A stretch of 64,000 nucleotides of DNA from positions 1 to 64,000 of the forward strand of contig NCGL01000009.1 in the NCBI GenBank assembly GCA_002256935.1, read 5' to 3'. A program made the position numbers and the translations under genes. Source of the DNA: Bdellovibrio sp. 28-41-41 (GTDB taxonomy: Bacteria > Bdellovibrionota > Bdellovibrionia > Bdellovibrionales > Bdellovibrionaceae). Below are positions 1 through 64,000 of this stretch, piece after piece (positions within the stretch are counted from its first letter, which is position 1; every line of letters begins with the position of its first letter). Below the pieces are notes generated by a model. That model did not search any database, was not told the DNA's origin, and saw only the letters and a program-made list of their open reading frames with translations.

Positions 1-439
1 GGAAGTTCTTTTGAACTCCAAATTGAGGTACCAATCAAAGGCTAATGCCTCTAGTCGGTAGCCCTCGGTAAAATGGAGGGCCGTCTATATCTTCTAGTCT
101 TTTGGTTCATCGGTCTCAGAGATAAAAACTTAACGCAAATGTCTGGATTTCAAGCTAGGCTTTGAAGTGCCGAATAGTAAACTGATTTCAAATTGTTAAT
201 TTAATCTCAAAGCGAGACATCAACGAATTGCCGGGCAATTCGAAATTGTATCGTTTCGATACTTTGGGCGTCTTTAAAAAATATTTACAGTCCAAATAAA
301 GGTCGAGTCGTGAGACCAACCAAGGTACATTTATAAGGCAGTTCTTCACATTTCCATCAAGTAATTACGCCTGCATCTGTATTCTGTAGGAGTTACAGAG
401 CCTTGTTTCATTTAGGAGCAAGGGCTCCTGGAGGAAATC
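1..439. other. Leader region without a recognised gene; two adjacent hairpins
   Basis: I see no convincing coding frame here. Two neighbouring palindromes stand out: CGAATTGCC at 224-232 pairs with GGCAATTCG at 234-242 (9-bp arms, 1-nt centre), and GTATCG at 248-253 pairs with CGATAC at 257-262 (3-nt loop). Neither is followed by a T-run, so they are not ordinary terminators. They may be operator sites or RNA structure in the leader of the gene at 440, or belong to a gene left of the window. Confidence 0.45.
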
Positions 440-1297
440 ATGAGGCCATTTTTTGTTAAGCATTTACTTTTTGCTGGTGGAATTTTAATTTTTAATGCCA
501 ACTTGGCAAGCGCTTCTATTCCAAGTCTAGATGCTTTAAAAATGCGACTTCATGGGGCAAGAGCCGGGGCCCATCAAGGTGGATTTTTTTTTGGCCACTG
601 GCCAAATACACTAAGAAATTTTGAAAGCGCTAGAAGCTCTGGCGTTGACGTTGTTGAAATGGATTTACATCTTTCAAAAGATGGAGTCCCCGTAGTCTAT
701 CATGACGACACCCTTGATCTTTGGACCCACTGCAAAGGAAAAGTCCATGACAAAACATTAGAAGAATTAAAAGCCTGCCGCTTTAAATTTTCAAAATCTT
801 CGATTCCCACATATGAAGAAATTCTTGTTTGGTCACAAGGTCGTGTTGTCGTTAATGCCGAATTTAAAGATTTTGAATCTATCGAACCAGCGATAAGAGT
901 GGTACAAAAATATGATGCCTATTCTTGGACTTATTTTCAAACCAAGAAAAGTCGTGAAAGATATAATCAAGCCCATAACTTTGATCCAAAGATTGCTCTG
1001 CTTTATGTCATCAGTGGTTCTGATGATCTGAATTGGGCGTTAAGTCAAGACGAAGCACTCGTGCTGATAGAGTTGCATAAAGAAACTCGCTTGCCGCAAT
1101 TTATTGATGCCATCCATGCATCTGGTCGTCTCGTCACCGAAAATGCTTGGCACTTGGGATCACCCTATGAACTTTTTTCCGCCAGTTGCCGACTGATGTT
1201 TGATCTCGGTATCGACATTGTAATTTCCAATCGTCCAAAAGGGTGCGTAAAACAGCGCAATGAATTTATCGCAGGATTGCCGGCCCAGGAATATTGA
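440..1297 (+). CDS. Secreted glycerophosphodiester phosphodiesterase family protein
   Basis: 285-aa GDPD-family (TIM-barrel) enzyme expected to hydrolyse glycerophosphodiesters such as deacylated phospholipids to glycerol-3-phosphate and an alcohol. An N-terminal signal peptide (hydrophobic run, then ANLASAS, about residues 8-26) places it in the periplasm or outside. Family motifs are visible: catalytic-type His45 in GAHQGG (usual HRG, here HQG), the PNT element near 56, the metal pair Glu73/Asp75 in VEMDLHLSKDG, and the second His88 in VYHDDT. A strong ribosome site (GGAGGAAATC) directly precedes the ATG. For a predator, phospholipid scavenging is a plausible but unproven role. The Arg-to-Gln change in the first motif could affect activity. 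No operon partner is evident. Confidence 0.85.
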   Translation: MRPFFVKHLLFAGGILIFNANLASASIPSLDALKMRLHGARAGAHQGGFFFGHWPNTLRNFESARSSGVDVVEMDLHLSKDGVPVVYHDDTLDLWTHCKGKVHDKTLEELKACRFKFSKSSIPTYEEILVWSQGRVVVNAEFKDFESIEPAIRVVQKYDAYSWTYFQTKKSRERYNQAHNFDPKIALLYVISGSDDLNWALSQDEALVLIELHKETRLPQFIDAIHASGRLVTENAWHLGSPYELFSASCRLMFDLGIDIVISNRPKGCVKQRNEFIAGLPAQEY

Positions 1298-1405
1298 AAT
1301 TATATTTTTGGCATTATTCTTCTGCTTGCCGGTATTGAGTCAAACTCCTCCAACGGCAACGCTACAGCGGTCAGTGAAGGTATTAACAATGTCTTAAAAC
1401 TCTAA
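1298..1405 (+). other. Open frame continuing in phase after the GDPD stop codon
   Basis: Directly after the TGA at 1295-1297 the same frame stays open for 35 codons to a TAA at 1403-1405. It encodes a hydrophobic stretch (YIFGIILLLAGI) followed by a polar Asn/Ser-rich tail. It has no start codon of its own in a useful position. It may be a decayed small membrane protein, a lost C-terminal anchor of the GDPD protein, or chance. The rest of the gap up to 1579 shows nothing clear. Confidence 0.2.
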
Positions 1406-1579
1406 AAAAGGCCTCTGGGTACCGAAATATGAGCTTGGACATCTTAAAGAGCCAAGCATTATACGCGAAAGCGTATCTGACTACAAGCCTATATTTTCAC
1501 TATATACGAATGTCCCTGATTCCGAACGGAATCGATTAACTCTTTGATTTTTTACGGGAAATTTCGTAAACCAATAAGA

Positions 1580-4500
1580 ATGAACATTTCCGAATTTTTG
1601 ACTAAAGAGTTTGATCCGACCGTTCGATCCAAAGGTTACAGCTTCTATATCCGCAAACAATTCAAGTTGCTAGAAATTGGCAACGAAGCCATTAGATCAG
1701 AAGTTTACGGCGTTCATAAATACAACGTGAATTTGAACTTTGATCCCGATAAACAAAATTTACTTTTCCAATGTACCTGCAACCAATTTAAGCAAGGATT
1801 TAATTGTCCGCATATCTGGGCCAGCGTTCTTGCGGTTGAGAAAAACACAAAGACGGACGAATTCACTTCAAAAGTATTTTATTTCTACCAACAGAAAAAA
1901 CAAGTGGAAGCCGACACTAAAGAAAAACAAGTCGAAATCCCTGCCAATAAAGGTTCAAACACTGATCCGTACTGGAAACGATCATTAGATCGCGCTCAGG
2001 AAACGTATGATAGCAAAAACGTAGTTACAAAATTCAGAACAGCGTCGAGCGACTTTTTAAAACGGGGCTTCTACATCCTAGATATCCCGGCCAGCTTAAG
2101 TTATCGCCAGTTCGTTTTGCATTTCAGAATTCAAGAACGCAAATATAATGGTGAATACGGCTTTATTAAAAAAGGCGATTTGAACCAAGAAAAAATCCCA
2201 TCATTTGAAAACACGCAGGAACAAGAAGTTCTGTGGAACTTAATCGGGCGTGTAGAAAAGAACTATTTCTCTAAATCCCAGGCGACGACGTACAACGAAT
2301 TTCTAGTAAACCCAGAACAAAATGAAAACATTCTTCAGACTGTGTCGGAACTGGGTCAACTGCATCGCCTAAAGAAAAACAAGACGGGCTTGTACGTTGA
2401 TTTCAATATCAACGATATGCAGCCGTATCCTTTGCTACCAGAAAGCTGGTCATTGGATCTACATTTGTATGAATTCGATAAAGAAGATTATAAACTATCA
2501 GTCGTTTTGAAAAACGAAAAGAATCAAACCAAAGAAATGAAGGAAGTGATCGGTTATTTAGATAACTACATCTTCTTTGAAGACTTCATGGCTTATTTCG
2601 ACTCGAAAAAGAACGGTATGTGGTACGAAGCTTTATCGTTGCGACCAATGGTTGTAGCCAAGAATGAAGTGTTCGATTTCTTGAATACCTATTGGCTGAA
2701 CTTTACTAATACGCCGTACATTCATTTACCAGATGATTTAAAATTCGAAGAAAACAAAGATCTGCAGCCGAAAGCAAAAGTGGTTCTTCATATGAATGAA
2801 GAAAGCACAATTCAAGTCGCTGAGATGCGATTCTTATACGACAACTACGAAGTCGACGGTACGTACCAAGAGTACATTTTAGATCTCAATAAAAAACTTA
2901 AAATCAAACGTCATCAAGAACTTGAAAATGATTTGATCAATCAATTCATTGAACTGAGCCCAATTAAAAAATCAGGTTTTCGGTCAGAGTTTAAATTCTT
3001 CAATACGCACTTACCAGATTTGATCGACAAAGTTGGTCAGCATGACTGGCAAATCTTCTTGAATCGTAATCGCATTCGCCGCGCTAAAGACCTTTCGTTC
3101 CGTGTGTCTCATCAAATGGATTGGTTAGATCTGAAGATCGATTTGAAAATTGGCGATGTCACTGTGGAGTGGCCAGATATTTTAAAAGCGCTTAAAAACC
3201 AAAGCAATTTGATTACGCTTGCAGATGGTACAACGGCGTTTATGCCGTCAGATATCATGAAAAAACTAAAACCCTATTTTGAAATCGGTCAGACCACAGA
3301 ATCGGGAATTAAGCTTAATCGTATTCAGTCTCTGTTTTTGAAATCGTACATTGAAAATGATTTCCTAGTGCCATCCGATTCGAAAATGGAAAGCTTGATC
3401 AAAGATTTAAGTGAACTAAAGCCAGTCAAGATCGGTGCATCGTTTAAAGGGGAACTTCGTGATTACCAGAAAAAGGGTGTGTCATGGATGAATATCTTAA
3501 GCGAAAATTCTTTGGGTGGAATCTTAGCCGATGACATGGGTCTAGGTAAGACAATCCAAATGCTAGCCGTGTTTTCTATATTCTCGCAAGCTAAAGAGAA
3601 AGCATCGGGTCCAAGTTTGATCGTGGCGCCAAAGAGCTTAGTGTTTAACTGGCGTAATGAGTTTGAAAAATTCACGCCTAAAATAAAAGTCCTTACTTAT
3701 TTTGGGAATGACCGTAGAGAGCAAATCAAAGATGCGAAGAAGTTTGACGTGTTGTTAACCACCTACCATACGCTTCGTAATGACATCGAACAGTTAAAAG
3801 AAATTCCATTTTTCTTTTTCGTCTTGGACGAGGCTCAAAATATCAAAAATCCGCGCTCGCAGTTAACGTTAAGTACGAAGTTGATCAAATCGGAAAAGAA
3901 ATTTGCTTTAACGGGTACTCCGATTGAAAATTCGATTGGTGATTTAGTGTCGATCTTGTCGGTTGTAAACCCAGGTTTGATCACTGAATCATTAGGTCAG
4001 AAGATGTTAAAACTGTCAGAGCCCGAAGATCTGAAAAGATTCTCAAAAGCTCTGGCGCCGTTTATTTTGCGTCGTACGAAAGAACAAGTTCTTAAAGACT
4101 TGCCAAGTAAAACAGAACAAGTTCTATACTGTGAATTAAGCGACGAAGAACGCAACAAGTACAACGAGATTAAAAATTACTATTGGCAGCGACTGAATTC
4201 TAAAATCAAAGATAACGGTATCAAAAATACCAAAATCGAGATTTTGGGTGCGTTGTTACGTTTAAGACAGATTTCATGTCATATGGGTCTGGTTGATAAA
4301 ACAAAACTAGGTGAACCATCGGCAAAATTTGATCTGTTGATTGATCAAATTCAAACACTGATTAACGAAGGTCACAAAGCTTTGATTTTCTCAAGCTTCA
4401 CATCATTGTTGAAGATTTTGTCGCAGCAATTACGCGAAAAGAATATTCATTTTGAATATCTAGATGGTCAAACGAAAGACCGCGCAGAACGCGTTCATAA

Positions 4501-4825
4501 TTTCCAATCGAATGAACAAATCAGCTTGTTCCTGTTAAGCTTAAAAGCCGGCGGCGTCGGTCTAAACTTAACGTCAGCCGATTACGTATTCATTATCGAT
4601 CCATGGTGGAATCCGGCGGCAGAATCACAGGCGATCGATCGTTGTTATCGTATAGGTCAAACTAAGAGTGTATTTGCTTATAAACTGATTGCTAAAAACA
4701 CGGTTGAAGAAAAGATCTTAAAGCTGCAAGAACGCAAAAAGATCCTGGCAGAAAACATCATCAGTTCTGATGCGAATATCCTAAAAGAGCTGTCCCTTGA
4801 TGATTTGTCGGACTTATTTAGTTAG
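1580..4825 (+). CDS. SWIM zinc-finger SNF2-family helicase/ATPase
   Basis: Large SNF2/RapA-type superfamily-2 ATPase of about 1081 aa, expected to translocate on double-stranded DNA and remodel nucleoprotein. Near residues 64-85 a SWIM zinc finger is visible (CTC, then CPH in CPHIWA). The helicase core lies in the C-terminal half: motif I DDMGLGKTIQ near 650, motif II DEAQ near 750, motif III LTGTPIENS, the ILRRTKEQVLKDLP segment, and motif VI QAIDRCYRIGQTK near 1018. An in-frame TTG at 1544 would add 12 residues; ATG 1580 gives the natural N-terminus (MNISEFL), although neither start has a strong ribosome site. The gene is monocistronic and ends inside a terminator hairpin. SWIM-SNF2 proteins are common in bacteria but their exact role is poorly known. 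Confidence 0.9.
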   Translation: MNISEFLTKEFDPTVRSKGYSFYIRKQFKLLEIGNEAIRSEVYGVHKYNVNLNFDPDKQNLLFQCTCNQFKQGFNCPHIWASVLAVEKNTKTDEFTSKVFYFYQQKKQVEADTKEKQVEIPANKGSNTDPYWKRSLDRAQETYDSKNVVTKFRTASSDFLKRGFYILDIPASLSYRQFVLHFRIQERKYNGEYGFIKKGDLNQEKIPSFENTQEQEVLWNLIGRVEKNYFSKSQATTYNEFLVNPEQNENILQTVSELGQLHRLKKNKTGLYVDFNINDMQPYPLLPESWSLDLHLYEFDKEDYKLSVVLKNEKNQTKEMKEVIGYLDNYIFFEDFMAYFDSKKNGMWYEALSLRPMVVAKNEVFDFLNTYWLNFTNTPYIHLPDDLKFEENKDLQPKAKVVLHMNEESTIQVAEMRFLYDNYEVDGTYQEYILDLNKKLKIKRHQELENDLINQFIELSPIKKSGFRSEFKFFNTHLPDLIDKVGQHDWQIFLNRNRIRRAKDLSFRVSHQMDWLDLKIDLKIGDVTVEWPDILKALKNQSNLITLADGTTAFMPSDIMKKLKPYFEIGQTTESGIKLNRIQSLFLKSYIENDFLVPSDSKMESLIKDLSELKPVKIGASFKGELRDYQKKGVSWMNILSENSLGGILADDMGLGKTIQMLAVFSIFSQAKEKASGPSLIVAPKSLVFNWRNEFEKFTPKIKVLTYFGNDRREQIKDAKKFDVLLTTYHTLRNDIEQLKEIPFFFFVLDEAQNIKNPRSQLTLSTKLIKSEKKFALTGTPIENSIGDLVSILSVVNPGLITESLGQKMLKLSEPEDLKRFSKALAPFILRRTKEQVLKDLPSKTEQVLYCELSDEERNKYNEIKNYYWQRLNSKIKDNGIKNTKIEILGALLRLRQISCHMGLVDKTKLGEPSAKFDLLIDQIQTLINEGHKALIFSSFTSLLKILSQQLREKNIHFEYLDGQTKDRAERVHNFQSNEQISLFLLSLKAGGVGLNLTSADYVFIIDPWWNPAAESQAIDRCYRIGQTKSVFAYKLIAKNTVEEKILKLQERKKILAENIISSDANILKELSLDDLSDLFS

Positions 4826-4849
4826 AACATCCGTGTTCTAACTTTTTTT
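4821..4849 (+). terminator. Rho-independent terminator embedding the stop codon
   Basis: GTTAGAACA (4821-4829), TCCG loop (4830-4833) and TGTTCTAAC (4834-4842) form a perfect 9-bp stem followed by seven T. The TAG stop of the SNF2 gene (4823-4825) lies within the left arm, so termination structure and stop codon overlap. Confidence 0.9.
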
Positions 4850-4852
4850 GTC

Positions 4853-5923
4853 TTATTTGCTTTTCTCTGGTTGGAAAGAGCCATCTTTTAAGTCTTCGTC
4901 ATAGATAGATTCCCAACGCGAAATTTCTTCTTTTTTACTATTTAAAAATAACGTGGTAGTGCCATCCATTTTCATGTCAGCTTGTGACATCGGGTTAATC
5001 GTATCGATACGTGCGGCAGACTCGTCAGGCATAGTGCTTTTCATATTGTAAATTTTGATTTTATCGCGATTTTGTATAGTGAACTTATGCTGTGAAGACA
5101 TTGGGTTCGAAGAAACGTCTTTGAACGCTAGGTACGTGTATTTGCCATCAAAAGACTTTTGAGGTAATTGATCGCACGATTCTGCAATTTTTCGCCAAAC
5201 ATGTGTTTCTGGAATTTTTGGTACTTCGACGCCTTCTTTTGTTTTTACTTGGGTGAAATCATAGCTTTGATGTTGTTCGCCCCAAGCACACTCGTAGCGA
5301 TAGTTTGTTTCAGAATAGTCGCCGATCACTTCGAAATAGATAGACGCATATTTTTTGAATGTTCCGCCGTCGTTCCAGTGTTGTACTTTTACACGTTCGC
5401 GGATGTTGGGATCCATCATCGACAATGACCGTTTTAAATTTTCAGAAACTTCGTCACGTCCTGAAAAGCCATAGGTAATGGCTAGGTCTGCTTGATTAGG
5501 TATTGCGAAAATAAAATGCGCAAAGCCGCCGTAGTTTGCATACGTGTGATAGTAGTCAGGGTAGTTAGCGACATAGTTTATTCCATCATGAAAACGGAAT
5601 GTATCTTGGAAGAAGTTTTCTTTTTTCAACGAAAGTCGTGGGTTTGTAAACACATCGGCGCGGTCGTTGTCGACATCGTTAGCGGCAAGGCTCAGGCGAA
5701 CCCATTTGCCGCTGCGTACACATTTTTTAACACCCAATCGGTGGGTCGGTCGCACGCAAAGTTTCATCTGTTGCGGTTCCAGGAGTGCACCCGATTGATT
5801 TTGCAGGAAGTTTGCGACCGACCCCGATTGGTCTTGATCTTTTTTAACACAAGCATTGAGGCCAAATAAAGCAAACGCAGTTAGAGCTAAAATGGCCGAT
5901 TGAACACGTTTAGAATAGAGCAT
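4853..5923 (-). CDS. Lineage-specific lipoprotein of unknown function
   Basis: 356-aa exported protein. A lysine/arginine-led hydrophobic signal ends in the lipobox LNAC, with the lipidated cysteine at residue 25, followed by a charged polar segment, which indicates a membrane-anchored lipoprotein. The mature part is rich in Tyr, Asp and Lys, with scattered Cys (for example CVRPTHRLGVKKCVRSG and CAWGEQ), and matches no family I recognise. The ATG at 5921-5923 has a strong ribosome site (AAGGAG, 6-nt spacing). It is convergent with the SNF2 gene and separated from it by that gene's terminator. Function cannot be assigned from sequence. Confidence 0.75.
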   Translation of the reverse strand: MLYSKRVQSAILALTAFALFGLNACVKKDQDQSGSVANFLQNQSGALLEPQQMKLCVRPTHRLGVKKCVRSGKWVRLSLAANDVDNDRADVFTNPRLSLKKENFFQDTFRFHDGINYVANYPDYYHTYANYGGFAHFIFAIPNQADLAITYGFSGRDEVSENLKRSLSMMDPNIRERVKVQHWNDGGTFKKYASIYFEVIGDYSETNYRYECAWGEQHQSYDFTQVKTKEGVEVPKIPETHVWRKIAESCDQLPQKSFDGKYTYLAFKDVSSNPMSSQHKFTIQNRDKIKIYNMKSTMPDESAARIDTINPMSQADMKMDGTTTLFLNSKKEEISRWESIYDEDLKDGSFQPEKSK

Positions 5924-6081
5924 GGGACTCCTTATAGGTTAATTTGTTTTTCATCGAACGCGAGAAGTCCTAGGCAAGAGCGGTGCTAGCTTGCTGAGGC
6001 CTTGAAATCTAATTGAAATTCGTTTATTTCAGAGTAAGATTGAAAATGATCCGAACAGCGAATTTTTCCAGCGAGGTAGAC

Positions 6082-6690
6082 ATGAAAGCATTTATTGACG
6101 AAGCCTTTGGTAGCGCCATCATGAATTTAAAACGTATGAACGAGTCCGATGAAATCAAAGGCAAAGTGGCAGAGGCCGCGCAAATGATCGTCGATTCCTG
6201 CGCTAAAGGTGGGCAGTTACTAGCGGCCGGTAATGGCGGCTCAGCGGCTGATGCTCAACATATGATTGCTGAATTGATTGTAAAACTAGGTCCAGATCGT
6301 TCGCCGATTCGCGGTATCGCGCTGTCAACAGACACATCAATCATGACGGCTGTTGGTAATGATTATGGTTATGATTATGTATTTAGCCGTCAGGTTTATG
6401 CGCACATGAGACTGGGCGATTTGTTTTTAGGTATCACTACGTCTGGCAATTCACCTAATATTCTGCGTGCTCTGGAAGCGGTTAAGAAATCGGGAGGCAA
6501 ATCGATTTTGCTTTCTGGTAAAGACGGCGGAAAATGTAAAGCTCTGGCGGATTTGACGATCTTGGCTCCGGGTGAGACTACGAATATGATTCAAGAATGT
6601 CATCTTTTGATCTATCACACACTGTGCTACCTGATTGAGAAAGGGCTCGCTGATCGTGGAGTCATTCAATACAACGATAAAAAAATCTAG
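6082..6690 (+). CDS. gmhA: Phosphoheptose isomerase (sedoheptulose-7-phosphate isomerase)
   Basis: SIS-domain isomerase converting sedoheptulose 7-phosphate to D-glycero-D-manno-heptose 7-phosphate, the first step of the ADP-heptose pathway for LPS inner core, in the cytoplasm. The hallmark GNGGSAADAQHM sits near residue 52, followed by the SIS core (STDTSIMTAVGNDYGYDYVF, GITTSGNSPN) and the C-terminal TNMIQECHLLIYHTLC segment. The longer frame starts with TTG at 6013. I choose ATG 6082 because GAGGT lies 7 nt upstream and the resulting 202 aa fits the usual length of about 190-200. Other heptose genes are not adjacent. An intergenic structured element follows immediately. Confidence 0.93.
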   Translation: MKAFIDEAFGSAIMNLKRMNESDEIKGKVAEAAQMIVDSCAKGGQLLAAGNGGSAADAQHMIAELIVKLGPDRSPIRGIALSTDTSIMTAVGNDYGYDYVFSRQVYAHMRLGDLFLGITTSGNSPNILRALEAVKKSGGKSILLSGKDGGKCKALADLTILAPGETTNMIQECHLLIYHTLCYLIEKGLADRGVIQYNDKKI

Positions 6691-6695
6691 ATTTA

Positions 6696-6969
6696 GAAAA
6701 ACCCCCGTTTTTTTGGAAATGAAGAATCCACATCTTTCTTTCGCTTTTGTTCAGGGTTAGGGCGGGGATCTTCTTTTTGAGGGATTTGTTTTTAAACACA
6801 TAAAAAAACCTCGGCAGTCCTCGTCGGCGCTGAATCCCTGTCTGCGGAACGTTTTTTTTCATGTGTTTAAAAAGAGAGATCGCAGAAAAGGAAGACCGAG
6901 CTTGAATTGGCGCTTTTCAAAAAAGGCCGTTACGCCAATCAAAAAAATACACACGCCAGCCTGTTTTTT
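6696..6969. ncRNA. Structured repeat element, copy A (candidate RNA or hairpin mobile element)
   Basis: This region is homologous to 50161-50457. Shared blocks in order: GAAAAACCCC (6696-6705), GCGGGGATCTTC (6762-6773), GGAAGACCGAGCTTGA with TTGG after one variable base (6890-6910), an A-rich block ending in CACGCC (6952-6957), and a T-run (6964-6969). The middle differs completely between copies but folds in each: here TTTTTAAACACAT (6789-6801) pairs with ATGTGTTTAAAAA (6861-6873), extended by A7 against T8, enclosing a 43-nt GC-rich loop. An additional ATTGGCG/CGCCAAT hairpin lies at 6906-6937. The strand is uncertain; the 3' T-run favours plus. It lies between convergent genes. I do not recognise a known RNA family. 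Confidence 0.6.
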
Positions 6970-6980
6970 CCGGGGCGTAA

Positions 6981-7014
6981 AAAGAAAAAACCCTGCTGGG
7001 GGAAGCAGGGTTTT
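6981..7014 (-). terminator. Terminator of the ABC importer operon
   Basis: On the minus strand AAAACCCTGCT and AGCAGGGTTTT (plus-strand 7004-7014 and 6987-6997) form an 11-bp stem with a 6-nt loop, followed by a T-rich run (plus-strand A-run 6981-6990). It lies about 200 nt downstream of the ATPase gene that ends at 7216. A second small hairpin (GTCTTT/AAAGAC near 7027-7043) lies between them. Confidence 0.7.
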
Positions 7015-7215
7015 AGGGGGGCAACCGTCTTTGGGGGAAAGACTTTGTGGCTGCTTCTGACTTTATAGTATTGCAACGAGTGGGCCAGGGTGCTGGCTTC
7101 AGATTTGTTAATAAGTCGGATTTAACGGCCGGGCCATAGTAGTTACGTTTCGCGCACGGATATCATGGCTTCGTTTACGTACCATTTTTAGATGTCTCGA
7201 AATGGAATGGGAAAT

Positions 7216-7956
7216 TTAGTGCGATCCGATTTCTACAAACTCCCGAACAAATTGTGTGCTCGGTGAATTTTGAATTTCCGCAGGCGTTCCGATTTGTTCG
7301 ATTTGGCCTTTGTTCATGACTACGACTTTGTCGCTCATTTGAAAGGCTTCTTTCTGATCGTGAGTTACGTAAACCAAAGTCAGTTTCAAGCGTAGCTGAA
7401 TTTCGCGGATGTCGCGTCTCATTTTTTCGCGTAGTTTTGCGTCCAGATTAGATAATGGTTCGTCTAATAATAAAATTCTTGGTTTCATCACTAGTCCTCG
7501 CGCTAAGGCCACTCGTTGCTGCTGTCCACCGGAGAGTTCGTTTGGTTTTCTTTCTTCTAATCCGTCTAGCTCTACGATTTTAAGAACTTGGCTGACTTCT
7601 TTTTTTATCGTGGCTTTGTCTAGCTTTTGAAATTTGAGTGGGTAGGCCACGTTGTCGAACACGTTCATGTGGGGCCATACCGCATAGGATTGGAACATCA
7701 TTCCGACATGGCGTTTTTCAGGAGGAAGGTATTTTTTGTTTTCTGGATCTGAAACGATATCGTTATCGAATTTTATCACGCCGTGAGTGTTTTCTTCAAG
7801 GCCTGCGATCATTCTTAGTGTCGTTGTCTTGCCGCAACCTGAAGGGCCTAGGAAACTTACGAATTCTGCGTTATTGACTGTCAGATTGAAGTTCTTTACG
7901 GCCCAATTGTCGCCGCTGAATAATTTTCCGACGTTAGTAAACTGTAAGTGACTCAT
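7216..7956 (-). CDS. ABC transporter ATPase, Fe(III)-type importer (FbpC/AfuC-like)
   Basis: 246-aa nucleotide-binding subunit that powers the adjacent permease at the inner membrane. Walker A GPSGCGKTT is near residue 38, Q-loop in MMFQSYAVWPHM, signature LSGGQQQRVALARG near 141, Walker B LLLDEPLSNLD near 160, and the H-loop THDQKEAF. FbpC and PotA homologues usually run to about 350 aa with a C-terminal TOBE regulatory domain. This one ends soon after the ATPase core, so it lacks that domain. The start codon overlaps the permease stop by 4 nt (7953-7956), indicating translational coupling. It is the last gene of the permease/binding-protein operon. Confidence 0.88.
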   Translation of the reverse strand: MSHLQFTNVGKLFSGDNWAVKNFNLTVNNAEFVSFLGPSGCGKTTTLRMIAGLEENTHGVIKFDNDIVSDPENKKYLPPEKRHVGMMFQSYAVWPHMNVFDNVAYPLKFQKLDKATIKKEVSQVLKIVELDGLEERKPNELSGGQQQRVALARGLVMKPRILLLDEPLSNLDAKLREKMRRDIREIQLRLKLTLVYVTHDQKEAFQMSDKVVVMNKGQIEQIGTPAEIQNSPSTQFVREFVEIGSH

Positions 7957-9578
7957 AGTCCGTAGCGTCCTTTCGATAGTTTTTTAAGAGCAAAATTGAG
8001 AGTGAAAATAATAGTTACAACTAGCAGCGATAATACAGAAGCGCCGCCGCCGGCTACGTCCGAATATTCTTGAAGTGAGAATATTAATGTCCCGACTGTT
8101 TCTAAACCTGGGCCGCTCAAGAGGATGGTCATTGTTAATTCGCTCATCACTGGCATGAAAATAAAAAAAGCAGATGCAATCAATGAGGATTTTAACAGCG
8201 GCAAATAAATAGTTCTTAAGACAGCTCCGAAGCCGGCTCCTGAAATACGTGCGGCTTCTTCGAGTGACGGATGAATTTGCGAATAGCCATCGTGCACAGT
8301 CTTAATGCTAAGGCTCATGTACTTTACTATATAAGCGATGAGTATTAATCCCAGTGTGTTGTATAGCGATGGTCCTACGCCAAAGTAGCCTTGGCTAAAA
8401 ACTAAGATCAAAGCCAACGCTAACACGCTTCCCGGAGTTGAAAACGGGACCGAAGCAAAGATTCCAGGAAGACTGCGTCCACGCAGCAACGTTTTTGCTG
8501 GGAAATAGGCCGCAAAAAAACTAAATACGGTGCAAATACCCGCGGCGCTAAAGCCAAGAATTAATGAGTTAGTGACGGCTCGCCATGTTTCTTCGGTTTG
8601 AAATAGAACGCGGTAGAAATTATTAAAACTGAGGTTGCTGAGTGACCACTGTCCTTGAACTGAACTCAATGCCGAGATCAATAGTCCTAACAGCGGCAAA
8701 ATAAATACGGCAAATAGCAAAGCACACAATATCGTAAACACCGGCCACGTCGCTTGCTTCAGTGGTAGCAGCGATGGGCGCGTTGATTTGCCGCCGACTA
8801 AATACGATTTTTGTTTACCGATCGTGTTTTGTACTAAGAACAATAAAACAAGCGTTGCGATCATGAGCAATACAGAAACTCCGATGGCCATTTGTACACC
8901 TTGTGTGGTTCCCATACGCTGATAGGTGTAGATTTGGGTGGTCATCAGGTACAAGCGTGCGGGACCACCAATCATAGCGGGCACACCAAAGCTAGCGGCT
9001 GTTGCTAGGAACGATAAAACAAATCCGTTGAAAATGGCAGGTCTGAGAAGAGGAAGTGAAATATCGCGGAACACATCCCACGCATTCGCGCCGGATAGTC
9101 GCGCGGCTTCTTCTAAAGATGAATCCATGCTATCTAAGGCGGTGAGGGTAGTGAGTAGAACAAAGGTAAACAGAAAACTAGTTTCCACCCAGACGAGCCC
9201 CATAAACGAATACACATTAAGACCTAAACCAAAAACGGTATTTAATAGACCGCTGTTAGGATTTGCTAAAATAATCCAACCAATAGCGCCCACGTAAGGA
9301 GGAATGGCATAAGGCAAGCAAAACCAGGTGCGCAGTTTTTCTTTACCTGGTAAATTTGTACGCGTTAATAACCACGCCAGGGGAACACCTAAAACTACGC
9401 AGCAGATTCCGACAGATAAAGAAACAAGAAGAGTATTTTGAATCGCCGTAAGCTGGTTGGGATGTGTCAGTATTTCTAAAAATTGTGCCAGCGAGGGCAA
9501 CGTCACCAGATACGCTAGTGGCGCGACAAAAATTAACAGCACGACTAGCCATACGAAAAAATAAATAGATTTACGCAT
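7953..9578 (-). CDS. ABC transporter permease, fused two-domain FbpB type
   Basis: 541-aa inner-membrane permease with two tandem BPD_transp_1 halves, each carrying the EAA loop that docks the ATPase (SSLEEAARLSGANAWDVFRDI near residue 155 and PSLEEAARISGAGFGAVLRTI near 440). About twelve hydrophobic segments are visible. This fused architecture is typical of ferric-iron importers (FbpB, SfuB) and some 2-aminoethylphosphonate or thiamine systems. It overlaps the binding-protein gene by 1 nt (TAATG at 9578) and the ATPase gene by 4 nt, so the three form one operon. Iron is the best substrate guess from family resemblance, not proven by sequence. Confidence 0.87.
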   Translation of the reverse strand: MRKSIYFFVWLVVLLIFVAPLAYLVTLPSLAQFLEILTHPNQLTAIQNTLLVSLSVGICCVVLGVPLAWLLTRTNLPGKEKLRTWFCLPYAIPPYVGAIGWIILANPNSGLLNTVFGLGLNVYSFMGLVWVETSFLFTFVLLTTLTALDSMDSSLEEAARLSGANAWDVFRDISLPLLRPAIFNGFVLSFLATAASFGVPAMIGGPARLYLMTTQIYTYQRMGTTQGVQMAIGVSVLLMIATLVLLFLVQNTIGKQKSYLVGGKSTRPSLLPLKQATWPVFTILCALLFAVFILPLLGLLISALSSVQGQWSLSNLSFNNFYRVLFQTEETWRAVTNSLILGFSAAGICTVFSFFAAYFPAKTLLRGRSLPGIFASVPFSTPGSVLALALILVFSQGYFGVGPSLYNTLGLILIAYIVKYMSLSIKTVHDGYSQIHPSLEEAARISGAGFGAVLRTIYLPLLKSSLIASAFFIFMPVMSELTMTILLSGPGLETVGTLIFSLQEYSDVAGGGASVLSLLVVTIIFTLNFALKKLSKGRYGL

Positions 9579-10609
9579 TAAAATATAATTTTCGAAAACT
9601 CATCTTTGATTTTTTCGCGCGTTTGCATCGTGTCTCGCACAAACTCTTTCGACCAGATCGGTGCCTTCTTCATCACTGTTGAAAACTCAGGAGCCCCCAC
9701 CGGTGTTGGTCCACCAGGAACCGACGGGTACATAAATGATTTGGCCATCGCTTCTTGGCCTTTTTGTGCAAAGAACCAGTCGGCTACTTTTTTAGCAACC
9801 GCTTGATCGCCATCTTTTTTCACAATCCCTAAAACATTAGATTGAATGATCGCGCCGTCTTCAGGCAGCGTGTGCTTAACTCTTGGGTCCGTGGTTGATA
9901 GGCGAAGAATATTTTCTAGTAACACAATACCAACCGGACGTTCTTTGCTTTGCAGACGGCGAACGACGCCAGAATTTCCACCCTCAGCAATTAAATCGTT
10001 TTTGCGAAGGTCTTTGAAGAAATCCCAGCCGTACGATTTAGATAAGAAAGCTACTGTTGTAAATGCCGTTCCGGAAGCAAGCGGGCTACCCGTAGACACT
10101 TTGCCTTTCCATTTGGCCTGAGTCAGTTCTTTGAATGATTTGGGAGCATCTTTTTCAGCGACTACATCCGAATTGTAAGCCAGAACCATGATTGGAAAGC
10201 TAACCGTAGTGAACGCGCCATCGGCGTTTTTGAATACAGTGTCAACCTTATCAGAATTAGCTGGTTTGTAATTAAGCAGTTTTCCTTGCGTCGCCATATT
10301 TTCAAACCAGAATCGATCTGAAAACACTAAAACGTCGGCTTGAATCTTTCCGGCCATGTCTTCGGCTTGAACTTTAGCTGCAACATCTTCCGAGCCGGCT
10401 TGATAAAAACTAAATTTCACGCCTGGGAATTCTTTTTCAAGTTGTGGCTGAATTTCCGCCACGGTGTCTTTGTAAAGCGACGTATAAATCCATACCGTTG
10501 GTTCTGACGATTTGTTTGTACATGAAACTAGACACGAGGTTATACACGAAGCTACACATAAAGCGCTGACAAAAACGCTTAAAAGACGTGCGAGAATAAG
10601 TTTTTTCAT
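9578..10609 (-). CDS. Lipoprotein solute-binding protein of a Fe(III)-type ABC importer
   Basis: Substrate-binding component (type-1/FbpA-AfuA fold) that delivers ligand to the permease. Family features include the opening VWIYTSLYKDTVAEI, the AEDMAGKIQADVLVFSD segment and the C-terminal GGPTPVGAPEF region. The frame extends to a GTG at 10642, but ATG 10609 gives a clean lipoprotein signal (MKKLILARLL) ending in LVSC with cysteine 30. Unusually, cysteines recur every four residues (VASC, ITSC, LVSC), giving three lipobox-like sites in a row. It is the first gene of the operon with the permease and ATPase. Ligand identity (ferric iron versus another small anion complex) is not determinable here. 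Confidence 0.85.
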   Translation of the reverse strand: MKKLILARLLSVFVSALCVASCITSCLVSCTNKSSEPTVWIYTSLYKDTVAEIQPQLEKEFPGVKFSFYQAGSEDVAAKVQAEDMAGKIQADVLVFSDRFWFENMATQGKLLNYKPANSDKVDTVFKNADGAFTTVSFPIMVLAYNSDVVAEKDAPKSFKELTQAKWKGKVSTGSPLASGTAFTTVAFLSKSYGWDFFKDLRKNDLIAEGGNSGVVRRLQSKERPVGIVLLENILRLSTTDPRVKHTLPEDGAIIQSNVLGIVKKDGDQAVAKKVADWFFAQKGQEAMAKSFMYPSVPGGPTPVGAPEFSTVMKKAPIWSKEFVRDTMQTREKIKDEFSKIIF

Positions 10610-10704
10610 AGAACCAAGTAGACCAAATAAACGTAATTTCACGCAATCATTCTTGCCAGTGACGCCCCGTTGTATTATATGATGTTTTTGTTAAGGAAAT
10701 TCAT

Positions 10705-11097
10705 ATGAAAACGACTGCTGAGCTTAAAGATCAATTGGGACAAATTTCATCTGCAATGATGCGAATTCATAAAGCCATTATGGAAAACGAAATGGAATTG
10801 TTGGAAGCAAAAACAATGAAACCGCTTGGCCCCAATGAACGTCTACAAGTGCTGTTGAATGATCCTGACTTTGCATGGCTTAGAAACTTAAGCCAATTGA
10901 TGAGTTCTGTGGATGAAGTTTATTTTCAAAAAGAAGCTATCCAGCAAGAACAAGCCGACATTTTAAAAAAATCAGTGGATGAGCTTTTAATTCAAAGCAC
11001 GGACTCTGCGTTTTCAAAAAAATATCGAAGCTTAATTCCCGTTGTTCCTGATTTGATGGTTTATCACGGCTTATTGAAGCAAGCGTTGATTAAGTAG
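10705..11097 (+). CDS. Small cytoplasmic helical protein of unknown function
   Basis: 130-aa protein preceded by AAGGAA 7 nt upstream of the ATG. It has no signal peptide or membrane segment. The sequence is strongly helical, with heptad-like stretches (residues 5-35 and 60-85), suggesting a coiled coil. No family is recognised. It is divergent from the ABC importer operon, and the two likely share the roughly 95-bp promoter region. Confidence 0.6.
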   Translation: MKTTAELKDQLGQISSAMMRIHKAIMENEMELLEAKTMKPLGPNERLQVLLNDPDFAWLRNLSQLMSSVDEVYFQKEAIQQEQADILKKSVDELLIQSTDSAFSKKYRSLIPVVPDLMVYHGLLKQALIK

Positions 11098-11264
11098 ATT
11101 GAGGAAATTGGCAGCGGCGATGGGGCCATATACCTCGTTGCGGCTGGTAAGAGTCAAATAAAGCAATGCTCGCTGTTGGAACGATGTTTGTAATAGGTGT
11201 AGGACGTAGCTGAAATTGAAGAGATCGTGCTTCAATACGGATTACTCAACACAAGGAGCAAACG

Positions 11265-11483
11265 ATGACAAATTTTAAAGATCAGTCAAAAAACCTAGAT
11301 TTCAAGCAAAAACCAAATTCTGGTTCTTCGAAAGAGTCAATGAGCCACAAAGCGGGCGATATGCTTGAGCGCGCTGGCGAAAAAATTAAAAACGCAGGCG
11401 CCGAGAAGATTGGTAATGCCATTTATAAAGCGGGCAACAAGCTAGAACATAGGGATGAAAAAAATAAAAAATCGTCTCATTAG
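11265..11483 (+). CDS. Small hydrophilic LEA/CsbD-like protein
   Basis: 72-aa very hydrophilic protein rich in Lys, Ser, Gly and Asn, with an AGDMLERAGEKIKNAGAEKIG segment predicted to form an amphipathic helix. This composition resembles bacterial stress or LEA-like small proteins, but no family can be assigned. A strong ribosome site (AAGGAG, 7 nt upstream) and a following terminator make it a convincing small gene. Its role in desiccation or stress protection is inference from composition only. Confidence 0.6.
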   Translation: MTNFKDQSKNLDFKQKPNSGSSKESMSHKAGDMLERAGEKIKNAGAEKIGNAIYKAGNKLEHRDEKNKKSSH

Positions 11484-11555
11484 ATCGATCTCGTTAGATC
11501 GTCTCACTAGCAAGCTAAATAGTATTTAGTTTAATTAGTTCGAAGACGTCAGAGG

Positions 11556-11589
11556 GGCGAAATACTCTAACCAGTATTTCGCCTTTCTT
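11556..11589 (+). terminator. Rho-independent terminator after the small hydrophilic protein
   Basis: GGCGAAATACT (11556-11566) pairs perfectly with AGTATTTCGCC (11573-11583) across a 6-nt loop and is followed by TTTCTT. It abuts the stop codon of the convergent cyclophilin gene. Confidence 0.85.
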
Positions 11590-12520
11590 ATTTGGCAACT
11601 ACTGTGCGTACCGGTATCGGCACATTGCAAATTTCAATTTTTTCCGGTCGGAAGGCAAACCATTCCTCAGGACGATGACGGCGAGACTGAATTAAATCTT
11701 GAAATGTTTTTGAATCTGTTTTCATGATTTCTAAATTCGCTCGTTCGCGCTCGGTCACTTCACTTGCTAGGCGAACCGATTTAATTCCAACAAATGGTTG
11801 GTTCTTATCAAAGAAACCCATGGGGCCCTTTCCCCGTGGCAAAGAAGACAGTAAATCCATTCCGTAAACCACACGTCCAATTAGGGTTACATTGCGGTCC
11901 AAGTGGCGAGGTGCATGGCCAGTCACCGCGTATAGTTCTGTGCCGCCACCACTATCGGTTGGATTATCGCGACCGGCACCCACGGCGCCATAACAGTGCA
12001 GCAGCCAGCCTTTTTTATTTTTCAAATCGCGTGCGGCAGGAAAGCCATCTACAAAGCCAACTTCCGGCGCATAGACATCGCCATCTTTTAATTTAACGAA
12101 TGGTTTTTTAGCATTCCATGGCCCTTCAAATTCTGAGGGCAATTTTACCTTGGCATTTTTAATCGGCTTTTTAAGTTCTGGTTTTTCACTGTTAGGATCG
12201 GCCCATTGAACGACATAGTTATCCTGCGAGCGAACAATCGCAAGTCCGTCCCAGTATTTTTCTTTTATTAGGTTCTTAACATTCTCGACATGGTTAGGAG
12301 CAAAGCCCGGCGCTAGTTCGATGATTACACGGCCGTTAGGTAATTCCATGTACATGGTGTTTTCGGGATTTAAAGGGCGCCAATCTGAATTGGATGATTG
12401 TTCTATGATTTCACCCATCGAGCGCAGTTTAGGTTGCTCTTTTAGTGGCACTTTTGCCTTTGGAGCCGATACGGCAAAATTCATGTAGAAAAAACTAGCT
12501 AAGATAATAAACCACTTCAT
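11588..12520 (-). CDS. Exported cyclophilin-type peptidyl-prolyl cis-trans isomerase
   Basis: 310-aa protein with a signal peptide ([19 protein letters not shown]) and a cyclophilin-like barrel, so it probably assists folding of exported proteins in the periplasm. Recognisable elements: [19 protein letters not shown] at the start of the domain, [15 protein letters not shown] (equivalent of the catalytic FHRV..FM.QGGD region, Arg retained), and [35 protein letters not shown]. Insertions make it longer than minimal PpiA (about 190 aa). GGAGA lies a few bases before the ATG. It is divergent from the HAD gene with only 22 bp between start codons. Confidence 0.85.
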
Positions 12521-12542
12521 AAATGTCTCCGATGGGATTAGG

Positions 12543-13205
12543 ATGGCACATTATAAATTTGGAGGCAAATTGCGATTTCAAGCGGATGCGTTTCTTTTTG
12601 ATTTGGATGGAACGTTAATCAATTCGATAGCTGTGGTTAATCGTGTTTGGTCGCAGTGGGCAATTGATAATGGGTTAGATCCTGTTGAGGTCGTCGCTAA
12701 TTGCCATGGTCGACGTTCGCTCGATACGATAAAATTATTTGCGCCGCATTTACCTCAGCCTCAAGCGAATGATGAATTTATTGATCGTGAAGTCGCCGAT
12801 ACGGAAGGATTAAAAGTTCTTCCCGGTGCGATCGATTTTTTGAAATCTCTACCACCAGATCGTTGGGCTATTGTTACTTCGTGTACAACAAAGCTAGCTA
12901 AAGTCAGAATGGAGTTTTTAAAGATACCACAGCCGACAGTGATCGTTGTCGGTGAAGATGTCTCCAGCGGCAAACCTGATCCGCAAGGATTTTTGATGGC
13001 CGCGAAAAAATTGGGATTTGCACCCGAGAACTGTGTAGTATTTGAAGATGCTCCCGCCGGAATTGAAGCTGGCCAACGCGCAGGAATGAAAGTCGTTACG
13101 GTCACGGCCGTGAATTCGCATACGGATAAAGGCGATGCCTTTATCCGCGACTTTCAATCGGTCGAACTAGTATCCACGTCACCACTGGTGATTGATACGT
13201 TTTAA
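12543..13205 (+). CDS. HAD-superfamily sugar-phosphate phosphatase/mutase
   Basis: 220-aa subclass IA hydrolase (beta-phosphoglucomutase or sugar phosphatase branch). The nucleophile motif FLFDLDGTL lies near residue 17, motif II is VTSCTT near 110, motif III has Lys in GKPDPQGFL, and motif IV is VVFEDAPAGIEAG. It probably acts on a small phosphorylated sugar in the cytoplasm; the exact substrate is unknown. ATG 12543 has only a weak ribosome site. An internal TTG at 12570 has GGAGG five bases upstream and may be the true start, which would shorten the protein by nine residues without touching the HAD core. Confidence 0.85.
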   Translation: MAHYKFGGKLRFQADAFLFDLDGTLINSIAVVNRVWSQWAIDNGLDPVEVVANCHGRRSLDTIKLFAPHLPQPQANDEFIDREVADTEGLKVLPGAIDFLKSLPPDRWAIVTSCTTKLAKVRMEFLKIPQPTVIVVGEDVSSGKPDPQGFLMAAKKLGFAPENCVVFEDAPAGIEAGQRAGMKVVTVTAVNSHTDKGDAFIRDFQSVELVSTSPLVIDTF

Positions 13206-13300
13206 TGAATTAAGCATGACTGAATAAAATTGAAATACTGTAGGCGTTGAGATTCACTTAGGCTTGAGCAGAATGAGCCTTGATTGGCTTCGCAAACGGC

Positions 13301-13329
13301 TTGACTGTATTTTTTATCGACTGTTAAAT
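13301..13329 (+). promoter_or_regulatory. Candidate sigma-70-type promoter of the SDR gene
   Basis: TTGACT (13301-13306) and TTAAAT (13324-13329) are separated by 17 nt, about 40 nt ahead of the start codon at 13372. This is near the consensus spacing; there is no experimental support. Confidence 0.45.
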
Positions 13330-13371
13330 AGACTTGTTTGAAACGGTGCTTTTGAGCGAGGGGATGAATCA

Positions 13372-14322
13372 ATGTCGGCGTATAAATATGTATATTGGTT
13401 TAAGCGAATCCGACCTAACTCGTATAAACCGGTCATTTTGATCACGGGCTGTGCTTCGGGTATTGGATTAGAACTTGCCAAGATGTTCACCAGTGTTCCT
13501 AATTACAGAGTTATTATCACGGCTCGTAAAAACTCGATTGATAAATTGAAGGAGTTGTTTCCACCTCGTGAAAACTTGCTCGTCTATGAATTGGATATAA
13601 CCGATGATGTCTCAAGAAAAAATGTTGTCTCTAAAATCTGTAACGAATGGGAAGGCGTAGATATCCTAATTAACAACGCCGGTATTTCCTATCGTTCCGT
13701 GATCGAGCATATGACCAGTAAAGATGAATCGTTGCAAATGGCGACCAATTATTTTGGTCCGATGTCTTTGATTCGCTCGGTGCTGCCGAATATGCGAAAA
13801 AAAGGTCGCGGAAAAATTATCAATATCAGTTCGGTCAGCGGGATGTTAGCCATGCCCACTATGTCATCGTACTCGGCATCGAAAGCCGCACTAGAAGGCG
13901 CGAGCGAAGCCCTGTGGTATGAAATGCGTCCGTTTGGTATTGACGTATCGTTAGTGCAACCAGGATTTATTCACTCGGAATCATTCAAAAATGTTCGCTA
14001 CACTGAACGCGGCCTACAATCTGAGGCGGGCAGTGATGAGTATTCTCAATTTTATAAATCGATGAAGCCGTTTATATCAAAACTAATGGGATTGTCGCGA
14101 ACGTCCGCAGAATCGGTGGCGCAGTTAATTTTGCTTGTCGTACAGACTGAGCGTCCGCCATTGTGGGTGCCGGCAGGTTTAGGTGCTGAGTTCTTTTATT
14201 ACTTGCGACGATTAATGCCGCGTCGGCTTTTGCATCCGTTGCTATTTCGCTTTCTTCCCGGAGTGAAACATTGGGGTGAAGGTTTCTCTAGAAAACGTAA
14301 GACGACGTTTTGGGACTTCTAA
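13372..14322 (+). CDS. Short-chain dehydrogenase/reductase
   Basis: 316-aa NAD(P)-dependent oxidoreductase. The Rossmann motif TGCASGIG lies near residue 25, NNAG near 101, and the catalytic Ser and YSASK pair (SSVSGML then SYSASKAALEG) near 145-165. The C-terminal extension after about residue 260 is rich in Arg and aromatic residues (FFYYLRRLMPRRLLHPLLFRF) and may bind membrane or form the substrate pocket. GAGGGG lies upstream of the ATG. The substrate is unknown; it resembles lipid- or steroid-type SDRs in size. The P-loop gene follows immediately or overlaps, suggesting one transcript. Confidence 0.85.
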   Translation: MSAYKYVYWFKRIRPNSYKPVILITGCASGIGLELAKMFTSVPNYRVIITARKNSIDKLKELFPPRENLLVYELDITDDVSRKNVVSKICNEWEGVDILINNAGISYRSVIEHMTSKDESLQMATNYFGPMSLIRSVLPNMRKKGRGKIINISSVSGMLAMPTMSSYSASKAALEGASEALWYEMRPFGIDVSLVQPGFIHSESFKNVRYTERGLQSEAGSDEYSQFYKSMKPFISKLMGLSRTSAESVAQLILLVVQTERPPLWVPAGLGAEFFYYLRRLMPRRLLHPLLFRFLPGVKHWGEGFSRKRKTTFWDF

Positions 14323-14323
14323 T

Positions 14324-14854
14324 TTGTCGGCTAAAAAGCGAATACTTCTTTTAGGATCAGTAGCTTCAGGCAAAACGGCGCTTGCCAGGAAACTGTCTCA
14401 GGCTCTGCTGTTGCCAATCGTGCATGTGGATCAAATTGAGTTTAACTCTGATCTTTCAAAAAAGAATATCGATCTAATTCGCTCCGAAATTAAAACCGCT
14501 GTGGATCGTCCCGAATGGATACTGGATGGTCATGGTCCGCTGGATCTACTGCCAGCGCATTTAAAAAATGCCGACGTCGTAATATATATAGACTTGCCAC
14601 TGTGGCGCAATATCGTCTGGTTAGTCAAACGACAGCTTAAAGTGCTATTTAAGCCTCGTTCCGAGATGCCCGCGGGCGCCCAGGAATGGAGCTGGCCTCA
14701 TTTTAAAAAAATGTATCTAACATTAGAGAAACAGCATCGCCTAATGAATCCTGAGTTATCAAGAATTTTAAACCGACCTGAAAATCAATCTAAGCTTGTA
14801 CATATAAAAACTCTGAATCAATTGAGAGAAGCGGTAGGCAAGGTCTCAACCTGA
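14324..14854 (+). CDS. P-loop NTPase, adenylate-kinase/FlaR-like
   Basis: About 176-aa nucleotide-binding protein with Walker A GSVASGKTAL near the N-terminus, a D-Q-x-E-F motif after it (VHVDQIEFNSD), and WILDGHGPLDLLP plus DVVIYIDLPLWRN, as in proteins annotated as DNA topology modulation protein FlaR or adenylate-kinase-like kinases. The frame also allows a GTG start at 14276, overlapping the SDR gene by 47 nt. I favour TTG 14324, just after the SDR stop, because it places the P-loop at the usual distance from the N-terminus; neither start has a good ribosome site. The phosphoryl acceptor is unknown. Confidence 0.65.
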   Translation: MSAKKRILLLGSVASGKTALARKLSQALLLPIVHVDQIEFNSDLSKKNIDLIRSEIKTAVDRPEWILDGHGPLDLLPAHLKNADVVIYIDLPLWRNIVWLVKRQLKVLFKPRSEMPAGAQEWSWPHFKKMYLTLEKQHRLMNPELSRILNRPENQSKLVHIKTLNQLREAVGKVST

Positions 14855-14879
14855 GGCAAGGTCTCAACCTGAGGCAAGG
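14837..14879 (+). repeat. 18-bp tandem duplication across a stop codon
   Basis: The unit GGCAAGGTCTCAACCTGA occurs perfectly twice (14837-14854, 14855-14872) and begins a third time (14873-14879). The first copy encodes the C-terminus and TGA stop of the P-loop NTPase gene; the second lies just outside, in the same frame. Confidence 0.9.
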
Positions 14880-14987
14880 CAAAATGTCTGAGATCCATAC
14901 GGGTGTACCGGGCGTTGACGAACTCTTTTGAGAGGGCATTTGGAAAAATATTCTTCGTAACGTAAAAGTAATCTAAACTGATATTCT

Positions 14988-15890
14988 ATGAAAAAAAATA
15001 TTTTGTCGCCGATTCTAGTGTTTTCGTTGATCGTTAGTATGGCTGGATGCGCTTACTATTTTAAAGAGCAATTTTCATTGTATTCTATCAAAGTTGATCA
15101 GTTAGCCGGTATCAAACTAGAAAAAGAACAGACGTTTCGAATTGCACGGGCTCAGCCGCTGAGAATTTTTAGACCTCCGCGTGTAGTTCCTGATTTTGCG
15201 GTTTTTGCAGCGGCCGCGCTGAAAGCAACCATGCAAATTAATGTAGATTCTATTGAGTCGCGCAAGAAACCGGTGCCAGAATCTATGCGTGAAGATGCTA
15301 AGAAAGTGGATACCATCGAACTATTGGCAGGTAGCTATATTAAAGATGCCTATTTACTTGGGGAAATGGCAGCTTTCGGACATGTTTCAACAACGCTCAC
15401 AGCGCGATTACTTTCGGTTTATAATGCCCTTGTGACTTATGGTAAGCCGAGTCGCAATTCATCGCAGTTAAAAGATACAGTGAAGATGGCCCTGGTGGAA
15501 AATAGCGATGTTACTTATTTTGAAATGATGATTACGTTTGAAGATACGTTGAGTGCGTTTCCGGATGTGGCGATTACATTTTTATCTTTAATTGAGGAAT
15601 TAAATGTTACCCAGGAACAAAAAGTCGCCTACTTCTCGGCGTACTTAAATCGCAAATTGTCGCAGAGGAAAACGGCTATGGATGAGGAACGCGATCATAG
15701 CATTGCACTGGCTTTGGAGAAACTAAGGCGTCAGGGGATTGATGAATCACGCATTAAGAAAATCGTAGATAATTTTATTGATCAGAATGGGGATACTCCT
15801 CATCAACGTCGTCAGGCCTTGTTACTTTCTAATACGTATCGGCCGGAGCCTACGGATGGAGAGTGGCTGGATAGCGACAGCGGTGAATAG
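14988..15890 (+). CDS. Lipoprotein of unknown function
   Basis: 300-aa protein with a signal ending in the lipobox MAGC (Cys21), so membrane anchored. The mature part is mostly helical and charged, with no recognised domain. Residues 120-250 read like a helical repeat (KMALVENSDVTYFEMMITFEDTL and following). The ribosome site is weak. The first copy of the 84-bp direct repeat that brackets the chemotaxis cluster begins directly after its stop codon. Confidence 0.7.
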   Translation: MKKNILSPILVFSLIVSMAGCAYYFKEQFSLYSIKVDQLAGIKLEKEQTFRIARAQPLRIFRPPRVVPDFAVFAAAALKATMQINVDSIESRKKPVPESMREDAKKVDTIELLAGSYIKDAYLLGEMAAFGHVSTTLTARLLSVYNALVTYGKPSRNSSQLKDTVKMALVENSDVTYFEMMITFEDTLSAFPDVAITFLSLIEELNVTQEQKVAYFSAYLNRKLSQRKTAMDEERDHSIALALEKLRRQGIDESRIKKIVDNFIDQNGDTPHQRRQALLLSNTYRPEPTDGEWLDSDSGE

Positions 15891-15974
15891 GAAAAACATG
15901 GTGTTTTGAGGCGAATGAAAAAATAGACAGTTGTGCAGTGAGACTCATATTAAGAATCCAATAAAAATAATGAC
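15891..15974 (+). repeat. 84-bp direct repeat, left copy, flanking the chemotaxis cluster
   Basis: An ungapped match to 24796-24879 with about 10 mismatches in 84 positions by my count (about 88%). The best-conserved stretch is around CAGTTGTGCAGTGAGACTCA. In the right copy this contains the start codon and first codons of the 819-aa exported protein (MNPIKI). Here the ATG has become AAG and the frame stops after 16 codons, so this looks like a dead 5' fragment of that gene. Confidence 0.85.
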
Positions 15975-15998
15975 GATTTTAGTGAAGAATGAATTTGC

Positions 15999-16427
15999 TT
16001 AGGAGGCTCGGTTTCGTTTAATTCTAGTGTTTCGCAGCCGAGCGGTTGTGACATAGTCTTCTCCGTATTCTAAAGCACTATCGACCACGTTAAATAAATG
16101 ATCAATTTCAAAGGGTTTGTCTAGAAAATCGAAGACACTATATTCCCATGCTTTTTGCATTGTATTCATATCTCTGTAGCCACTTAATAAAATGACTGGG
16201 GTTACAGATCCCAAGGCATCCAAGTGAGCCAGTAGCGCTAGTCCCGACATTTCCGGCATATTGATATCACTTACAATCACAGAAGGATTGAAAGAAGAAA
16301 TCATCTTTAGACCCTCAACTCCAGAGTGGGCAGAACATACCACCCAAGAAGTGGACTCAAAAATTTCTTTAATAGCTTCAACTATTACGGGTTCGTCATC
16401 TATTACTAAAAGTTTTTTTTCTTTCAA
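15999..16427 (-). CDS. Stand-alone response-regulator receiver protein
   Basis: 142-aa CheY-like receiver domain with no output domain. Acidic pocket VIDDEP near residue 9, phospho-acceptor Asp in VIVSDINMPEMSG near 54, conserved Ser/Thr in LLSGYRD near 83, and Lys in FLDKPF near 104, so all phosphorylation residues are present. It starts with TTG, supported by AGAGAGG upstream. It is divergent from the cheA operon and inside the repeat-bracketed interval, so it probably receives phosphate from the hybrid CheA or the histidine kinase at 40399; the partner is inferred from position only. Confidence 0.88.
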   Translation of the reverse strand: MKEKKLLVIDDEPVIVEAIKEIFESTSWVVCSAHSGVEGLKMISSFNPSVIVSDINMPEMSGLALLAHLDALGSVTPVILLSGYRDMNTMQKAWEYSVFDFLDKPFEIDHLFNVVDSALEYGEDYVTTARLRNTRIKRNRAS

Positions 16428-16483
16428 TGTAACCTCTCTTGTCTGTAGATTATCGGGAACTGTTTAGAAATACGAAGACTAAA

Positions 16484-16547
16484 TTTCTTGATGTCCGGAT
16501 TTCTTGATGTCCGGATTTCTTGATGTCCGGATTTCTTGATATCCAGA
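16484..16547 (+). repeat. 16-bp tandem repeat between divergent chemotaxis genes
   Basis: TTTCTTGATGTCCGGA is repeated perfectly three times (16484-16499, 16500-16515, 16516-16531), and a fourth copy (16532-16547) has two changes. It sits about 160 nt before the cheA start and 57 nt from the divergent receiver gene, in the shared promoter region. Copy number could vary between strains. Confidence 0.92.
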
Positions 16548-16703
16548 AACTGGAACGTGATTATTTTCCCGCTGTGCTTTTGAGAAAACAAGAATCTGTT
16601 AAGGATCCCTCACAACGTACAGTTCTGAGTAATGGCATTAAAGGTTAGTGGTGTTGATGTCGAGACGGCGGTTAGAATTAATTTAGATTTATCGGAGATA
16701 GGC

Positions 16704-19700
16704 ATGTCGTTCACAGAACAAGAACTTGAAGAATTTAAAACGGAAGCTCGAGAGCTTTTGGATATTGCCGAAAAAAGTCTGCTCGCTTTAGATACGAGCG
16801 GTTCTGACGGCACCGCTGTCGATTTCAAATCTTGTTATGATAGTGTCTTTCGCAGTTTTCATAATCTCAAAGGTGCTTCGGGGATGATGGAAATGGGTGA
16901 ACTTCAAACTCATACCCATGAACTCGAAAATATTCTAATGGGTCTAAAAGAGAATGCGGAATTGCCTAAAGATTATATCAGTTTCTTTTTGAAAGGAATC
17001 GATAGTGCTCGAACACTTCTCGATGGTCATTCAATTCAATTCACTTACACTATAAGTGCCGCTGAAAAAATTCCTGAATCTAAAGTAACTGCCACTGCAG
17101 AATTGGCAGAGGCCAAATCAACAGATGGCGCCGGTTTGACTCCCGTATCGAACGGCAACAATAGCGCCAGTAGTAATAATGCATTAGAAGAGTTTTTTGC
17201 AGAATGTGACGAAATTATTGCCAGGGTATCTGAGGATTTGAAAAAAATTGAATCGGGAGATGTTTCCAAAGATCTCTTAAATAACTTATATAGAGATATG
17301 CATTCATTGAAGGGGGCTTCCTATTTGTTCGGGTTTGCTAGTGTTGGTGATATCGCTCATGCCATGGAATCAGCCATGGAGCCCGTCCGTTCATTTCAAA
17401 AAGCAAGCGACAAACCTCTTTTAGATATGCTCTATAAAGCTGTTTCCGCAGTAGAAGCCGATCTAGAATTAATTAAAATAAATAAGCCTAACTCAGAAAA
17501 TGAAAAAGCTACGTCCGAGTTATGCATGAGTCTCATTGAGTGGGCCCAGCTTGAGCCGGTGCCTGCCATTCATGTCGTAGAAAGCAAACATTTACTAAAA
17601 GAGGAGCCGATTGTGTCAGAATCTGATATTCAATCCCAAGCCTTAGCGACATCAAAAAATCATGCGGTCACGCCGGCTGCGAAAACAGAGTCTTCGAATA
17701 AAGATTCAGACTCCATTGGATCCATTAGGGTGCCGGTATCTCTGTTAGATAATTTAATGACCTTGATGGGAGAAATGGTACTTGTAAGAAATCAAGTACT
17801 ACAGTTTTCTAGTCGATCCGAAGATTTAGAATTTTTAATGCTGAGTAAACGTTTAAATAGTGTGACCAGTGAAATTCAAGGCGAGATGCTAAAGACAAGA
17901 ATGCAAGCGATTGGGAACATTTTAACAAAATTCCACCGCGTCGTTAGAGATCTATCGCATGAATTGAAAAAGGATATTAATTTTACTGTGACTGGTGCGG
18001 AAACAGAATTAGATAAAACATTACTTGAAGCCATCAAAGATCCATTAACTCACATAGTAAGAAATTCGTGTGATCATGGTATCGAAACACCCGCAATTAG
18101 AAAAAGTGTAGGAAAACCAGAGACGGGAACAATTTCGATCAAGTCGTATCATGAAGGCGGACAAGTTGTTATCGAGATTTCAGATGATGGCAAAGGGTTA
18201 AATAAAGATGTTCTGATTAAAAAAGCCCTAGAAAAAGGACTCGTGAATCCGTCTCAAGTAGCAAAAATGATTGATAAAGAAATATTTGAACTGATTTTTG
18301 CGCCGGGATTTTCGACGGCGGCTTCGGTGACAAACGTTTCTGGTCGAGGCGTTGGTATGGATGTTGTTAGAACCAACATCGAAAGAATTGGTGGTACGGT
18401 CGAACTAAGCAGTATCAATGGTTTTGGTACCAACACTAAACTTAAAATTCCTCTAACGCTAGCGATCGTTCCCGCTTTGATTATAAAGTCCGGGCAAGGC
18501 TCCTATGCGATTCCACAGATGAAGTTAGAGCAATTGGTTCGTGTAGATCAATCCAGTTCAGAAAATAAAATAGAATTTCTTCTTGGTGCTCCCATATTTA
18601 GATTGCGGGGTAATATTTTACCATTAGTCGATCTAAATAAGGTGCTCGGCTTAAGCGATCGTAAGATTGACGACAACTCTGTTAGCAATATTGCCGTGTT
18701 GAACGCTGACGGCTGCTCATTTGGATTAATAGTTGATGAAGTCCTAGATACGGCCGACATTGTGGTGAAGCCTTTAACTAAACTATTAAAGTCTCTTCAT
18801 GTTTATTCTGGCGCCACTATACTTGGGGACGGCGGAATCGCATTGATTCTAGATGTTTTAGGACTCTCGAAAGTAGCTAACTTGGGCGCGGACAAAAAGA
18901 ATAAAGAGGATTCTAAAAAAGATAAACGCAATTTAGAATATCAAGATTTTTTAATTGTCCGACTTAATTCTCCAACAAAACATGCTATTGTTTTGGGATT
19001 TGTCCATCGATTGGAAGAATTTAAAAGATCTGCCATAGAAGTTTCTGGCAACCAAAGAGTTATTCGATATGGCTCCCATATTCTGCCACTCATAACATGC
19101 AATGATCAGTTGAGTTTAAAGAATACGGGAGAGTCTGCCAGCGACCTGTTGTCGGTGGTTGTAATACAAAAAACTGGTATGCTGGTTGGGCTAGAGGTGA
19201 ATGAAATCATCGACACACTGTCGACTGACTTAGACGCTAATCCTTCGGTTGTGCCACAACCGGGAATATTTGGAAATATAAATACTCCCGAAGAACTGAT
19301 TGTGGTCATTGACCCTTTTGAATTGATTAACAATGCCTTCCCAGAGGTAGCGGTCAGTCCAATTAAAAGTCAGTATATAGAGCAAGCTTCGACTCCGGTT
19401 TCATTTCATGCAGAATCATCCTCGCTGGAAACTCAGCGCACCCCTCAGCGTGTGGTCAATGTCGTCGTAAATTCCAATAAAACGTCTCAAAAAATTCTTT
19501 TAGTCGAAGATACCGTATTTTTTAGACGGGCAGTAGCGGATGTATTGGTCAAAGCCGGCCATAGTGTCAGTACAGCGGATGACGGGAAAGAAGCTATAGA
19601 TATTTTGATTAAATCTCCAGAAGCTTTTGATTTGGTGATTTCCGATATTGAGATGCCGAGGATGAACGGTTTTGAACTCGCGGCCGCCATCAGAGCAAAC

Positions 19701-19868
19701 AACGATCTTAGGCATCTACCGCTACTGGCCTTAAGCTCTCGAGCTGATAAAAAGTATTCAGATCAGGGAATGCAGGTTGGATTTGATATGTATCTTGAAA
19801 AGCTAAAACCAGTAATCCTACTGGATGCTATTTTAAATGTGGTGAATTCAAAAAGGAGAGCGTCATGA
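16704..19868 (+). CDS. cheA: Hybrid chemotaxis histidine kinase CheA with two Hpt domains and a receiver
   Basis: Central kinase of the cluster, autophosphorylating on Hpt histidines under receptor control. From ATG 16704 (GGAG about 8 nt upstream; the in-frame ATG 16632 lacks a ribosome site) it is about 1054 aa. Domains in order: Hpt1 (FHNLKGASGM, His near 52), Hpt2 (MHSLKGASYLFG, His near 199), dimerisation (VPVSLLDNLMTLMGEMV near 340), HATPase (HIVRNSCDHGIE near 450, DDGKGLN near 493, GRGVGMDV near 547), a CheW-like domain (about 585-720), a second CheW-like region (about 745-880), and a C-terminal receiver with Asp in VISDIEMPRMNG near 979. The double CheW module and fused receiver are unlike E. 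coli CheA. It overlaps cheW by 4 nt. Confidence 0.92.
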   Translation: MSFTEQELEEFKTEARELLDIAEKSLLALDTSGSDGTAVDFKSCYDSVFRSFHNLKGASGMMEMGELQTHTHELENILMGLKENAELPKDYISFFLKGIDSARTLLDGHSIQFTYTISAAEKIPESKVTATAELAEAKSTDGAGLTPVSNGNNSASSNNALEEFFAECDEIIARVSEDLKKIESGDVSKDLLNNLYRDMHSLKGASYLFGFASVGDIAHAMESAMEPVRSFQKASDKPLLDMLYKAVSAVEADLELIKINKPNSENEKATSELCMSLIEWAQLEPVPAIHVVESKHLLKEEPIVSESDIQSQALATSKNHAVTPAAKTESSNKDSDSIGSIRVPVSLLDNLMTLMGEMVLVRNQVLQFSSRSEDLEFLMLSKRLNSVTSEIQGEMLKTRMQAIGNILTKFHRVVRDLSHELKKDINFTVTGAETELDKTLLEAIKDPLTHIVRNSCDHGIETPAIRKSVGKPETGTISIKSYHEGGQVVIEISDDGKGLNKDVLIKKALEKGLVNPSQVAKMIDKEIFELIFAPGFSTAASVTNVSGRGVGMDVVRTNIERIGGTVELSSINGFGTNTKLKIPLTLAIVPALIIKSGQGSYAIPQMKLEQLVRVDQSSSENKIEFLLGAPIFRLRGNILPLVDLNKVLGLSDRKIDDNSVSNIAVLNADGCSFGLIVDEVLDTADIVVKPLTKLLKSLHVYSGATILGDGGIALILDVLGLSKVANLGADKKNKEDSKKDKRNLEYQDFLIVRLNSPTKHAIVLGFVHRLEEFKRSAIEVSGNQRVIRYGSHILPLITCNDQLSLKNTGESASDLLSVVVIQKTGMLVGLEVNEIIDTLSTDLDANPSVVPQPGIFGNINTPEELIVVIDPFELINNAFPEVAVSPIKSQYIEQASTPVSFHAESSSLETQRTPQRVVNVVVNSNKTSQKILLVEDTVFFRRAVADVLVKAGHSVSTADDGKEAIDILIKSPEAFDLVISDIEMPRMNGFELAAAIRANNDLRHLPLLALSSRADKKYSDQGMQVGFDMYLEKLKPVILLDAILNVVNSKRRAS

Positions 19869-20356
19869 GCGCAGCAAAAAATATAGTCGCTGACGATGCC
19901 ACTGAGTTACTGACCACCTTCTATATTGGAAAAGATCTTTTTGGTATTGAAGTAATGAAAGTGCAAGAAGTCACAGGGAGTCCGACAGTAGTGCCGGTGC
20001 CGCTAGCACCAAAATTTGTGACGGGTTTAATAAACCTGCGGGGCCAGTTGGCCACAGCGCTGGGTTTGCGTGAGCTTTTTGGATTTGATTCTCAGCAGAA
20101 CTCGGAAAAGATGTCGGTAGTTTGCAGAGTTGATGGAAATTTGGTTTCTCTGTTAGTAGATGCGATTGGTGATGTTATAGAAGCCAGTCGTCAAAATTAT
20201 GAATCGCCCCCAGATACAATGCCGTATGGAACTCGGCGTTTTGTGAAAGGTATATATAAAATGGATGGCCATCTTATTAGCGTAATAGATTTAGAAAAGC
20301 TTTCTAAAGAACTTTCACCGTCGATTGAAAATAAAGAAAATATTAATTTAAATTAA
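19865..20356 (+). CDS. cheW: Chemotaxis coupling protein CheW
   Basis: 163-aa scaffold linking CheA to the chemoreceptor array in the cytoplasm. CheW family segments are clear: FYIGKDLFGIEVMKVQEV, the loop VPVPLAPKFVTGLINLRGQLATALGLREL near residues 45-72, and SLLVDAIGDVIEAS. The ATG overlaps the cheA stop (ATGA), indicating coupled translation so that kinase and scaffold are made together. Length is normal for the family. Confidence 0.93.
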   Translation: MSAAKNIVADDATELLTTFYIGKDLFGIEVMKVQEVTGSPTVVPVPLAPKFVTGLINLRGQLATALGLRELFGFDSQQNSEKMSVVCRVDGNLVSLLVDAIGDVIEASRQNYESPPDTMPYGTRRFVKGIYKMDGHLISVIDLEKLSKELSPSIENKENINLN

Positions 20357-20379
20357 AAATAAACAATTAAGGAGACACT

Positions 20380-22317
20380 ATGTCAAACGCAGCAAAAAAG
20401 AATTCATTGATCGAAGAGTTTACGGGTCCGGCCGACCACTCAGATTATAAATCGATGGTCGATGCTATGAATCGCTCACAAGCGGTGATTGAATTCGATT
20501 TAGACGGAACTATATCTAATGCCAACGAAAACTTTTTAAGCACCATGGGCTATTCGCTTTCAGATATTAAAGGTCGACATCATTCTATGTTTTGTGACGA
20601 AACTTATGTGAAAAGTTTAGAATACAAGCTTCATTGGGATCGATTAAATAAAGGTGAATTTCAAACAGGCGAATATAAACGAATTGGAAAAAATGGAAAA
20701 GAAGTCTGGATTTTAGCGTCTTATAACCCAATGATGGATGGTAATGGAAACGTATTTAAAGTGGTGAAATTTGCGACTAATATCACAGATTCTAAAGTCG
20801 AGCTGCAAGCGCGCACTGATATCATGAACATGACTAGTATTGTATCTGAAGCTGATTTGAAGGGCGACATTTTAAACGTGAATCAAAAATTTCTCGATGT
20901 ATCTAAATACCCTAGAGAAGAGTTAATTGGTAGAGGCCACAATACTACTCGGCATCCAGATATGCCTAAAGAAGTTTTTAAGGAAATGTGGTCTACGATC
21001 GGTCGTGGACGAATCTTTAGAGGTATTGTTAAAAATAGGGCGAAAGACGGAACTCCCTATTACGTAGATGCTGTGATCGCACCAATTATGGGTGATAATG
21101 GAAAGCCTAAAAAATATTTAGGTGTTCGATATGATATCACGGAAACCGAAATTGAAAGACAAAACATGCGAGGACTATTCCGAGCCATCGATTCATCCTT
21201 TGCTTATATTGAGTTTGATACGTCTGGCAATGTGCTTATAAGCAATAAAAACTTTCAAGACGCTTTGGGGTATTCTGTGGAGGAATTAAAAGGGAAGCAT
21301 CACAGTGCGTTCTGTGAACCCACGTATACTAAGTCTAACGAGTATTCACAATTTTGGCCAGATCTTAAATCGGGCAAGAGCAAAGCTGGAATTTTTTCAC
21401 GAATTACAAAAACTGGAAAAGAAATATTTATTCAAGCCGTGTATTCTCCGGTGACTGATGAAACGGGTAGAGTTGCTAAAGTTGTGAAAGTGGCGACGGA
21501 TGTGACCGAGCAACAAAGAATGATTATTTCTGTGCAAGAGGCTGTGACGGCTCTTTCTAGCGCGTCGGCAGAATTAACCGCGACGGCGACAGAAATGTCA
21601 AATTCAGCAAGTAAGACAAGTCAAGAGTCTCAGGTGGCAGCTGCAGCCGCAGAAGAAGTAGCAACGGGAGTTCAGACTGTAGCTACGAATATGGAAGAGA
21701 TGGTCGCCTCTATCAAGGAAATCGCAAGGTCTACTAATGAGTCGTCGCAAATGTCAAAGATGACGTTAGTAAAAGCCCAAGAGTCAAACACTACTATCGT
21801 GAAACTTGGAAACAGCAGTCAAGAAATTGGCGACGTTATTAAAGTGATCAGTTCGATTGCTCAGCAAACAAATCTGTTAGCGCTAAATGCGACTATCGAA
21901 GCCGCGCGAGCAGGTGAAGCCGGAAAAGGCTTTGCGGTCGTTGCTAATGAAGTGAAGGAATTAGCTAAGCAAACAGCTAAAGCCACCAATGATATCACTA
22001 ACAAAATTAGCGCTATTCAGAAAGATGCGCAGAACGCAGTCGAGGCTATCGGCGGAATTTCTGTAGCAGTTGAAAAACTGAACGGCATTTCTGGAGTCAT
22101 TGCCGCAGCAGTAGAAGAGCAAACGGCGACAACAAATGAAATTTCAAGAGTGGTCGTGCAATCAAAGCAGGGTGTTGAAAGCATTGCTAATACAGTCAGA
22201 AATGTGTCTCTGGCGGCCAATGAAAACACGACGTCATCTAATCAAACGTTAACAGCGTCACGAGAGTTAGCTCAGTTAGCTGAAAAATTGAACTCACTTG
22301 TAAAAGGTAGAAAGTAG
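20380..22317 (+). CDS. Cytoplasmic methyl-accepting chemotaxis protein with three PAS domains (BdlA/Aer-like)
   Basis: 645-aa soluble chemoreceptor without transmembrane segments. PAS1 (about 25-135) and PAS3 (about 270-380) carry the HHxxFC signature seen in BdlA-type sensors ([24 protein letters not shown]). PAS2 (about 145-260) has the Aer-type [15 protein letters not shown] and IVKNRAKDG motifs that in Aer bind FAD. The C-terminal signalling domain holds the hairpin tip [20 protein letters not shown] near 495. It probably senses redox or energy state inside the cell; cofactor binding is inferred from family. AAGGAG lies 6 nt before the ATG. It is the only receptor in this operon and a likely substrate of its CheR and CheB. 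Confidence 0.92.
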
Positions 22318-22326
22318 AAACTAGCT

Positions 22327-23436
22327 ATGAAGGTTAAAGTTTTGATAACTGATGATTCAGTAGTTTACCGATCCCAGATCCGGGCCAGCCTTGCTGACCT
22401 TGATTGGATTGAAGTGGTCGGTGCCGCCTCTAACGGTCGTTTGGCATTAGAAAAAATGCAGCAGACGGCAGTAGACTTGCTGATTCTAGATCTTGAAATG
22501 CCAGAAATGGATGGAATAGCTACTCTTAAAGAAATTAATCAGAAAGGCTATAAGTCTAAAGTTCTGGTGTTTTCATCGACATCCCAGGCGGGATCAGAAA
22601 AAACTTTAGAGGCTTTGCGGCTCGGTGCTAGCGACTTTATCACTAAACCTGATAGCATATCGGCTAAAGATCAGGTTTTGAACGGAGAAAATCCAACGCA
22701 TAAAATTAAAGCGGCTTTAGAGCCCAGAATTAGAGCTCTATTTTCTATCAGTGCACCAGGCTCTTCAGTCAATGCGACGGGGGCAGCATTGAACAGTAGT
22801 TCGTACGGTAAAGTGATTTGGGATTTGTGGACACCAAAACTAGTCGTGATTGGCTCGTCCACAGGTGGGCCGACTGTTTTGGAAAAAATTTTTGGGGGTG
22901 TCAAAGGCCCCTTGAAGTGTCCTATTCTTATTACTCAACATATGCCGCCGGTTTTTACGGCGACCCTAGCTGCACGAATAGAAAAACTATGCGGAGTTCC
23001 TACTCACGAAGCCAAACACGGGGCTCGGTTAGATAAGAATACAATTCTTGTCGCTCCTGGAAATTACCATATGATTCTTTCTGGAACCAAAGAGGACGCC
23101 ACCGTGCTGTTAAATCAGGATCCTTTAGTGAATTCGGTTAGGCCGGCTGTAGATCCTCTGTTTGAAACGGCGGCTTCTATTTTTAAAGAGGGCGTTTTGG
23201 GTATAGTTCTGACGGGCATGGGTGCCGATGGAAAAGTGGGCGCTGAATATATTAAGCAAAATTCCGGAGCCGTTGTAATTCAAAATGAATTGAGCTGCAT
23301 AGTTTATGGCATGCCCAGAGCTGTTCATGAATCGGGCGCGTTTGATAAAGTTATGGATCCCGAAGAAATAATTCAAATGTTAAATGAAAAGGTTTTTGCC
23401 GGGGTTTTGAATACCTCCATCAAAAAGGCCATCTAA
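22327..23436 (+). CDS. cheB: Chemotaxis response regulator protein-glutamate methylesterase CheB
   Basis: 369-aa enzyme that removes methyl groups from receptor glutamates when phosphorylated by CheA. The N-terminal receiver has DDSVVYRS near residue 9 and Asp in LILDLEMPEMDG near 58. The C-terminal esterase holds the catalytic triad context: Ser in VIGSSTGGPT near 176, His in ITQHMPP near 204 and Asp in LTGMGADGKVGAEY near 299. Length is typical. It follows the receptor gene by 10 nt and precedes cheY, within one operon. Confidence 0.93.
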   Translation: MKVKVLITDDSVVYRSQIRASLADLDWIEVVGAASNGRLALEKMQQTAVDLLILDLEMPEMDGIATLKEINQKGYKSKVLVFSSTSQAGSEKTLEALRLGASDFITKPDSISAKDQVLNGENPTHKIKAALEPRIRALFSISAPGSSVNATGAALNSSSYGKVIWDLWTPKLVVIGSSTGGPTVLEKIFGGVKGPLKCPILITQHMPPVFTATLAARIEKLCGVPTHEAKHGARLDKNTILVAPGNYHMILSGTKEDATVLLNQDPLVNSVRPAVDPLFETAASIFKEGVLGIVLTGMGADGKVGAEYIKQNSGAVVIQNELSCIVYGMPRAVHESGAFDKVMDPEEIIQMLNEKVFAGVLNTSIKKAI

Positions 23437-23449
23437 AGGAGTTAGAGTT

Positions 23450-23857
23450 ATGCTAAATGTTTTAGTGATTGATGATACTAAGTCCGTTCATGCGTTTGTT
23501 AGAAACATGCTCCAAAAGGCACCTCAGGTGACTAACCAACATTCACCTTCGGTGATTATGACGAGTGTTTATAATGGACAGGAAGCCTTGGATCTTTTAA
23601 ATTCTGGCAAATCGTTTGACCTAATTTTTTTAGATTGGGAAATGCCGATCTTAGATGGTCCCAGCACGTTTGCCGAATTTAATAAGCAGGGAATTAAAAT
23701 TCCTACAATTATGATGACTACTAAAAATACGTTCGAAGATATCTCAAAAATGCTGGGGATGGGTGTTTCTGAGTATTTAATGAAGCCGTTCACAATTGAT
23801 ATTTTGTTTGAAAAAATAAATAGTGTGACTGGTCAGGATGTTCCTTATGTCGCATGA
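23450..23857 (+). CDS. cheY: CheY-like receiver protein
   Basis: 135-aa single-domain response regulator; LVIDDTKSVHAF near residue 5, phospho-acceptor Asp in LIFLDWEMPILDG near 63, Thr in TIMMTTKN near 90 and Lys in LMKPF near 113. An insertion before the acceptor strand (PQVTNQHSPSVIM) makes it slightly longer than enteric CheY. AAAGGAG lies ahead of the ATG. The end overlaps cheR by 11 nt. With no flagellar motor genes nearby, its output may be motility elsewhere in the genome or another process. Confidence 0.88.
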   Translation: MLNVLVIDDTKSVHAFVRNMLQKAPQVTNQHSPSVIMTSVYNGQEALDLLNSGKSFDLIFLDWEMPILDGPSTFAEFNKQGIKIPTIMMTTKNTFEDISKMLGMGVSEYLMKPFTIDILFEKINSVTGQDVPYVA

Positions 23858-24695
23858 TAAAATATTGACGTTCTTTGCTCATTTTATTGAAAAAGAGCTT
23901 GGAATTATCTATGCTGAACATAACTATTTTCAGCTCAAAAACCGCCTTGAAGAAATTGCTAAACTAAAAGGCATAGAAACTATAGAGCGACTGTATGAAG
24001 AGGCTCAGAAAGGTATCCAGGGTGCTTTTAAGCAGCTTCTTTTAGATATAGCTACCAACAATGAGACTTCGTTTTTTAGAGATCCCAAAGTCTTTAAAGC
24101 TATCGAAGCGCTGATTCTAGCAGAATACCAAAAGAAATCACCGTTCGGAGCTCGACTTAATATTTGGTCTGCCGCTGCATCCACAGGGCAAGAATCTGTA
24201 TCGACGGCCATTTTGATAAAAGAGTTTGCTTCCAAAATGGGTGTGAATATAAATTTTGGAATCACCGCTACAGATATTTCAGAGAGAGTCTTAACACGCG
24301 CCCGTAAGGGCAGCTACAGCCAGCTAGAAGTGCAAAGGGGATTGCCGGCCCCGTTGTTAATTAAGTATTTTAAGAAAGACGAGAATGACACTTGGCAGGT
24401 GGTTCCCGAAATTAAAAACTGTATTCAATTTAGAACACAAAACTTAAAAGAAAGTCTTAGCTTTCCTGAGCCTTTTGATTTGATCTTATGTCGAAATGTT
24501 TTGATCTATCAAAATGTAGAAGGTAAAAAGGAAATTCTGAATCGAATTACAAAAACCTTGGCACCAGGGGCTTTTTTAATTATGGGTTCCGGAGAAAGTT
24601 TATTAGGTCTTTCCAATGATTATGAATCTGTTTCCTCAGAAGGAGCCGTGATTTATCGAAAGAAAATGCCGTCATTGGACAAAAAAGCCGCCTAA
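23847..24695 (+). CDS. cheR: Chemotaxis protein methyltransferase CheR
   Basis: SAM-dependent enzyme methylating receptor glutamates, counterpart of CheB. Family features: ELGIIYAEHNYFQLKNRLEE in the N-terminal helical domain, NNETSFFRD near residue 75, the SAM pocket WSAAASTGQES near 110, ATDISERVLTRARKGSY near 140, and FDLILCRNVLIYQN near 213. An upstream ATG at 23838 is possible, but ATG 23847 (AGGA about 8 nt before) gives MSHDKIL, a typical start; about 282 aa. It is the last gene of the cluster. The right 84-bp repeat lies 100 nt downstream. Confidence 0.92.
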   Translation: MSHDKILTFFAHFIEKELGIIYAEHNYFQLKNRLEEIAKLKGIETIERLYEEAQKGIQGAFKQLLLDIATNNETSFFRDPKVFKAIEALILAEYQKKSPFGARLNIWSAAASTGQESVSTAILIKEFASKMGVNINFGITATDISERVLTRARKGSYSQLEVQRGLPAPLLIKYFKKDENDTWQVVPEIKNCIQFRTQNLKESLSFPEPFDLILCRNVLIYQNVEGKKEILNRITKTLAPGAFLIMGSGESLLGLSNDYESVSSEGAVIYRKKMPSLDKKAA

Positions 24696-24795
24696 GCCTC
24701 TTTTGTTTAACAATGTTTGGAAATGTCGCAATTGGACAGATCTTTTTGTTTGAAATACTATTCGAGTTATCATCAACTGGAAATCGTTCGAATCA

Positions 24796-24879
24796 GAAAA
24801 AAAAGGTTTTTTCACGCGAATGCAAAAATAAACAGTTGTGCAGTGAGACTCATATTATGAATCCAATAAAAATAGTGAT
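24796..24879 (+). repeat. 84-bp direct repeat, right copy, with promoter/start of next gene
   Basis: Partner of 15891-15974. This copy is probably functional: it holds the 5' leader, the ATG at 24857 and the first seven codons of the downstream exported protein. The two copies bracket 8.8 kb containing the whole chemotaxis cluster. Confidence 0.85.
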
Positions 24880-27316
24880 GTTTATCTTAACGTTTAGTTT
24901 TTTTTCACGGGCCGATAAGCCTGGTCAAATTAATAAATTTTTCTCGGTATTTTCGCCCAATTGTTCAATCAGCGGTCCACAGACCAGAGATGCAAAGAAT
25001 ACCGTCGATAGTTTAGTGGAAACGATCAAATCCGTCGAATCTGATCCCAATTGTAAAGGCCTTAGCGGGGTTGTTAATGAACTCAGTTTGATTTCAAAAA
25101 ATGTTCAATATTTAGATCAGCCTGTCAACAGCGATGAGAAAATACTCATGAGTCTAGAAAATCGAAAACGAGAACTGTTTTTGGTTTTGTCACAAAGTTT
25201 AAGCGAAAGCGAATCACAATTAATTCAGTCGGAAATTCAAACGGTGCAATTGAGCATTGCGGAATATCGGGGTTATCAGCAGGGCGATTTTGAAAATGAA
25301 AACTTTAATCGACGAATGTTGGCTACTCAGGCATTGGTTTCTGCTACTAACTCGTTATTTAGTCGAATTAGCTCGAATGAAAGCTGCTGGATTAGTCATC
25401 CCAGCCTCCTAGAAAATATTTCCGGTATCGGGCTTGCGGTTGGCCAGTCGTTGTCCTTGGGGGCAAGAAATCCAGAGACAGCCTTGTTTTTGGGTGCTGG
25501 ATTAAGTTTGGTCAGCAATATTGTGGATTATTTTCATCGCAAGAAACTGGATGCAAAACTGGATTCATATGTCACCGGTATTGAAGCGACGGCACTGACG
25601 TGTGCTTTAGAAACGCTGTCAAATCAGTACTGCGGTGCCAAAGACTCTGAGAATGCGATTCAGATTGTGGCTCAGGCATTGACCACCAAAGCGAGTCAAG
25701 ACCCTGTGTGGAGTAGCATTCGATTGCTCGAGCGGGAAGTTCCCAATATAACAGAATGGCTAGAAATGGTTATGGCAGGTTCTAGTCCAACGAGCGCCTC
25801 GAATGCGCGCCAACGCCAAGAGATCTATATCAAAGAAGAAAAATTGAAATCCACATTGGATTTTGTACAGGGTTTGCTCGCTGAAAAAACTAAATTTATA
25901 GACTCGATTTCTGATCCCCAAAAACGTTGGATCGAAATTCGCGCTATCGTCAGTGAGATATCGGGAAAGATTTACCCTTCGGGTTATAATCCTGATCCGG
26001 TCAGTAATCCGCTTGAAAAAAGATTCAGCAAGGACAATGGATCTTATTTTTTGCTTGGTTTTATAGATCCGCCCACGATGTCCTATCAATCTGGTGCCTC
26101 AAACGTCAGCTCGCCGATTAAGTTTGAAAGCTTCGAACCTTTCGGCAAAGATCACGCCCAATTTAGGTCTCAGGTGATTAGCGTCACTGTTCAAACCCTG
26201 CATACCAATTTTCGACAATGGTATAAAGATACGTATGAAGTACTAATGGCAGAAAAGAGCCGCGTGTTGATTGACGACCCTCTGATGGTCTTTGCAAAAG
26301 CGTACCCAAAATCATTAACAGGAACTCAGAAAGGTTTGTCTCCTCGCCATTCATTTATAAAGATTTTGGAATTTCTGCGTTCCCATCAGCAGACCAAATT
26401 TTCCGCACCAAGCTTGCAAATTATTCTGCAGGACACGATTGTTCGACTTGAAGGTATCATCAAAAAAATAGATTCAGTTATGATTAATAAAGAGGATCCC
26501 GAAGTCGCTTTGAATTTGATTTCGAGTTCCGCTAAATTGGATAAAGGCGTCGGGTTTTTGCGCGCGCGTATCGAATTTTTCATTAAAACCATCATTGAAG
26601 AAATGATTTTAGAGTCTGCGAACCAAGATCCGAAAAAATTGCAGCTTCTGGCCGCAAGCGATGTCATTCAATATCTGAAACAGTTTTCAGGGTCCCAAAG
26701 TCTTCAGAAAATGATGGATGATTCCAAGAATGCGCAAAGTCTAACGTCAGCCACTATGTTGCAGTTTCTGGACACGTTCAAAGAGCCTTTGGGCAATGCT
26801 ATTAATTATTATGACGGATTGATTCGTCAGTTCAATGAAAACAGTTCCGGTGCCCACACTCGATCTAAAACGATTCTGTGTTTAAATTTGGCAACTATGC
26901 CCCAGACCAGTTCAATGGTTTCTTTTTCGAGTTGCCTGGGCCTACAAATGAACTCCGTTTTTCCTGGCGGTCCATCCTCTATTTATTTAAAAAGCGAAAC
27001 GATGTCTATGCCCTTCGAATCGCGCGTATGCCACTATCGTGATTTTCATCGTCGTAATTCTGTTTTTTACAGCCTTTTGGAAGATGGGAATGTCCTAGAA
27101 GTCAATAAAGCAACTCAGCTGAATCCTACACCTGTGAATTTACCGACTTATGAAACACCCGTTGTAGCGGACAGCTGTCAATCAGCTGAGGCCTGGAAAA
27201 CGCAGAGTAATAGCTATTGTGAAAAGGACTGGTGGGATGGATGTGATCGCAGATATGCGACCAAGTGTGAATTCATAAAGAAACGCGCAGGATTGAGTCG
27301 TTTTTTTGGATTCTAG
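24857..27316 (+). CDS. Large exported protein of unknown function
   Basis: 819-aa protein. The open frame reaches back to 24713, but ATG 24857 begins a clean signal peptide (MNPIKIVMFILTFSFFSRA), so the mature protein is periplasmic or secreted. The mature part is largely helical (residues 100-650), with a glycine-rich hydrophobic patch near 205-235 (GIGLAVGQSLSLGARN) and Cys pairs near both ends (the C-terminal CEKDWWDGCDRR and KCEFIKK likely form disulphides). I do not recognise the family. Its 5' end is duplicated as a dead copy on the other side of the chemotaxis cluster, which suggests it once lay next to the lipoprotein gene that ends at 15890. Confidence 0.75.
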   Translation: MNPIKIVMFILTFSFFSRADKPGQINKFFSVFSPNCSISGPQTRDAKNTVDSLVETIKSVESDPNCKGLSGVVNELSLISKNVQYLDQPVNSDEKILMSLENRKRELFLVLSQSLSESESQLIQSEIQTVQLSIAEYRGYQQGDFENENFNRRMLATQALVSATNSLFSRISSNESCWISHPSLLENISGIGLAVGQSLSLGARNPETALFLGAGLSLVSNIVDYFHRKKLDAKLDSYVTGIEATALTCALETLSNQYCGAKDSENAIQIVAQALTTKASQDPVWSSIRLLEREVPNITEWLEMVMAGSSPTSASNARQRQEIYIKEEKLKSTLDFVQGLLAEKTKFIDSISDPQKRWIEIRAIVSEISGKIYPSGYNPDPVSNPLEKRFSKDNGSYFLLGFIDPPTMSYQSGASNVSSPIKFESFEPFGKDHAQFRSQVISVTVQTLHTNFRQWYKDTYEVLMAEKSRVLIDDPLMVFAKAYPKSLTGTQKGLSPRHSFIKILEFLRSHQQTKFSAPSLQIILQDTIVRLEGIIKKIDSVMINKEDPEVALNLISSSAKLDKGVGFLRARIEFFIKTIIEEMILESANQDPKKLQLLAASDVIQYLKQFSGSQSLQKMMDDSKNAQSLTSATMLQFLDTFKEPLGNAINYYDGLIRQFNENSSGAHTRSKTILCLNLATMPQTSSMVSFSSCLGLQMNSVFPGGPSSIYLKSETMSMPFESRVCHYRDFHRRNSVFYSLLEDGNVLEVNKATQLNPTPVNLPTYETPVVADSCQSAEAWKTQSNSYCEKDWWDGCDRRYATKCEFIKKRAGLSRFFGF

Positions 27317-27386
27317 TCAGCCAAATAGAATTTCGTTCGAATCCAGTGTAAGAGATTAAATCACCTGTTCATACTAACATGTCGAG

Positions 27387-27412
27387 ATGTCGCGCGGGCA
27401 ATCGCGGGACAT
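27387..27412. other. GC-rich imperfect hairpin downstream of the exported protein gene
   Basis: ATGTC-g-CGCG, loop GGCAAT, CGCG-g-GACAT form a symmetric hairpin with one G-G mismatch. There is no T-run, so it could be a weak terminator, an operator, or a 3'-end stabiliser. A second inverted repeat (AACTTAA/TTAAGTT, 27503-27519) lies just before the next gene. Confidence 0.4.
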
Positions 27413-27535
27413 GGTGAGGCATATTTCCCTATATTTCGTATTAAACGACGTTGAGCTCGATCTAACATAAGGTCAGCTTTTTGCAGTGAAAATTAACAGA
27501 CAAACTTAACTATTAAGTTAACAAGGGGGTTTGAT

Positions 27536-27721
27536 ATGAATAAGACTGAAACTAAAGTCGAAATAAAAAAAGAGGAAGCTCTTTTGAAAATTAAAGCGAT
27601 CAAAGATAGTAATGAGGATGCTTATTCTCAAATCAATCAAATTGCCTTTCAACAAAACTACAAAGCACTCATTGGCCATTTCAAAAAAGACCTTAACTTC
27701 AATTCTACGTCCTTTAGATAG
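27536..27721 (+). CDS. Small charged protein of unknown function
   Basis: 61-aa cytoplasmic protein rich in Lys, Glu, Asn and Gln, predicted helical throughout. Support comes from a strong ribosome site (AAGGGGG, about 7 nt before the ATG) and a textbook terminator just downstream, which define a single-gene transcript. No homologous family is recognised. Confidence 0.6.
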   Translation: MNKTETKVEIKKEEALLKIKAIKDSNEDAYSQINQIAFQQNYKALIGHFKKDLNFNSTSFR

Positions 27722-27757
27722 CACTCCGCTGGTTCTTAAACTAAAATCACTTATTGG

Positions 27758-27783
27758 CCCTATCGCAAGATAGGGTTTTTTTT
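27758..27783 (+). terminator. Rho-independent terminator
   Basis: CCCTATC (27758-27764), GCAA tetraloop, GATAGGG (27769-27775), then eight T. It terminates the small gene at 27536 and lies 16 nt from the end of the convergent glucan synthase. Confidence 0.92.
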
Positions 27784-27798
27784 ATCCAAACGAATTTT

Positions 27799-30700
27799 TT
27801 AAATGGGCGTCGAAAGGTTCAGATTGGGTGGCTCTGGTAATTTGTCCAGTAATGTAACGACGACATGGTGCTCGCGTTTATCATTTACTAAAGAAATCTC
27901 GGCGTCAGGTAAAACCTGTCCGTCCTGTTCCATCTTAACAGCTCCTTTGCGGCAACCATTGGGATTTCTGACTTCAATTGTGTACTGAGTTTCTTGGTAG
28001 CGATATTTGATCTCAAAGCTACGCCACGTTTCCGGAATACACGGATTAATCTTAAGTTTGTCTCCACGTAATTGAAATCCTAAAATAGATTCTAGTGCCG
28101 CACGATAGTACCAAGACGACGAACCTGTATACCAACTCCAGCCACCACGGCCTACATAAGGCGGCTCTCCGTATACGTCACCAGCTAAAACATAGGGTTC
28201 AATTTTGTACTTTAATGTGTCTGCCTGTGCTTGCGAATGCAAGATGGGATTAATCATGTTGTAGAATTCCATCGCCTTGTCACCTTGGCCTAATTCAGCA
28301 AACGCCATGATTACCCAAATCGCTGCATGCGTGTACTGGCCGCCATTTTCACGAACGCCGGGGATATAACCCTTGATATAACCGGGGTCTTTGGCGCCTT
28401 TATCAAATGGGGGCGTTAGTAGAAGAATTAAGTTAGAATCTTTTTTAACTAAATGTTTTTCTACGTTCTGCATGGCTTGCTGGATTCTGTTTTCATCTCC
28501 CGCTTTGGAAATCACCGACCACGATTGAGATATTGAATCGATTTTGCACTCATCGCTGAGATGTGATCCGACAGGAGTACCATCATCGAAATAGGCACGT
28601 CGGTACCATTCTCCATCCCAGCCGCTGGTTTCTAGTGATGTCTTTAATAAGTCCATGTGCGCGCGATATCTATTTTGGTCAGCGACGGTTAGATGGGGCA
28701 TGAAATCATTTAGTACTTTATAAAAGAACCAGCCTAACCAAACGCTTTCGCCTTGGCCATGAACACCAATGCGATTCATCCCATCATTCCAGTCTCCAGT
28801 TCCTATCAAAGGCAGTCCATTTTGCCCTAAGGGAAGCGATCGATTAATAGCACGAATGCAATGCTCTAAAATACTTGCCGACTCTTGGGATATCGCGGGT
28901 TGAGTGTAGGAGTCTTCTTGTCCTGGATTCAAAATAGGGGCTTCTATAAAATGAGTTTTTACGTCTAGAATAGATTGATCGCCGGTTGTTTGAATATAAA
29001 AACTAACAACGAGTGGCAGCCACAATAGATCATCCGACATTGTCGTGCGTATTCCGCGTCCTGTTGGCGGATGCCACCAGTGTTGAACATCGCCTTCTTT
29101 AAATTGTCGTTCGGAGGCGCGAATAATTTGTTCGCGGGCTAATTTTGGATCGGAATACACAAAGGCCATGCAATCTTGCAATTGATCACGAAACCCATAA
29201 GCGCCGCCTGACTGGTAGAACGCGGTCCGTGCCCAGTAACGACATGAAAGTGTTTGGTACATCAGCCAGCGATTCATCAAAATATTCAATGACGGTTCGG
29301 GTGTTTTTATTTGAACAGTAGTAATCAGATCGTCCCAGTATTTTATCACTTCGGCCTGCGCCTGTTTAACTTTGCTAAGATCTTCATAGCGCTGGATCAG
29401 TTCACGAGCGAGTTCTTTTGATTCTGTCTGACCAAGTAAAATGGAGACTTCAAATATTTCCCCAGCCGCTATTTCTACGGACGATTGCAAGACAGCACAC
29501 GGATCTTGGCCAGTTCCTTGTTTTTTTGAAAGACCTTGTCGTTTTAAAGCGATCGGGTCCGCGTAGTTACCATTGCGACCGATGAATTCTTTGCGACTGC
29601 AGGTAAAGGTAATGTCCGACGAGCTGATATCTGCGAATGCGACTTTATTGGCAAATTCATTATCGTGGGGATTTTTGGCAAAGATAGCCCCGCTGTCGGC
29701 ATCGATATCGCAAATCAGATAAGCTGCTGTCTTTTCTCGACGAGTTCCTAGTACCCATTCTGTGTAGCTTGTGATTGAAATCTTACGTTTGCGATTCGAG
29801 GTATTTTTAATTTTAAGCAGCGATATCTTTACTGTGTCGTCGACAGGAACAAACATGGTTAAAGTGTGCTCGAATTCGTGGCTGGTGTGCTCGAACGTCG
29901 AGTAGCCTTGTCCGTGGCGAATGATGTAGGGTTCATCACTGCGAATGGGTAGTGGTGTCGGTGTCCAAATTTCTCCGGTCTCGTCATCACGCAAATACAA
30001 AATTTCACCAGGAGGATCGATGATGGGATCATTTGACCAAGGCGTCAGGCGATTGGCCTGGCTGTTAGCATTCCAAGTAAATCCTGCGCCAGCTTCGCTA
30101 ATTTGAAAACCGAATCCTTGTTTGTTCCCGATAACGTTAATCCATGGCGCTGGCGTCCAAACATCTTGTTTTAAAATTGTAACGTATTCACGGCCATCAC
30201 GCGTGAAGCCGCCGCACCCATTGAAAAATTCCAGATCCAATTTTAGCGAGGATCCAAGGCGTACGCCTTTTTTATCTGCGATTTTATCAGCATATCTATA
30301 TTTAGCTAACGGCGGATATTTTTCTTCCGTCGGACGGCGATTGATTTGTTCTTCTAGAGGTTCGCTGGCAGTCAATGAAACGCGCGCGACGGCTTGAATA
30401 TGTGCAAGGTCCTTGGCTGGAGTGATGTTTTTACGTAAAACAAAGATACCACCGTTTTTATTTAACCAACCATGTCCACCCGTTGATCTAATTTGTTGGT
30501 GCAGATCATCTTGCACATCTTGAAAATAATTTGAATCATGTTCGTTAATAATAACAAAATCATAAACTAAACCTTTTAGTCGCAGGTATTCGTGACAACG
30601 CAGCAGTTTTCTTACGACCGCCATGTCTTTTTGATCATCAATACGAACAACCACGATAGGAAGATCACCACCAATGCCGCTTGGCCATAGGCTTGATTGC

Positions 30701-33700
30701 TGATTCGTATTCGCGACACGTTGATGTGTCGGTGGGCGCAGCGACGGTTCAGAATATAGAATTCTTTCTGCCAATCGTTGAAATAAATAAGCAGTTTGAG
30801 AATCGATATTTAAATGGAGGAGGTCGGCTTGTGCTTGGGTCCAGGCTCTTTTTGTTTCGCGGTCAAAGGCATGAATATCATGATAACGATCGGCCAGTTC
30901 TAGCGCTTTTTCTTTGGATTGGGTTAGGCCAGTTGTAAACGCTATTTGAGCTTTTCCATACTCAGGAAGTTCAATTTGAATGCGTAAAGATAAAATGGGA
31001 TCGATGGCAGCGCCGGTTTTATTTGATAGATTGCCATCTTCCAGCAATGCCAGAGCTTTACTGATCGATCGGCCGCGACCAATAAAATTATTACGATCAG
31101 TTTCGTATTGAATGTTCGATGTCACATGGCCGTCAACAACGACGACATGCAGACTCCAGTTTTCAATTTCTTGGTCCGATCGTTTACGCCGTTTTGCAAG
31201 CAACGCATTCTTTGATGCTAAATACTCGGTTTGGATAAACAGTTTACTGAATGCCTGATGATCTAAGTCGTTGTTCGGCGGATTCAACGTCGGCTCTAAA
31301 TAACTTGTTAGCTCGATTGTTTTCGCTTTGCCCGAATGATTCGTGAGCGTGATATGGCGAATTTCAACATTGTCTTCAGGCGCGACGATAATTTGGGTGT
31401 GAGTTGATACATCACCGTCCCGTCGTCTGAATTCGGCTTTGTCTTCACTGAATGTTACTTGATATTCTTCGGGTAGGGTCGGCAAGGGTTGGAAACTAGA
31501 CGACCATAATGCTTTATCTGTTTTGTTTTTGATAAAAATGAAACTGCCCAAATGATCGCGGGTCGCATCTTCCTTCCAGCGAGTTACACCAACACCGCCG
31601 CATTTAGAATAGCCGCCACCGGCCGTTGAAATCATTACCGAGTAGGTACGATTAGATAGTAAGTGCGTACGCGGAGTCACTCCATCGGGATTATTGTAAT
31701 TTCTGATCAATGCATTGTTCGTCGGTTGTCGTTGAACTTCAATTTCGATTTCAGCCGCTTTTGGCGGAACTGGATTCACTCCGTGAGGTATCCGTTCTTG
31801 CAACAGTAGTTGAGTGGCGCGAATGCGTGGATCGCTGTGGAATCGTTCACGTACAATTGATTTATTAAGTACGTTGTTGAGCGCAACAAGGCTCATGCCT
31901 TGATGATGGGCCATGAACGATCGGATCACTGCGAATTTTTCATTTTGAGGAAGTCGTTCGCGGGTGTAATCAATCGCTTCAAAAAATCCGTAGGCAGATA
32001 ACACATTGTTCTTGATCAAGCGTTTCATGTTTTCAATGGCGGCGTGTGGTTTCACCATCGCTGCCAATATCGTTGAATAGGGCGAAATAACGAGGTCGTG
32101 GCTGAGTCCTCGTTTTAATCCAAAACCGGGTACGCCAAACGGACCGTATTGGTAGTTCATCTGTAAATCGCGCGCGTTGTAACCCGCTTCGGAAACACCC
32201 CAAGGGATACGGTGTTCATTGCCGTAGGCAATTTGACCTTCGACTACGGTATGTAGTGTTTCGTTAAGTAATGTATTTCTATAGTCATGCAGGACTAAAT
32301 TCGGCATTAAATATTCAAACATGGATGCTGTCCATGAAACCAGTGCGCGACCACCTGCCGATGGGACTAATTGTCTACCCAGGCGGAACCAATGTTCTTG
32401 TGGAGCGTCGCCTTTGGCAATAGCTACAAAGCTGGCAAGGCGTGCTTCAGATCCCAATAAGTCATACAGGCTGCGATCAAAACGATTGTCGCTGACGTTG
32501 TATCCGATCGAAAATACTTCGCGTTTTTTATCTAGCAGAAAATCAAAATTCATTTCGTTAAATAGTTTATTTAGTATATCGGCAGATGATTGCGCTAGTT
32601 GAAACGACTTATCTAAATCTGTTTGCGCTTGTTTGACGTGTTCAAGTAATTTTTTAATAGATTCCAGAAGCGGCACAGCTGATGGTTTTTCTTCACTTAC
32701 AGTTTTTATTATAGATGTTAACTCCTCGATAGAGGATTGGTAACTTGTCTTTAGATGAATTAGATCTGATTCGGGACGCACCGTTCGGACCATTTGTTTC
32801 CACTTTAGGCCAAGGATCGGCACGACATCTGTTAAGTGATTTTCCGTTGATGTGAATAGGTCCTGCGTCCAAGGTGCTTTCTTTAGTAATTCAGATTGCT
32901 GGGTCGTGATTTGATCAATTCCAAGATTCATCCACTTTAAAATCTCTTCAGTAGAATCACTTCTATAATTCATGATATAGATTTTTGTTTTTTCAAACGA
33001 CTGACGGATAGATTTAAGATGGATGACCAAGAGATTTAAATCTTGAGTCACCGGTTCACACAGGCACCGTTTACAATCACGAAGCAGAGCTATCAAAGGC
33101 CGTGTCGAATCCTTGTAAGGTGTTAATTCGTGTTCGATAATTTTAACGATGTCTTGTAAGCCAAGCAAAAAACTGGGATCAACAATTTTAGATTTAGGTA
33201 AATCTAAACAGGTCTGCCGGGCCACAATCAAGTAGCCGGCTAAGTTACCGCTATCCACTGTCGAAACATACTTGGGATGCAGTGGGGCCAGCGTTTGAGT
33301 GTCGTACCAATTTAGAAAATGACCTTCATGACGTTCTAGTTTCATCATCGATTGTAAAGTCTGGTGCAAGCGAAGCATCATCTGTGAAGTTGTAATAAAG
33401 CCAAAGTCACGCACCGAAGATACGCTCAATAAATATAAACCAATATTAGTCGGTGATGTTCGGTGAGCCGTGACTGCATTGGGAATCTGTTGATGATTGT
33501 CAGGCGGTAGCCAGTTATCTTTGGCGCCGACGAAGTCTTCAAAATAGTGCCACGTACGACGTGCAATATGGCGAAGTAAACGTTGATCCTCTTCTTGTAT
33601 AGGTTTTTGTTCGCGTGATTGATGTCGACTAATAAATTTAGCCGCTAGCGGATAAGACATCCAAATCAGAATCGCAGCCGCCCAGCCTATGGAAATAGAA

Positions 33701-36519
33701 TCGATCGCGCGCGTGTTTGCAAATAAGATCAATACCACGGTTAGAATTGCCTGCGTAGGCAGGCTTGTCTGCCATATTGGCTTTTTAGCATTGCCTATTT
33801 GCTTTTCCATCTGAGCTGCGGTCGACCATTCCAGTAACTGAGTTCGTGAAAGGAATCGACGATAGAACACACGATAAATAGCATCCACATGAATAACGGC
33901 TTGATGGGCTAAAAACCAGATATGGAATACTATTTGGTAAAGGTGAACTTTGATGTTGCTTAAAAAGCCATCCCAGCGTGCTTGACGTTTACCAAACATT
34001 AATTTCAAAGTGTTCATTCCGCTTTGAATAATAACTGGCAAAGACACTAGCGCTAGAACTAAGCCAAACCAAAATGCGGGTGAGCCTGGCAGAGAAATCA
34101 GTGACAGTGCTAGTAATAAAAAGGAGGTTGGTGAGACCAAGCTTCGTCGTAAGTTATCAAATATTTTCCAACGAGAAATTAGTGGTGTTCCAGATTTCAA
34201 AAACCACGGCATGGCTTGCCAGTCGCCGCGCGTCCAGCGGTGCTGACGGGTAAAGAAGGTGTGGTAAGACTGTGGATAATCATCAATAAATTCAATGTCA
34301 CTTAGTAATGCCGTCCGCACAAAGATACCTTCAAGGAGATCATGACTTAGGATCATATTTTCAGGGAATCGGTCTTTCAGGGCGGCTTCGAACGCATCGA
34401 CGTCGTATAAACCTTTTCCTGTGTAAGATCCCTCGTGAAATAGATCTTGGTAGACGTCGGACACCGCTGTTGTGTATGGGTCAATACCGACGTATCCAGA
34501 GAAAATTTTAGAAAAAAGTGAACGCGATGAACTTTCTAGGGAAACGCTGATACGAGGTTGCAGAATTCCGTAACCTTCTGTTATTCGTCCTGACGTTTTA
34601 TCAAAAACAGCACGGTTTAGTGGATGCATGGCTGTTCCGATGAGTTTAGAGGCTGTGTCGCGCGGCAGGCGGGTATCCGCATCTACCGTGATAACATAAC
34701 GAACTGACGTTAAAAAGTTTAAAGGGGCCGTTATAAGGTTGAAACTGGTGTCGGCTTTTCCACGTAGCAAGGAATTGAACTCATGGATCTTTCCACGTTT
34801 TCTTTCCCAGCCCATCCAGCAATTTTCAGATTTATTCCATTGGCGTCGGCGGTGGAAAATGAAAAATCGTGGACTTACATTTTCGTCTGCGTATTTTTGA
34901 TTTAACAAATCGATTCCGCGCAGAGAAAAATTGAGAAGATGTTCGTCTTCGTCCGTAGTTTCGGTTTTGGCATCCATGTAATCCGTGACCAATGCAAATG
35001 AAAGCTGCGGATCAGAATTTCCCAAATAGTGAATTTCCATTTTCTCTAGCAGTTCGGAGACCGTTTTGCGACTGGCCAGCATACACGGAATGATCACCAT
35101 TGTTTTTGCTTCCGGCGGAATGCCGCTGGTAAGATCTAGTTTGGGCAGGCGCTGAGGATGAATGATATGAGTTAAAATAAAATTTGTTAAGCCGAGAGCC
35201 AATTCGCTCGTGGGAATTAACGCTAGCAATCCTATACCAAAAAGAGTCCATGCTGTTGCTCCTTGGTTTTCAGAATAGAGTAACGGGAATGCTAAAATCA
35301 AAACAAGAAAAATACAAATCAGTGTAAAGTAGGTAAAAGTTTTGTTTGCATCTAGGACCGTTGAAAACCAGCTTTGTCGAAATCCTAAGTTTTGACTCAA
35401 TTTTTTAAAGCCCTCAGCGATCAGATAGTAGCCGGCATGAGATCGCCTTGGATCATTACCTTTTTCAGTTAGCTCGATGATGTCATCGGCAATATCGATT
35501 TCGGATGTTCCGGTTTTTTTACTGAGCATTTCGATGATATGGCGATAGCGATCACGCGTTTTAAAATCGAGTTTGAGGTAAAAAGGATCTTTTTCAAGAA
35601 TGCGGTCAACTAGGCTAAGGCTTTCAATAAAATCGCGCCAGTTCAGGCTGGACAGTAAACGCATGCTGGTAATGATGTTCGCTACTGTAACTTGATTGGC
35701 CACTTGTCGCTGTAGTGCCGCATGCACAGCGGATTCCGCAGATGAATCTTTTTTGTTTAAGTGCGTTTCCAAAACTTCCAGAGCGGGCCAAATTTCAGGT
35801 TCTTGATCACGAAGGCGTTTCGCAAGTTGAGCCATGTATACACTGTCATCCTGCTGCGAATCTTCGAGCTGACGTTTTAGTTCATCTGTTAGTAATTTAA
35901 ACTTATCTGGATCTACAACTTGGTCGAACATTTTATCGGCAAATAAATTCGCCGAGTGTCGTTTCTCGTGATCAACGACTGTGCGAACGGCAAGGCGACG
36001 CAGATTTTCTACTAGAACGAGTCGTAACGTAATTGGTAGAGCCCACAGTTCCCCAATCGTCAGCGGACTCGTGCGCTGATACGAAATGAAAAATCGATGA
36101 ATCGTTTCTGGCTCTATGTCGCTATCAGTGTGGGCAATCAGTGCCAGCGCTAGCGCATAAATTCGCGGGTAACCGGCAAGGTCACCAATCGCGAGTTTAG
36201 GTAGTTCTTTATAGTAAGACGGCGGCAGATCTTCTTGAATTTCGCGAAGCTGGTCTTCAACAATATGAAAATTATCTGTTAGCCATTCTGCCGCAGGTGG
36301 CATGGCCTCTTTGCGCTGCATAGATACAGTTAACGATCGATAAGATTCGACTAAGCGTCGACCATTCTCGCGCATACGCGGCAATAGCGGTTGTGAAACC
36401 GATGGGTCTCGGCTCACTTTTAATTCACCCGCTAAATAGGCCGCGTACTCTTCCAAGCGTTCGACGCTGTAGAGCTCACCGCGTATCGCATTTTCTATCG
36501 GTTGGTCCTCGATTTTCAA
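27799..36519 (-). CDS. ndvB: Cyclic beta-1,2-glucan synthase (NdvB/ChvB-type)
   Basis: 2906-aa inner-membrane enzyme expected to make periplasmic cyclic beta-glucan from UDP-glucose; size matches ChvB/NdvB (about 2800-2900). Order: helical N-terminal region (1-390), membrane segments (about 396-455), GT84 glycosyltransferase with DAD in VITVDADTRLPRD near 613 and RQHRW near 761, further membrane segments near 806-835 and 930, a glycoamylase-like region (GYNVSDNRFDRSLYD near 1343), then carbohydrate-binding and GH94 phosphorylase-like domains, with GDWNDGMNRIG near 2578 providing the catalytic Asp that sets ring size. It starts with TTG overlapping the stop of the upstream cytidylyltransferase, so the two are co-translated. 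All expected catalytic motifs are present. Confidence 0.92.
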   Translation of the reverse strand: MKIEDQPIENAIRGELYSVERLEEYAAYLAGELKVSRDPSVSQPLLPRMRENGRRLVESYRSLTVSMQRKEAMPPAAEWLTDNFHIVEDQLREIQEDLPPSYYKELPKLAIGDLAGYPRIYALALALIAHTDSDIEPETIHRFFISYQRTSPLTIGELWALPITLRLVLVENLRRLAVRTVVDHEKRHSANLFADKMFDQVVDPDKFKLLTDELKRQLEDSQQDDSVYMAQLAKRLRDQEPEIWPALEVLETHLNKKDSSAESAVHAALQRQVANQVTVANIITSMRLLSSLNWRDFIESLSLVDRILEKDPFYLKLDFKTRDRYRHIIEMLSKKTGTSEIDIADDIIELTEKGNDPRRSHAGYYLIAEGFKKLSQNLGFRQSWFSTVLDANKTFTYFTLICIFLVLILAFPLLYSENQGATAWTLFGIGLLALIPTSELALGLTNFILTHIIHPQRLPKLDLTSGIPPEAKTMVIIPCMLASRKTVSELLEKMEIHYLGNSDPQLSFALVTDYMDAKTETTDEDEHLLNFSLRGIDLLNQKYADENVSPRFFIFHRRRQWNKSENCWMGWERKRGKIHEFNSLLRGKADTSFNLITAPLNFLTSVRYVITVDADTRLPRDTASKLIGTAMHPLNRAVFDKTSGRITEGYGILQPRISVSLESSSRSLFSKIFSGYVGIDPYTTAVSDVYQDLFHEGSYTGKGLYDVDAFEAALKDRFPENMILSHDLLEGIFVRTALLSDIEFIDDYPQSYHTFFTRQHRWTRGDWQAMPWFLKSGTPLISRWKIFDNLRRSLVSPTSFLLLALSLISLPGSPAFWFGLVLALVSLPVIIQSGMNTLKLMFGKRQARWDGFLSNIKVHLYQIVFHIWFLAHQAVIHVDAIYRVFYRRFLSRTQLLEWSTAAQMEKQIGNAKKPIWQTSLPTQAILTVVLILFANTRAIDSISIGWAAAILIWMSYPLAAKFISRHQSREQKPIQEEDQRLLRHIARRTWHYFEDFVGAKDNWLPPDNHQQIPNAVTAHRTSPTNIGLYLLSVSSVRDFGFITTSQMMLRLHQTLQSMMKLERHEGHFLNWYDTQTLAPLHPKYVSTVDSGNLAGYLIVARQTCLDLPKSKIVDPSFLLGLQDIVKIIEHELTPYKDSTRPLIALLRDCKRCLCEPVTQDLNLLVIHLKSIRQSFEKTKIYIMNYRSDSTEEILKWMNLGIDQITTQQSELLKKAPWTQDLFTSTENHLTDVVPILGLKWKQMVRTVRPESDLIHLKTSYQSSIEELTSIIKTVSEEKPSAVPLLESIKKLLEHVKQAQTDLDKSFQLAQSSADILNKLFNEMNFDFLLDKKREVFSIGYNVSDNRFDRSLYDLLGSEARLASFVAIAKGDAPQEHWFRLGRQLVPSAGGRALVSWTASMFEYLMPNLVLHDYRNTLLNETLHTVVEGQIAYGNEHRIPWGVSEAGYNARDLQMNYQYGPFGVPGFGLKRGLSHDLVISPYSTILAAMVKPHAAIENMKRLIKNNVLSAYGFFEAIDYTRERLPQNEKFAVIRSFMAHHQGMSLVALNNVLNKSIVRERFHSDPRIRATQLLLQERIPHGVNPVPPKAAEIEIEVQRQPTNNALIRNYNNPDGVTPRTHLLSNRTYSVMISTAGGGYSKCGGVGVTRWKEDATRDHLGSFIFIKNKTDKALWSSSFQPLPTLPEEYQVTFSEDKAEFRRRDGDVSTHTQIIVAPEDNVEIRHITLTNHSGKAKTIELTSYLEPTLNPPNNDLDHQAFSKLFIQTEYLASKNALLAKRRKRSDQEIENWSLHVVVVDGHVTSNIQYETDRNNFIGRGRSISKALALLEDGNLSNKTGAAIDPILSLRIQIELPEYGKAQIAFTTGLTQSKEKALELADRYHDIHAFDRETKRAWTQAQADLLHLNIDSQTAYLFQRLAERILYSEPSLRPPTHQRVANTNQQSSLWPSGIGGDLPIVVVRIDDQKDMAVVRKLLRCHEYLRLKGLVYDFVIINEHDSNYFQDVQDDLHQQIRSTGGHGWLNKNGGIFVLRKNITPAKDLAHIQAVARVSLTASEPLEEQINRRPTEEKYPPLAKYRYADKIADKKGVRLGSSLKLDLEFFNGCGGFTRDGREYVTILKQDVWTPAPWINVIGNKQGFGFQISEAGAGFTWNANSQANRLTPWSNDPIIDPPGEILYLRDDETGEIWTPTPLPIRSDEPYIIRHGQGYSTFEHTSHEFEHTLTMFVPVDDTVKISLLKIKNTSNRKRKISITSYTEWVLGTRREKTAAYLICDIDADSGAIFAKNPHDNEFANKVAFADISSSDITFTCSRKEFIGRNGNYADPIALKRQGLSKKQGTGQDPCAVLQSSVEIAAGEIFEVSILLGQTESKELARELIQRYEDLSKVKQAQAEVIKYWDDLITTVQIKTPEPSLNILMNRWLMYQTLSCRYWARTAFYQSGGAYGFRDQLQDCMAFVYSDPKLAREQIIRASERQFKEGDVQHWWHPPTGRGIRTTMSDDLLWLPLVVSFYIQTTGDQSILDVKTHFIEAPILNPGQEDSYTQPAISQESASILEHCIRAINRSLPLGQNGLPLIGTGDWNDGMNRIGVHGQGESVWLGWFFYKVLNDFMPHLTVADQNRYRAHMDLLKTSLETSGWDGEWYRRAYFDDGTPVGSHLSDECKIDSISQSWSVISKAGDENRIQQAMQNVEKHLVKKDSNLILLLTPPFDKGAKDPGYIKGYIPGVRENGGQYTHAAIWVIMAFAELGQGDKAMEFYNMINPILHSQAQADTLKYKIEPYVLAGDVYGEPPYVGRGGWSWYTGSSSWYYRAALESILGFQLRGDKLKINPCIPETWRSFEIKYRYQETQYTIEVRNPNGCRKGAVKMEQDGQVLPDAEISLVNDKREHHVVVTLLDKLPEPPNLNLSTPI

Positions 36520-36980
36520 ACGAGTGCAGCCTTTTCAAAAATAGATTTAGGCTTTGGGGGAACGTTGCCACGGATACGGTCGCGCAAGCCAGACGAGCTG
36601 AAACCATGTTTGCGATCGATAAAATGTATTGGGATGTCGCTAATGTTTTTTCCCGTGTAGTCTTTATTGCGATAATCTTCGCCTAGAAAGCGTATGTGAG
36701 GGCGCTCGTTAATGAGCATCAAATATAAGTCATCTTCTGTTTCGTAAGGGATCACTTTGCTGATATACTTGCAGCCACTTAATTTGATGTAGCGCTCGTA
36801 CGCAGACTCAACTGGCTTGTTTTTTTCACCACGTTCCTTTGAGGGGTCGATATGCAAGCCAACTATTAAGTAATCGCAGTTGTCTGCACATTCTTTTAGC
36901 ATCATCATATGACCTGCATGAGGCCCAAGATCAAATGCACCGGCGATAAATCCTTTTTTCGTTTTGCTTGTCATTTCCAT
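36516..36980 (-). CDS. Cytidylyltransferase-like nucleotidyltransferase (TagD-type)
   Basis: 154-aa HxGH-superfamily enzyme. The signature GAFDLGPHAGHMMML near residue 12 provides the nucleotide-binding HAGH, and SSSGLRDRI near 134 is the C-terminal ISTT-like motif. It resembles glycerol-3-phosphate or other cytidylyltransferases that make CDP-activated alcohols. Lys-containing RGEKNKPVESAYERY matches the substrate-activation region. AAGGGAAC lies upstream of the ATG. The stop overlaps the TTG start of the glucan synthase, so the product may supply an activated substituent for the glucan; this is inference from coupling only. Confidence 0.82.
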   Translation of the reverse strand: MEMTSKTKKGFIAGAFDLGPHAGHMMMLKECADNCDYLIVGLHIDPSKERGEKNKPVESAYERYIKLSGCKYISKVIPYETEDDLYLMLINERPHIRFLGEDYRNKDYTGKNISDIPIHFIDRKHGFSSSGLRDRIRGNVPPKPKSIFEKAALV

Positions 36981-37161
36981 CAGATGTTCCCTTTAGCCTT
37001 GTTTGGCGATAATGGGGCATATTTCCACAGCTGTGTAGTAATTTTCCCCGGGTTTTTTTCTCAAGTGAGCGTAATGCCTTGTTGGGCTTTATGGGTTTGT
37101 TTAACAGCATAGGGAGTGCCAAGGGAGCATAGCCAGCCTTGAATTGGGAACATTTTATCAA

Positions 37162-37859
37162 ACTCTCGAAGATTATTTGGATATTTCAAACTCTATGAAT
37201 ATTAAAGCTGGCTGACTAACTCCAATCAAGTGCATATGCAGGTTGTTTAAATATTGTTTGTAAAATGAAGTAGATTACTTTACCCATTACGTTTTTGGAT
37301 TTCTATAGAAAGAGATAGATCAGGGTTTTGCATGCGCTAAGGCTCTATCAATACGGTCGAGCAGCAAATAGTATTTGTAGTGTTCACGAATGGCTATTTG
37401 CGCAAATCAGGGGTCGATTTTCAAGGCGGCACTGATAAACTTGGTTACAAGCTACCTGATTTGACTGCGGCAAAAGTATTATCCTTAGTCAGATAGAAAG
37501 GTCTTGCAAGTTTGCTACTTTCTGCTACGTTCAAGTTAACAACTACTGTCATTGCGGGCACTTACGGAGTTGCCGCCCTCGCAACCATTTTTCCCTTTAG
37601 GGAAATTAAGTAATAGCCGATAAGTAAACAAGCATAGTATCAACCAAGTTCGTAATTCTAGCAAATTTCCGAAGTATCAAGAGAGTCCCCAATAAGCACA
37701 TACATTATTAATAGTCCCGTAACACGATTTGTTCGCAGTCGTATGTTTTTGATTATCCTTATCCACACATTTGTATTTTATATTTAGATTCGTTTTGTTA
37801 ATCTTTCTATAGTTTTTTATGTTTAAAATTTATCCATTAGACGTTAAACTCATGTAACA
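37162..37859. other. Long intergenic region with a decayed ORF
   Basis: No intact gene is seen in about 700 bp. It contains the degenerate frame listed separately (37341-37613). The last 120 bp before 37860 are strongly AT-rich and probably hold the promoter of the Hsp70-like gene. The remainder shows no hairpin or repeat I can support. Confidence 0.5.
37341..37613 (+). pseudogene. Relic of a small protein gene interrupted by an in-frame stop
   Basis: One frame reads without interruption except for a TAG at 37494-37496. Before it comes a polar stretch (GVDFQGGTDKLGYKLPDLTAAKVLSLVR), after it a hydrophobic C-terminus (TVIAGTYGVAALATIFPF) ending at TAA 37611-37613. No convincing start codon remains. 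The amphipathic-to-hydrophobic layout looks protein-like rather than random, so I read it as a decayed gene. The family is unknown. Confidence 0.35.
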
Positions 37860-39179
37860 ATGACTTTAACATCATCTTCATCGTCCGCGATTTCCAGCGC
37901 GCCAGAAACTATTTTAGCTATCGATTTTGGAACCAGTCACTCTTTAGTGGGCGCACTTCACAACGGACAACGCATTGATAGTTTAGCTATTGATCCGTCT
38001 AGTTCCGATCCAACCTTAATGCGGACACTTCTTTATTTTCCTACTCCCGACCGGTGTTTTTATGGGGCCGATGCTTTAAAAAAATACACCGAGTTTGAAA
38101 TGGAAGGACGACTATTTAGATCCTTTAAGTCCCATTTGCCCAATAAATTTTATTTGGGGACTGTTTTTGAAAATCGTATTTTATCGTTAGAGAATATGAT
38201 CGGCCTGTTTTTACTCGAGTTGAAAAAACGCGCCGAAGCTGTTTTGAAAACTAAAGTCACTAAGGCAGTGATCGGACGACCGGCGCGGTATTCAATGGAT
38301 CCCGCGGCTGACGAGTTTGCGATTCATAGAATGAAAAAAGCAGCCGAGTACGCTGGGTTCACCGATATTAAATTTGTTCCCGAGCCGCTAGCCGCGGCTT
38401 TGGAATTTCGTCGCGGTATCCATCAAGATAAACTAATTTTGATTGGCGATTTTGGCGGTGGTACCTCCGACTTTACCATCATGAAAATTACGCCGAATGA
38501 ATTTCAGAAAGAAGATGTTTTGGCAGTGGACGGATGCCCACTGGCCGGGGATGCTCTGGATAGCGTTTTTATGAGCTCACGATTAAATCGCACCTTTGGC
38601 GCGCAAACAAAATACAGGCTTCCTATGTCGAGCAACTTGATGACAATGCCAGTGTCGGTTATGGATAAGTTAAATAAACCGGCGCAGATCGTTCATTTGA
38701 AAGAACGTGACACGTACGAATTTATCAAAGAAGTGCGCAAATGTGCCTTGCGAGAAGAAGATAAACAAGCGATCGATCGCCTTTTTATCTTGCTCGAAGA
38801 TCAACAAATTTTTGCCTTTTTTGAAGAAATTGAAAAAACAAAAAAGAACCTTTCAGAAAAACCAACTAGCGCATTTAAATTTGATTATCCCGATTTAGAA
38901 ACATCCGAAGTGTTTTCAAGTGTTGAATTTGAAGATTGGTCTGAGAATGTTAAAACCGAAATCCTATCAGCTCTTGATCGCTGTCTGGCGCAGGCTGGGG
39001 TAGAGGATTCACAAATCGAGCATGTATTCTTAACCGGCGGTACCGCGCACGTTCCATTTATCCAAAATGAATTTATTGGTCGTTTTGGCGCCGAGAAAAT
39101 GCAGACAAAGAATTTCTTTCACTCGATTTTATCGGGGTTGATTGAAAGTGCCAAGTCTTGGGATCAGCTGGGAGGCTAA
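37860..39179 (+). CDS. Hsp70-family chaperone-like ATPase (YegD-like)
   Basis: 439-aa protein covering only the actin-like nucleotide-binding domain of Hsp70; the substrate-binding domain is missing, as in E. coli YegD. Phosphate-1 motif AIDFGTSHS near residue 21, GRPARYS near 139, FVPEPLAAALEF near 176, phosphate-2 LIGDFGGGTSDFTIMKI near 197, and the adenosine motif VFLTGGTAHVPF near 393. It probably binds and hydrolyses ATP in the cytoplasm; the client is unknown. The ATG at 37860 has no clear ribosome site. It is a single-gene unit between decayed sequences. Confidence 0.87.
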   Translation: MTLTSSSSSAISSAPETILAIDFGTSHSLVGALHNGQRIDSLAIDPSSSDPTLMRTLLYFPTPDRCFYGADALKKYTEFEMEGRLFRSFKSHLPNKFYLGTVFENRILSLENMIGLFLLELKKRAEAVLKTKVTKAVIGRPARYSMDPAADEFAIHRMKKAAEYAGFTDIKFVPEPLAAALEFRRGIHQDKLILIGDFGGGTSDFTIMKITPNEFQKEDVLAVDGCPLAGDALDSVFMSSRLNRTFGAQTKYRLPMSSNLMTMPVSVMDKLNKPAQIVHLKERDTYEFIKEVRKCALREEDKQAIDRLFILLEDQQIFAFFEEIEKTKKNLSEKPTSAFKFDYPDLETSEVFSSVEFEDWSENVKTEILSALDRCLAQAGVEDSQIEHVFLTGGTAHVPFIQNEFIGRFGAEKMQTKNFFHSILSGLIESAKSWDQLGG

Positions 39180-39218
39180 GTGTTTGACCATATAGATTTC
39201 CGATGTAAAATTTTATAA

Positions 39219-40281
39219 ATGAAAAAAAGCCGACTCTTTACTATCATATTTATCTCTCTGACAGCCGGATTTGTATTTTGGTATAAATTTATACGAAGCA
39301 ATGGCTCGCGCGACGGGCGGGCAAGTCATGCATTTTGATAAAAGTAAATCGGGGCCAGATCAAACTGCACAAATGACCGCGCTAGCGCTGCAAAGTCTGA
39401 AAGAAAAGGACTACGTGATGCTATGGCGAGCCGAAGGTGTCAGTGGTCACAGCCCTACTGAATTTTCATTTGATGTGGATAGTTCAATTTCCGATCTGTC
39501 CGTTTTTGTTTCGGGTATTTCGAGTCGACCAGAGTTTATCCTTTTAAATCCTAGCAAATCCGAAGTGGCGCCGAGTTCTATTTTAACTGCCGATCAATCA
39601 ACGACGAAGATATTTCTAGTTCCGATAGCAGGACAGTGGCGACTACGTATTTTAAAATCAGATAATATCAGTGTTTATGTGCGTGCTAAATCTGAAATCG
39701 ACGTCACCAGTATCGGGCCTGTGCAAAGGGACGGACGCCCCCTGGTCATGAAGGATTTTTCCCCTACACGGGGCCTTTAAAAGCGGGTAGTACGCAAAAT
39801 TTTACGGCTGAATTAGGTTCGATTTACCGTGTCTTGGAAAAATCAGCAAGGCCAAGCATCTCGGCGTATGGACGAAAAAACATTTGAATTAAATCAGCTC
39901 GAGAGAGTGAATTTTAAATTAGAACGAAACGAGGCCGAAAATTCAGCCGTTTGTAAAGCCGCTAGTTATTTAGGTACCTATCTTGATTCGGCAACCAACG
40001 CTACAATGATGTTAATGTGCGTAAGTAACTCGGGTGTGTTTTCATCGCAGATAACTTTTAGTTTACCCCTAGAGTCCGATATCAAATTAAAAACATTTCG
40101 ATTAGTGAGTCCCGATTACGTTAAAATGAATTTAGAAGATTGTAATCTAGCCGCGAAGAGTATTTCGTCATTTCCAAAAGTTATCGAAAGATCTGACGGC
40201 AAGAAAGTTGAGTTTGCATTTAGCTGTCAGCAGGACGCCGGTGGTCTTAGAGGGGTAATCGGCGTTAAGGCGAATCAATAA
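39219..40281 (+). pseudogene. Frameshifted remnant of an exported VWA/hemicentin-like protein
   Basis: An ATG at 39219 encodes a signal peptide (MKKSRLFTIIFISLTAGFVF) in one frame. The continuation GINLYEAMARATGGQVMHF, typical of the region just after a VWA domain, is in another frame (39271-39780). Coding sense then shifts again near 39760 (YTGPLKAGSTQNFTAELGSIYRV) and near 39830 to the frame ending at 40281. The expected VWA domain of about 200 residues is absent between the signal peptide and LYEAMA, so an internal deletion accompanies at least three frameshifts. Sequencing error alone would not explain the missing domain. The gene is therefore decayed; parts are still long open frames (169 and 150 codons). 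Confidence 0.65.
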
Positions 40282-40312
40282 CAAGAGGTTGAAAAATCAT
40301 CTGGAGCTAAAC

Positions 40313-40340
40313 AACATCTTCCCGCTTTCAGCGGGGTGTT
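40313..40340. other. Hairpin without T-run before the hybrid kinase
   Basis: CCCGCT (40321-40326), loop TTC, AGCGGG (40330-40335), extended by AACA/TGTT at the base. It lies between the decayed VWA gene and the kinase start at 40399. It may be an old terminator of the decayed gene or a leader structure. Confidence 0.4.
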
Positions 40341-40398
40341 ATTGGTACAAACCCTTGAATGCCTTGACTTAGCAGTGTGTAAAATCTAACTATGTCCT

Positions 40399-43218
40399 AT
40401 GTCCACATGGAATAATTTTCTTCTACGGCTATCGCGCTTTCGCCAGATCACGCCCGAATCGCTTGGGAAGATAATTGCAGATGAAAAAAGCAATATCTTA
40501 ACCGTGTTTTTAGATCGAGTTCGCGCCGAGATTCCCGCAGCTAAAGGCGAGAAAGATACCTACCTTGCAGATCATATTCCTGACTTCATTGACGAGCTTA
40601 TTGAATTCTTAGTTGAAAAAGAGCGCAAATCGAATTTTCAAGATTTTGAAAAGTTCGCTGCCGTTCATGGTCTATTCCGCGCTCAGTCTGGAAAGTACTC
40701 AGTTCAAAATTTACGTCATGAATATTCGATCTTGCGAGAAACAATAATCTCCAAACTGCCTCCATTTTCTGCATTGTCTAATGAGGGTTTGAGTTTGTTC
40801 AGCAAGGCTTTCGATATAAGTTTGTCTCGTTCTGTAGAGATTTTCTTGCGAAACTCGCTATTAGATATGCGCACGGCAAGTGAAAGTGTTCAAAACTCTG
40901 AAAACCAGCAGTTGTGGATTCGTGAAGCATTGAATCGACTTCCTAAACCGTTATTTCTGTTAGATATGGATGGTAAAAAAATTAGCTACACAAATGCAGC
41001 AGCACGGAGAATGTTAGGAATTGATTACACTGGACAGAATGCATTTCAAGTTGTTGGGAAAACGATAATTGCAAAAAGGATAAATGGGGAGCTTATAAAA
41101 GCAGAAGACATGCCGTCTTCGCGACTGCTACGTGGAGAGACCGTTAACGACGAAGAAATACTACTGACGACGTCAACCGGTGAATATCACATCAAAGTGT
41201 TTTCCGAACATTTACCATCGATGCACGGTCAACCGGCATCAGTTTTGATTTTATTCCAAGATATAACGACGCTAAAAAAAACAGAAGGTAAGCTTCGATC
41301 AACTCAATCAGAACTTAAGAAAGCCGTCGAAATTGCTCAGGTGGGGTTTTGGAATTTAGATCCACAGACTCAAAAAATATCGGTAACGTTACAATTTTTA
41401 GAGCAATTTGGAATTGAAAAAGACAGTTTTAAATCCACGCTAGATGAAGCTGTCAAGGTTATGCATCCTGATGATCGCGATAGAGTGACATCGGCCATTA
41501 ATAATTCCATTCAGACTCAAACGCCATGTCATATTCAATACAGAGTGGTTCATTCCAATGATGAGGTTCGATGGATAGAAGCTAAAGGGGAAGGTGTTTA
41601 TGCGCCTGATGGGCAACCGATCAGATTTACAGGGACAACCATCGATGTTACGACGTCGACGTTGGCGCGTATAATCGCTGAAGAAAGTGTCCGTGAACTT
41701 CAAATTTTAGCTGATTCGATGCCGCAGATTGTCTGGTCTGCCAAGGCGAATGGTGATTTAAATTATTTTAATCAGGTTTGGTTTGATTACAGTGGTTCCA
41801 TACTAGAGCAAAATATAGGAATAGGCTGGACTCAGTTTGTTCATCCCGAGGATTTACCTGAAACTGGTGAGCGTTGGAAAAATTCGCTTAAAACAAATAC
41901 ACTGTATGAAAATCAATTTCGACTGCGCCGTCATGATGGGCAGTATCGCTGGTTTGTGGCCCGCGCTGTGCCTGCGTTTGATACATTAGGGAAATTAAAT
42001 AAATGGTACGGAACAAATACTGACATTCATGATCAGAAAATATTGAACGATCAGTTGCAAGATGCTCGTGAGGTCGCTGATCGTGCCAATGCGGCCAAGT
42101 CGCAGTTCCTAGCAAACATGAGTCACGAGATCAGAACGCCACTCGGTGCGATTATGGGCTTTGCCAGTTTACTAAAAGACGATGGCCTTGGCAGCGAAGA
42201 ACGAGATAGTTTTTCTTCCGTTATCGAAAGAAACTCATTCCAGTTGCTGCGAATTATCGATGATATTCTAGATCTTTCCAAAGTCGAAGCCGGGATGATG
42301 TTAATTGAGCATATTGAATTTTCGCTGCCCGAAATGCTGACGGATTTTTCGTCACTAATGGGATTTAAAGCCCGCGAAAAAGGCATTGGCTTTGCCTCTA
42401 AGGCCATGACATCATTGCCTTCATTGGTAACAACGGATCCGACACGACTACGTCAAATTTTAATTAATGTTGTCGGTAACGCGATAAAATTTACTGAGCG
42501 TGGTCATGTTGAAATGCGTATATGTTATAAAGATGGGTTTGTAGATTTTGAAGTTGAAGATACCGGTCGAGGTATATCTCCGGAACAGGAGCAAAACTTG
42601 TTTCAACCATTTACTCAAGCCGATACGTCGACAACTAGAAAATTTGGCGGAACCGGTTTGGGTTTAGTTTTGTCACGTACTCTGGCAGAAGCCCTAGGTG
42701 GTACCTTTGAGTTAAAGCGCAGCGTGCTTGGGCAAGGAAGCACCTTTATGGTACGAATCGCCGTCGCAGTGAAATCGGATGTTAAGTACGTAAACGGACT
42801 TGGATTTGAAACTGTCCCGGTTCGATCAGTAGCCCATGTAGGTCAGTTATCCGGTCTTAAAGTATTGCTGGTCGAAGATTCTCCAGATAATCAGGCATTG
42901 ATTTCTATTTATCTTGGCCGCGTGGGCGCGAATATCGATATCGCTTCCGACGGTGAGCAAGGTTACGCAATGGCCATAGAAAATCGCTATGACTTGGTCT
43001 TGATGGATGTGCAGATGCCGATCATGGATGGAATTACGACAATTAAAAAATTGCGTGCGGCAGGATACAATCGAACTGTGATCGCGCTAACAGCTCATGC
43101 AATGAAGGAAGAGCGCAAACGTTGTCTAGATGCCGGTTTCACGGACTTCCTTTCTAAACCAATTCCCAAAGATGAATTAATCAACATGCTAGTGCGGTAC
43201 AAAAGTAAACTAAGATAG
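40399..43218 (+). CDS. Hybrid sensor histidine kinase with three PAS domains and receiver
   Basis: 939-aa cytoplasmic two-component hybrid. N-terminal helical sensor domain (about 1-165) resembling RsbR-type or globin-like four-helix input domains; PAS1 about 175-295, PAS2 about 305-420 (GEGVYAPDGQPIRFTGTTID), PAS3 about 430-550; HisKA with the phospho-accepting His in FLANMSHEIRTPLGAIMGF near 575; HATPase with LINVVGNAIKFTE near 690, DTGRGIS near 725 and GGTGLGL near 750; receiver with Asp in LVLMDVQMPIMDG near 870. No membrane segment, so it senses an internal signal. It ends 9 nt inside the convergent hydrolase gene. No cognate regulator is adjacent. Confidence 0.92.
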   Translation: MSTWNNFLLRLSRFRQITPESLGKIIADEKSNILTVFLDRVRAEIPAAKGEKDTYLADHIPDFIDELIEFLVEKERKSNFQDFEKFAAVHGLFRAQSGKYSVQNLRHEYSILRETIISKLPPFSALSNEGLSLFSKAFDISLSRSVEIFLRNSLLDMRTASESVQNSENQQLWIREALNRLPKPLFLLDMDGKKISYTNAAARRMLGIDYTGQNAFQVVGKTIIAKRINGELIKAEDMPSSRLLRGETVNDEEILLTTSTGEYHIKVFSEHLPSMHGQPASVLILFQDITTLKKTEGKLRSTQSELKKAVEIAQVGFWNLDPQTQKISVTLQFLEQFGIEKDSFKSTLDEAVKVMHPDDRDRVTSAINNSIQTQTPCHIQYRVVHSNDEVRWIEAKGEGVYAPDGQPIRFTGTTIDVTTSTLARIIAEESVRELQILADSMPQIVWSAKANGDLNYFNQVWFDYSGSILEQNIGIGWTQFVHPEDLPETGERWKNSLKTNTLYENQFRLRRHDGQYRWFVARAVPAFDTLGKLNKWYGTNTDIHDQKILNDQLQDAREVADRANAAKSQFLANMSHEIRTPLGAIMGFASLLKDDGLGSEERDSFSSVIERNSFQLLRIIDDILDLSKVEAGMMLIEHIEFSLPEMLTDFSSLMGFKAREKGIGFASKAMTSLPSLVTTDPTRLRQILINVVGNAIKFTERGHVEMRICYKDGFVDFEVEDTGRGISPEQEQNLFQPFTQADTSTTRKFGGTGLGLVLSRTLAEALGGTFELKRSVLGQGSTFMVRIAVAVKSDVKYVNGLGFETVPVRSVAHVGQLSGLKVLLVEDSPDNQALISIYLGRVGANIDIASDGEQGYAMAIENRYDLVLMDVQMPIMDGITTIKKLRAAGYNRTVIALTAHAMKEERKRCLDAGFTDFLSKPIPKDELINMLVRYKSKLR

Positions 43219-44022
43219 GACATTGTCAGTTAGAAATCGTCCCAGGACTAGTTCGACTTGAGACCAATGTTTCGAGAAGTAATGCCCGCAATCCCCAAAG
43301 ACATGAATATGTACCGGTTGTTTTTCACTGATCAATACCATGTCTACAATTGTCGATCGTAAGTCGATAACACGATCGCGAGCCCCTAATATTGCCAAAG
43401 TAGGTCGTTTTAAATTGCGCAATGCCTGTAGAGTGTTATCGCCGCGATACGAATACCAAGTGGCATACGAAAATCCATTCCATTTTTCTAGTGAGCGGGG
43501 ATTGCGATATATATCTTTGATTTTATTTAGGTACTCTTTTCTTTCGGATAGTCCGGCCGTATTGTATTCTTCTTTTAGCCACCCACGAGTCCCGCCACCA
43601 ATCATGCTGACGGTAGCGACACGTTTGTCGCGTTTAGCGACTTGTGGGGCAAGGTAAGCCCCTTCGGAATAGCCAACCAAATGTATTTGATGATTTTTTG
43701 GAATGACGGCTTTCATTGCCTTTAACGCATCTTCAATTCGACGTGTGCGGCGAAATGAATTTTCAAATAAATCCCGATCGGTAGTGTGTGGGCTGAGCCC
43801 GGGTTTGTTAATCACCAAAAAATTAAAATGACGAGCAACGCGAGCGCCAACTAAACTTTCTAGTTCTTTACGATCGCCTTCGCGAAAATCAGATGCGGAT
43901 TCGGTTAAAAATACTAGCCAGCGACGGGAACGTTTCGATGCCATCGAGAAACTGGCAATCAGGTTGCGGCCTTTTGTTAACGGAACGAGAGTAAAATGCG
44001 AAGACAATTTGGGTGATGGCAT
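43210..44022 (-). CDS. Alpha/beta-hydrolase family protein
   Basis: 270-aa hydrolase fold. The nucleophile elbow is visible as LVGYSEGAYLAP (GxSxG, Ser near 122), an acidic residue in LGARDRVIDL near 217, and a His in VFGDCGHYF near 252, giving a complete Ser-Asp-His set. There is no signal peptide, so it is likely cytoplasmic. The substrate (ester, lipid or peptide) is unknown. It starts 6 nt after the stop of the 129-aa gene upstream and is probably co-transcribed with it. Confidence 0.8.
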   Translation of the reverse strand: MPSPKLSSHFTLVPLTKGRNLIASFSMASKRSRRWLVFLTESASDFREGDRKELESLVGARVARHFNFLVINKPGLSPHTTDRDLFENSFRRTRRIEDALKAMKAVIPKNHQIHLVGYSEGAYLAPQVAKRDKRVATVSMIGGGTRGWLKEEYNTAGLSERKEYLNKIKDIYRNPRSLEKWNGFSYATWYSYRGDNTLQALRNLKRPTLAILGARDRVIDLRSTIVDMVLISEKQPVHIHVFGDCGHYFSKHWSQVELVLGRFLTDNVLS

Positions 44023-44028
44023 CGTTGT

Positions 44029-44418
44029 TTAGTTCAGAGTTACTTTCCGTTTAATACGGAAGCCAAATGTTGTTTTTTCGAACGAAAGGCTTGGGATTTT
44101 GTCATCGAATGCCGCTTCTAATTCAACGCGGGCGTCTCGTTTCATGTCTTCAGATAATTCGGCGCCGTATACGTCGATGGTCGTCCATTCGTGGTGAAGA
44201 GCCACGCCCGTCAGCATGTCAAGAAATGCTTCTTCTGGTTCATCGTCTTCATCGATATCAAATACTGTGATAGGGCGTTCTTGGGATGTTTGCCAGATTT
44301 CATCGGCCACAGGTTCGTTAGTGTCAGATCGGCAAATCCAGATCGCATAGTCTACGGGAATTAGTTTTAATTTAGAGCCAAATTCGCTATCAAGAATAAC
44401 CGCGACGTTTACATCCAT
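44029..44418 (-). CDS. Conserved hypothetical protein, acidic
   Basis: 129-aa acidic cytoplasmic protein (DEDDEPEEAFLD near residue 57), alternating strand-like and helical segments, no recognised family. The start codon lies inside a perfect 12-bp inverted repeat with an AGG ribosome-site remnant in the loop, suggesting control of translation or transcription at this point. It is followed after 6 nt by the alpha/beta-hydrolase gene, likely one operon. Confidence 0.6.
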   Translation of the reverse strand: MDVNVAVILDSEFGSKLKLIPVDYAIWICRSDTNEPVADEIWQTSQERPITVFDIDEDDEPEEAFLDMLTGVALHHEWTTIDVYGAELSEDMKRDARVELEAAFDDKIPSLSFEKTTFGFRIKRKVTLN

Positions 44419-44447
44419 TTCACACCTGCTTTATATGTGAAATGGAT
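44413..44447 (-). promoter_or_regulatory. 12-bp perfect inverted repeat over a start codon
   Basis: ATCCATTTCACA (44413-44424) and TGTGAAATGGAT (44436-44447) are perfect complements with an 11-nt spacer. The start codon of the 129-aa gene (44416-44418) is in the proximal arm, and AGG of the likely ribosome site is in the spacer. In mRNA this would form a hairpin that buries the start codon; in DNA it is a plausible dimeric repressor site. Confidence 0.7.
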
Positions 44448-44476
44448 ATCTCTAAAATCGAATCAGGTCTATGAGA

Positions 44477-44773
44477 TTATTTTAATTTTGGATGTGCAAA
44501 ATGTAGGCGACGATCGCAACCGTAACTGGCTACGGCTTGAGTGAGCTTAATTTCACCAATTTTTGTCCAACCAGTTGTTGCTTCGCGATCATGGGTCGTA
44601 TTTGAAACCTCAATGCCATATCTAACCTCTGAATTTTCTTCTAAAGCTTTAAGAACTTCGATGCGGAGATCTTTCTCGTTGTTTTTTATGATGTTTCCCG
44701 AAACACCGAGGCGAATCCATTTTGGTTGTCTAGCCACAGAATCATCGTGTTTAAGATTGGCAACGTCTGTCAA
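44477..44773 (-). CDS. Short protein, possibly a 5'-truncated fragment
   Basis: 98-aa frame beginning with TTG. The same frame is open only nine codons further upstream before a TAG and has no good ribosome site. There is no signal peptide. The C-terminus (IGEIKLTQAVASYGCDRRLHF) resembles the end of larger proteins as far as I recall, which suggests the N-terminal part has been lost. Function cannot be assigned. It may be a decaying gene or an odd start. Confidence 0.4.
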   Translation of the reverse strand: MTDVANLKHDDSVARQPKWIRLGVSGNIIKNNEKDLRIEVLKALEENSEVRYGIEVSNTTHDREATTGWTKIGEIKLTQAVASYGCDRRLHFAHPKLK

Positions 44774-44922
44774 AGGACGGAACGTGGGATCTTCATCTAG
44801 TATTATCTAATCATTTCGTAATTCGAAACATATAGTTCCATATCGTTTCTTTTAAGTTGGCTCTGGCTATGGCAAGTTAGGCTTAATCCACACTAACGTG
44901 GTTTTGACTAAAAGGAGTCAGT

Positions 44923-45180
44923 ATGAAAAAAGTATTATTAGGGGCCGTTAATTTAATCGTAGCGGGTAGTCCGTTTGTAGCCCACGCCGAAATGCCGGTG
45001 GTTGAAAATAAACAAAAAGTGGAAGCGTACAATGTGGCGTCTTTGAAATCGATCGAAGGTTCATGGTTAAACGTAGCGAACGCGTGCAAAGCTCGTGGTT
45101 TTAATGCTAGCCCGGTTGAATTAATGGTTACATCTATCAGTTCAGCCGCAGCGAACGTCTACGCTGAATTCAAAGCGTAA
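44923..45180 (+). CDS. Small secreted protein of unknown function
   Basis: 85-aa protein with a clear signal peptide (MKKVLLGAVNLIVAGSPFVAHA) and a mature part of about 62 residues with one Cys. The ribosome site AAAGGAG is 6-7 nt before the ATG, so expression is credible. The mature sequence is helical and polar, with no known family. A strong hairpin begins 24 nt after the stop and may end or stabilise this transcript. Confidence 0.7.
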   Translation: MKKVLLGAVNLIVAGSPFVAHAEMPVVENKQKVEAYNVASLKSIEGSWLNVANACKARGFNASPVELMVTSISSAAANVYAEFKA

Positions 45181-45181
45181 C

Positions 45182-46177
45182 TTGTGCAACCGACCGTCAT
45201 TTTATTTTCTTCGAAGGAGATCGCAAACCTTCGAAGAAAATTTGAAAAATCTTAAAAATGAAGTCACGCTGTTTTCAGACGACGTGTATTTTTCATCTCA
45301 GGTGGCAAGCCTTGGTTTAGCTCGTGAAGTGGGTACTGTAAATGATGAGCTCGCGCGATTTATATTCGACGCTGACTCGAAAAAGCCAGTGACTCAATCT
45401 TCTTTTAAGGCTGAATTCGTTGAGTGGCGCGGTTTGTTTGGGATAAAAATAGTTTCAAGTGAATCTCAGCGTATGACACTAAGAGCAAAGGGTTTTTATG
45501 ACGTTGTTCATCCGGAGTTTTCATTTAATGCGGATGGAACTCTTCATTCGCTCTATATATTTCCTGAAATTATTAATAAAATTGCTAAAACTCAAGATAT
45601 CGATCTGGTGCTGGTGAAAACGTGGGGAACGAATTCTATCTTTGGCGGGTTCGATCCCAGCAAAGGCTATTATCAGACTAATTTCTGGGAGATTGAAAAC
45701 AACGACAGTATTAAATTCGCTGATCTTGTTCGACATGGGCAAGTGGCGTTTTTAGGTACGCATGATCTGATAGCCCATATTGCAGGAATTGATAAAGCTC
45801 ACTGGCCTTTGTTGAAAGAGAACGCGGATCGGGTGTATCATGCGATTCGTAATTACTTTATTGCGACTCGGAATCCCACCATTGCATCGTTGATATTACC
45901 GTATACATTAGGGGTGGTACTAGATGATCTGGCTCAGCCACCCAGTTATAGTTCGTTAAATCACATCGCTGTTTTGGATGAGTTGATTTTAAGGCTCGCT
46001 AAAAATGAAATCACGCCGAATCAGCCGACGCTTCTAACTGAGTTTCCTAAAAGTTTTCAGACTATCATCGACTTGTCTCGGACGCCCCAGATTCAAAACA
46101 CGCCCGAACGTTACCGTTCAGTGATTGCATCATTGGTGCGGGAAGTTTTAAGATCGTCGATCACCGGTGTTGGTTAG
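45182..46177 (+). CDS. Hypothetical protein, 5' end uncertain
   Basis: 331-aa frame with no recognised domain. Mixed alpha/beta content with a conserved-looking central part (LVLVKTWGTNSIFGGFDPSKGYYQ, and LGTHDLIAHIAGID, whose His pair could bind metal). TTG 45182 lies only 1 nt after the preceding gene. A GTG at 45184 in the next frame reads VQPTVILFSSKEIANLRRKFEKS, which looks equally protein-like before stopping, so a frameshift near 45245 may have separated the true N-terminus. A 13-bp hairpin covers this 5' region. It ends overlapping the convergent LysR gene by 4 nt. Confidence 0.5.
   Translation: MCNRPSFYFLRRRSQTFEENLKNLKNEVTLFSDDVYFSSQVASLGLAREVGTVNDELARFIFDADSKKPVTQSSFKAEFVEWRGLFGIKIVSSESQRMTLRAKGFYDVVHPEFSFNADGTLHSLYIFPEIINKIAKTQDIDLVLVKTWGTNSIFGGFDPSKGYYQTNFWEIENNDSIKFADLVRHGQVAFLGTHDLIAHIAGIDKAHWPLLKENADRVYHAIRNYFIATRNPTIASLILPYTLGVVLDDLAQPPSYSSLNHIAVLDELILRLAKNEITPNQPTLLTEFPKSFQTIIDLSRTPQIQNTPERYRSVIASLVREVLRSSITGVG
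45205..45240 (+). promoter_or_regulatory. Perfect 13-bp hairpin at the 5' end of the downstream gene
   Basis: TTTTCTTCGAAGG (45205-45217) and CCTTCGAAGAAAA (45228-45240) with a 10-nt loop. It lies just after the small secreted protein and inside the beginning of the 331-aa frame. The AAGGAG at 45214-45219 is partly in the stem. It could act as attenuator, transcript-end structure, or binding site. Confidence 0.65.
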
Positions 46178-47046
46178 ATCTTGTCCCAAATGCGGCTCAT
46201 CCAGCCCAGAGCCTCGGGATCTTTGCAGATGAGTTTTACCGTTTGGTGGCAACTATAAGGGCAGCCCGTCACATTCAGTGAAACTAAGTTTAGCTCGTTA
46301 ACGTAATAGTCAGGCAAGTACCCTAAGGCTTGGCCTTTCAAAATCAATTGCTCCATGATCTTAAGTCCACAGGCGCGGTATTTAATCTGTCGAGGGAATT
46401 TGTCATCGCGCCATCCATCTAAAGAAGCCATCGTGGTAATTTTCCCAAGCATGGCTGAGTCCGGTGACACGAATGCATGCTTCAGAACATCGTCGACGGG
46501 GATCTTTGCACTGTGTGCAAAATTTTTGAATAGGGGATGCTTATTAGACGCGCACGTTTTAAACTCAACTTTAGATAGCGTTTTAGATTTCAATCCGTGC
46601 GGCACTTCGCCAGTCAAGATTCCAAAATGAGCTTCGCCGTCTAGAACTTGTTGAATCACTTTGTCTTCGGAACGAATCAAAAACTGCATACGTGATGAGG
46701 AATACGATTTGGAAATAGTTTCGGATAAACTAACACCAAACCGAGTTTGCAGAATCTCTTCCGCCGAGATCACAACATTCAAACTACCTTTCTCGCCGCT
46801 CAGCTCAATCTTAGCATCCTCTTCGAGTTGAACAATCTGAGTCGCTCGCTTTTTTAAAGCGATCCCTTCAGGAGTTAAACGGATGTTACGTCCTTGTTTG
46901 TAAAATAGAGAAACGGACAATTCATTCTCAAGTCGAGAAATCGCTTTACTCAACGACCCCGGAGACACATTCAACGTCTCAGACGCCCGATGAATATTTT
47001 CATTTTGAGCCACAGCAATAAAATAGCGCAATTCAAATATTTCCAT
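46174..47046 (-). CDS. LysR-family transcriptional regulator
   Basis: 290-aa regulator. N-terminal winged helix-turn-helix: ELRYFIAVAQNENIHRASETLNVSPGSLSKAISRLENEL (residues 4-43, written here only to locate it), followed by the linker helix and a periplasmic-binding-like effector domain (about 90-290) with scattered Cys (KTCASNKHP, RACGLK, GCPYSCHQ) that might sense redox; that sensing role is inference. The start codon lies in a 12-bp inverted repeat with a perfect TATAAT between its arms, which suggests autoregulation. The target gene is not obvious; the adjacent genes at 47130 and 45182 are candidates. Confidence 0.9.
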   Translation of the reverse strand: MEIFELRYFIAVAQNENIHRASETLNVSPGSLSKAISRLENELSVSLFYKQGRNIRLTPEGIALKKRATQIVQLEEDAKIELSGEKGSLNVVISAEEILQTRFGVSLSETISKSYSSSRMQFLIRSEDKVIQQVLDGEAHFGILTGEVPHGLKSKTLSKVEFKTCASNKHPLFKNFAHSAKIPVDDVLKHAFVSPDSAMLGKITTMASLDGWRDDKFPRQIKYRACGLKIMEQLILKGQALGYLPDYYVNELNLVSLNVTGCPYSCHQTVKLICKDPEALGWMSRIWDKI

Positions 47047-47081
47047 AATAGAAACAATTATAACACAAATGTTTCTATTAT
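47045..47081 (-). promoter_or_regulatory. Inverted-repeat operator and -10 box of the LysR gene
   Basis: ATAATAGAAACA (47045-47056) and TGTTTCTATTAT (47070-47081) are perfect 12-bp arms separated by 13 nt. On the minus strand TATAAT lies in the spacer, about 10 nt from the ATG, so the transcript would be almost leaderless. A LysR-type T-N11-A core fits the arms. Confidence 0.65.
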
Positions 47082-47129
47082 AAATAGTAAATTATAAGCA
47101 GTCTACGGTGGAAGATCCTCAATGAGTAT

Positions 47130-47654
47130 TTAGACCGCTTTAGATCGTAAACTAGAGATGTACGAGTCAGGAAGGTGCGCTTGTTTTGCGCCGCTAATCA
47201 AAGCCTCGATATAGCGCTGACTGATAGGACCATCGGTGCTGGCGCGATCGGGTGACGTAACGAATGCTGTCGCTTCGATGTCTTTGCCATCAACGCTGAC
47301 TTTTACTATGCGTTCGATAGACATCCCTGTGACAACACCTTCTTTATGCTGAACGACGGGCCAATTAACTGCTGGAATTTCAAATAGGCGACCAAATACA
47401 GAGGCACCATTTTTATCAACGAGTCCGGCTACACGGCCGCCCCACCAACGAGAGGGAAAATCAAAAATTAAATCAATTCCCTTAGCTTCAGCAACAACGC
47501 CTTCTGGTAATTGAAAAAATTGATAGCTGTGCTCTTCTAGCCACGTATCAAAAGCCTCACGATCTAAGATGCCAGAGTAGGCAAAGTACATTCGTGATCC
47601 TGTGTCCGTGATTCCTTCGCGCGCTTTCATAACTTTGTGATAATGTGCATCCAT
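47130..47654 (-). CDS. Gamma-glutamylcyclotransferase-like (AIG2/ChaC fold) protein
   Basis: 174-aa protein. MYFAYSGILDREAF near residue 22 resembles the YFAYGSNL opening of the gamma-glutamylcyclotransferase fold, and DFPSRWWGGRVAGLVDKNGASVFGRLFEIP matches the barrel strand region that follows. A catalytic Glu is expected after the central strands, but I cannot place it confidently. If active it would act on gamma-glutamyl amines or peptides in the cytoplasm. It lies upstream of and parallel to the LysR gene. Hairpins in its leader overlap the expected ribosome site. Confidence 0.6.
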   Translation of the reverse strand: MDAHYHKVMKAREGITDTGSRMYFAYSGILDREAFDTWLEEHSYQFFQLPEGVVAEAKGIDLIFDFPSRWWGGRVAGLVDKNGASVFGRLFEIPAVNWPVVQHKEGVVTGMSIERIVKVSVDGKDIEATAFVTSPDRASTDGPISQRYIEALISGAKQAHLPDSYISSLRSKAV

Positions 47655-47666
47655 AGAGTAAACCTA

Positions 47667-47686
47667 CTCTTCTCTTCTGAGAAGAG
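47667..47686. other. Hairpin just upstream of the AIG2-like gene
   Basis: CTCTTCTC (47667-47674), TTCT, GAGAAGAG (47679-47686) give a perfect 8-bp stem 13-32 nt before the start codon at 47654. An adjoining GAGTA/TACTC hairpin overlaps the probable ribosome site. It may moderate translation. Confidence 0.4.
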
Positions 47687-47799
47687 CAAGCTCCTCACAA
47701 AACCCGCCGCGCCCTATTAAGGCAACGGTTTCTTCAAAATTTTGTTTCAAGTTAATAAACATTTTATTTTGATGCGAAGTCGTTTCTTTGAACTGTCTT

Positions 47800-47832
47800 A
47801 AAAAAAAGAACGGGGCATTCATTCAAACGCCC
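47800..47832 (-). terminator. Terminator of the small Trp-rich protein gene
   Basis: On the minus strand GGGCGTT pairs with AATGCCC (one G-U) around a 6-nt loop (plus 47813-47832), followed by a short spacer and eight T (plus A-run 47800-47807). It lies about 35 nt downstream of the stop at 47867. Confidence 0.75.
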
Positions 47833-47866
47833 TGATTGATATCTAACGTTTTAGGTGTTTAGACGA

Positions 47867-48142
47867 CTAAGCCGCGTTAGATCCCCACCATTGTTTGGCC
47901 CAAAATGATTCCGTGTTTTCAACCCATTTGTTGTTACGGATATTCTTCCATACGAAATCCTCAAATTGATCTTGAGTGCTTACATCAATCCATACCGTGC
48001 AATCCCAATTTCCTTGAGTCGACCATACTCCCTTTACAGCTTTACTTTTTGTCCAGCTTTTCCAAGCTGTTTCCGGTGTTCCCGGTTTCCATTTGACTTG
48101 GACCCAACCTTGCCAATTTGTCTTCATAGACTGCGTCTTCAT
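47867..48142 (-). CDS. Small Trp-rich protein with a ferredoxin-like/Lrp-effector-like pattern
   Basis: 91 aa from ATG 48142, chosen because AAGGAG lies 6 nt upstream; the frame continues to 48247 without a ribosome site. The sequence is unusually rich in tryptophan and lysine (WKPGTPETAWKSWTKSKAVKG, FWAKQWW). The pattern of a strand, helix, G-W-S-T-x-G-x-W-D-C strand and second helix recalls the alpha/beta sandwich of Lrp/AsnC effector (RAM) domains without the DNA-binding part. This is a tentative structural reading; no function is assigned. Confidence 0.6.
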   Translation of the reverse strand: MKTQSMKTNWQGWVQVKWKPGTPETAWKSWTKSKAVKGVWSTQGNWDCTVWIDVSTQDQFEDFVWKNIRNNKWVENTESFWAKQWWGSNAA

Positions 48143-48420
48143 AAAATCTCCTTTGATTTGGACCCTAAACCTATCGGATATTTTTGGACTTACTATAGAG
48201 ATAATTAGATAACTCGACCGGTGTCGGACTCCTAAATTTTGTTCCACTAGTTTTTGTATAAAAACAGGCGCACGTCAAATTTCTCGTCAAATAGATTTGT
48301 TACCGTAGTAAAAGTGGACTTCGTTGCGGCATTTTGGGATGAAAAATAATATTTTTGAATCAAAGTGTATCGTTATAAGACTAGCAGTAAACTTAATCTA
48401 CAGTTTACCGATATATCACT

Positions 48421-49419
48421 GTGCCCGAATTTTTTGAAAAGGATTTCATCTTAATTAACCTGGCCATTCTTCAGCGTTTGCACGGGCCGATTCCCTTTGA
48501 TATCTTTATCGAGCGGGCACCTAGTGCGTATACAAAAATTTTTAAGAAAACCTTCTATGTCGATTTTGATCGTATTAAAAAATACACCGAAGAAAAGAAA
48601 GTCCATAATTTTTTCGTTGAGCGTAAAGACTATGATGATTATTTAAAACTAGTGGCTTCGACGTCCCACGATTTTTTCACAAAAGCCGAAGGGAAATCGG
48701 TAGACGAGATCGTTTCTGTCATAAAAGATGTCGCGGACTTGTCACTATTAGAGTTGATGCAGAAGAATGCTGTAAATCCGGAGTCTATTACCTACGCGAC
48801 CAATGCTATCAAAGGCTGTATTACGACGTTAAGCAAAGATAGAACCTCCCTTGTTCGTTTACTTAAATTAATATCAGGACACCCATATTCATTTCGCCAT
48901 TCAATTACGACTGCGGTGTTTTCTCTGTTGTTGGCTAAAGCCGCCAAAATTGAAGGACAGAGAAATTTGGAAATCCTAGGTTTAGGTGCCCTGTTGCATG
49001 ATATCGGTATGAGCATGATCAGTATGCAAATCGAAGATAGAAAAGATTTATCACCCGAAGAATGGAAAGAAATTAAGAGTCATCCCGAAGTCGGTAAACG
49101 AATTTTAGAGGATATAAAAAATGTACCGACCGAAGCAAAACTTATCGTTTTACAACATCATGAGCAGCCCAATGGTAATGGTTATCCCAACAATCTATAC
49201 AGCCGCGACATATTTTTCTTGGCCAAAATTGTTGGGATTGCCGACACGTTTTGCGCTTTGATTTTACCGCGGCCCTATCGAGATCGTGTGTATACAGTGT
49301 ATGAGGCGATTGATGTTATGGTTTATGATCGCGGAAAGTTTGATCAAAAACTAGTAGACCTGTTTGCAACACTTTTTGTTAAGGCGAAAGAGCTTTCGGA
49401 AAAGAAAAAAGTGTCATAA
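48421..49419 (+). CDS. HD-GYP domain cyclic-di-GMP phosphodiesterase
   Basis: 332-aa enzyme expected to degrade c-di-GMP, and likely GMP-containing intermediates, in the cytoplasm. The N-terminal part (1-140) is a non-catalytic helical domain. The HD core carries LLHDIGM near residue 197, HHEQPNGNGYP near 241 with the signature GYP, and further metal ligands in SFRHS and VGIADTF, so active residues are present. It starts with GTG without a strong ribosome site. Layout and length resemble the Bdellovibrio HD-GYP protein Bd1817. No adjacent partner. Confidence 0.9.
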   Translation: MPEFFEKDFILINLAILQRLHGPIPFDIFIERAPSAYTKIFKKTFYVDFDRIKKYTEEKKVHNFFVERKDYDDYLKLVASTSHDFFTKAEGKSVDEIVSVIKDVADLSLLELMQKNAVNPESITYATNAIKGCITTLSKDRTSLVRLLKLISGHPYSFRHSITTAVFSLLLAKAAKIEGQRNLEILGLGALLHDIGMSMISMQIEDRKDLSPEEWKEIKSHPEVGKRILEDIKNVPTEAKLIVLQHHEQPNGNGYPNNLYSRDIFFLAKIVGIADTFCALILPRPYRDRVYTVYEAIDVMVYDRGKFDQKLVDLFATLFVKAKELSEKKKVS

Positions 49420-49442
49420 ATCTGTGATGAAAATAAAAAAAA

Positions 49443-50051
49443 TTACTTTTTAACGTCTGTCTTCGCTGGTGTCGCAGCCGCAGGTGTAGTTGTTGATGTC
49501 GGTGTCAGTGTAAGATCAGGCAGCCCTGGTAAACCAGGAATTTCAGGTACTCCACCAGGTGTTAAAGGTGTCACTGGGGTTGCTGGCGGCACTACAGGTG
49601 CTTTTTTAGGAGGCTCTGGAGGCAGAGGTAGCGGCGGAGGGTATGATCCTGTGTTGATAAATAATGATTCATCTTCACACGCTTTTAGAAGACCTAGGCG
49701 ATTGAACTCTGTAGGGAATCGGGCCACCATAGATATAGATCGATTTGATGGAATCGTTTTATCGGGACCGGCTTTTTTTGAATTTGGAATTTCAGTTTCT
49801 TGAGCTTTGCCAAATATAGATTTCTTTACGTTCACATTGTAAAGCTCTTGTCTTTGGAGAATTTTGATTTTCATTGTAACTGTGTATTTGTATTCAGTCG
49901 TCGCATAACCACTGTTTGTGTAATCACCCGTAATTGAGCAGCCTTCAGCAGCGACGATTTTTTCGTCAATCACTCGCGCCTTTTGAACCACTTTATTTGC
50001 GGCCAAAGTTACAACAGAAGATAAAAGCAACGTTACAAATATTAGTTTCAT
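49443..50051 (-). CDS. Exported protein with a Pro/Thr-rich C-terminal tail
   Basis: 202 aa from ATG 50051 (AGGAGA 6 nt upstream); the frame extends to 50081. Signal peptide MKLIFVTLLLSSVVTLAANK, then a globular part of about 120 residues with a likely disulphide (CSIT near 40 and ACEDE near 125), then a low-complexity tail dominated by Pro, Thr, Ala and Gly (from about 140 to the end). Such tails often span peptidoglycan or act as surface linkers. No family is recognised. It is transcribed away from copy B of the structured element. Confidence 0.68.
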   Translation of the reverse strand: MKLIFVTLLLSSVVTLAANKVVQKARVIDEKIVAAEGCSITGDYTNSGYATTEYKYTVTMKIKILQRQELYNVNVKKSIFGKAQETEIPNSKKAGPDKTIPSNRSISMVARFPTEFNRLGLLKACEDESLFINTGSYPPPLPLPPEPPKKAPVVPPATPVTPLTPGGVPEIPGLPGLPDLTLTPTSTTTPAAATPAKTDVKK

Positions 50052-50160
50052 AAAATCTCCTAAGGGGTCTTTTATCCTCAACTAAAGAGCGGCGACAAGG
50101 AAAGAATTTGGGATTGTAAATGGGGCAGGGTTTTCGTTGGTTTTAGAAAATATTTCATTG

Positions 50161-50457
50161 GAAAAACCCCGGATTTTAGAAAGGGATGGCTGTCTTCTTT
50201 CTAAAACCGTTTTGGGGGTGGTTGCGGGGATCTTCCTCTTGATGGAGACTTTGTATTTTAGGAGGACGCCATCCATGGCTCAGGCAGCCGGTTGGCTACG
50301 CCAACATTACCGCATCCATGCGGCGGCTAGGCGCCCCCGGCTGAGCCTCCTAAAATACAAAGTCTCCATCAAGAGGAAGACCGAGCTTGACTTGGGTTTT
50401 AGAAAGAAAACAGCTCTCCAGTATTAAAAAATTACCCACGCCGCTACCTTTTTTTGT
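50161..50457. ncRNA. Structured repeat element, copy B (candidate RNA or hairpin mobile element)
   Basis: Homologue of 6696-6969. Shared boxes: GAAAAACCCC (50161-50170), GCGGGGATCTTC (50224-50235), GGAAGACCGAGCTTGA plus TTGG (50375-50395), A-rich block ending CACGCC (50437-50442; 62 nt after the previous box start, identical spacing to copy A) and T7 (50449-50455). The hairpin is striking: 50231-50265 and 50346-50380 are a perfect 35-bp inverted repeat. Outside an asymmetric internal loop, a second stem of 20 bp with one mismatch closes the structure (50189-50208 with 50395-50414). The 80-nt loop is GC-rich and itself folds (GTTGG/CCAAC at 50291-50305, CCGCAT/ATGCGG at 50310-50323). It lies between divergent genes; the strand is not certain. 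Confidence 0.65.
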
Positions 50458-50552
50458 GTCGTTGGTATTTTGTGCTATCGAAAAAATTAATCTGACTGCG
50501 ATTTAGTTACTATACGGTTTACAAACCTCTAAAACTGCTGAAAAATATCCTT

Positions 50553-51008
50553 ATGAGTGTTTGGGATGTTGTTTTTTTATTGCCGTTTGGTTTGGGCTTG
50601 TACTTGTTTGTCAAAACGCCAATTGGTGTTCGGTATCAAACGGAAACTTGGATGGATCCGGTTGTTGGGTTCACTATGATTTTTATTTCTGCTGTTTATT
50701 TTTATTTTGCTCATGTTTCTGGGCAATTGGCACCTGAAGGGGATCGTTCGCCGTGTGGACGTTTGTCAAAGCAAATTGAGTGTTATAATTTATCTGAAGA
50801 AACATGTATGTCGGCGTGGACGTCATCCGGTGGGGATTGTGAAGATAGGTTAGCGGCTATTAGAAAAGTCCGACCATCCTTTTTAACAGGGAATTTTTTA
50901 GAGACCTGTATCGGTAAGAATTTTGATAAAAGTATGCATTACAACCGAAAAAATGAAGCGACGGCATCCTGCCAAACGTATTTTCAAAAAATAGATCAGC
51001 GTGATTAA
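50553..51008 (+). CDS. Small membrane protein with a Cys-rich outer domain
   Basis: 151-aa protein with two hydrophobic segments (about residues 5-24 and 36-56) and a following domain with six cysteines (CGRL, ECYN, TCMS, DCED, TCIG, SCQT), suggesting three disulphides in the periplasm. No family is recognised. The ATG lacks a clear ribosome site. The MBL-fold gene starts 3 nt after its stop, so both are probably on one transcript. Confidence 0.68.
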   Translation: MSVWDVVFLLPFGLGLYLFVKTPIGVRYQTETWMDPVVGFTMIFISAVYFYFAHVSGQLAPEGDRSPCGRLSKQIECYNLSEETCMSAWTSSGGDCEDRLAAIRKVRPSFLTGNFLETCIGKNFDKSMHYNRKNEATASCQTYFQKIDQRD

Positions 51009-51011
51009 TGT

Positions 51012-52361
51012 ATGAATTTAAAAATTTCCAGAATCCTTCATGCTGGTTATGTTTTTGAATGCGAAACTACGCAAATATTATTTGATCCTATTTTTGAAAA
51101 TCCATTTAGTCGTAACTGTCACGCGTTTCCCGAAATAAAGTTTGATATCAACCAGATTAAAAACATGCGCCCGGACGCCGTTTTTATTTCGCACTATCAC
51201 GATGATCATTGCTCGATGGAGAGCTTGAACCTGTTAGACCGATCAACACCGATATATATATTCTGTATTCACGAAGAAATGCTTGAATTGATTGGCAGTC
51301 TTGGATTTAAAGCCGTTTATGCTGTGCAGTTAAATGAATCGATCGTGATCGGCGCTCTACAAGTCATTCCAAGGCGAGCGCTGGATGAAGATGTCGATTG
51401 CCTGTATCATATCAAAGGGGCTGGGTTAAATATTTTAAACGTTGTCGATTCATGGATTGATCACGACACATTACAGTTACTGAAGGAGAATGGCCCTTGG
51501 GATATGGTCCTTTGGCCATTTCAAACCATGCGTGAAATCGAAGTGTTAAGCCCTTCGCGGTTTGCTGGTGTTAATACTGAATTTCCAACGGAATGGATCG
51601 ATCAGATTAAAGAATTAAATCCGCGAATGATCGTGCCTAGTTCGTGTCAGTTTATTCACGAGTCTTGGTCGTGGTACAATCAGGCGTATTTTCCAATTAG
51701 CTATCAGAAGTTTGGTCAGGTTATAAAGTCTGCGCTTCCGCAAACAATCGTAGTTAGGCTAAATCCCGGAGTGTCTGTCACGATGACTTCGACGGATTCT
51801 TATATGTCATCGCCATTGCCCTGGATACAAACACAAGGTAATCAAGATCTAGATTACAAATTTCAAGAAAGCCAATCTGTCCCAACGACATCGACTGTCG
51901 CTGCGAAGATTTCACCTGTGGGAAAAAAAGAGTGCGAGCGAGTGTATACCTATTGCCAATATGAGTTAGTCGAAAGGTACTGCACTCTTTATATTGATGA
52001 GGATAGTTTCTTTCAAAAACCCCGAACATGGCGTTTAAACCTGTACGACCATTTAGGCCAGGTCAAAGAATTTAATTATAGGATTCAGGGAAACTTGATT
52101 GCACCGATTGAAAAAGGTGATTATCCCATCAACTGGTTAACGGAAGTTCCTGTGGCTAAAGTATACAACGCCCTTGAGCTAGGTGAATCGCTAACCAGTA
52201 TGTATATGCGAATCAATGACACGCGATTTGATGATCAAACGGAAAGTGATTTAATAGATATTGATTTACTAGATGATCCGCTGGTGCGCTGTCTTTTTGA
52301 TGGTGTTTTTGGCGCCTACCAAAAAGCACAGCTAAAGCGAATTAAAAACGTTTTGGCCTAA
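51012..52361 (+). CDS. Metallo-beta-lactamase-fold hydrolase
   Basis: 449-aa protein. The N-terminal MBL domain shows the zinc motif ISHYHDDHC near residue 57, with FDPIFENPF before it and further ligands plausible in VVDSWIDHDT near 155. The C-terminal 180 residues form a separate region without a recognised domain, containing a Cys-rich YTYCQYELVERYCTLYIDED segment. MBL-fold enzymes of this UlaG/NAPE-PLD-like type hydrolyse diverse phospho- or lactone substrates; the specific reaction is unknown. It starts 3 nt after the small membrane protein and ends overlapping yajQ tail-to-tail by 4 nt. Confidence 0.82.
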   Translation: MNLKISRILHAGYVFECETTQILFDPIFENPFSRNCHAFPEIKFDINQIKNMRPDAVFISHYHDDHCSMESLNLLDRSTPIYIFCIHEEMLELIGSLGFKAVYAVQLNESIVIGALQVIPRRALDEDVDCLYHIKGAGLNILNVVDSWIDHDTLQLLKENGPWDMVLWPFQTMREIEVLSPSRFAGVNTEFPTEWIDQIKELNPRMIVPSSCQFIHESWSWYNQAYFPISYQKFGQVIKSALPQTIVVRLNPGVSVTMTSTDSYMSSPLPWIQTQGNQDLDYKFQESQSVPTTSTVAAKISPVGKKECERVYTYCQYELVERYCTLYIDEDSFFQKPRTWRLNLYDHLGQVKEFNYRIQGNLIAPIEKGDYPINWLTEVPVAKVYNALELGESLTSMYMRINDTRFDDQTESDLIDIDLLDDPLVRCLFDGVFGAYQKAQLKRIKNVLA

Positions 52362-52849
52362 GCGCGCATATTGTTGTATTGCAAAGGTACCGGGAAGTTT
52401 TGGCCTCGCAATTGAGACATTGTTTCCTGAAGTTCATCTATGCTTTTAGATGTTACTCGAACTTTGTCGTCCATGATTTGTGGCTGCACTTTAAGTTTTG
52501 AATCTTTTATGAATTTAACGATATCTTTAGCGACTTCTTTTTCTAAGCCCTGTTGAAGTTTTATTTTCTGACGAAGAGTTTTGCCGCCCGCAGGTTCTGA
52601 CTGTTCTAATTTGAATGCTTTTAAATCAATACCGCGTTTGCCAGCTTTGTTTAGGATGATGCTCGAGATGGCTTCCATTTTGTAATCATCTTCTGCTTGG
52701 ATTACGATTTCATTTTTTTCTTTGTCCCATTTGATTTCAGCGTTGCTGCCTTTGAAATCATATCGGCCATCGACTTCTTTGCGGGCCTGATTGATCGCAT
52801 TGTCGACTTCTTGCATGTTTAGTTCTGAAACGATATCGAATGATGGCAT
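52358..52849 (-). CDS. yajQ: YajQ-family cyclic-di-GMP/nucleotide-binding protein
   Basis: 163-aa protein of the YajQ (UPF0234) family; opening MPSFDIVSELNMQEVDNAI, then RYDFKGS and the C-terminal VRVTSKSIDELQETMSQLR, all characteristic. It has two ferredoxin-like halves. Some homologues bind c-di-GMP and act as transcription co-regulators; whether this one does is unknown, but an HD-GYP enzyme lies 3 kb away. AGGAGA precedes the ATG. Length is standard. Confidence 0.93.
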   Translation of the reverse strand: MPSFDIVSELNMQEVDNAINQARKEVDGRYDFKGSNAEIKWDKEKNEIVIQAEDDYKMEAISSIILNKAGKRGIDLKAFKLEQSEPAGGKTLRQKIKLQQGLEKEVAKDIVKFIKDSKLKVQPQIMDDKVRVTSKSIDELQETMSQLRGQNFPVPLQYNNMRA

Positions 52850-52867
52850 AAATCTCCTAAGGTGATT

Positions 52868-53200
52868 CTAAACTTCTTCTACAGAAAAGATCAAAAGTTT
52901 TCCTTGTTCATGGGAATAGGTATTAGCTTGAGCCGCTTTGGTTTCTGCAATTTCACGCGTGTAGACCGAGATAACACCATGACCTGTTGTGTGAGCTGTA
53001 AGCATAATGTGTTTAGCTTGTTCCTCATTTTTTTGGAAGATCATTCGTAGAACTTCAACCACAAAGGCGCGCGGGGTGAATTGATCGTTATGGACTACGA
53101 CTGCGTACATAGCTGGGGTTTTTAGACGTTCTTGAACGATAATGCCAGTCTGCTGTCCATCGCCCGGGCGATCATTGTTTTCAGAATTGTGAATTTGCAT
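52868..53200 (-). CDS. clpS: ATP-dependent Clp protease adaptor ClpS
   Basis: 110-aa adaptor that delivers N-degron substrates to ClpAP. Core motif YAVVVHNDQFTPRAFVVEVL near residue 33 includes the conserved HND-x-x-T pocket; AKHIMLTAHTTGHGVISVYTREIAETK follows, and its His is part of the N-end-rule pocket. The unstructured N-terminal 28 residues are normal for the family. clpA is not next to it here. AGGGG precedes the ATG. It is parallel with yajQ, 18 nt apart, possibly one transcript. Confidence 0.95.
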   Translation of the reverse strand: MQIHNSENNDRPGDGQQTGIIVQERLKTPAMYAVVVHNDQFTPRAFVVEVLRMIFQKNEEQAKHIMLTAHTTGHGVISVYTREIAETKAAQANTYSHEQGKLLIFSVEEV

Positions 53201-53275
53201 TATTTTCCCCTTTTATAGGTTCTTAATTATATTGCGGCTTACTTTATCGCATTTTTGCATTAAGATCTAGAACTT

Positions 53276-54427
53276 ATGAATGGGTCGGCTAATACTCAAA
53301 TCAAAATAATGGATTCTGTGCTGAAAATTGGGAGCGCCGCTTGGGCGGCACTCGAGGTTCCTGATTTTCCATTCACTGACTACACATTTTTATCGGCTCT
53401 AGAGGAAACTCACTGTCTAGGCACACGAACGGGATGGACTCCGATCTATATTACAGCGTGGAGCGAGGATCATTTGGTTGGCGCTCTGATTTTATATGCA
53501 AAAGATAACAGCTACGGCGAATTCATTTTTGATTTTGGCTGGGCTGATGCAGCCAACAACGCCGGTATTGAATACTATCCCAAATTAATTTCAGCTATAC
53601 CTTTTACGCCCGTAACAGGATCGAAAATTTTGCTGGCGGCTGACGAAGGCCAAGACCAAACTCGTGGCGATCTTGTTCAGGCGGCTAAAGAGCTGATGTG
53701 CACCGCCGATGCCAGTTCACTGCATTTTTTATTTATTCCAGAGACAGAGCGAGTGTTGTTTCAGAATCAAGGGTTTTTTATTCGCCATAGTTTTCAATAC
53801 CACTGGGCTAATCATGGTTACGGCAGTTTTGAATCCTTTCTTTCCTGTTTGACCGGTAAACGCCGCCGAGAAGTCGTTCGTGAACGCAATCAGGTCATTA
53901 AACAAAATATTCAAATTAAGCAGTACACTGGCGATCAACTGACCGCCGAGCAAGCCGATATAATGCATTTGTTTTATCAAAGTACGATGGATAAAAAACA
54001 GGGATTTGAGTTTTTGACGGCCGAATTCTTCCAAACAGTTTTCTCGACAATGAAAGACAAGATTATGCTCGTTCTTGCTTATCATGGGAGTGATAGACCC
54101 GTAGCTGGGGCATTAAATTTTATCGGGACTCAGCGATTGTTTGGTCGCTATTGGGGCTGTTTAGCGGAATACCGCGCGCTTCATTTTGAAGTTTGCTACT
54201 ATCAAGGTATTGATTTTTGCATTAAAAATAAATTAGGAATTTTTGAGGCGGGCGCGCAGGGCGAGCACAAATTCCAACGTGGGTTTTTGCCGACGTTGAC
54301 CTACAGCGCCCATCAAATCCAGCACCCAGGCCTGAATCATGCGATTGCTGATTTTGTGGAACGTGAGAAAGCCCAATTGAAGTTGTTGTTTAAGGATTAT
54401 GACGGGCATAATCCTTATCAAGTTTAA
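53276..54427 (+). CDS. COG3146/FemAB-like acyltransferase
   Basis: 383-aa protein of the peptidoglycan biosynthesis/recognition family (FemAB-like GNAT fold). Typical segments: FLSALEETHCLGTRTGWTP near residue 43, FIFDFGWADA near 84, KRRREVVRERNQV near 198, and the C-terminal YYQGIDFCIKNKLGIFEAGAQGEHKFQRGF near 310. The acyl acceptor is unknown; related FemAB enzymes transfer amino acids to peptidoglycan. No ribosome site is visible at ATG 53276; ATG 53309 is an alternative. It ends 3 nt before the convergent DUF4153 gene. Confidence 0.82.
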   Translation: MNGSANTQIKIMDSVLKIGSAAWAALEVPDFPFTDYTFLSALEETHCLGTRTGWTPIYITAWSEDHLVGALILYAKDNSYGEFIFDFGWADAANNAGIEYYPKLISAIPFTPVTGSKILLAADEGQDQTRGDLVQAAKELMCTADASSLHFLFIPETERVLFQNQGFFIRHSFQYHWANHGYGSFESFLSCLTGKRRREVVRERNQVIKQNIQIKQYTGDQLTAEQADIMHLFYQSTMDKKQGFEFLTAEFFQTVFSTMKDKIMLVLAYHGSDRPVAGALNFIGTQRLFGRYWGCLAEYRALHFEVCYYQGIDFCIKNKLGIFEAGAQGEHKFQRGFLPTLTYSAHQIQHPGLNHAIADFVEREKAQLKLLFKDYDGHNPYQV

Positions 54428-54430
54428 ATT

Positions 54431-56239
54431 TTATTTTAATAATCGAACAATCAGCATGCCAGAAACAGAATATGTTCGCTTTTTGTCGTCCGTGCCTTCG
54501 GCTTGCAGAAAGCTTGGCATAAACGTACCTTCGAGGAATTCATTTTTTATTTTGAATCTGACTTTGCGATCATTGTCTTTTTCTTCGGACATCATTTTTA
54601 TAATTGGCTTAAGATCTTCGACCAGAATATCCGTGTTTCCCTCGCGAATGATCAGTTTAAATTCAGCACGATCGACTACAACTGAGTAGCTTTTATTGCG
54701 TGCCGGTACAGTTACGATTCGGGTTTGGTAAGAATCTACTAAGAAATATAGAATATCAGGCTCAATAAATTCGGCGCGGTATTCAGCATAGAAGTTTTTA
54801 GTCGCTGACGGTGAGTAAGCATTACGATCGAAATTAGTCGGAACATTGAACTTTCGATGCATGAACGCATCGACGTCCTGATAGATCATGTATGATTGTT
54901 TTTTTCTCGATATTTCTTCTAGGGTTTTTGTGTCATCAGTATTGAACAGCTTAGGTATTTCATCTGTCCCGTGTGATGAGATAATGTACACCAAGGTCTC
55001 TTTTAATTCATAGGCATCATCTTTCGAAAACTCGATTTCATTTTTTACAATCATGCCGTCTTTAAGCGCATTGTATTTGGTAAGTATACTTGTAAGTCGC
55101 GCCGATTGACTGCGCCAAGAGACTTGATAGATTCCCCAAGGGCCAAACGAAGTTAAAAATGTCAGTACGAATAACGAAACTGGTATAATAACTATATTTT
55201 TTGTTTTTGACGCCAAATTGTAAATGGCGATACCCAATAACCACAGACAAAGAAGAATTAAAATATAGCGCTTTTCTGTGAGCTGGTATTGATGAACACG
55301 CTGCCAGATCGACGTTAGTCCCATAATTATCAGAGGAATGATGCTGATGTAGTAAACGGTCTGAAATTTCTTCATCCATCTATTTTCTTCCTGATGAAAA
55401 AATGAATTCATCATAAGTAATGCAAAGACACCCAGTATGGCCGCGGCAGATACGAGCCAAGAAATCATACCTTGCGGCCAAACACCGCTGATCAGAATCT
55501 TGATCATGTACGAATATAATATAAAAATATAAACCGCGTTAAGTGGAACTAAGATATATTGGCAAAATATTTTTAAAAGCGGCGGCGAATTGTGCTGCGA
55601 ATCCAGAATTTCGACGTTTTCATCGGGAACTAGGGCTAAGAAGTGGAAAGTGGAAATGGAAACCAGGCAAAGCGCGCACAAGTGAAAGTATGCCGTTTCG
55701 TGAACGGTGATTTCTAATAACGAGCTCATTGCTTTTAACGCTAAAAGAAGACCAATAAATAACGATCCTCCAAAGAAACGACTGATTAAAAACGCGATAA
55801 ATAGCCGATAGTTGAAATTCCAAAATGCTTTCGGACGCGCCGATTTGATAAATGCCGCAAATGCGACCAACAAATGAGAATACAAAACCCATTGAAGAAA
55901 ACGAATAATTTCGCCGCTGCCGTTATGAGTTTGTCGCCAAAAATAGAAGCTGACTATCGGAACTAAACTGAAATAGGGAATTGTCCAGTTTGGAAGTTTT
56001 ATCCACGCGGGTTTGTTTTCAGCAAATAGTTGAAAAGCAATTGATAGCGGCAAGCCGAGCGCCAAAACTAAAAGGAAGTCATATACTGGATCATTTTCTT
56101 CAATTTGAATTTTATTTTGGATTGATGTCATTATGGTAAAACTAGCTACGACAACAATGACAGATGTTAAGGGAAAACGTTGTAAAACGCGAACAAACTC
56201 ATTTTTTAAATGGGAAACCGAAGGGAAACGGAACGACAT
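54431..56239 (-). CDS. DUF4153 polytopic membrane protein
   Basis: 602 aa from ATG 56239, favoured over GTG 56245 because AGGAG is 5-6 nt before the ATG. About eleven hydrophobic segments occupy residues 20-385, followed by a soluble C-terminal domain of about 215 residues, with a YDFLLVLALGLPLSIAFQL and SYMIKILISGVWPQ pattern as in DUF4153 proteins. The function of this family is not established. The C-terminal domain may sit in the periplasm. It is a single gene between convergent and divergent neighbours. Confidence 0.8.
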   Translation of the reverse strand: MSFRFPSVSHLKNEFVRVLQRFPLTSVIVVVASFTIMTSIQNKIQIEENDPVYDFLLVLALGLPLSIAFQLFAENKPAWIKLPNWTIPYFSLVPIVSFYFWRQTHNGSGEIIRFLQWVLYSHLLVAFAAFIKSARPKAFWNFNYRLFIAFLISRFFGGSLFIGLLLALKAMSSLLEITVHETAYFHLCALCLVSISTFHFLALVPDENVEILDSQHNSPPLLKIFCQYILVPLNAVYIFILYSYMIKILISGVWPQGMISWLVSAAAILGVFALLMMNSFFHQEENRWMKKFQTVYYISIIPLIIMGLTSIWQRVHQYQLTEKRYILILLCLWLLGIAIYNLASKTKNIVIIPVSLFVLTFLTSFGPWGIYQVSWRSQSARLTSILTKYNALKDGMIVKNEIEFSKDDAYELKETLVYIISSHGTDEIPKLFNTDDTKTLEEISRKKQSYMIYQDVDAFMHRKFNVPTNFDRNAYSPSATKNFYAEYRAEFIEPDILYFLVDSYQTRIVTVPARNKSYSVVVDRAEFKLIIREGNTDILVEDLKPIIKMMSEEKDNDRKVRFKIKNEFLEGTFMPSFLQAEGTDDKKRTYSVSGMLIVRLLK

Positions 56240-56406
56240 CGACACTCCTAAGCTTTAACTTTGATTTGATAACGTCTTAGCGGCTGCGTCCAGCTAAATC
56301 CCTATGGGTAACACAACAAATGAGGCTTTTTTCTACACCGAAAAATTTTTTTTAATTTCGTATTGATGGAACTGTTTTTTATTCCTAGGATTTCGTTGGA
56401 GGGTTT

Positions 56407-56943
56407 ATGAAAAATGGATTTCTATTATTTTTATTGGCTTTAGGTTTTTCAGTTTCATCGATGGCGGCGGATGCCTCTTTGCTAATGGCAAATGTATCGC
56501 AGATGCAGGCAGGTTCCGTTCCGGCGCAGAACTGGAATAAACTTTTAGATATTGTTCAGAAGAAAGGCCAAACTCTAGAAACTGAGTATGGCGACTACGT
56601 TTATGTCGAGCATATTGAACCTATGGATAAAACGCTGCCTCATGTAGCTAATTACTTTAGTTTGGTGGGCGGTAGAGATGCTACTGGTCAATTTAACTTT
56701 GGACGCATTGAGGTCGTGAGTGAGAGTTGGCAGCAAGATCAAGATGGCAATTGGGTGATTGATCAGTATCTATATCGAATCTCTCCTGAGGGCGAAATTA
56801 TCAGCACTAGCCACGTTAATATGGTTCAAACCAAAGACCGTCAAATTCTGAAATACGACTCAGCTGGGTTAGACGAGGCCGCTTCGAAGTCTAATTGGCA
56901 GCGCATTCTAAACAATTGGTATGTTCAGATTGGGTTAGATTAA
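56407..56943 (+). CDS. Exported hypothetical protein
   Basis: 178-aa protein with a signal peptide (MKNGFLLFLLALGFSVSSMAAD). GGAGGG lies 6 nt before the ATG. The mature part is beta-rich with aromatic residues (YGDYVYVEHIEP, WVIDQYLYRISPEG), with no recognised family and no cysteines. Probably periplasmic. It reads in the same direction as the next small exported protein but is separated from it by about 130 nt. Confidence 0.68.
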   Translation: MKNGFLLFLLALGFSVSSMAADASLLMANVSQMQAGSVPAQNWNKLLDIVQKKGQTLETEYGDYVYVEHIEPMDKTLPHVANYFSLVGGRDATGQFNFGRIEVVSESWQQDQDGNWVIDQYLYRISPEGEIISTSHVNMVQTKDRQILKYDSAGLDEAASKSNWQRILNNWYVQIGLD

Positions 56944-57075
56944 TTAGTTCAAATGGATGTTTGAAAATTATTCAAAATCGAATGGCAAAATGAGGCGATT
57001 TACGGTTGACGATGTGAGGGTATGTTCGATAGTTCCTTGGTGGAACTAAAAAACGTATTTTTAAAAGGAGACTTT

Positions 57076-57468
57076 ATGATTAAAAATTTATTACTAGTTG
57101 TTTTGGCATTAGTTACATTTAGTTTTGCCGCTGAAGCTCAATACGGACATCAACGTCCTTATCCGCGCCCAGGCAATCCACGTCCTTACCCAAACCGTCC
57201 ATTGCCTTTGCCTTCATACCCAAGCTACCCACGTTACCCTAGCTATCCTACGTACCCAACGTATCCAACTTATCCAACTTATCCAACTTATCCTAGCTAC
57301 CCAGTGCCGGCTTACCCAGTACCGTATGTTTACACATGTAATGCTGTTGGTTTAGCCAACGGACTTATTTTTTACGGAATTGGTAATGACACATTCACAG
57401 CAAGCCAACGCGCATTGTTTGTATGTCAATCATCTGGCCAAGTTTGCCAGATTACAAACTGCCGCTAA
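57076..57468 (+). CDS. Small exported protein with Tyr-Pro repeats
   Basis: 130 aa from ATG 57076 (AAGGAG 6 nt upstream; frame open to 57022). The signal peptide ends in AEA. Residues about 20-75 are a Pro/Tyr/Arg-rich low-complexity stretch with consecutive Y-P-[TS] units, encoded by nearly identical 9-bp repeats (TATCCAACT) around 57240-57290. The C-terminal part has four cysteines (YTCNAVG, FVCQSSGQVCQITNCR) that probably form disulphides. It may be a surface or wall-associated protein. A strong terminator follows. Confidence 0.72.
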   Translation: MIKNLLLVVLALVTFSFAAEAQYGHQRPYPRPGNPRPYPNRPLPLPSYPSYPRYPSYPTYPTYPTYPTYPTYPSYPVPAYPVPYVYTCNAVGLANGLIFYGIGNDTFTASQRALFVCQSSGQVCQITNCR

Positions 57469-57490
57469 TTATTATTAAGTTCGTAATATA

Positions 57491-57525
57491 AAAAAAGGCT
57501 CCTCGTCTAGGGAGCCTTTTTTTTT
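57491..57525 (+). terminator. Rho-independent terminator
   Basis: AAAAAAGGCTCC (57491-57502), 8-nt loop, GGAGCCTTTTTT (57511-57522) and three more T. The flanking A and T runs would let it work in both directions. Confidence 0.93.
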
Positions 57526-57548
57526 GTTCAAGGTTGTTTTTACCACAA

Positions 57549-57564
57549 AAACACCCGGGTGTTT
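57549..57564. repeat. 16-bp perfect palindrome
   Basis: AAACACCC directly followed by GGGTGTTT. It lies about 115 nt before the small membrane-protein gene at 57678 and may be a dimeric regulator site. Confidence 0.6.
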
Positions 57565-57677
57565 ACCGGCTAACCGATAGGCACTAGTTTTGGATCATTA
57601 ATAAGTGAGGAGTGGTTTCCCCTTTGTAAACCAATATAGCGGTTTACGCCGAATAAAAGTGGAAACAAAATAGACAT

Positions 57678-57893
57678 ATGAGGATCAAAGAAGTCATTCT
57701 TATCACCATCTTTATGATCATCAATCTATTCGTTATTACCGGCATCCTATTGCAACTTGAGAAAGACTTTAACGACAAACCGGACTACACGGTTGAGCGT
57801 ATTATCATGCAGTCGTCGGACTCGGATGGCGATGCGATGAAGGCGTTGAAAGAGAAATCGGGTAGGAAATCTCCTTTTGAGTATAATCAATAG
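57678..57893 (+). CDS. Small single-span membrane protein
   Basis: 71-aa protein with one N-terminal membrane segment (VILITIFMIINLFVITGILLQL, residues 6-27; quoted to mark position) and a polar C-terminal tail rich in Asp, Ser and Lys. No cleavage site or lipobox, so it is probably anchored in the inner membrane. No family is recognised. The ribosome site is poor, but a terminator follows immediately, supporting a small transcript. Confidence 0.55.
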   Translation: MRIKEVILITIFMIINLFVITGILLQLEKDFNDKPDYTVERIIMQSSDSDGDAMKALKEKSGRKSPFEYNQ

Positions 57894-57903
57894 CATTTAA
57901 ATC

Positions 57904-57925
57904 CAGGCAGTCGGTGCCTGTTTTT
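57904..57925 (+). terminator. Short rho-independent terminator
   Basis: CAGGCA (57904-57909), GTCGG loop, TGCCTG (57915-57920) and five T, downstream of the small membrane-protein gene. Its end touches the stop of the convergent malic enzyme gene at 57924. Confidence 0.8.
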
Positions 57926-60241
57926 ACATCCCAAGTCTCTTCGGCGCATCCGCCTTTTTCTCGCGAGCGGCTTTAATAAACTGCGCCTCAAGCGTAGTCA
58001 AAACCACCGAATTAATAATTCCCTCAACAGTCGTCGTTCTTTGCAAAACGTTCGCACTACGACGAATTCCCATAAGGAAAGGTCCAATGACTTCAACTTT
58101 ACCCAACTGCTGCATCAATTTGTAACTAATATTTGCGCTTTCAAGATTCGGGAACACTAAAACGTTGGCGCCGCCTTTAATTTCACAGAATGGAAAAATA
58201 CGTTCTGCGATTTCTGCGTTGACCGCAGTGTCGGCTTGAATATCACCATCGATCATCAAATCAGGACGCATTTCGCGAGCAATGTCCGCTGCTTTTTTCA
58301 TTTTTGCAGGTGTTCCTGGAGCTGCTGTGAAGTTGGAATAAGACAACATCGCCACTTTTGGCTTTTTGCCAAAGTACTCAACGATGCGGCTGCATTGAAG
58401 TGCAATTTTTGCTAGGTTTTCGCTCGTTGGATCAAAGCTCATTGTCGTATCGGCTAACATTACAAAACGATCATCAGTTAATACTAAGTTGCAACCGGCA
58501 ACGACTTCCTCATGACCTACGCCGATGATTTGCAAGATTGGCTTTACAGCGTCGCCGTAATTTTGAGTCGAGCCAGTGACTAAGCCATCAGCGTCGTCCA
58601 TCATCACCATCATTGATGCAAAATAATTTGGGTCCGCCATTAAACGTTCGGCTTCTTTTAAAGTCATGCCTTTACGCTGACGACGTTTGTAAAGTTCTTG
58701 TACGTACTCTTTGAATTTTGGATGTTGAGACGGGTGGATGATCGCAATATTTTCAAGCGATGTTAATTCTAGAATTTTGATTTTTTCACGCACGCGATCT
58801 GGGTAGCCGATCAAGATAGGCTCGCAGATGCCTTCATCCACTAATGTCCGCAATGCTTTAAGAATTTTGTTCGATGTTCCTTCTGGGAATACGATTTTGC
58901 ACTTACGGCCATCAGCTGTTGAGTTGGCGCGAACGCGATTGATAGAGGATCGGATGAATGATTTTGAAGGACCTTGGAATGATTCCAGACGATCACGGTA
59001 TTTATCCCAATCTTCAATCTTGCGAGTCGCAACACCCGTGTCCATCGCTGCTTTGGCAACGGCCGGTGCTACCCACATCAATACGCGTGTGTCGAACGGT
59101 TTTGGGATGAGATATTCGCGACCGAATTTAAAGCTCTTGCCGCCGTAGGTTTCAGAAACGCGTTCAGGAACATGCTCGCGCGCGAGCGCTGCTAAAGCTT
59201 TTACCGCTGCTAATTTCATAGCTTCATTGATTTGTGTTGAACGAGTATCTAAAGCGCCGCGGAAAATGGATGGGAAACCGAGAACGTTGTTCACTTGGTT
59301 TGGAAAGTCCGAACGTCCTGTCGCTACGATCGCATCCGGGCGGGCTGCACGCGCCGCTGCGGGCTCGATCTCTGGATCAGGATTGGCCATCGCGAAAATG
59401 ATTGGATCGCGATTCATTTTCATTAGCATTTCTGGAGTGACTGCCCCGGCAACAGATAACCCTACGAATACGTCGGCGCCATCCAGCGCTTCAGTTAACG
59501 TTCGCTTTTCAGTTTCCACCATGAAGGCGTCTTTATATTTATTCATACCGACTTTGCGGCCTTTGTAAATAACACCTTGAGAATCACACATCGTTAGGTT
59601 CGCGCGGTTTACACCTAACGAAATAAAAATGTTCGAGCACGCAACGGCACTGGCACCCGCACCGTTAACGACGACGCGAACTTGTCCCATGTCTTTGCCT
59701 GTGATGTGACACGCGTTTAGCAATGCAGCGCCGCTGACGATCGCTGTTCCATGTTGATCATCGTGAAATACGGGAATGTTCATTTCTTTTTTTAAGGTCT
59801 CTTCGATTTCAAAACACTCAGGGGCTTTGATGTCTTCTAGATTGATACCGCCGAATGTAGGTTCAAGTTGTTTTACCGCTTGGATGAATTCTTTTGGATC
59901 AGCGGTTTTGATTTCGATATCGAATACGTCGATGCCGGCGAATTGTTTAAATAGGACGCCTTTGCCTTCCATCACAGGTTTAGATGCTGATGGGCCGATA
60001 TTGCCTAAACCTAATACAGCCGTACCGTTAGAGATAACGCCAACTAAGTTTCCTTTAGACGTGTAGTCGTAAACTTTAGATTCGTCTTTGGCGATCGCTT
60101 TACATGGAGCCGCTACGCCGGGAGAGTAAGCCAGTGATAAGTCTTTTTCCGTCGCGCACGGTTTTGACGAGATGACTTCAATTTTACCGGGTTTACCTTT
60201 TGAATGGTACTCTAATGCTTCTTGATCGTCCCGCTACTCAT
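57924..60241 (-). CDS. maeB: NADP-type malic enzyme with phosphotransacetylase-like domain, 1-nt frameshift near start
   Basis: MaeB-type enzyme: oxidative decarboxylation of malate to pyruvate, with a C-terminal phosphotransacetylase-like regulatory domain. The catalytic domain (SLAYSPGVAAPC, VISNGTAVLGLGNIG, VFHDDQHGTAIV) is followed by the Pta-like part (KIVFPEGTSNKILKALR, DGLVTGSTQNYGDAV). An uninterrupted frame runs from 57924 to the codon after a TAG at 60233-60235. The good start (ATG 60239-60241, AGAGG ribosome site) is one base out of phase: after ATG-AGT-AGC-GGG the ATG frame stops at TAG within ten codons. One extra G in the GGG at 60230-60232 (CCC on plus) would give about 772 aa, the normal MaeB length. 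It is either a null mutation, a phase-variable site, or a sequencing error. Confidence 0.88.
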
Positions 60242-60496
60242 AATATTACCTCTAAATTTCTTTTATGCGGCTATGAACCTAAGATGTGGTCCTACAGCGT
60301 GGGTTATTAAAATAAGGCCCTATTAAAAGGGGGTTATGTCGTCTTGTCAATTTGATCTAAAATCTTTCAAAATTTCGTAAGAAAGTTTTAACCCAACCTT
60401 AGGGCCTGGTCGTCTAATGTACAGAGTGCTTAAGGATAAGCGCTCAAAATGGAGGCAAAGATTGCTTCTGAGGACGAACTGATCAAGGAGGATCGC

Positions 60497-60850
60497 ATGA
60501 GACGGATTTCAATTTGGATAGCTATAATTATGATTCACAGTGGCTATAGCGTGTTTGCATCGTCAACTGTGGACTTTAACAAGGAGATCGAAATGGTGTC
60601 ACAAGGTCAGTTCAATACGCACATGGATACGCTAAATAAAACGCCTGTAACCGAAGCAGCTGTAGACTTTGAGAACAGATATCGCAAAGCCTCTCCTTCA
60701 AAAACTTTAACTTTTTTTCCGTTAAGACTGCGTGCTAAACCGTCGCCAAAGCCAAAGACTAAAGTCGCTGAATCGACAAGGCCAACACCTGGAGTAACGG
60801 GTGATGCAAGAACAGATCTGAATCAACTCTATCGGGAGCAAGTTCTTTGA
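60497..60850 (+). CDS. Small exported basic protein
   Basis: 117 aa from ATG 60497, where AAGGAGG lies 5 nt upstream; the open frame continues to 60449. Signal peptide (MRRISIWIAIIMIHSGYSVFAS), then a mature part of about 95 residues, basic and Pro/Lys-rich in the middle (RLRAKPSPKPKTKVAESTRP), possibly disordered. No recognised family. It is divergent from maeB, with a gap of about 250 bp in which I see no other gene. Confidence 0.65.
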   Translation: MRRISIWIAIIMIHSGYSVFASSTVDFNKEIEMVSQGQFNTHMDTLNKTPVTEAAVDFENRYRKASPSKTLTFFPLRLRAKPSPKPKTKVAESTRPTPGVTGDARTDLNQLYREQVL

Positions 60851-60989
60851 AGAAATCTTGAGTTCGTTAGTCTGAAGTGTTTTAGTGCATACTGTCTTTT
60901 GAACGGGGGTTCATTAAAAAAATTGTAAAATCCTACTCCTTGGATATCATTTTAGATGAAGAATAAAATGATAACTAAGGAGTTTTTTT

Positions 60990-62345
60990 ATGTCGGGAGC
61001 TTCCAAAGCTAAATCGCCTCGGGATGTTGTAATTGTGGAGGGTTTTAGAACTCCGTTCGTAAAGTCGGGCGATAAATTTGCTGGTGTTCATCCAGCAGAT
61101 CTAGGCAAAGTGGCTTTAAAAGCCGTTATTGCAAAAACAAATCTAAATACAAATGAAGTGGACGAAGTCATCATTGGTAACACAGGAAATCCACCAGACG
61201 CGGTGAATATTTCTCGCGTGGTTGCGCTAGGATCAGGTATCCCGCAAAAAACATCGGCGTACACAGTTCACCGTAACTGCGCTTCTGCTCTCGAGAGTAT
61301 TTCTAACGGGTTTGAAAAAATTCGAAGTGGAACGATGGATGTGATCGTGGCTGGTGGAACAGAGAATATGTCTCAGATGCCCATCTTGATGCCGCAAAAA
61401 TTCCAAAAAATATTTATGGATCTTCCACGCGCTAAAGGTCCTTCGCAAGCGTTGCCTTTATTGTGGAAATTATTTAAAACAGACGTGAAGCAAATCAAAG
61501 CGATGTTATCAGGCGATATGCGTAATGAACTAATGCCGACAGCAGCGGTGATGCAAGGTCTGACAGATCCTTTTGTGGGGATCAACATGGGACAGACCGC
61601 AGAAATCTTAGCAAAAGAGTGGGGTTTGTCTCGCCAAGTGCAAGATGAATTTGCACTACGTTCTCATAAGTTAGCTTCCGGTGCTAAAGAAAAACTTCGC
61701 GAAGAAATTGCACCGGTGGCGATGGCTCCCGATTACAAAGAAACGATTATCGATGATATCGGTCCTCGTGAAACGCAAACGATCGAAGCTCTTAACAAAT
61801 TAAAACCTTTCTTTGATAAAGAAACAGGAACGATCACGGCGGGTAACTCGTGCCCGATCACAGATGGCGCGGCGATGGTGTTGCTGATGTCGCGTGAAAA
61901 AGCGGAATCACTGGGATATAAACCATTGGCTCGCATTTTATCATACGGTTTTGCTGGTTTAGAACCAGAGCGTATGGGGTTAGGTCCGGTCTATTCGACT
62001 CCTGTGGCGCTTAAACGCGCGGGGCTTCAAATGAAAGACATGGGTCTTGTTGAGTTAAACGAAGCCTTCGCGGCGCAAGTGTTGTCATGCCAGAAAGCAT
62101 TCGATTCGGATGAGTTTGCGAAAAATAAATTAGGGTTATCACAAAAAATTGGCGAAGTGAGATCTGAAATTCTTAACGTTAATGGCGGCGCGATTGCGCT
62201 AGGTCATCCGGTGGGAACAACAGGAACTCGTATCACTTTGACTTTGATGCGTGAAATGCGTCGTCGTAGTGTTCAGTTTGGCTTAGCGACATTGTGTATC
62301 GGTGGCGGTCAAGGTGGATCAATCATTATCGAGAATGAAAATTAA
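60990..62345 (+). CDS. fadI: Acetyl-CoA acyltransferase (thiolase, FadI/FadA type)
   Basis: 451-aa thiolase that cleaves 3-ketoacyl-CoA to acetyl-CoA and shortened acyl-CoA, the last step of beta-oxidation. The active Cys is in VHRNCASALESIS near residue 97, the second motif VELNEAFAAQ near 352, His in GGAIALGHPVGTTGTR near 403, and Cys in TLCIGGGQGG near 433, so all catalytic residues are present. AAGGAG precedes the ATG at a good distance. The next gene encodes the hydratase/dehydrogenase alpha subunit 15 nt downstream, forming a fatty-acid oxidation operon. Confidence 0.93.
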   Translation: MSGASKAKSPRDVVIVEGFRTPFVKSGDKFAGVHPADLGKVALKAVIAKTNLNTNEVDEVIIGNTGNPPDAVNISRVVALGSGIPQKTSAYTVHRNCASALESISNGFEKIRSGTMDVIVAGGTENMSQMPILMPQKFQKIFMDLPRAKGPSQALPLLWKLFKTDVKQIKAMLSGDMRNELMPTAAVMQGLTDPFVGINMGQTAEILAKEWGLSRQVQDEFALRSHKLASGAKEKLREEIAPVAMAPDYKETIIDDIGPRETQTIEALNKLKPFFDKETGTITAGNSCPITDGAAMVLLMSREKAESLGYKPLARILSYGFAGLEPERMGLGPVYSTPVALKRAGLQMKDMGLVELNEAFAAQVLSCQKAFDSDEFAKNKLGLSQKIGEVRSEILNVNGGAIALGHPVGTTGTRITLTLMREMRRRSVQFGLATLCIGGGQGGSIIIENEN

Positions 62346-62360
62346 AGGCTGGGGATTCAA

Positions 62361-64000
62361 ATGAGCATGCAAGATAGTTTTAAAGTAAAATATAGTGGTG
62401 ATATTGCGACATTAGAAATGGATCTTCAAGGCGAGAAAGTAAATAAACTTTCTACAGCCGTGATGGGTCGCTTTAAAGACGTTATCGAAGAGGTTTCGAA
62501 ATCGAGAGCAAAAGTATTTATCATTAAATCACTTAAGCCAAAGATCTTCGTTGCGGGCGCCGATATCGAAGAAATCAAAAATCTAAAAACTAAAGAAGCG
62601 GTGGAAGCCGCAGTTAAAGGTGGCCAAGATATTTTCAATATGCTTGAAGATATGCCTCAAGTTACTATTGCGTCCATAAATGGCGCCTGTGCGGGCGGCG
62701 GTTGCGAGATGATCTTGGCTTGTGATTACAGAATCGCATCGGAAGATCCGTCAACGCGTATCGGCTTACCAGAAACTCAGTTGGGTATCATTCCTGGTTT
62801 TGGTGGTTGCGTTCGGTTGCCGCGTACAATCGGTATTCAAGCAGCGCTTGATATTATTTTAGCGGGCAAGTTACTCAACGGTAAGAAAGCAAAAAAAGCG
62901 GGCCTGGTAGACAAGCTGGTTCATCAAGGTATTTTGGAAGAAGAAACGTTGAAATGGGCGAATCAAATCATCAAAGATGGTTCAGGCAAACGTCGTAAGC
63001 AATTTCAACCTCAAGGTTTGGTAGCTAAAATTCTTGAAGGCGGGTTAGGTCGTGGTGTTGTTTTCAGTAAAGCTAAAGGAGCAACTCTGAAGGCGACGCG
63101 TGGTCATTACCCAGCTCCGATTGCAGCATTGCAAGTAGTTAAAGAAACGTATGGTATGAGCGATCGTCAGAAGGCTCTTGATATCGAACGAAAATATTTC
63201 GGCGAGATGGCGTTAACAGACGTATCTAAAAATCTTATTCACGTATTTTATTTAACTGAAATGGTGAAAAAACAAACGGGCTTGCCAGCAGGTAGCTCGG
63301 TAAAAGCGAAAGATGTTAAAGCGGTGGGTGTTCTTGGCGCGGGAACGATGGGTGGTGGTATTGCCTACATCGGTGCGGACAAGGGTATTCATATGCGCGT
63401 GAAAGATATTAATCACGATGCTTTAAATAAGGCCTACAAACATGCTTCAGATATCTGGGCTAAACTTGTTAAGAAAAGAGTCATAGATAAATTCCAAGCC
63501 AAACAAAAAATGGATTTAGTATCGGGTGGTTTAGATTACTCTGGTTTTAAAACATTAGACGTGGTGATTGAAGCGATCGTTGAAGATATGAATATTAAAC
63601 GTAAAGTGATCGCAGAAACGGCGGGGCAAATGCGTTCGGATGCGATCATCGTAACGAACACCTCATCTTTAAGCGTAACTGAAATGGGTCAAGCACATCC
63701 AAAACCAGAAAATTTTGCGGGGATGCACTTTTTCAATCCGGTAGATAAAATGCCATTGGTTGAAGTTATCCGTGGTCCACAGTCTAGCGATGAAACGATT
63801 GCAACGATTTTTGAGTTATCTAAGAAAATGGGAAAAATGCCCGTTGTAGTAAAAGACGGACCGGGTTTCCTAGTGAATCGCTTGTTGATTCCGTATTTGA
63901 ATGAAGCCACTTTCTTGTTCCAAGAAGGAATGGATATTAAAACTCTAGATGATTATTACGTAAAACATTTCGGTATGCCAATGGGCCCATTGGCCTTGAT
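62361..64000 (+). CDS. fadJ: Multifunctional fatty-acid oxidation alpha subunit (enoyl-CoA hydratase/3-hydroxyacyl-CoA dehydrogenase), cut by window edge
   Basis: Partial: 546 codons from ATG 62361 to the window end, and the frame is still open. The N-terminal crotonase domain (1-190) carries KIFVAGADIEEI, the catalytic Glu in ACAGGGCEMILACDYRIA near 113 and the second Glu in GLPETQLGIIPGFGG near 135. The NAD domain begins at AVGVLGAGTMGGGIAYIG near 325, with HFFNPVDKMPLVEVI near 457 and the PGFLVNR linker near 505. It catalyses hydration and dehydrogenation of enoyl-CoA and partners with the preceding thiolase. A GGGGA ribosome site lies just before the ATG. FadB versus FadJ identity is not settled. 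Confidence 0.9.
   Translation, partial: MSMQDSFKVKYSGDIATLEMDLQGEKVNKLSTAVMGRFKDVIEEVSKSRAKVFIIKSLKPKIFVAGADIEEIKNLKTKEAVEAAVKGGQDIFNMLEDMPQVTIASINGACAGGGCEMILACDYRIASEDPSTRIGLPETQLGIIPGFGGCVRLPRTIGIQAALDIILAGKLLNGKKAKKAGLVDKLVHQGILEEETLKWANQIIKDGSGKRRKQFQPQGLVAKILEGGLGRGVVFSKAKGATLKATRGHYPAPIAALQVVKETYGMSDRQKALDIERKYFGEMALTDVSKNLIHVFYLTEMVKKQTGLPAGSSVKAKDVKAVGVLGAGTMGGGIAYIGADKGIHMRVKDINHDALNKAYKHASDIWAKLVKKRVIDKFQAKQKMDLVSGGLDYSGFKTLDVVIEAIVEDMNIKRKVIAETAGQMRSDAIIVTNTSSLSVTEMGQAHPKPENFAGMHFFNPVDKMPLVEVIRGPQSSDETIATIFELSKKMGKMPVVVKDGPGFLVNRLLIPYLNEATFLFQEGMDIKTLDDYYVKHFGMPMGPLAL

Follow-up and report, generated by a model that had tools for sequence, protein, structure and literature searches.

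The palindrome at positions 50231 to 50380 of the window (the whole 64-kb stretch of DNA that was analyzed) belongs to a family of hairpin elements, at least 76 in number, in Bdellovibrio-type bacteria. Judged from sequence, there is about an even chance that these elements encode a repeated, minus-strand structured RNA of the CsrA-binding type, mounted on a long duplex handle. The minus-strand RNA would form a long, near-perfect duplex topped by short hairpins, two or three in number, of which two usually have an A(N)GGA loop. Its likeliest role would be CsrA binding, either as a decoy RNA or as an untranslated region that responds to CsrA. The sequence of the handle would be free to vary, and its arms would stay matched because template switching within the palindrome at replication would copy changes from one arm to the other. 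Selection on the RNA would clear much of the remaining unpaired stem positions. A broader proposal, which we hold tentatively, is that the elements constitute an undescribed, Bdellovibrionota-wide class of CsrA-binding RNA, with perfect handles continually rewritten by template switching and with multiple copies acting as decoys.

Architecture and distribution of the element

The inner stem consists of two exact arms of 35 nt (50231 to 50265 and 50346 to 50380), 80 nt apart and 100% complementary, as the initial annotation had stated. Its judgment that such a repeat lies far above chance is borne out by arithmetic, which gives an expectation of about 2e-14 in 64 kb for loops of up to 400, and no other perfect stem in the window reaches 18 bp. 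The enclosed loop is indeed GC-rich, with a GC content of 0.675 (67.5%) versus 0.42 window-wide, a level reached by 0.03% of 80-nt windows. The RNA fold of the inverted repeat is far more stable than that of shuffled sequences (z of -10.3 on the plus strand and -11.8 on the minus strand), and that of the loop on its own is only mildly so (z of about -1.2).

The loop corresponds to the apical domain (50266 to 50345), the conserved part of the family, here of type A and with the minus strand as the presumed RNA strand. The two hairpins already recognized within it are present. Hairpin H1 (50310 to 50323, CCGCATCCATGCGG) reads CCGC-AUGGAU-GCGG on the minus strand and exposes a six-nucleotide GGA loop with the CsrA-type motif, and H2 (50291 to 50305, GTTGGCTACGCCAAC) reads GTTGGC-TAC-GCCAAC and shows stem covariation from GC to CG. 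A third small hairpin, H3 (50268 to 50279, GCCATCCATGGC), had been overlooked; on the minus strand it reads GCC-AUGGAU-GGC and provides a second GGA loop, in which CGA replaces GGA in some copies. Also missed were an imperfect outer stem (50174 to 50208 with 50395 to 50429), 80% complementary and conserved in position within the genus, and a set of conserved unpaired blocks that separate the two stems or form the ends of the element. On the plus strand, these blocks comprise the left side of the interior loop (50209 to 50230), a conserved scaffold with GGGGA at its end and then TCTTCC; the right side (50381 to 50394), with the scaffold motif (GGAAGA)CCGAGCTTGA; a left end motif, AAAAACCCC, at 50162 to 50170, common to most genus copies; and a right end motif, TTACCCACGCCGC, at 50432 to 50444, followed by a T run.

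That the palindrome belongs to a dispersed family had likewise escaped notice, as had a second copy in the same window, at about 6695 to 7015 on the plus strand, which has the same scaffold, a type B apical domain and partly decayed stems. This copy immediately follows an open reading frame at 6013 to 6690. Searching G000, the genome of the window (4.0 Mb, 153 contigs), at the DNA level returned further copies. The scaffold motif together with a covariance model added to these and also identified copies in two species of the same genus, Bdellovibrionaceae bacteria UBA2351 and UBA2316, but detected none in the remaining three of the six genus members. Across the phylum Bdellovibrionota, where 291 genomes were searched, the model had matches in 19 further genomes. 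The 76 copies analyzed come from the window's genome, the two genus species and these 19 others, and their number is a lower bound since strict filters apply in large searches; the folds of 49 model-found copies were inspected by reading. There are up to about 15 loci per genome. Within the genus, one scaffold carries two apical types: type A, with three small hairpins, includes the copy at 50231 to 50380, and type B, with a different tip, comprises the copy at 6695 to 7015 and seven others. An additional apical variant occurs at G000:C79, G000:C53, G004:C51 and G004:C151.

The existence of a dispersed family rules out a chance palindrome, and copies in independent genomes rule out a recent duplication or an assembly artifact. 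A virus-borne element was also considered: scans of viral contigs with three other family motifs found none, and six 17-mer matches in viral contigs all lacked the hairpin. Spread of the genus scaffold beyond the phylum was likewise dismissed, the hairpin being present at 5 of 53 exact 17-mer matches in genome contigs, all of them from UBA2316 or UBA2351.

Stem turnover and loop conservation

The stems vary in sequence yet remain paired. Across the inner stems of the 76 copies, 2662 of 2774 pairs are Watson-Crick, at a mean arm identity between copies of 31%. An alignment of 18 type A copies has standard pairs in 98.6% of its cells, falling to 39 to 50% in a control in which the partner was slid by one to three columns. 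Two-sided changes affect 37 of its 52 pairs. In a strain comparison directed at uncompensated divergence of the arms, as the initial annotation had proposed, ten related copy pairs, mostly at orthologous sites, showed 72 two-sided versus 13 one-sided changes, and the 18-copy alignment holds 207 cells changed two-sidedly and none changed one-sidedly to a wobble. Two copies with common flanking DNA (G004:C133 and G005:C98) differ at nine stem pairs two-sidedly and at one one-sidedly. Two others, 3' of the same ribosomal protein gene (G028 and G303), differ two-sidedly at 12 of 34 aligned pairs and one-sidedly at one, and their loops are identical at 51 of 52 positions. Loss of the element is seen as well, with a remnant at G005:C49 where G004:C175 has the full copy. 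The idea that the loop might be a cargo does not fit these comparisons, in which conservation lies in the loop and variation in the stems. Of the two reasons that had been offered for the survival of so perfect a stem, maintenance agrees with the retained pairing, and recent origin is unsupported because the family occurs across several families of one phylum.

Since two-sided change without wobble intermediates is the outcome predicted by template switching, these stem patterns suggest arm-to-arm copying in DNA in addition to selection. Strict selection for pairing is an alternative and can act jointly with template switching. Template switching at replication has been proposed for RNA hairpins and can both create and maintain perfect stems (PMC8794818); as it can keep the arms identical, the survival of a perfect stem need not imply function alone. 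The hairpins of that study resemble ours in having two-sided changes that keep the stem perfect, but their helices comprise 2 to 10 consecutive pairs, whereas the stems of the repeated family described here measure about 35 bp. Both within a single genus and at orthologous sites, one-sided changes are greatly outnumbered by two-sided ones, and template switching is therefore testable in a strain series; stems of roughly 35 bp that form a natural series of this kind bear on how both sides of an RNA stem can change without a broken or wobble intermediate.

The loops behave differently from the stems. A(N)GGA is conserved in predicted hairpin loops across relatives, with the exception of type B. 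Predicted hairpin loops hold GGA on the minus strand in 52 of the 76 copies (at least two such loops in 35) and on the plus strand in one. Outside type B, C(N)1-2GGAUG was found on the minus strand of 65 of 68 copies, on the plus strand of 1 of 68, and in 2.7 after shuffling; its commonest forms are CATGGATG (n = 37) and CAGGATG (n = 23), with N variable. The hairpin stem around the GGA motif varies by genus (CCGC, GCGC, CGGC or TCGC), so the part that has been kept is the loop rather than the stem. The motif agrees with the published consensus of CsrA SELEX ligands, RUACARGGAUGU in mostly six-nucleotide loops, and with the CsrB repeat, CAGGA(U/A/C)G (PMC7652899). The SELEX ligands are mostly short-stemmed (PMC7652899), which counts against a CsrA-binding RNA on a long handle, as do the H3 loops that read CGA, the type B tips, which do not fit the CsrA-type motif, and copies G053, G057a and G039a, which are without it. 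A single csrA gene is present in each of six of six genus genomes; three of these six members have csrA and no detected copy of the element, which again speaks against the CsrA reading.

Probable RNA strand, genomic context and competing explanations

The residual wobbles favor an RNA from the minus strand. Transition-type stem mismatches correspond to G-U pairs 55 times in minus-strand RNA versus 9 times in plus-strand RNA (p 3.5e-9). With type B excluded and longer stretches used, the counts were 51 and 15, and 30 copies were minus-biased versus 4 (p 6e-6); both p values are optimistic because some copies share ancestry. Strand-symmetric mutation would be expected to yield zero bias of this kind. 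Several results run against a minus-strand CsrA-binding RNA: the wobbles of the outer stem (28 to 19) lack a clear strand bias, a simple scan of the window copy found no sigma-70-like promoter on its minus strand, and minus-strand terminators, counted at the left end, are unenriched (6 of 73 copies). Small RNAs of Bdellovibrio have been reported by RNA-seq in a paper that does not mention CsrA (PMC3627812).

The copies are mostly intergenic and mildly favor positions just beyond intrinsic terminators, which read into 18 of 73 copies at the left end versus 6 of 137 control stretches. Several sister-genus genomes have copies inside the interval between rplL and rpoB (gene names read from translated ends). 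Both facts would suit a role in halting or buffering transcription from one gene to the next, as an intergenic terminator, attenuator or insulator, but we consider this quite unlikely. The initial annotation had called the stem too perfect to be a terminator, and an ordinary terminator is excluded, position 50380 being followed by CCGAGCTTGACTTGGG with no immediate T run. A terminator scan left the whole stem uncalled, the window copy stands between divergent genes, and such a role leaves the conserved GGA loops unexplained. Copies show a mild tendency to lie 3' of the left-hand gene (45 of 74, p 0.08), and a strong orientation rule relative to that gene failed on the same count. A CCCC/GGGG pairing within the scaffold was also considered as a terminator and set aside, as by eye it is not conserved across copies. 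In G051 (L238:1850-2680), two copies inverted to each other occupy the rplL-rpoB interval.

Patchiness raises the question of mobility. The family could be a non-autonomous, MITE- or REP-like mobile repeat with no host function, its hairpin being read by a transposase that needs conserved loops, and we regard this as unlikely, although several features are in its favor: the elements are multicopy, patchy and missing from three of six genus members; the C75 copy is absent from the orthologous sites of three genus genomes; one scaffold carries two apical types; copies occur in inverted pairs; the remnant at G005:C49 reflects a deletion; and Y1 transposase genes exist in these genomes. Such genes occur in element-free genomes too, however, and none of the ten checked in G000, G004 and G005 has the hairpin nearby. 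The empty sites allow neither a target duplication nor a clean junction to be defined, copies are maintained at orthologous sites across species, and strand-biased wobbles are unexpected for a DNA parasite. The wobble bias also stands against a cruciform or single-stranded hairpin that, like integron attC sites, would be bound at the DNA level by a nickase or recombinase. The zero one-sided wobble changes of the 18-copy alignment would agree with pairing by DNA rules, but the copies are single or in inverted pairs with no arrays seen, and the link to a recombinase was looked at for Y1 transposases alone; we consider this explanation quite unlikely as well. Beside one and the same gene, G000:C70 and G004:C202 have different apical types in opposite orientation, which suggests that one site has been used repeatedly.

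Comparison with known RNAs and repeats

No Rfam family scored at or above its threshold for the element at 50231 to 50380. The closest resemblance in form is to TwoAYGGAY (RF01731), to which the copy at 50231 to 50380 aligned on its minus strand over model positions 1 to 168, full-length but below threshold, at 21.8 bits versus a gathering score of 43; none of the genus copies searched reached an E value of 1. Like that RNA, the element has a long, poorly conserved stem below two hairpins with AYGGAY loops, here AUGGAU at 50314 to 50319 and 50271 to 50276 on the minus strand. It differs in that the type A element has a third hairpin, and in that TwoAYGGAY was described from Clostridia (PMC4333381), whereas the present element is a dispersed, multicopy repeat with a near-perfect stem. 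The motif study that proposed TwoAYGGAY as CsrA-binding also mentions tandem G-A pairs in a stem (PMC4333381). We do not assign the element to this class, although from its sequence it may function in a similar way. A match to MIR9672 was below its cut-off and covered the long stem only.

The CsrB/CsrC and RsmX/Y/Z decoys share with the element the placement of GGA in hairpin loops, and its CAGGAUG and CANGGAUG match the CsrB repeat and the SELEX consensus (PMC7652899). Those decoys carry many GGA hairpins per RNA, whereas there are usually two here, set on a perfect duplex and spread over up to about 15 loci per genome. REP/BIME, YPAL and other stem-loop repeats (PMC2267715) are likewise dispersed intergenic hairpins of about 100 to 300 bp, but they are recognized by shared sequence, of which the stems of the present family have almost none and the tips do have some. 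At the ten Y1 loci of G000, G004 and G005, no gene flanked by the repeat was found, and a REP/RAYT link was not supported. Six weak Y1 transposase (RAYT-like) genes lie on G000 contigs C24, C126, C58, C119, C14 and C81, none near a hairpin.

If the CsrA reading is right, the family would give predatory bacteria a small-RNA arm of their Csr system and would bear on the proposal that TwoAYGGAY RNAs bind CsrA. Multicopy CsrA decoys, if that is what the elements are, could help predators to switch between attack and growth states. In the distant genome G208, several copies (L228 to L235) have an extra plus-strand hairpin, resembling CGCA(N)GGAUGCG, that lies outside the inner stem, so that GGA loops could be present on both strands.
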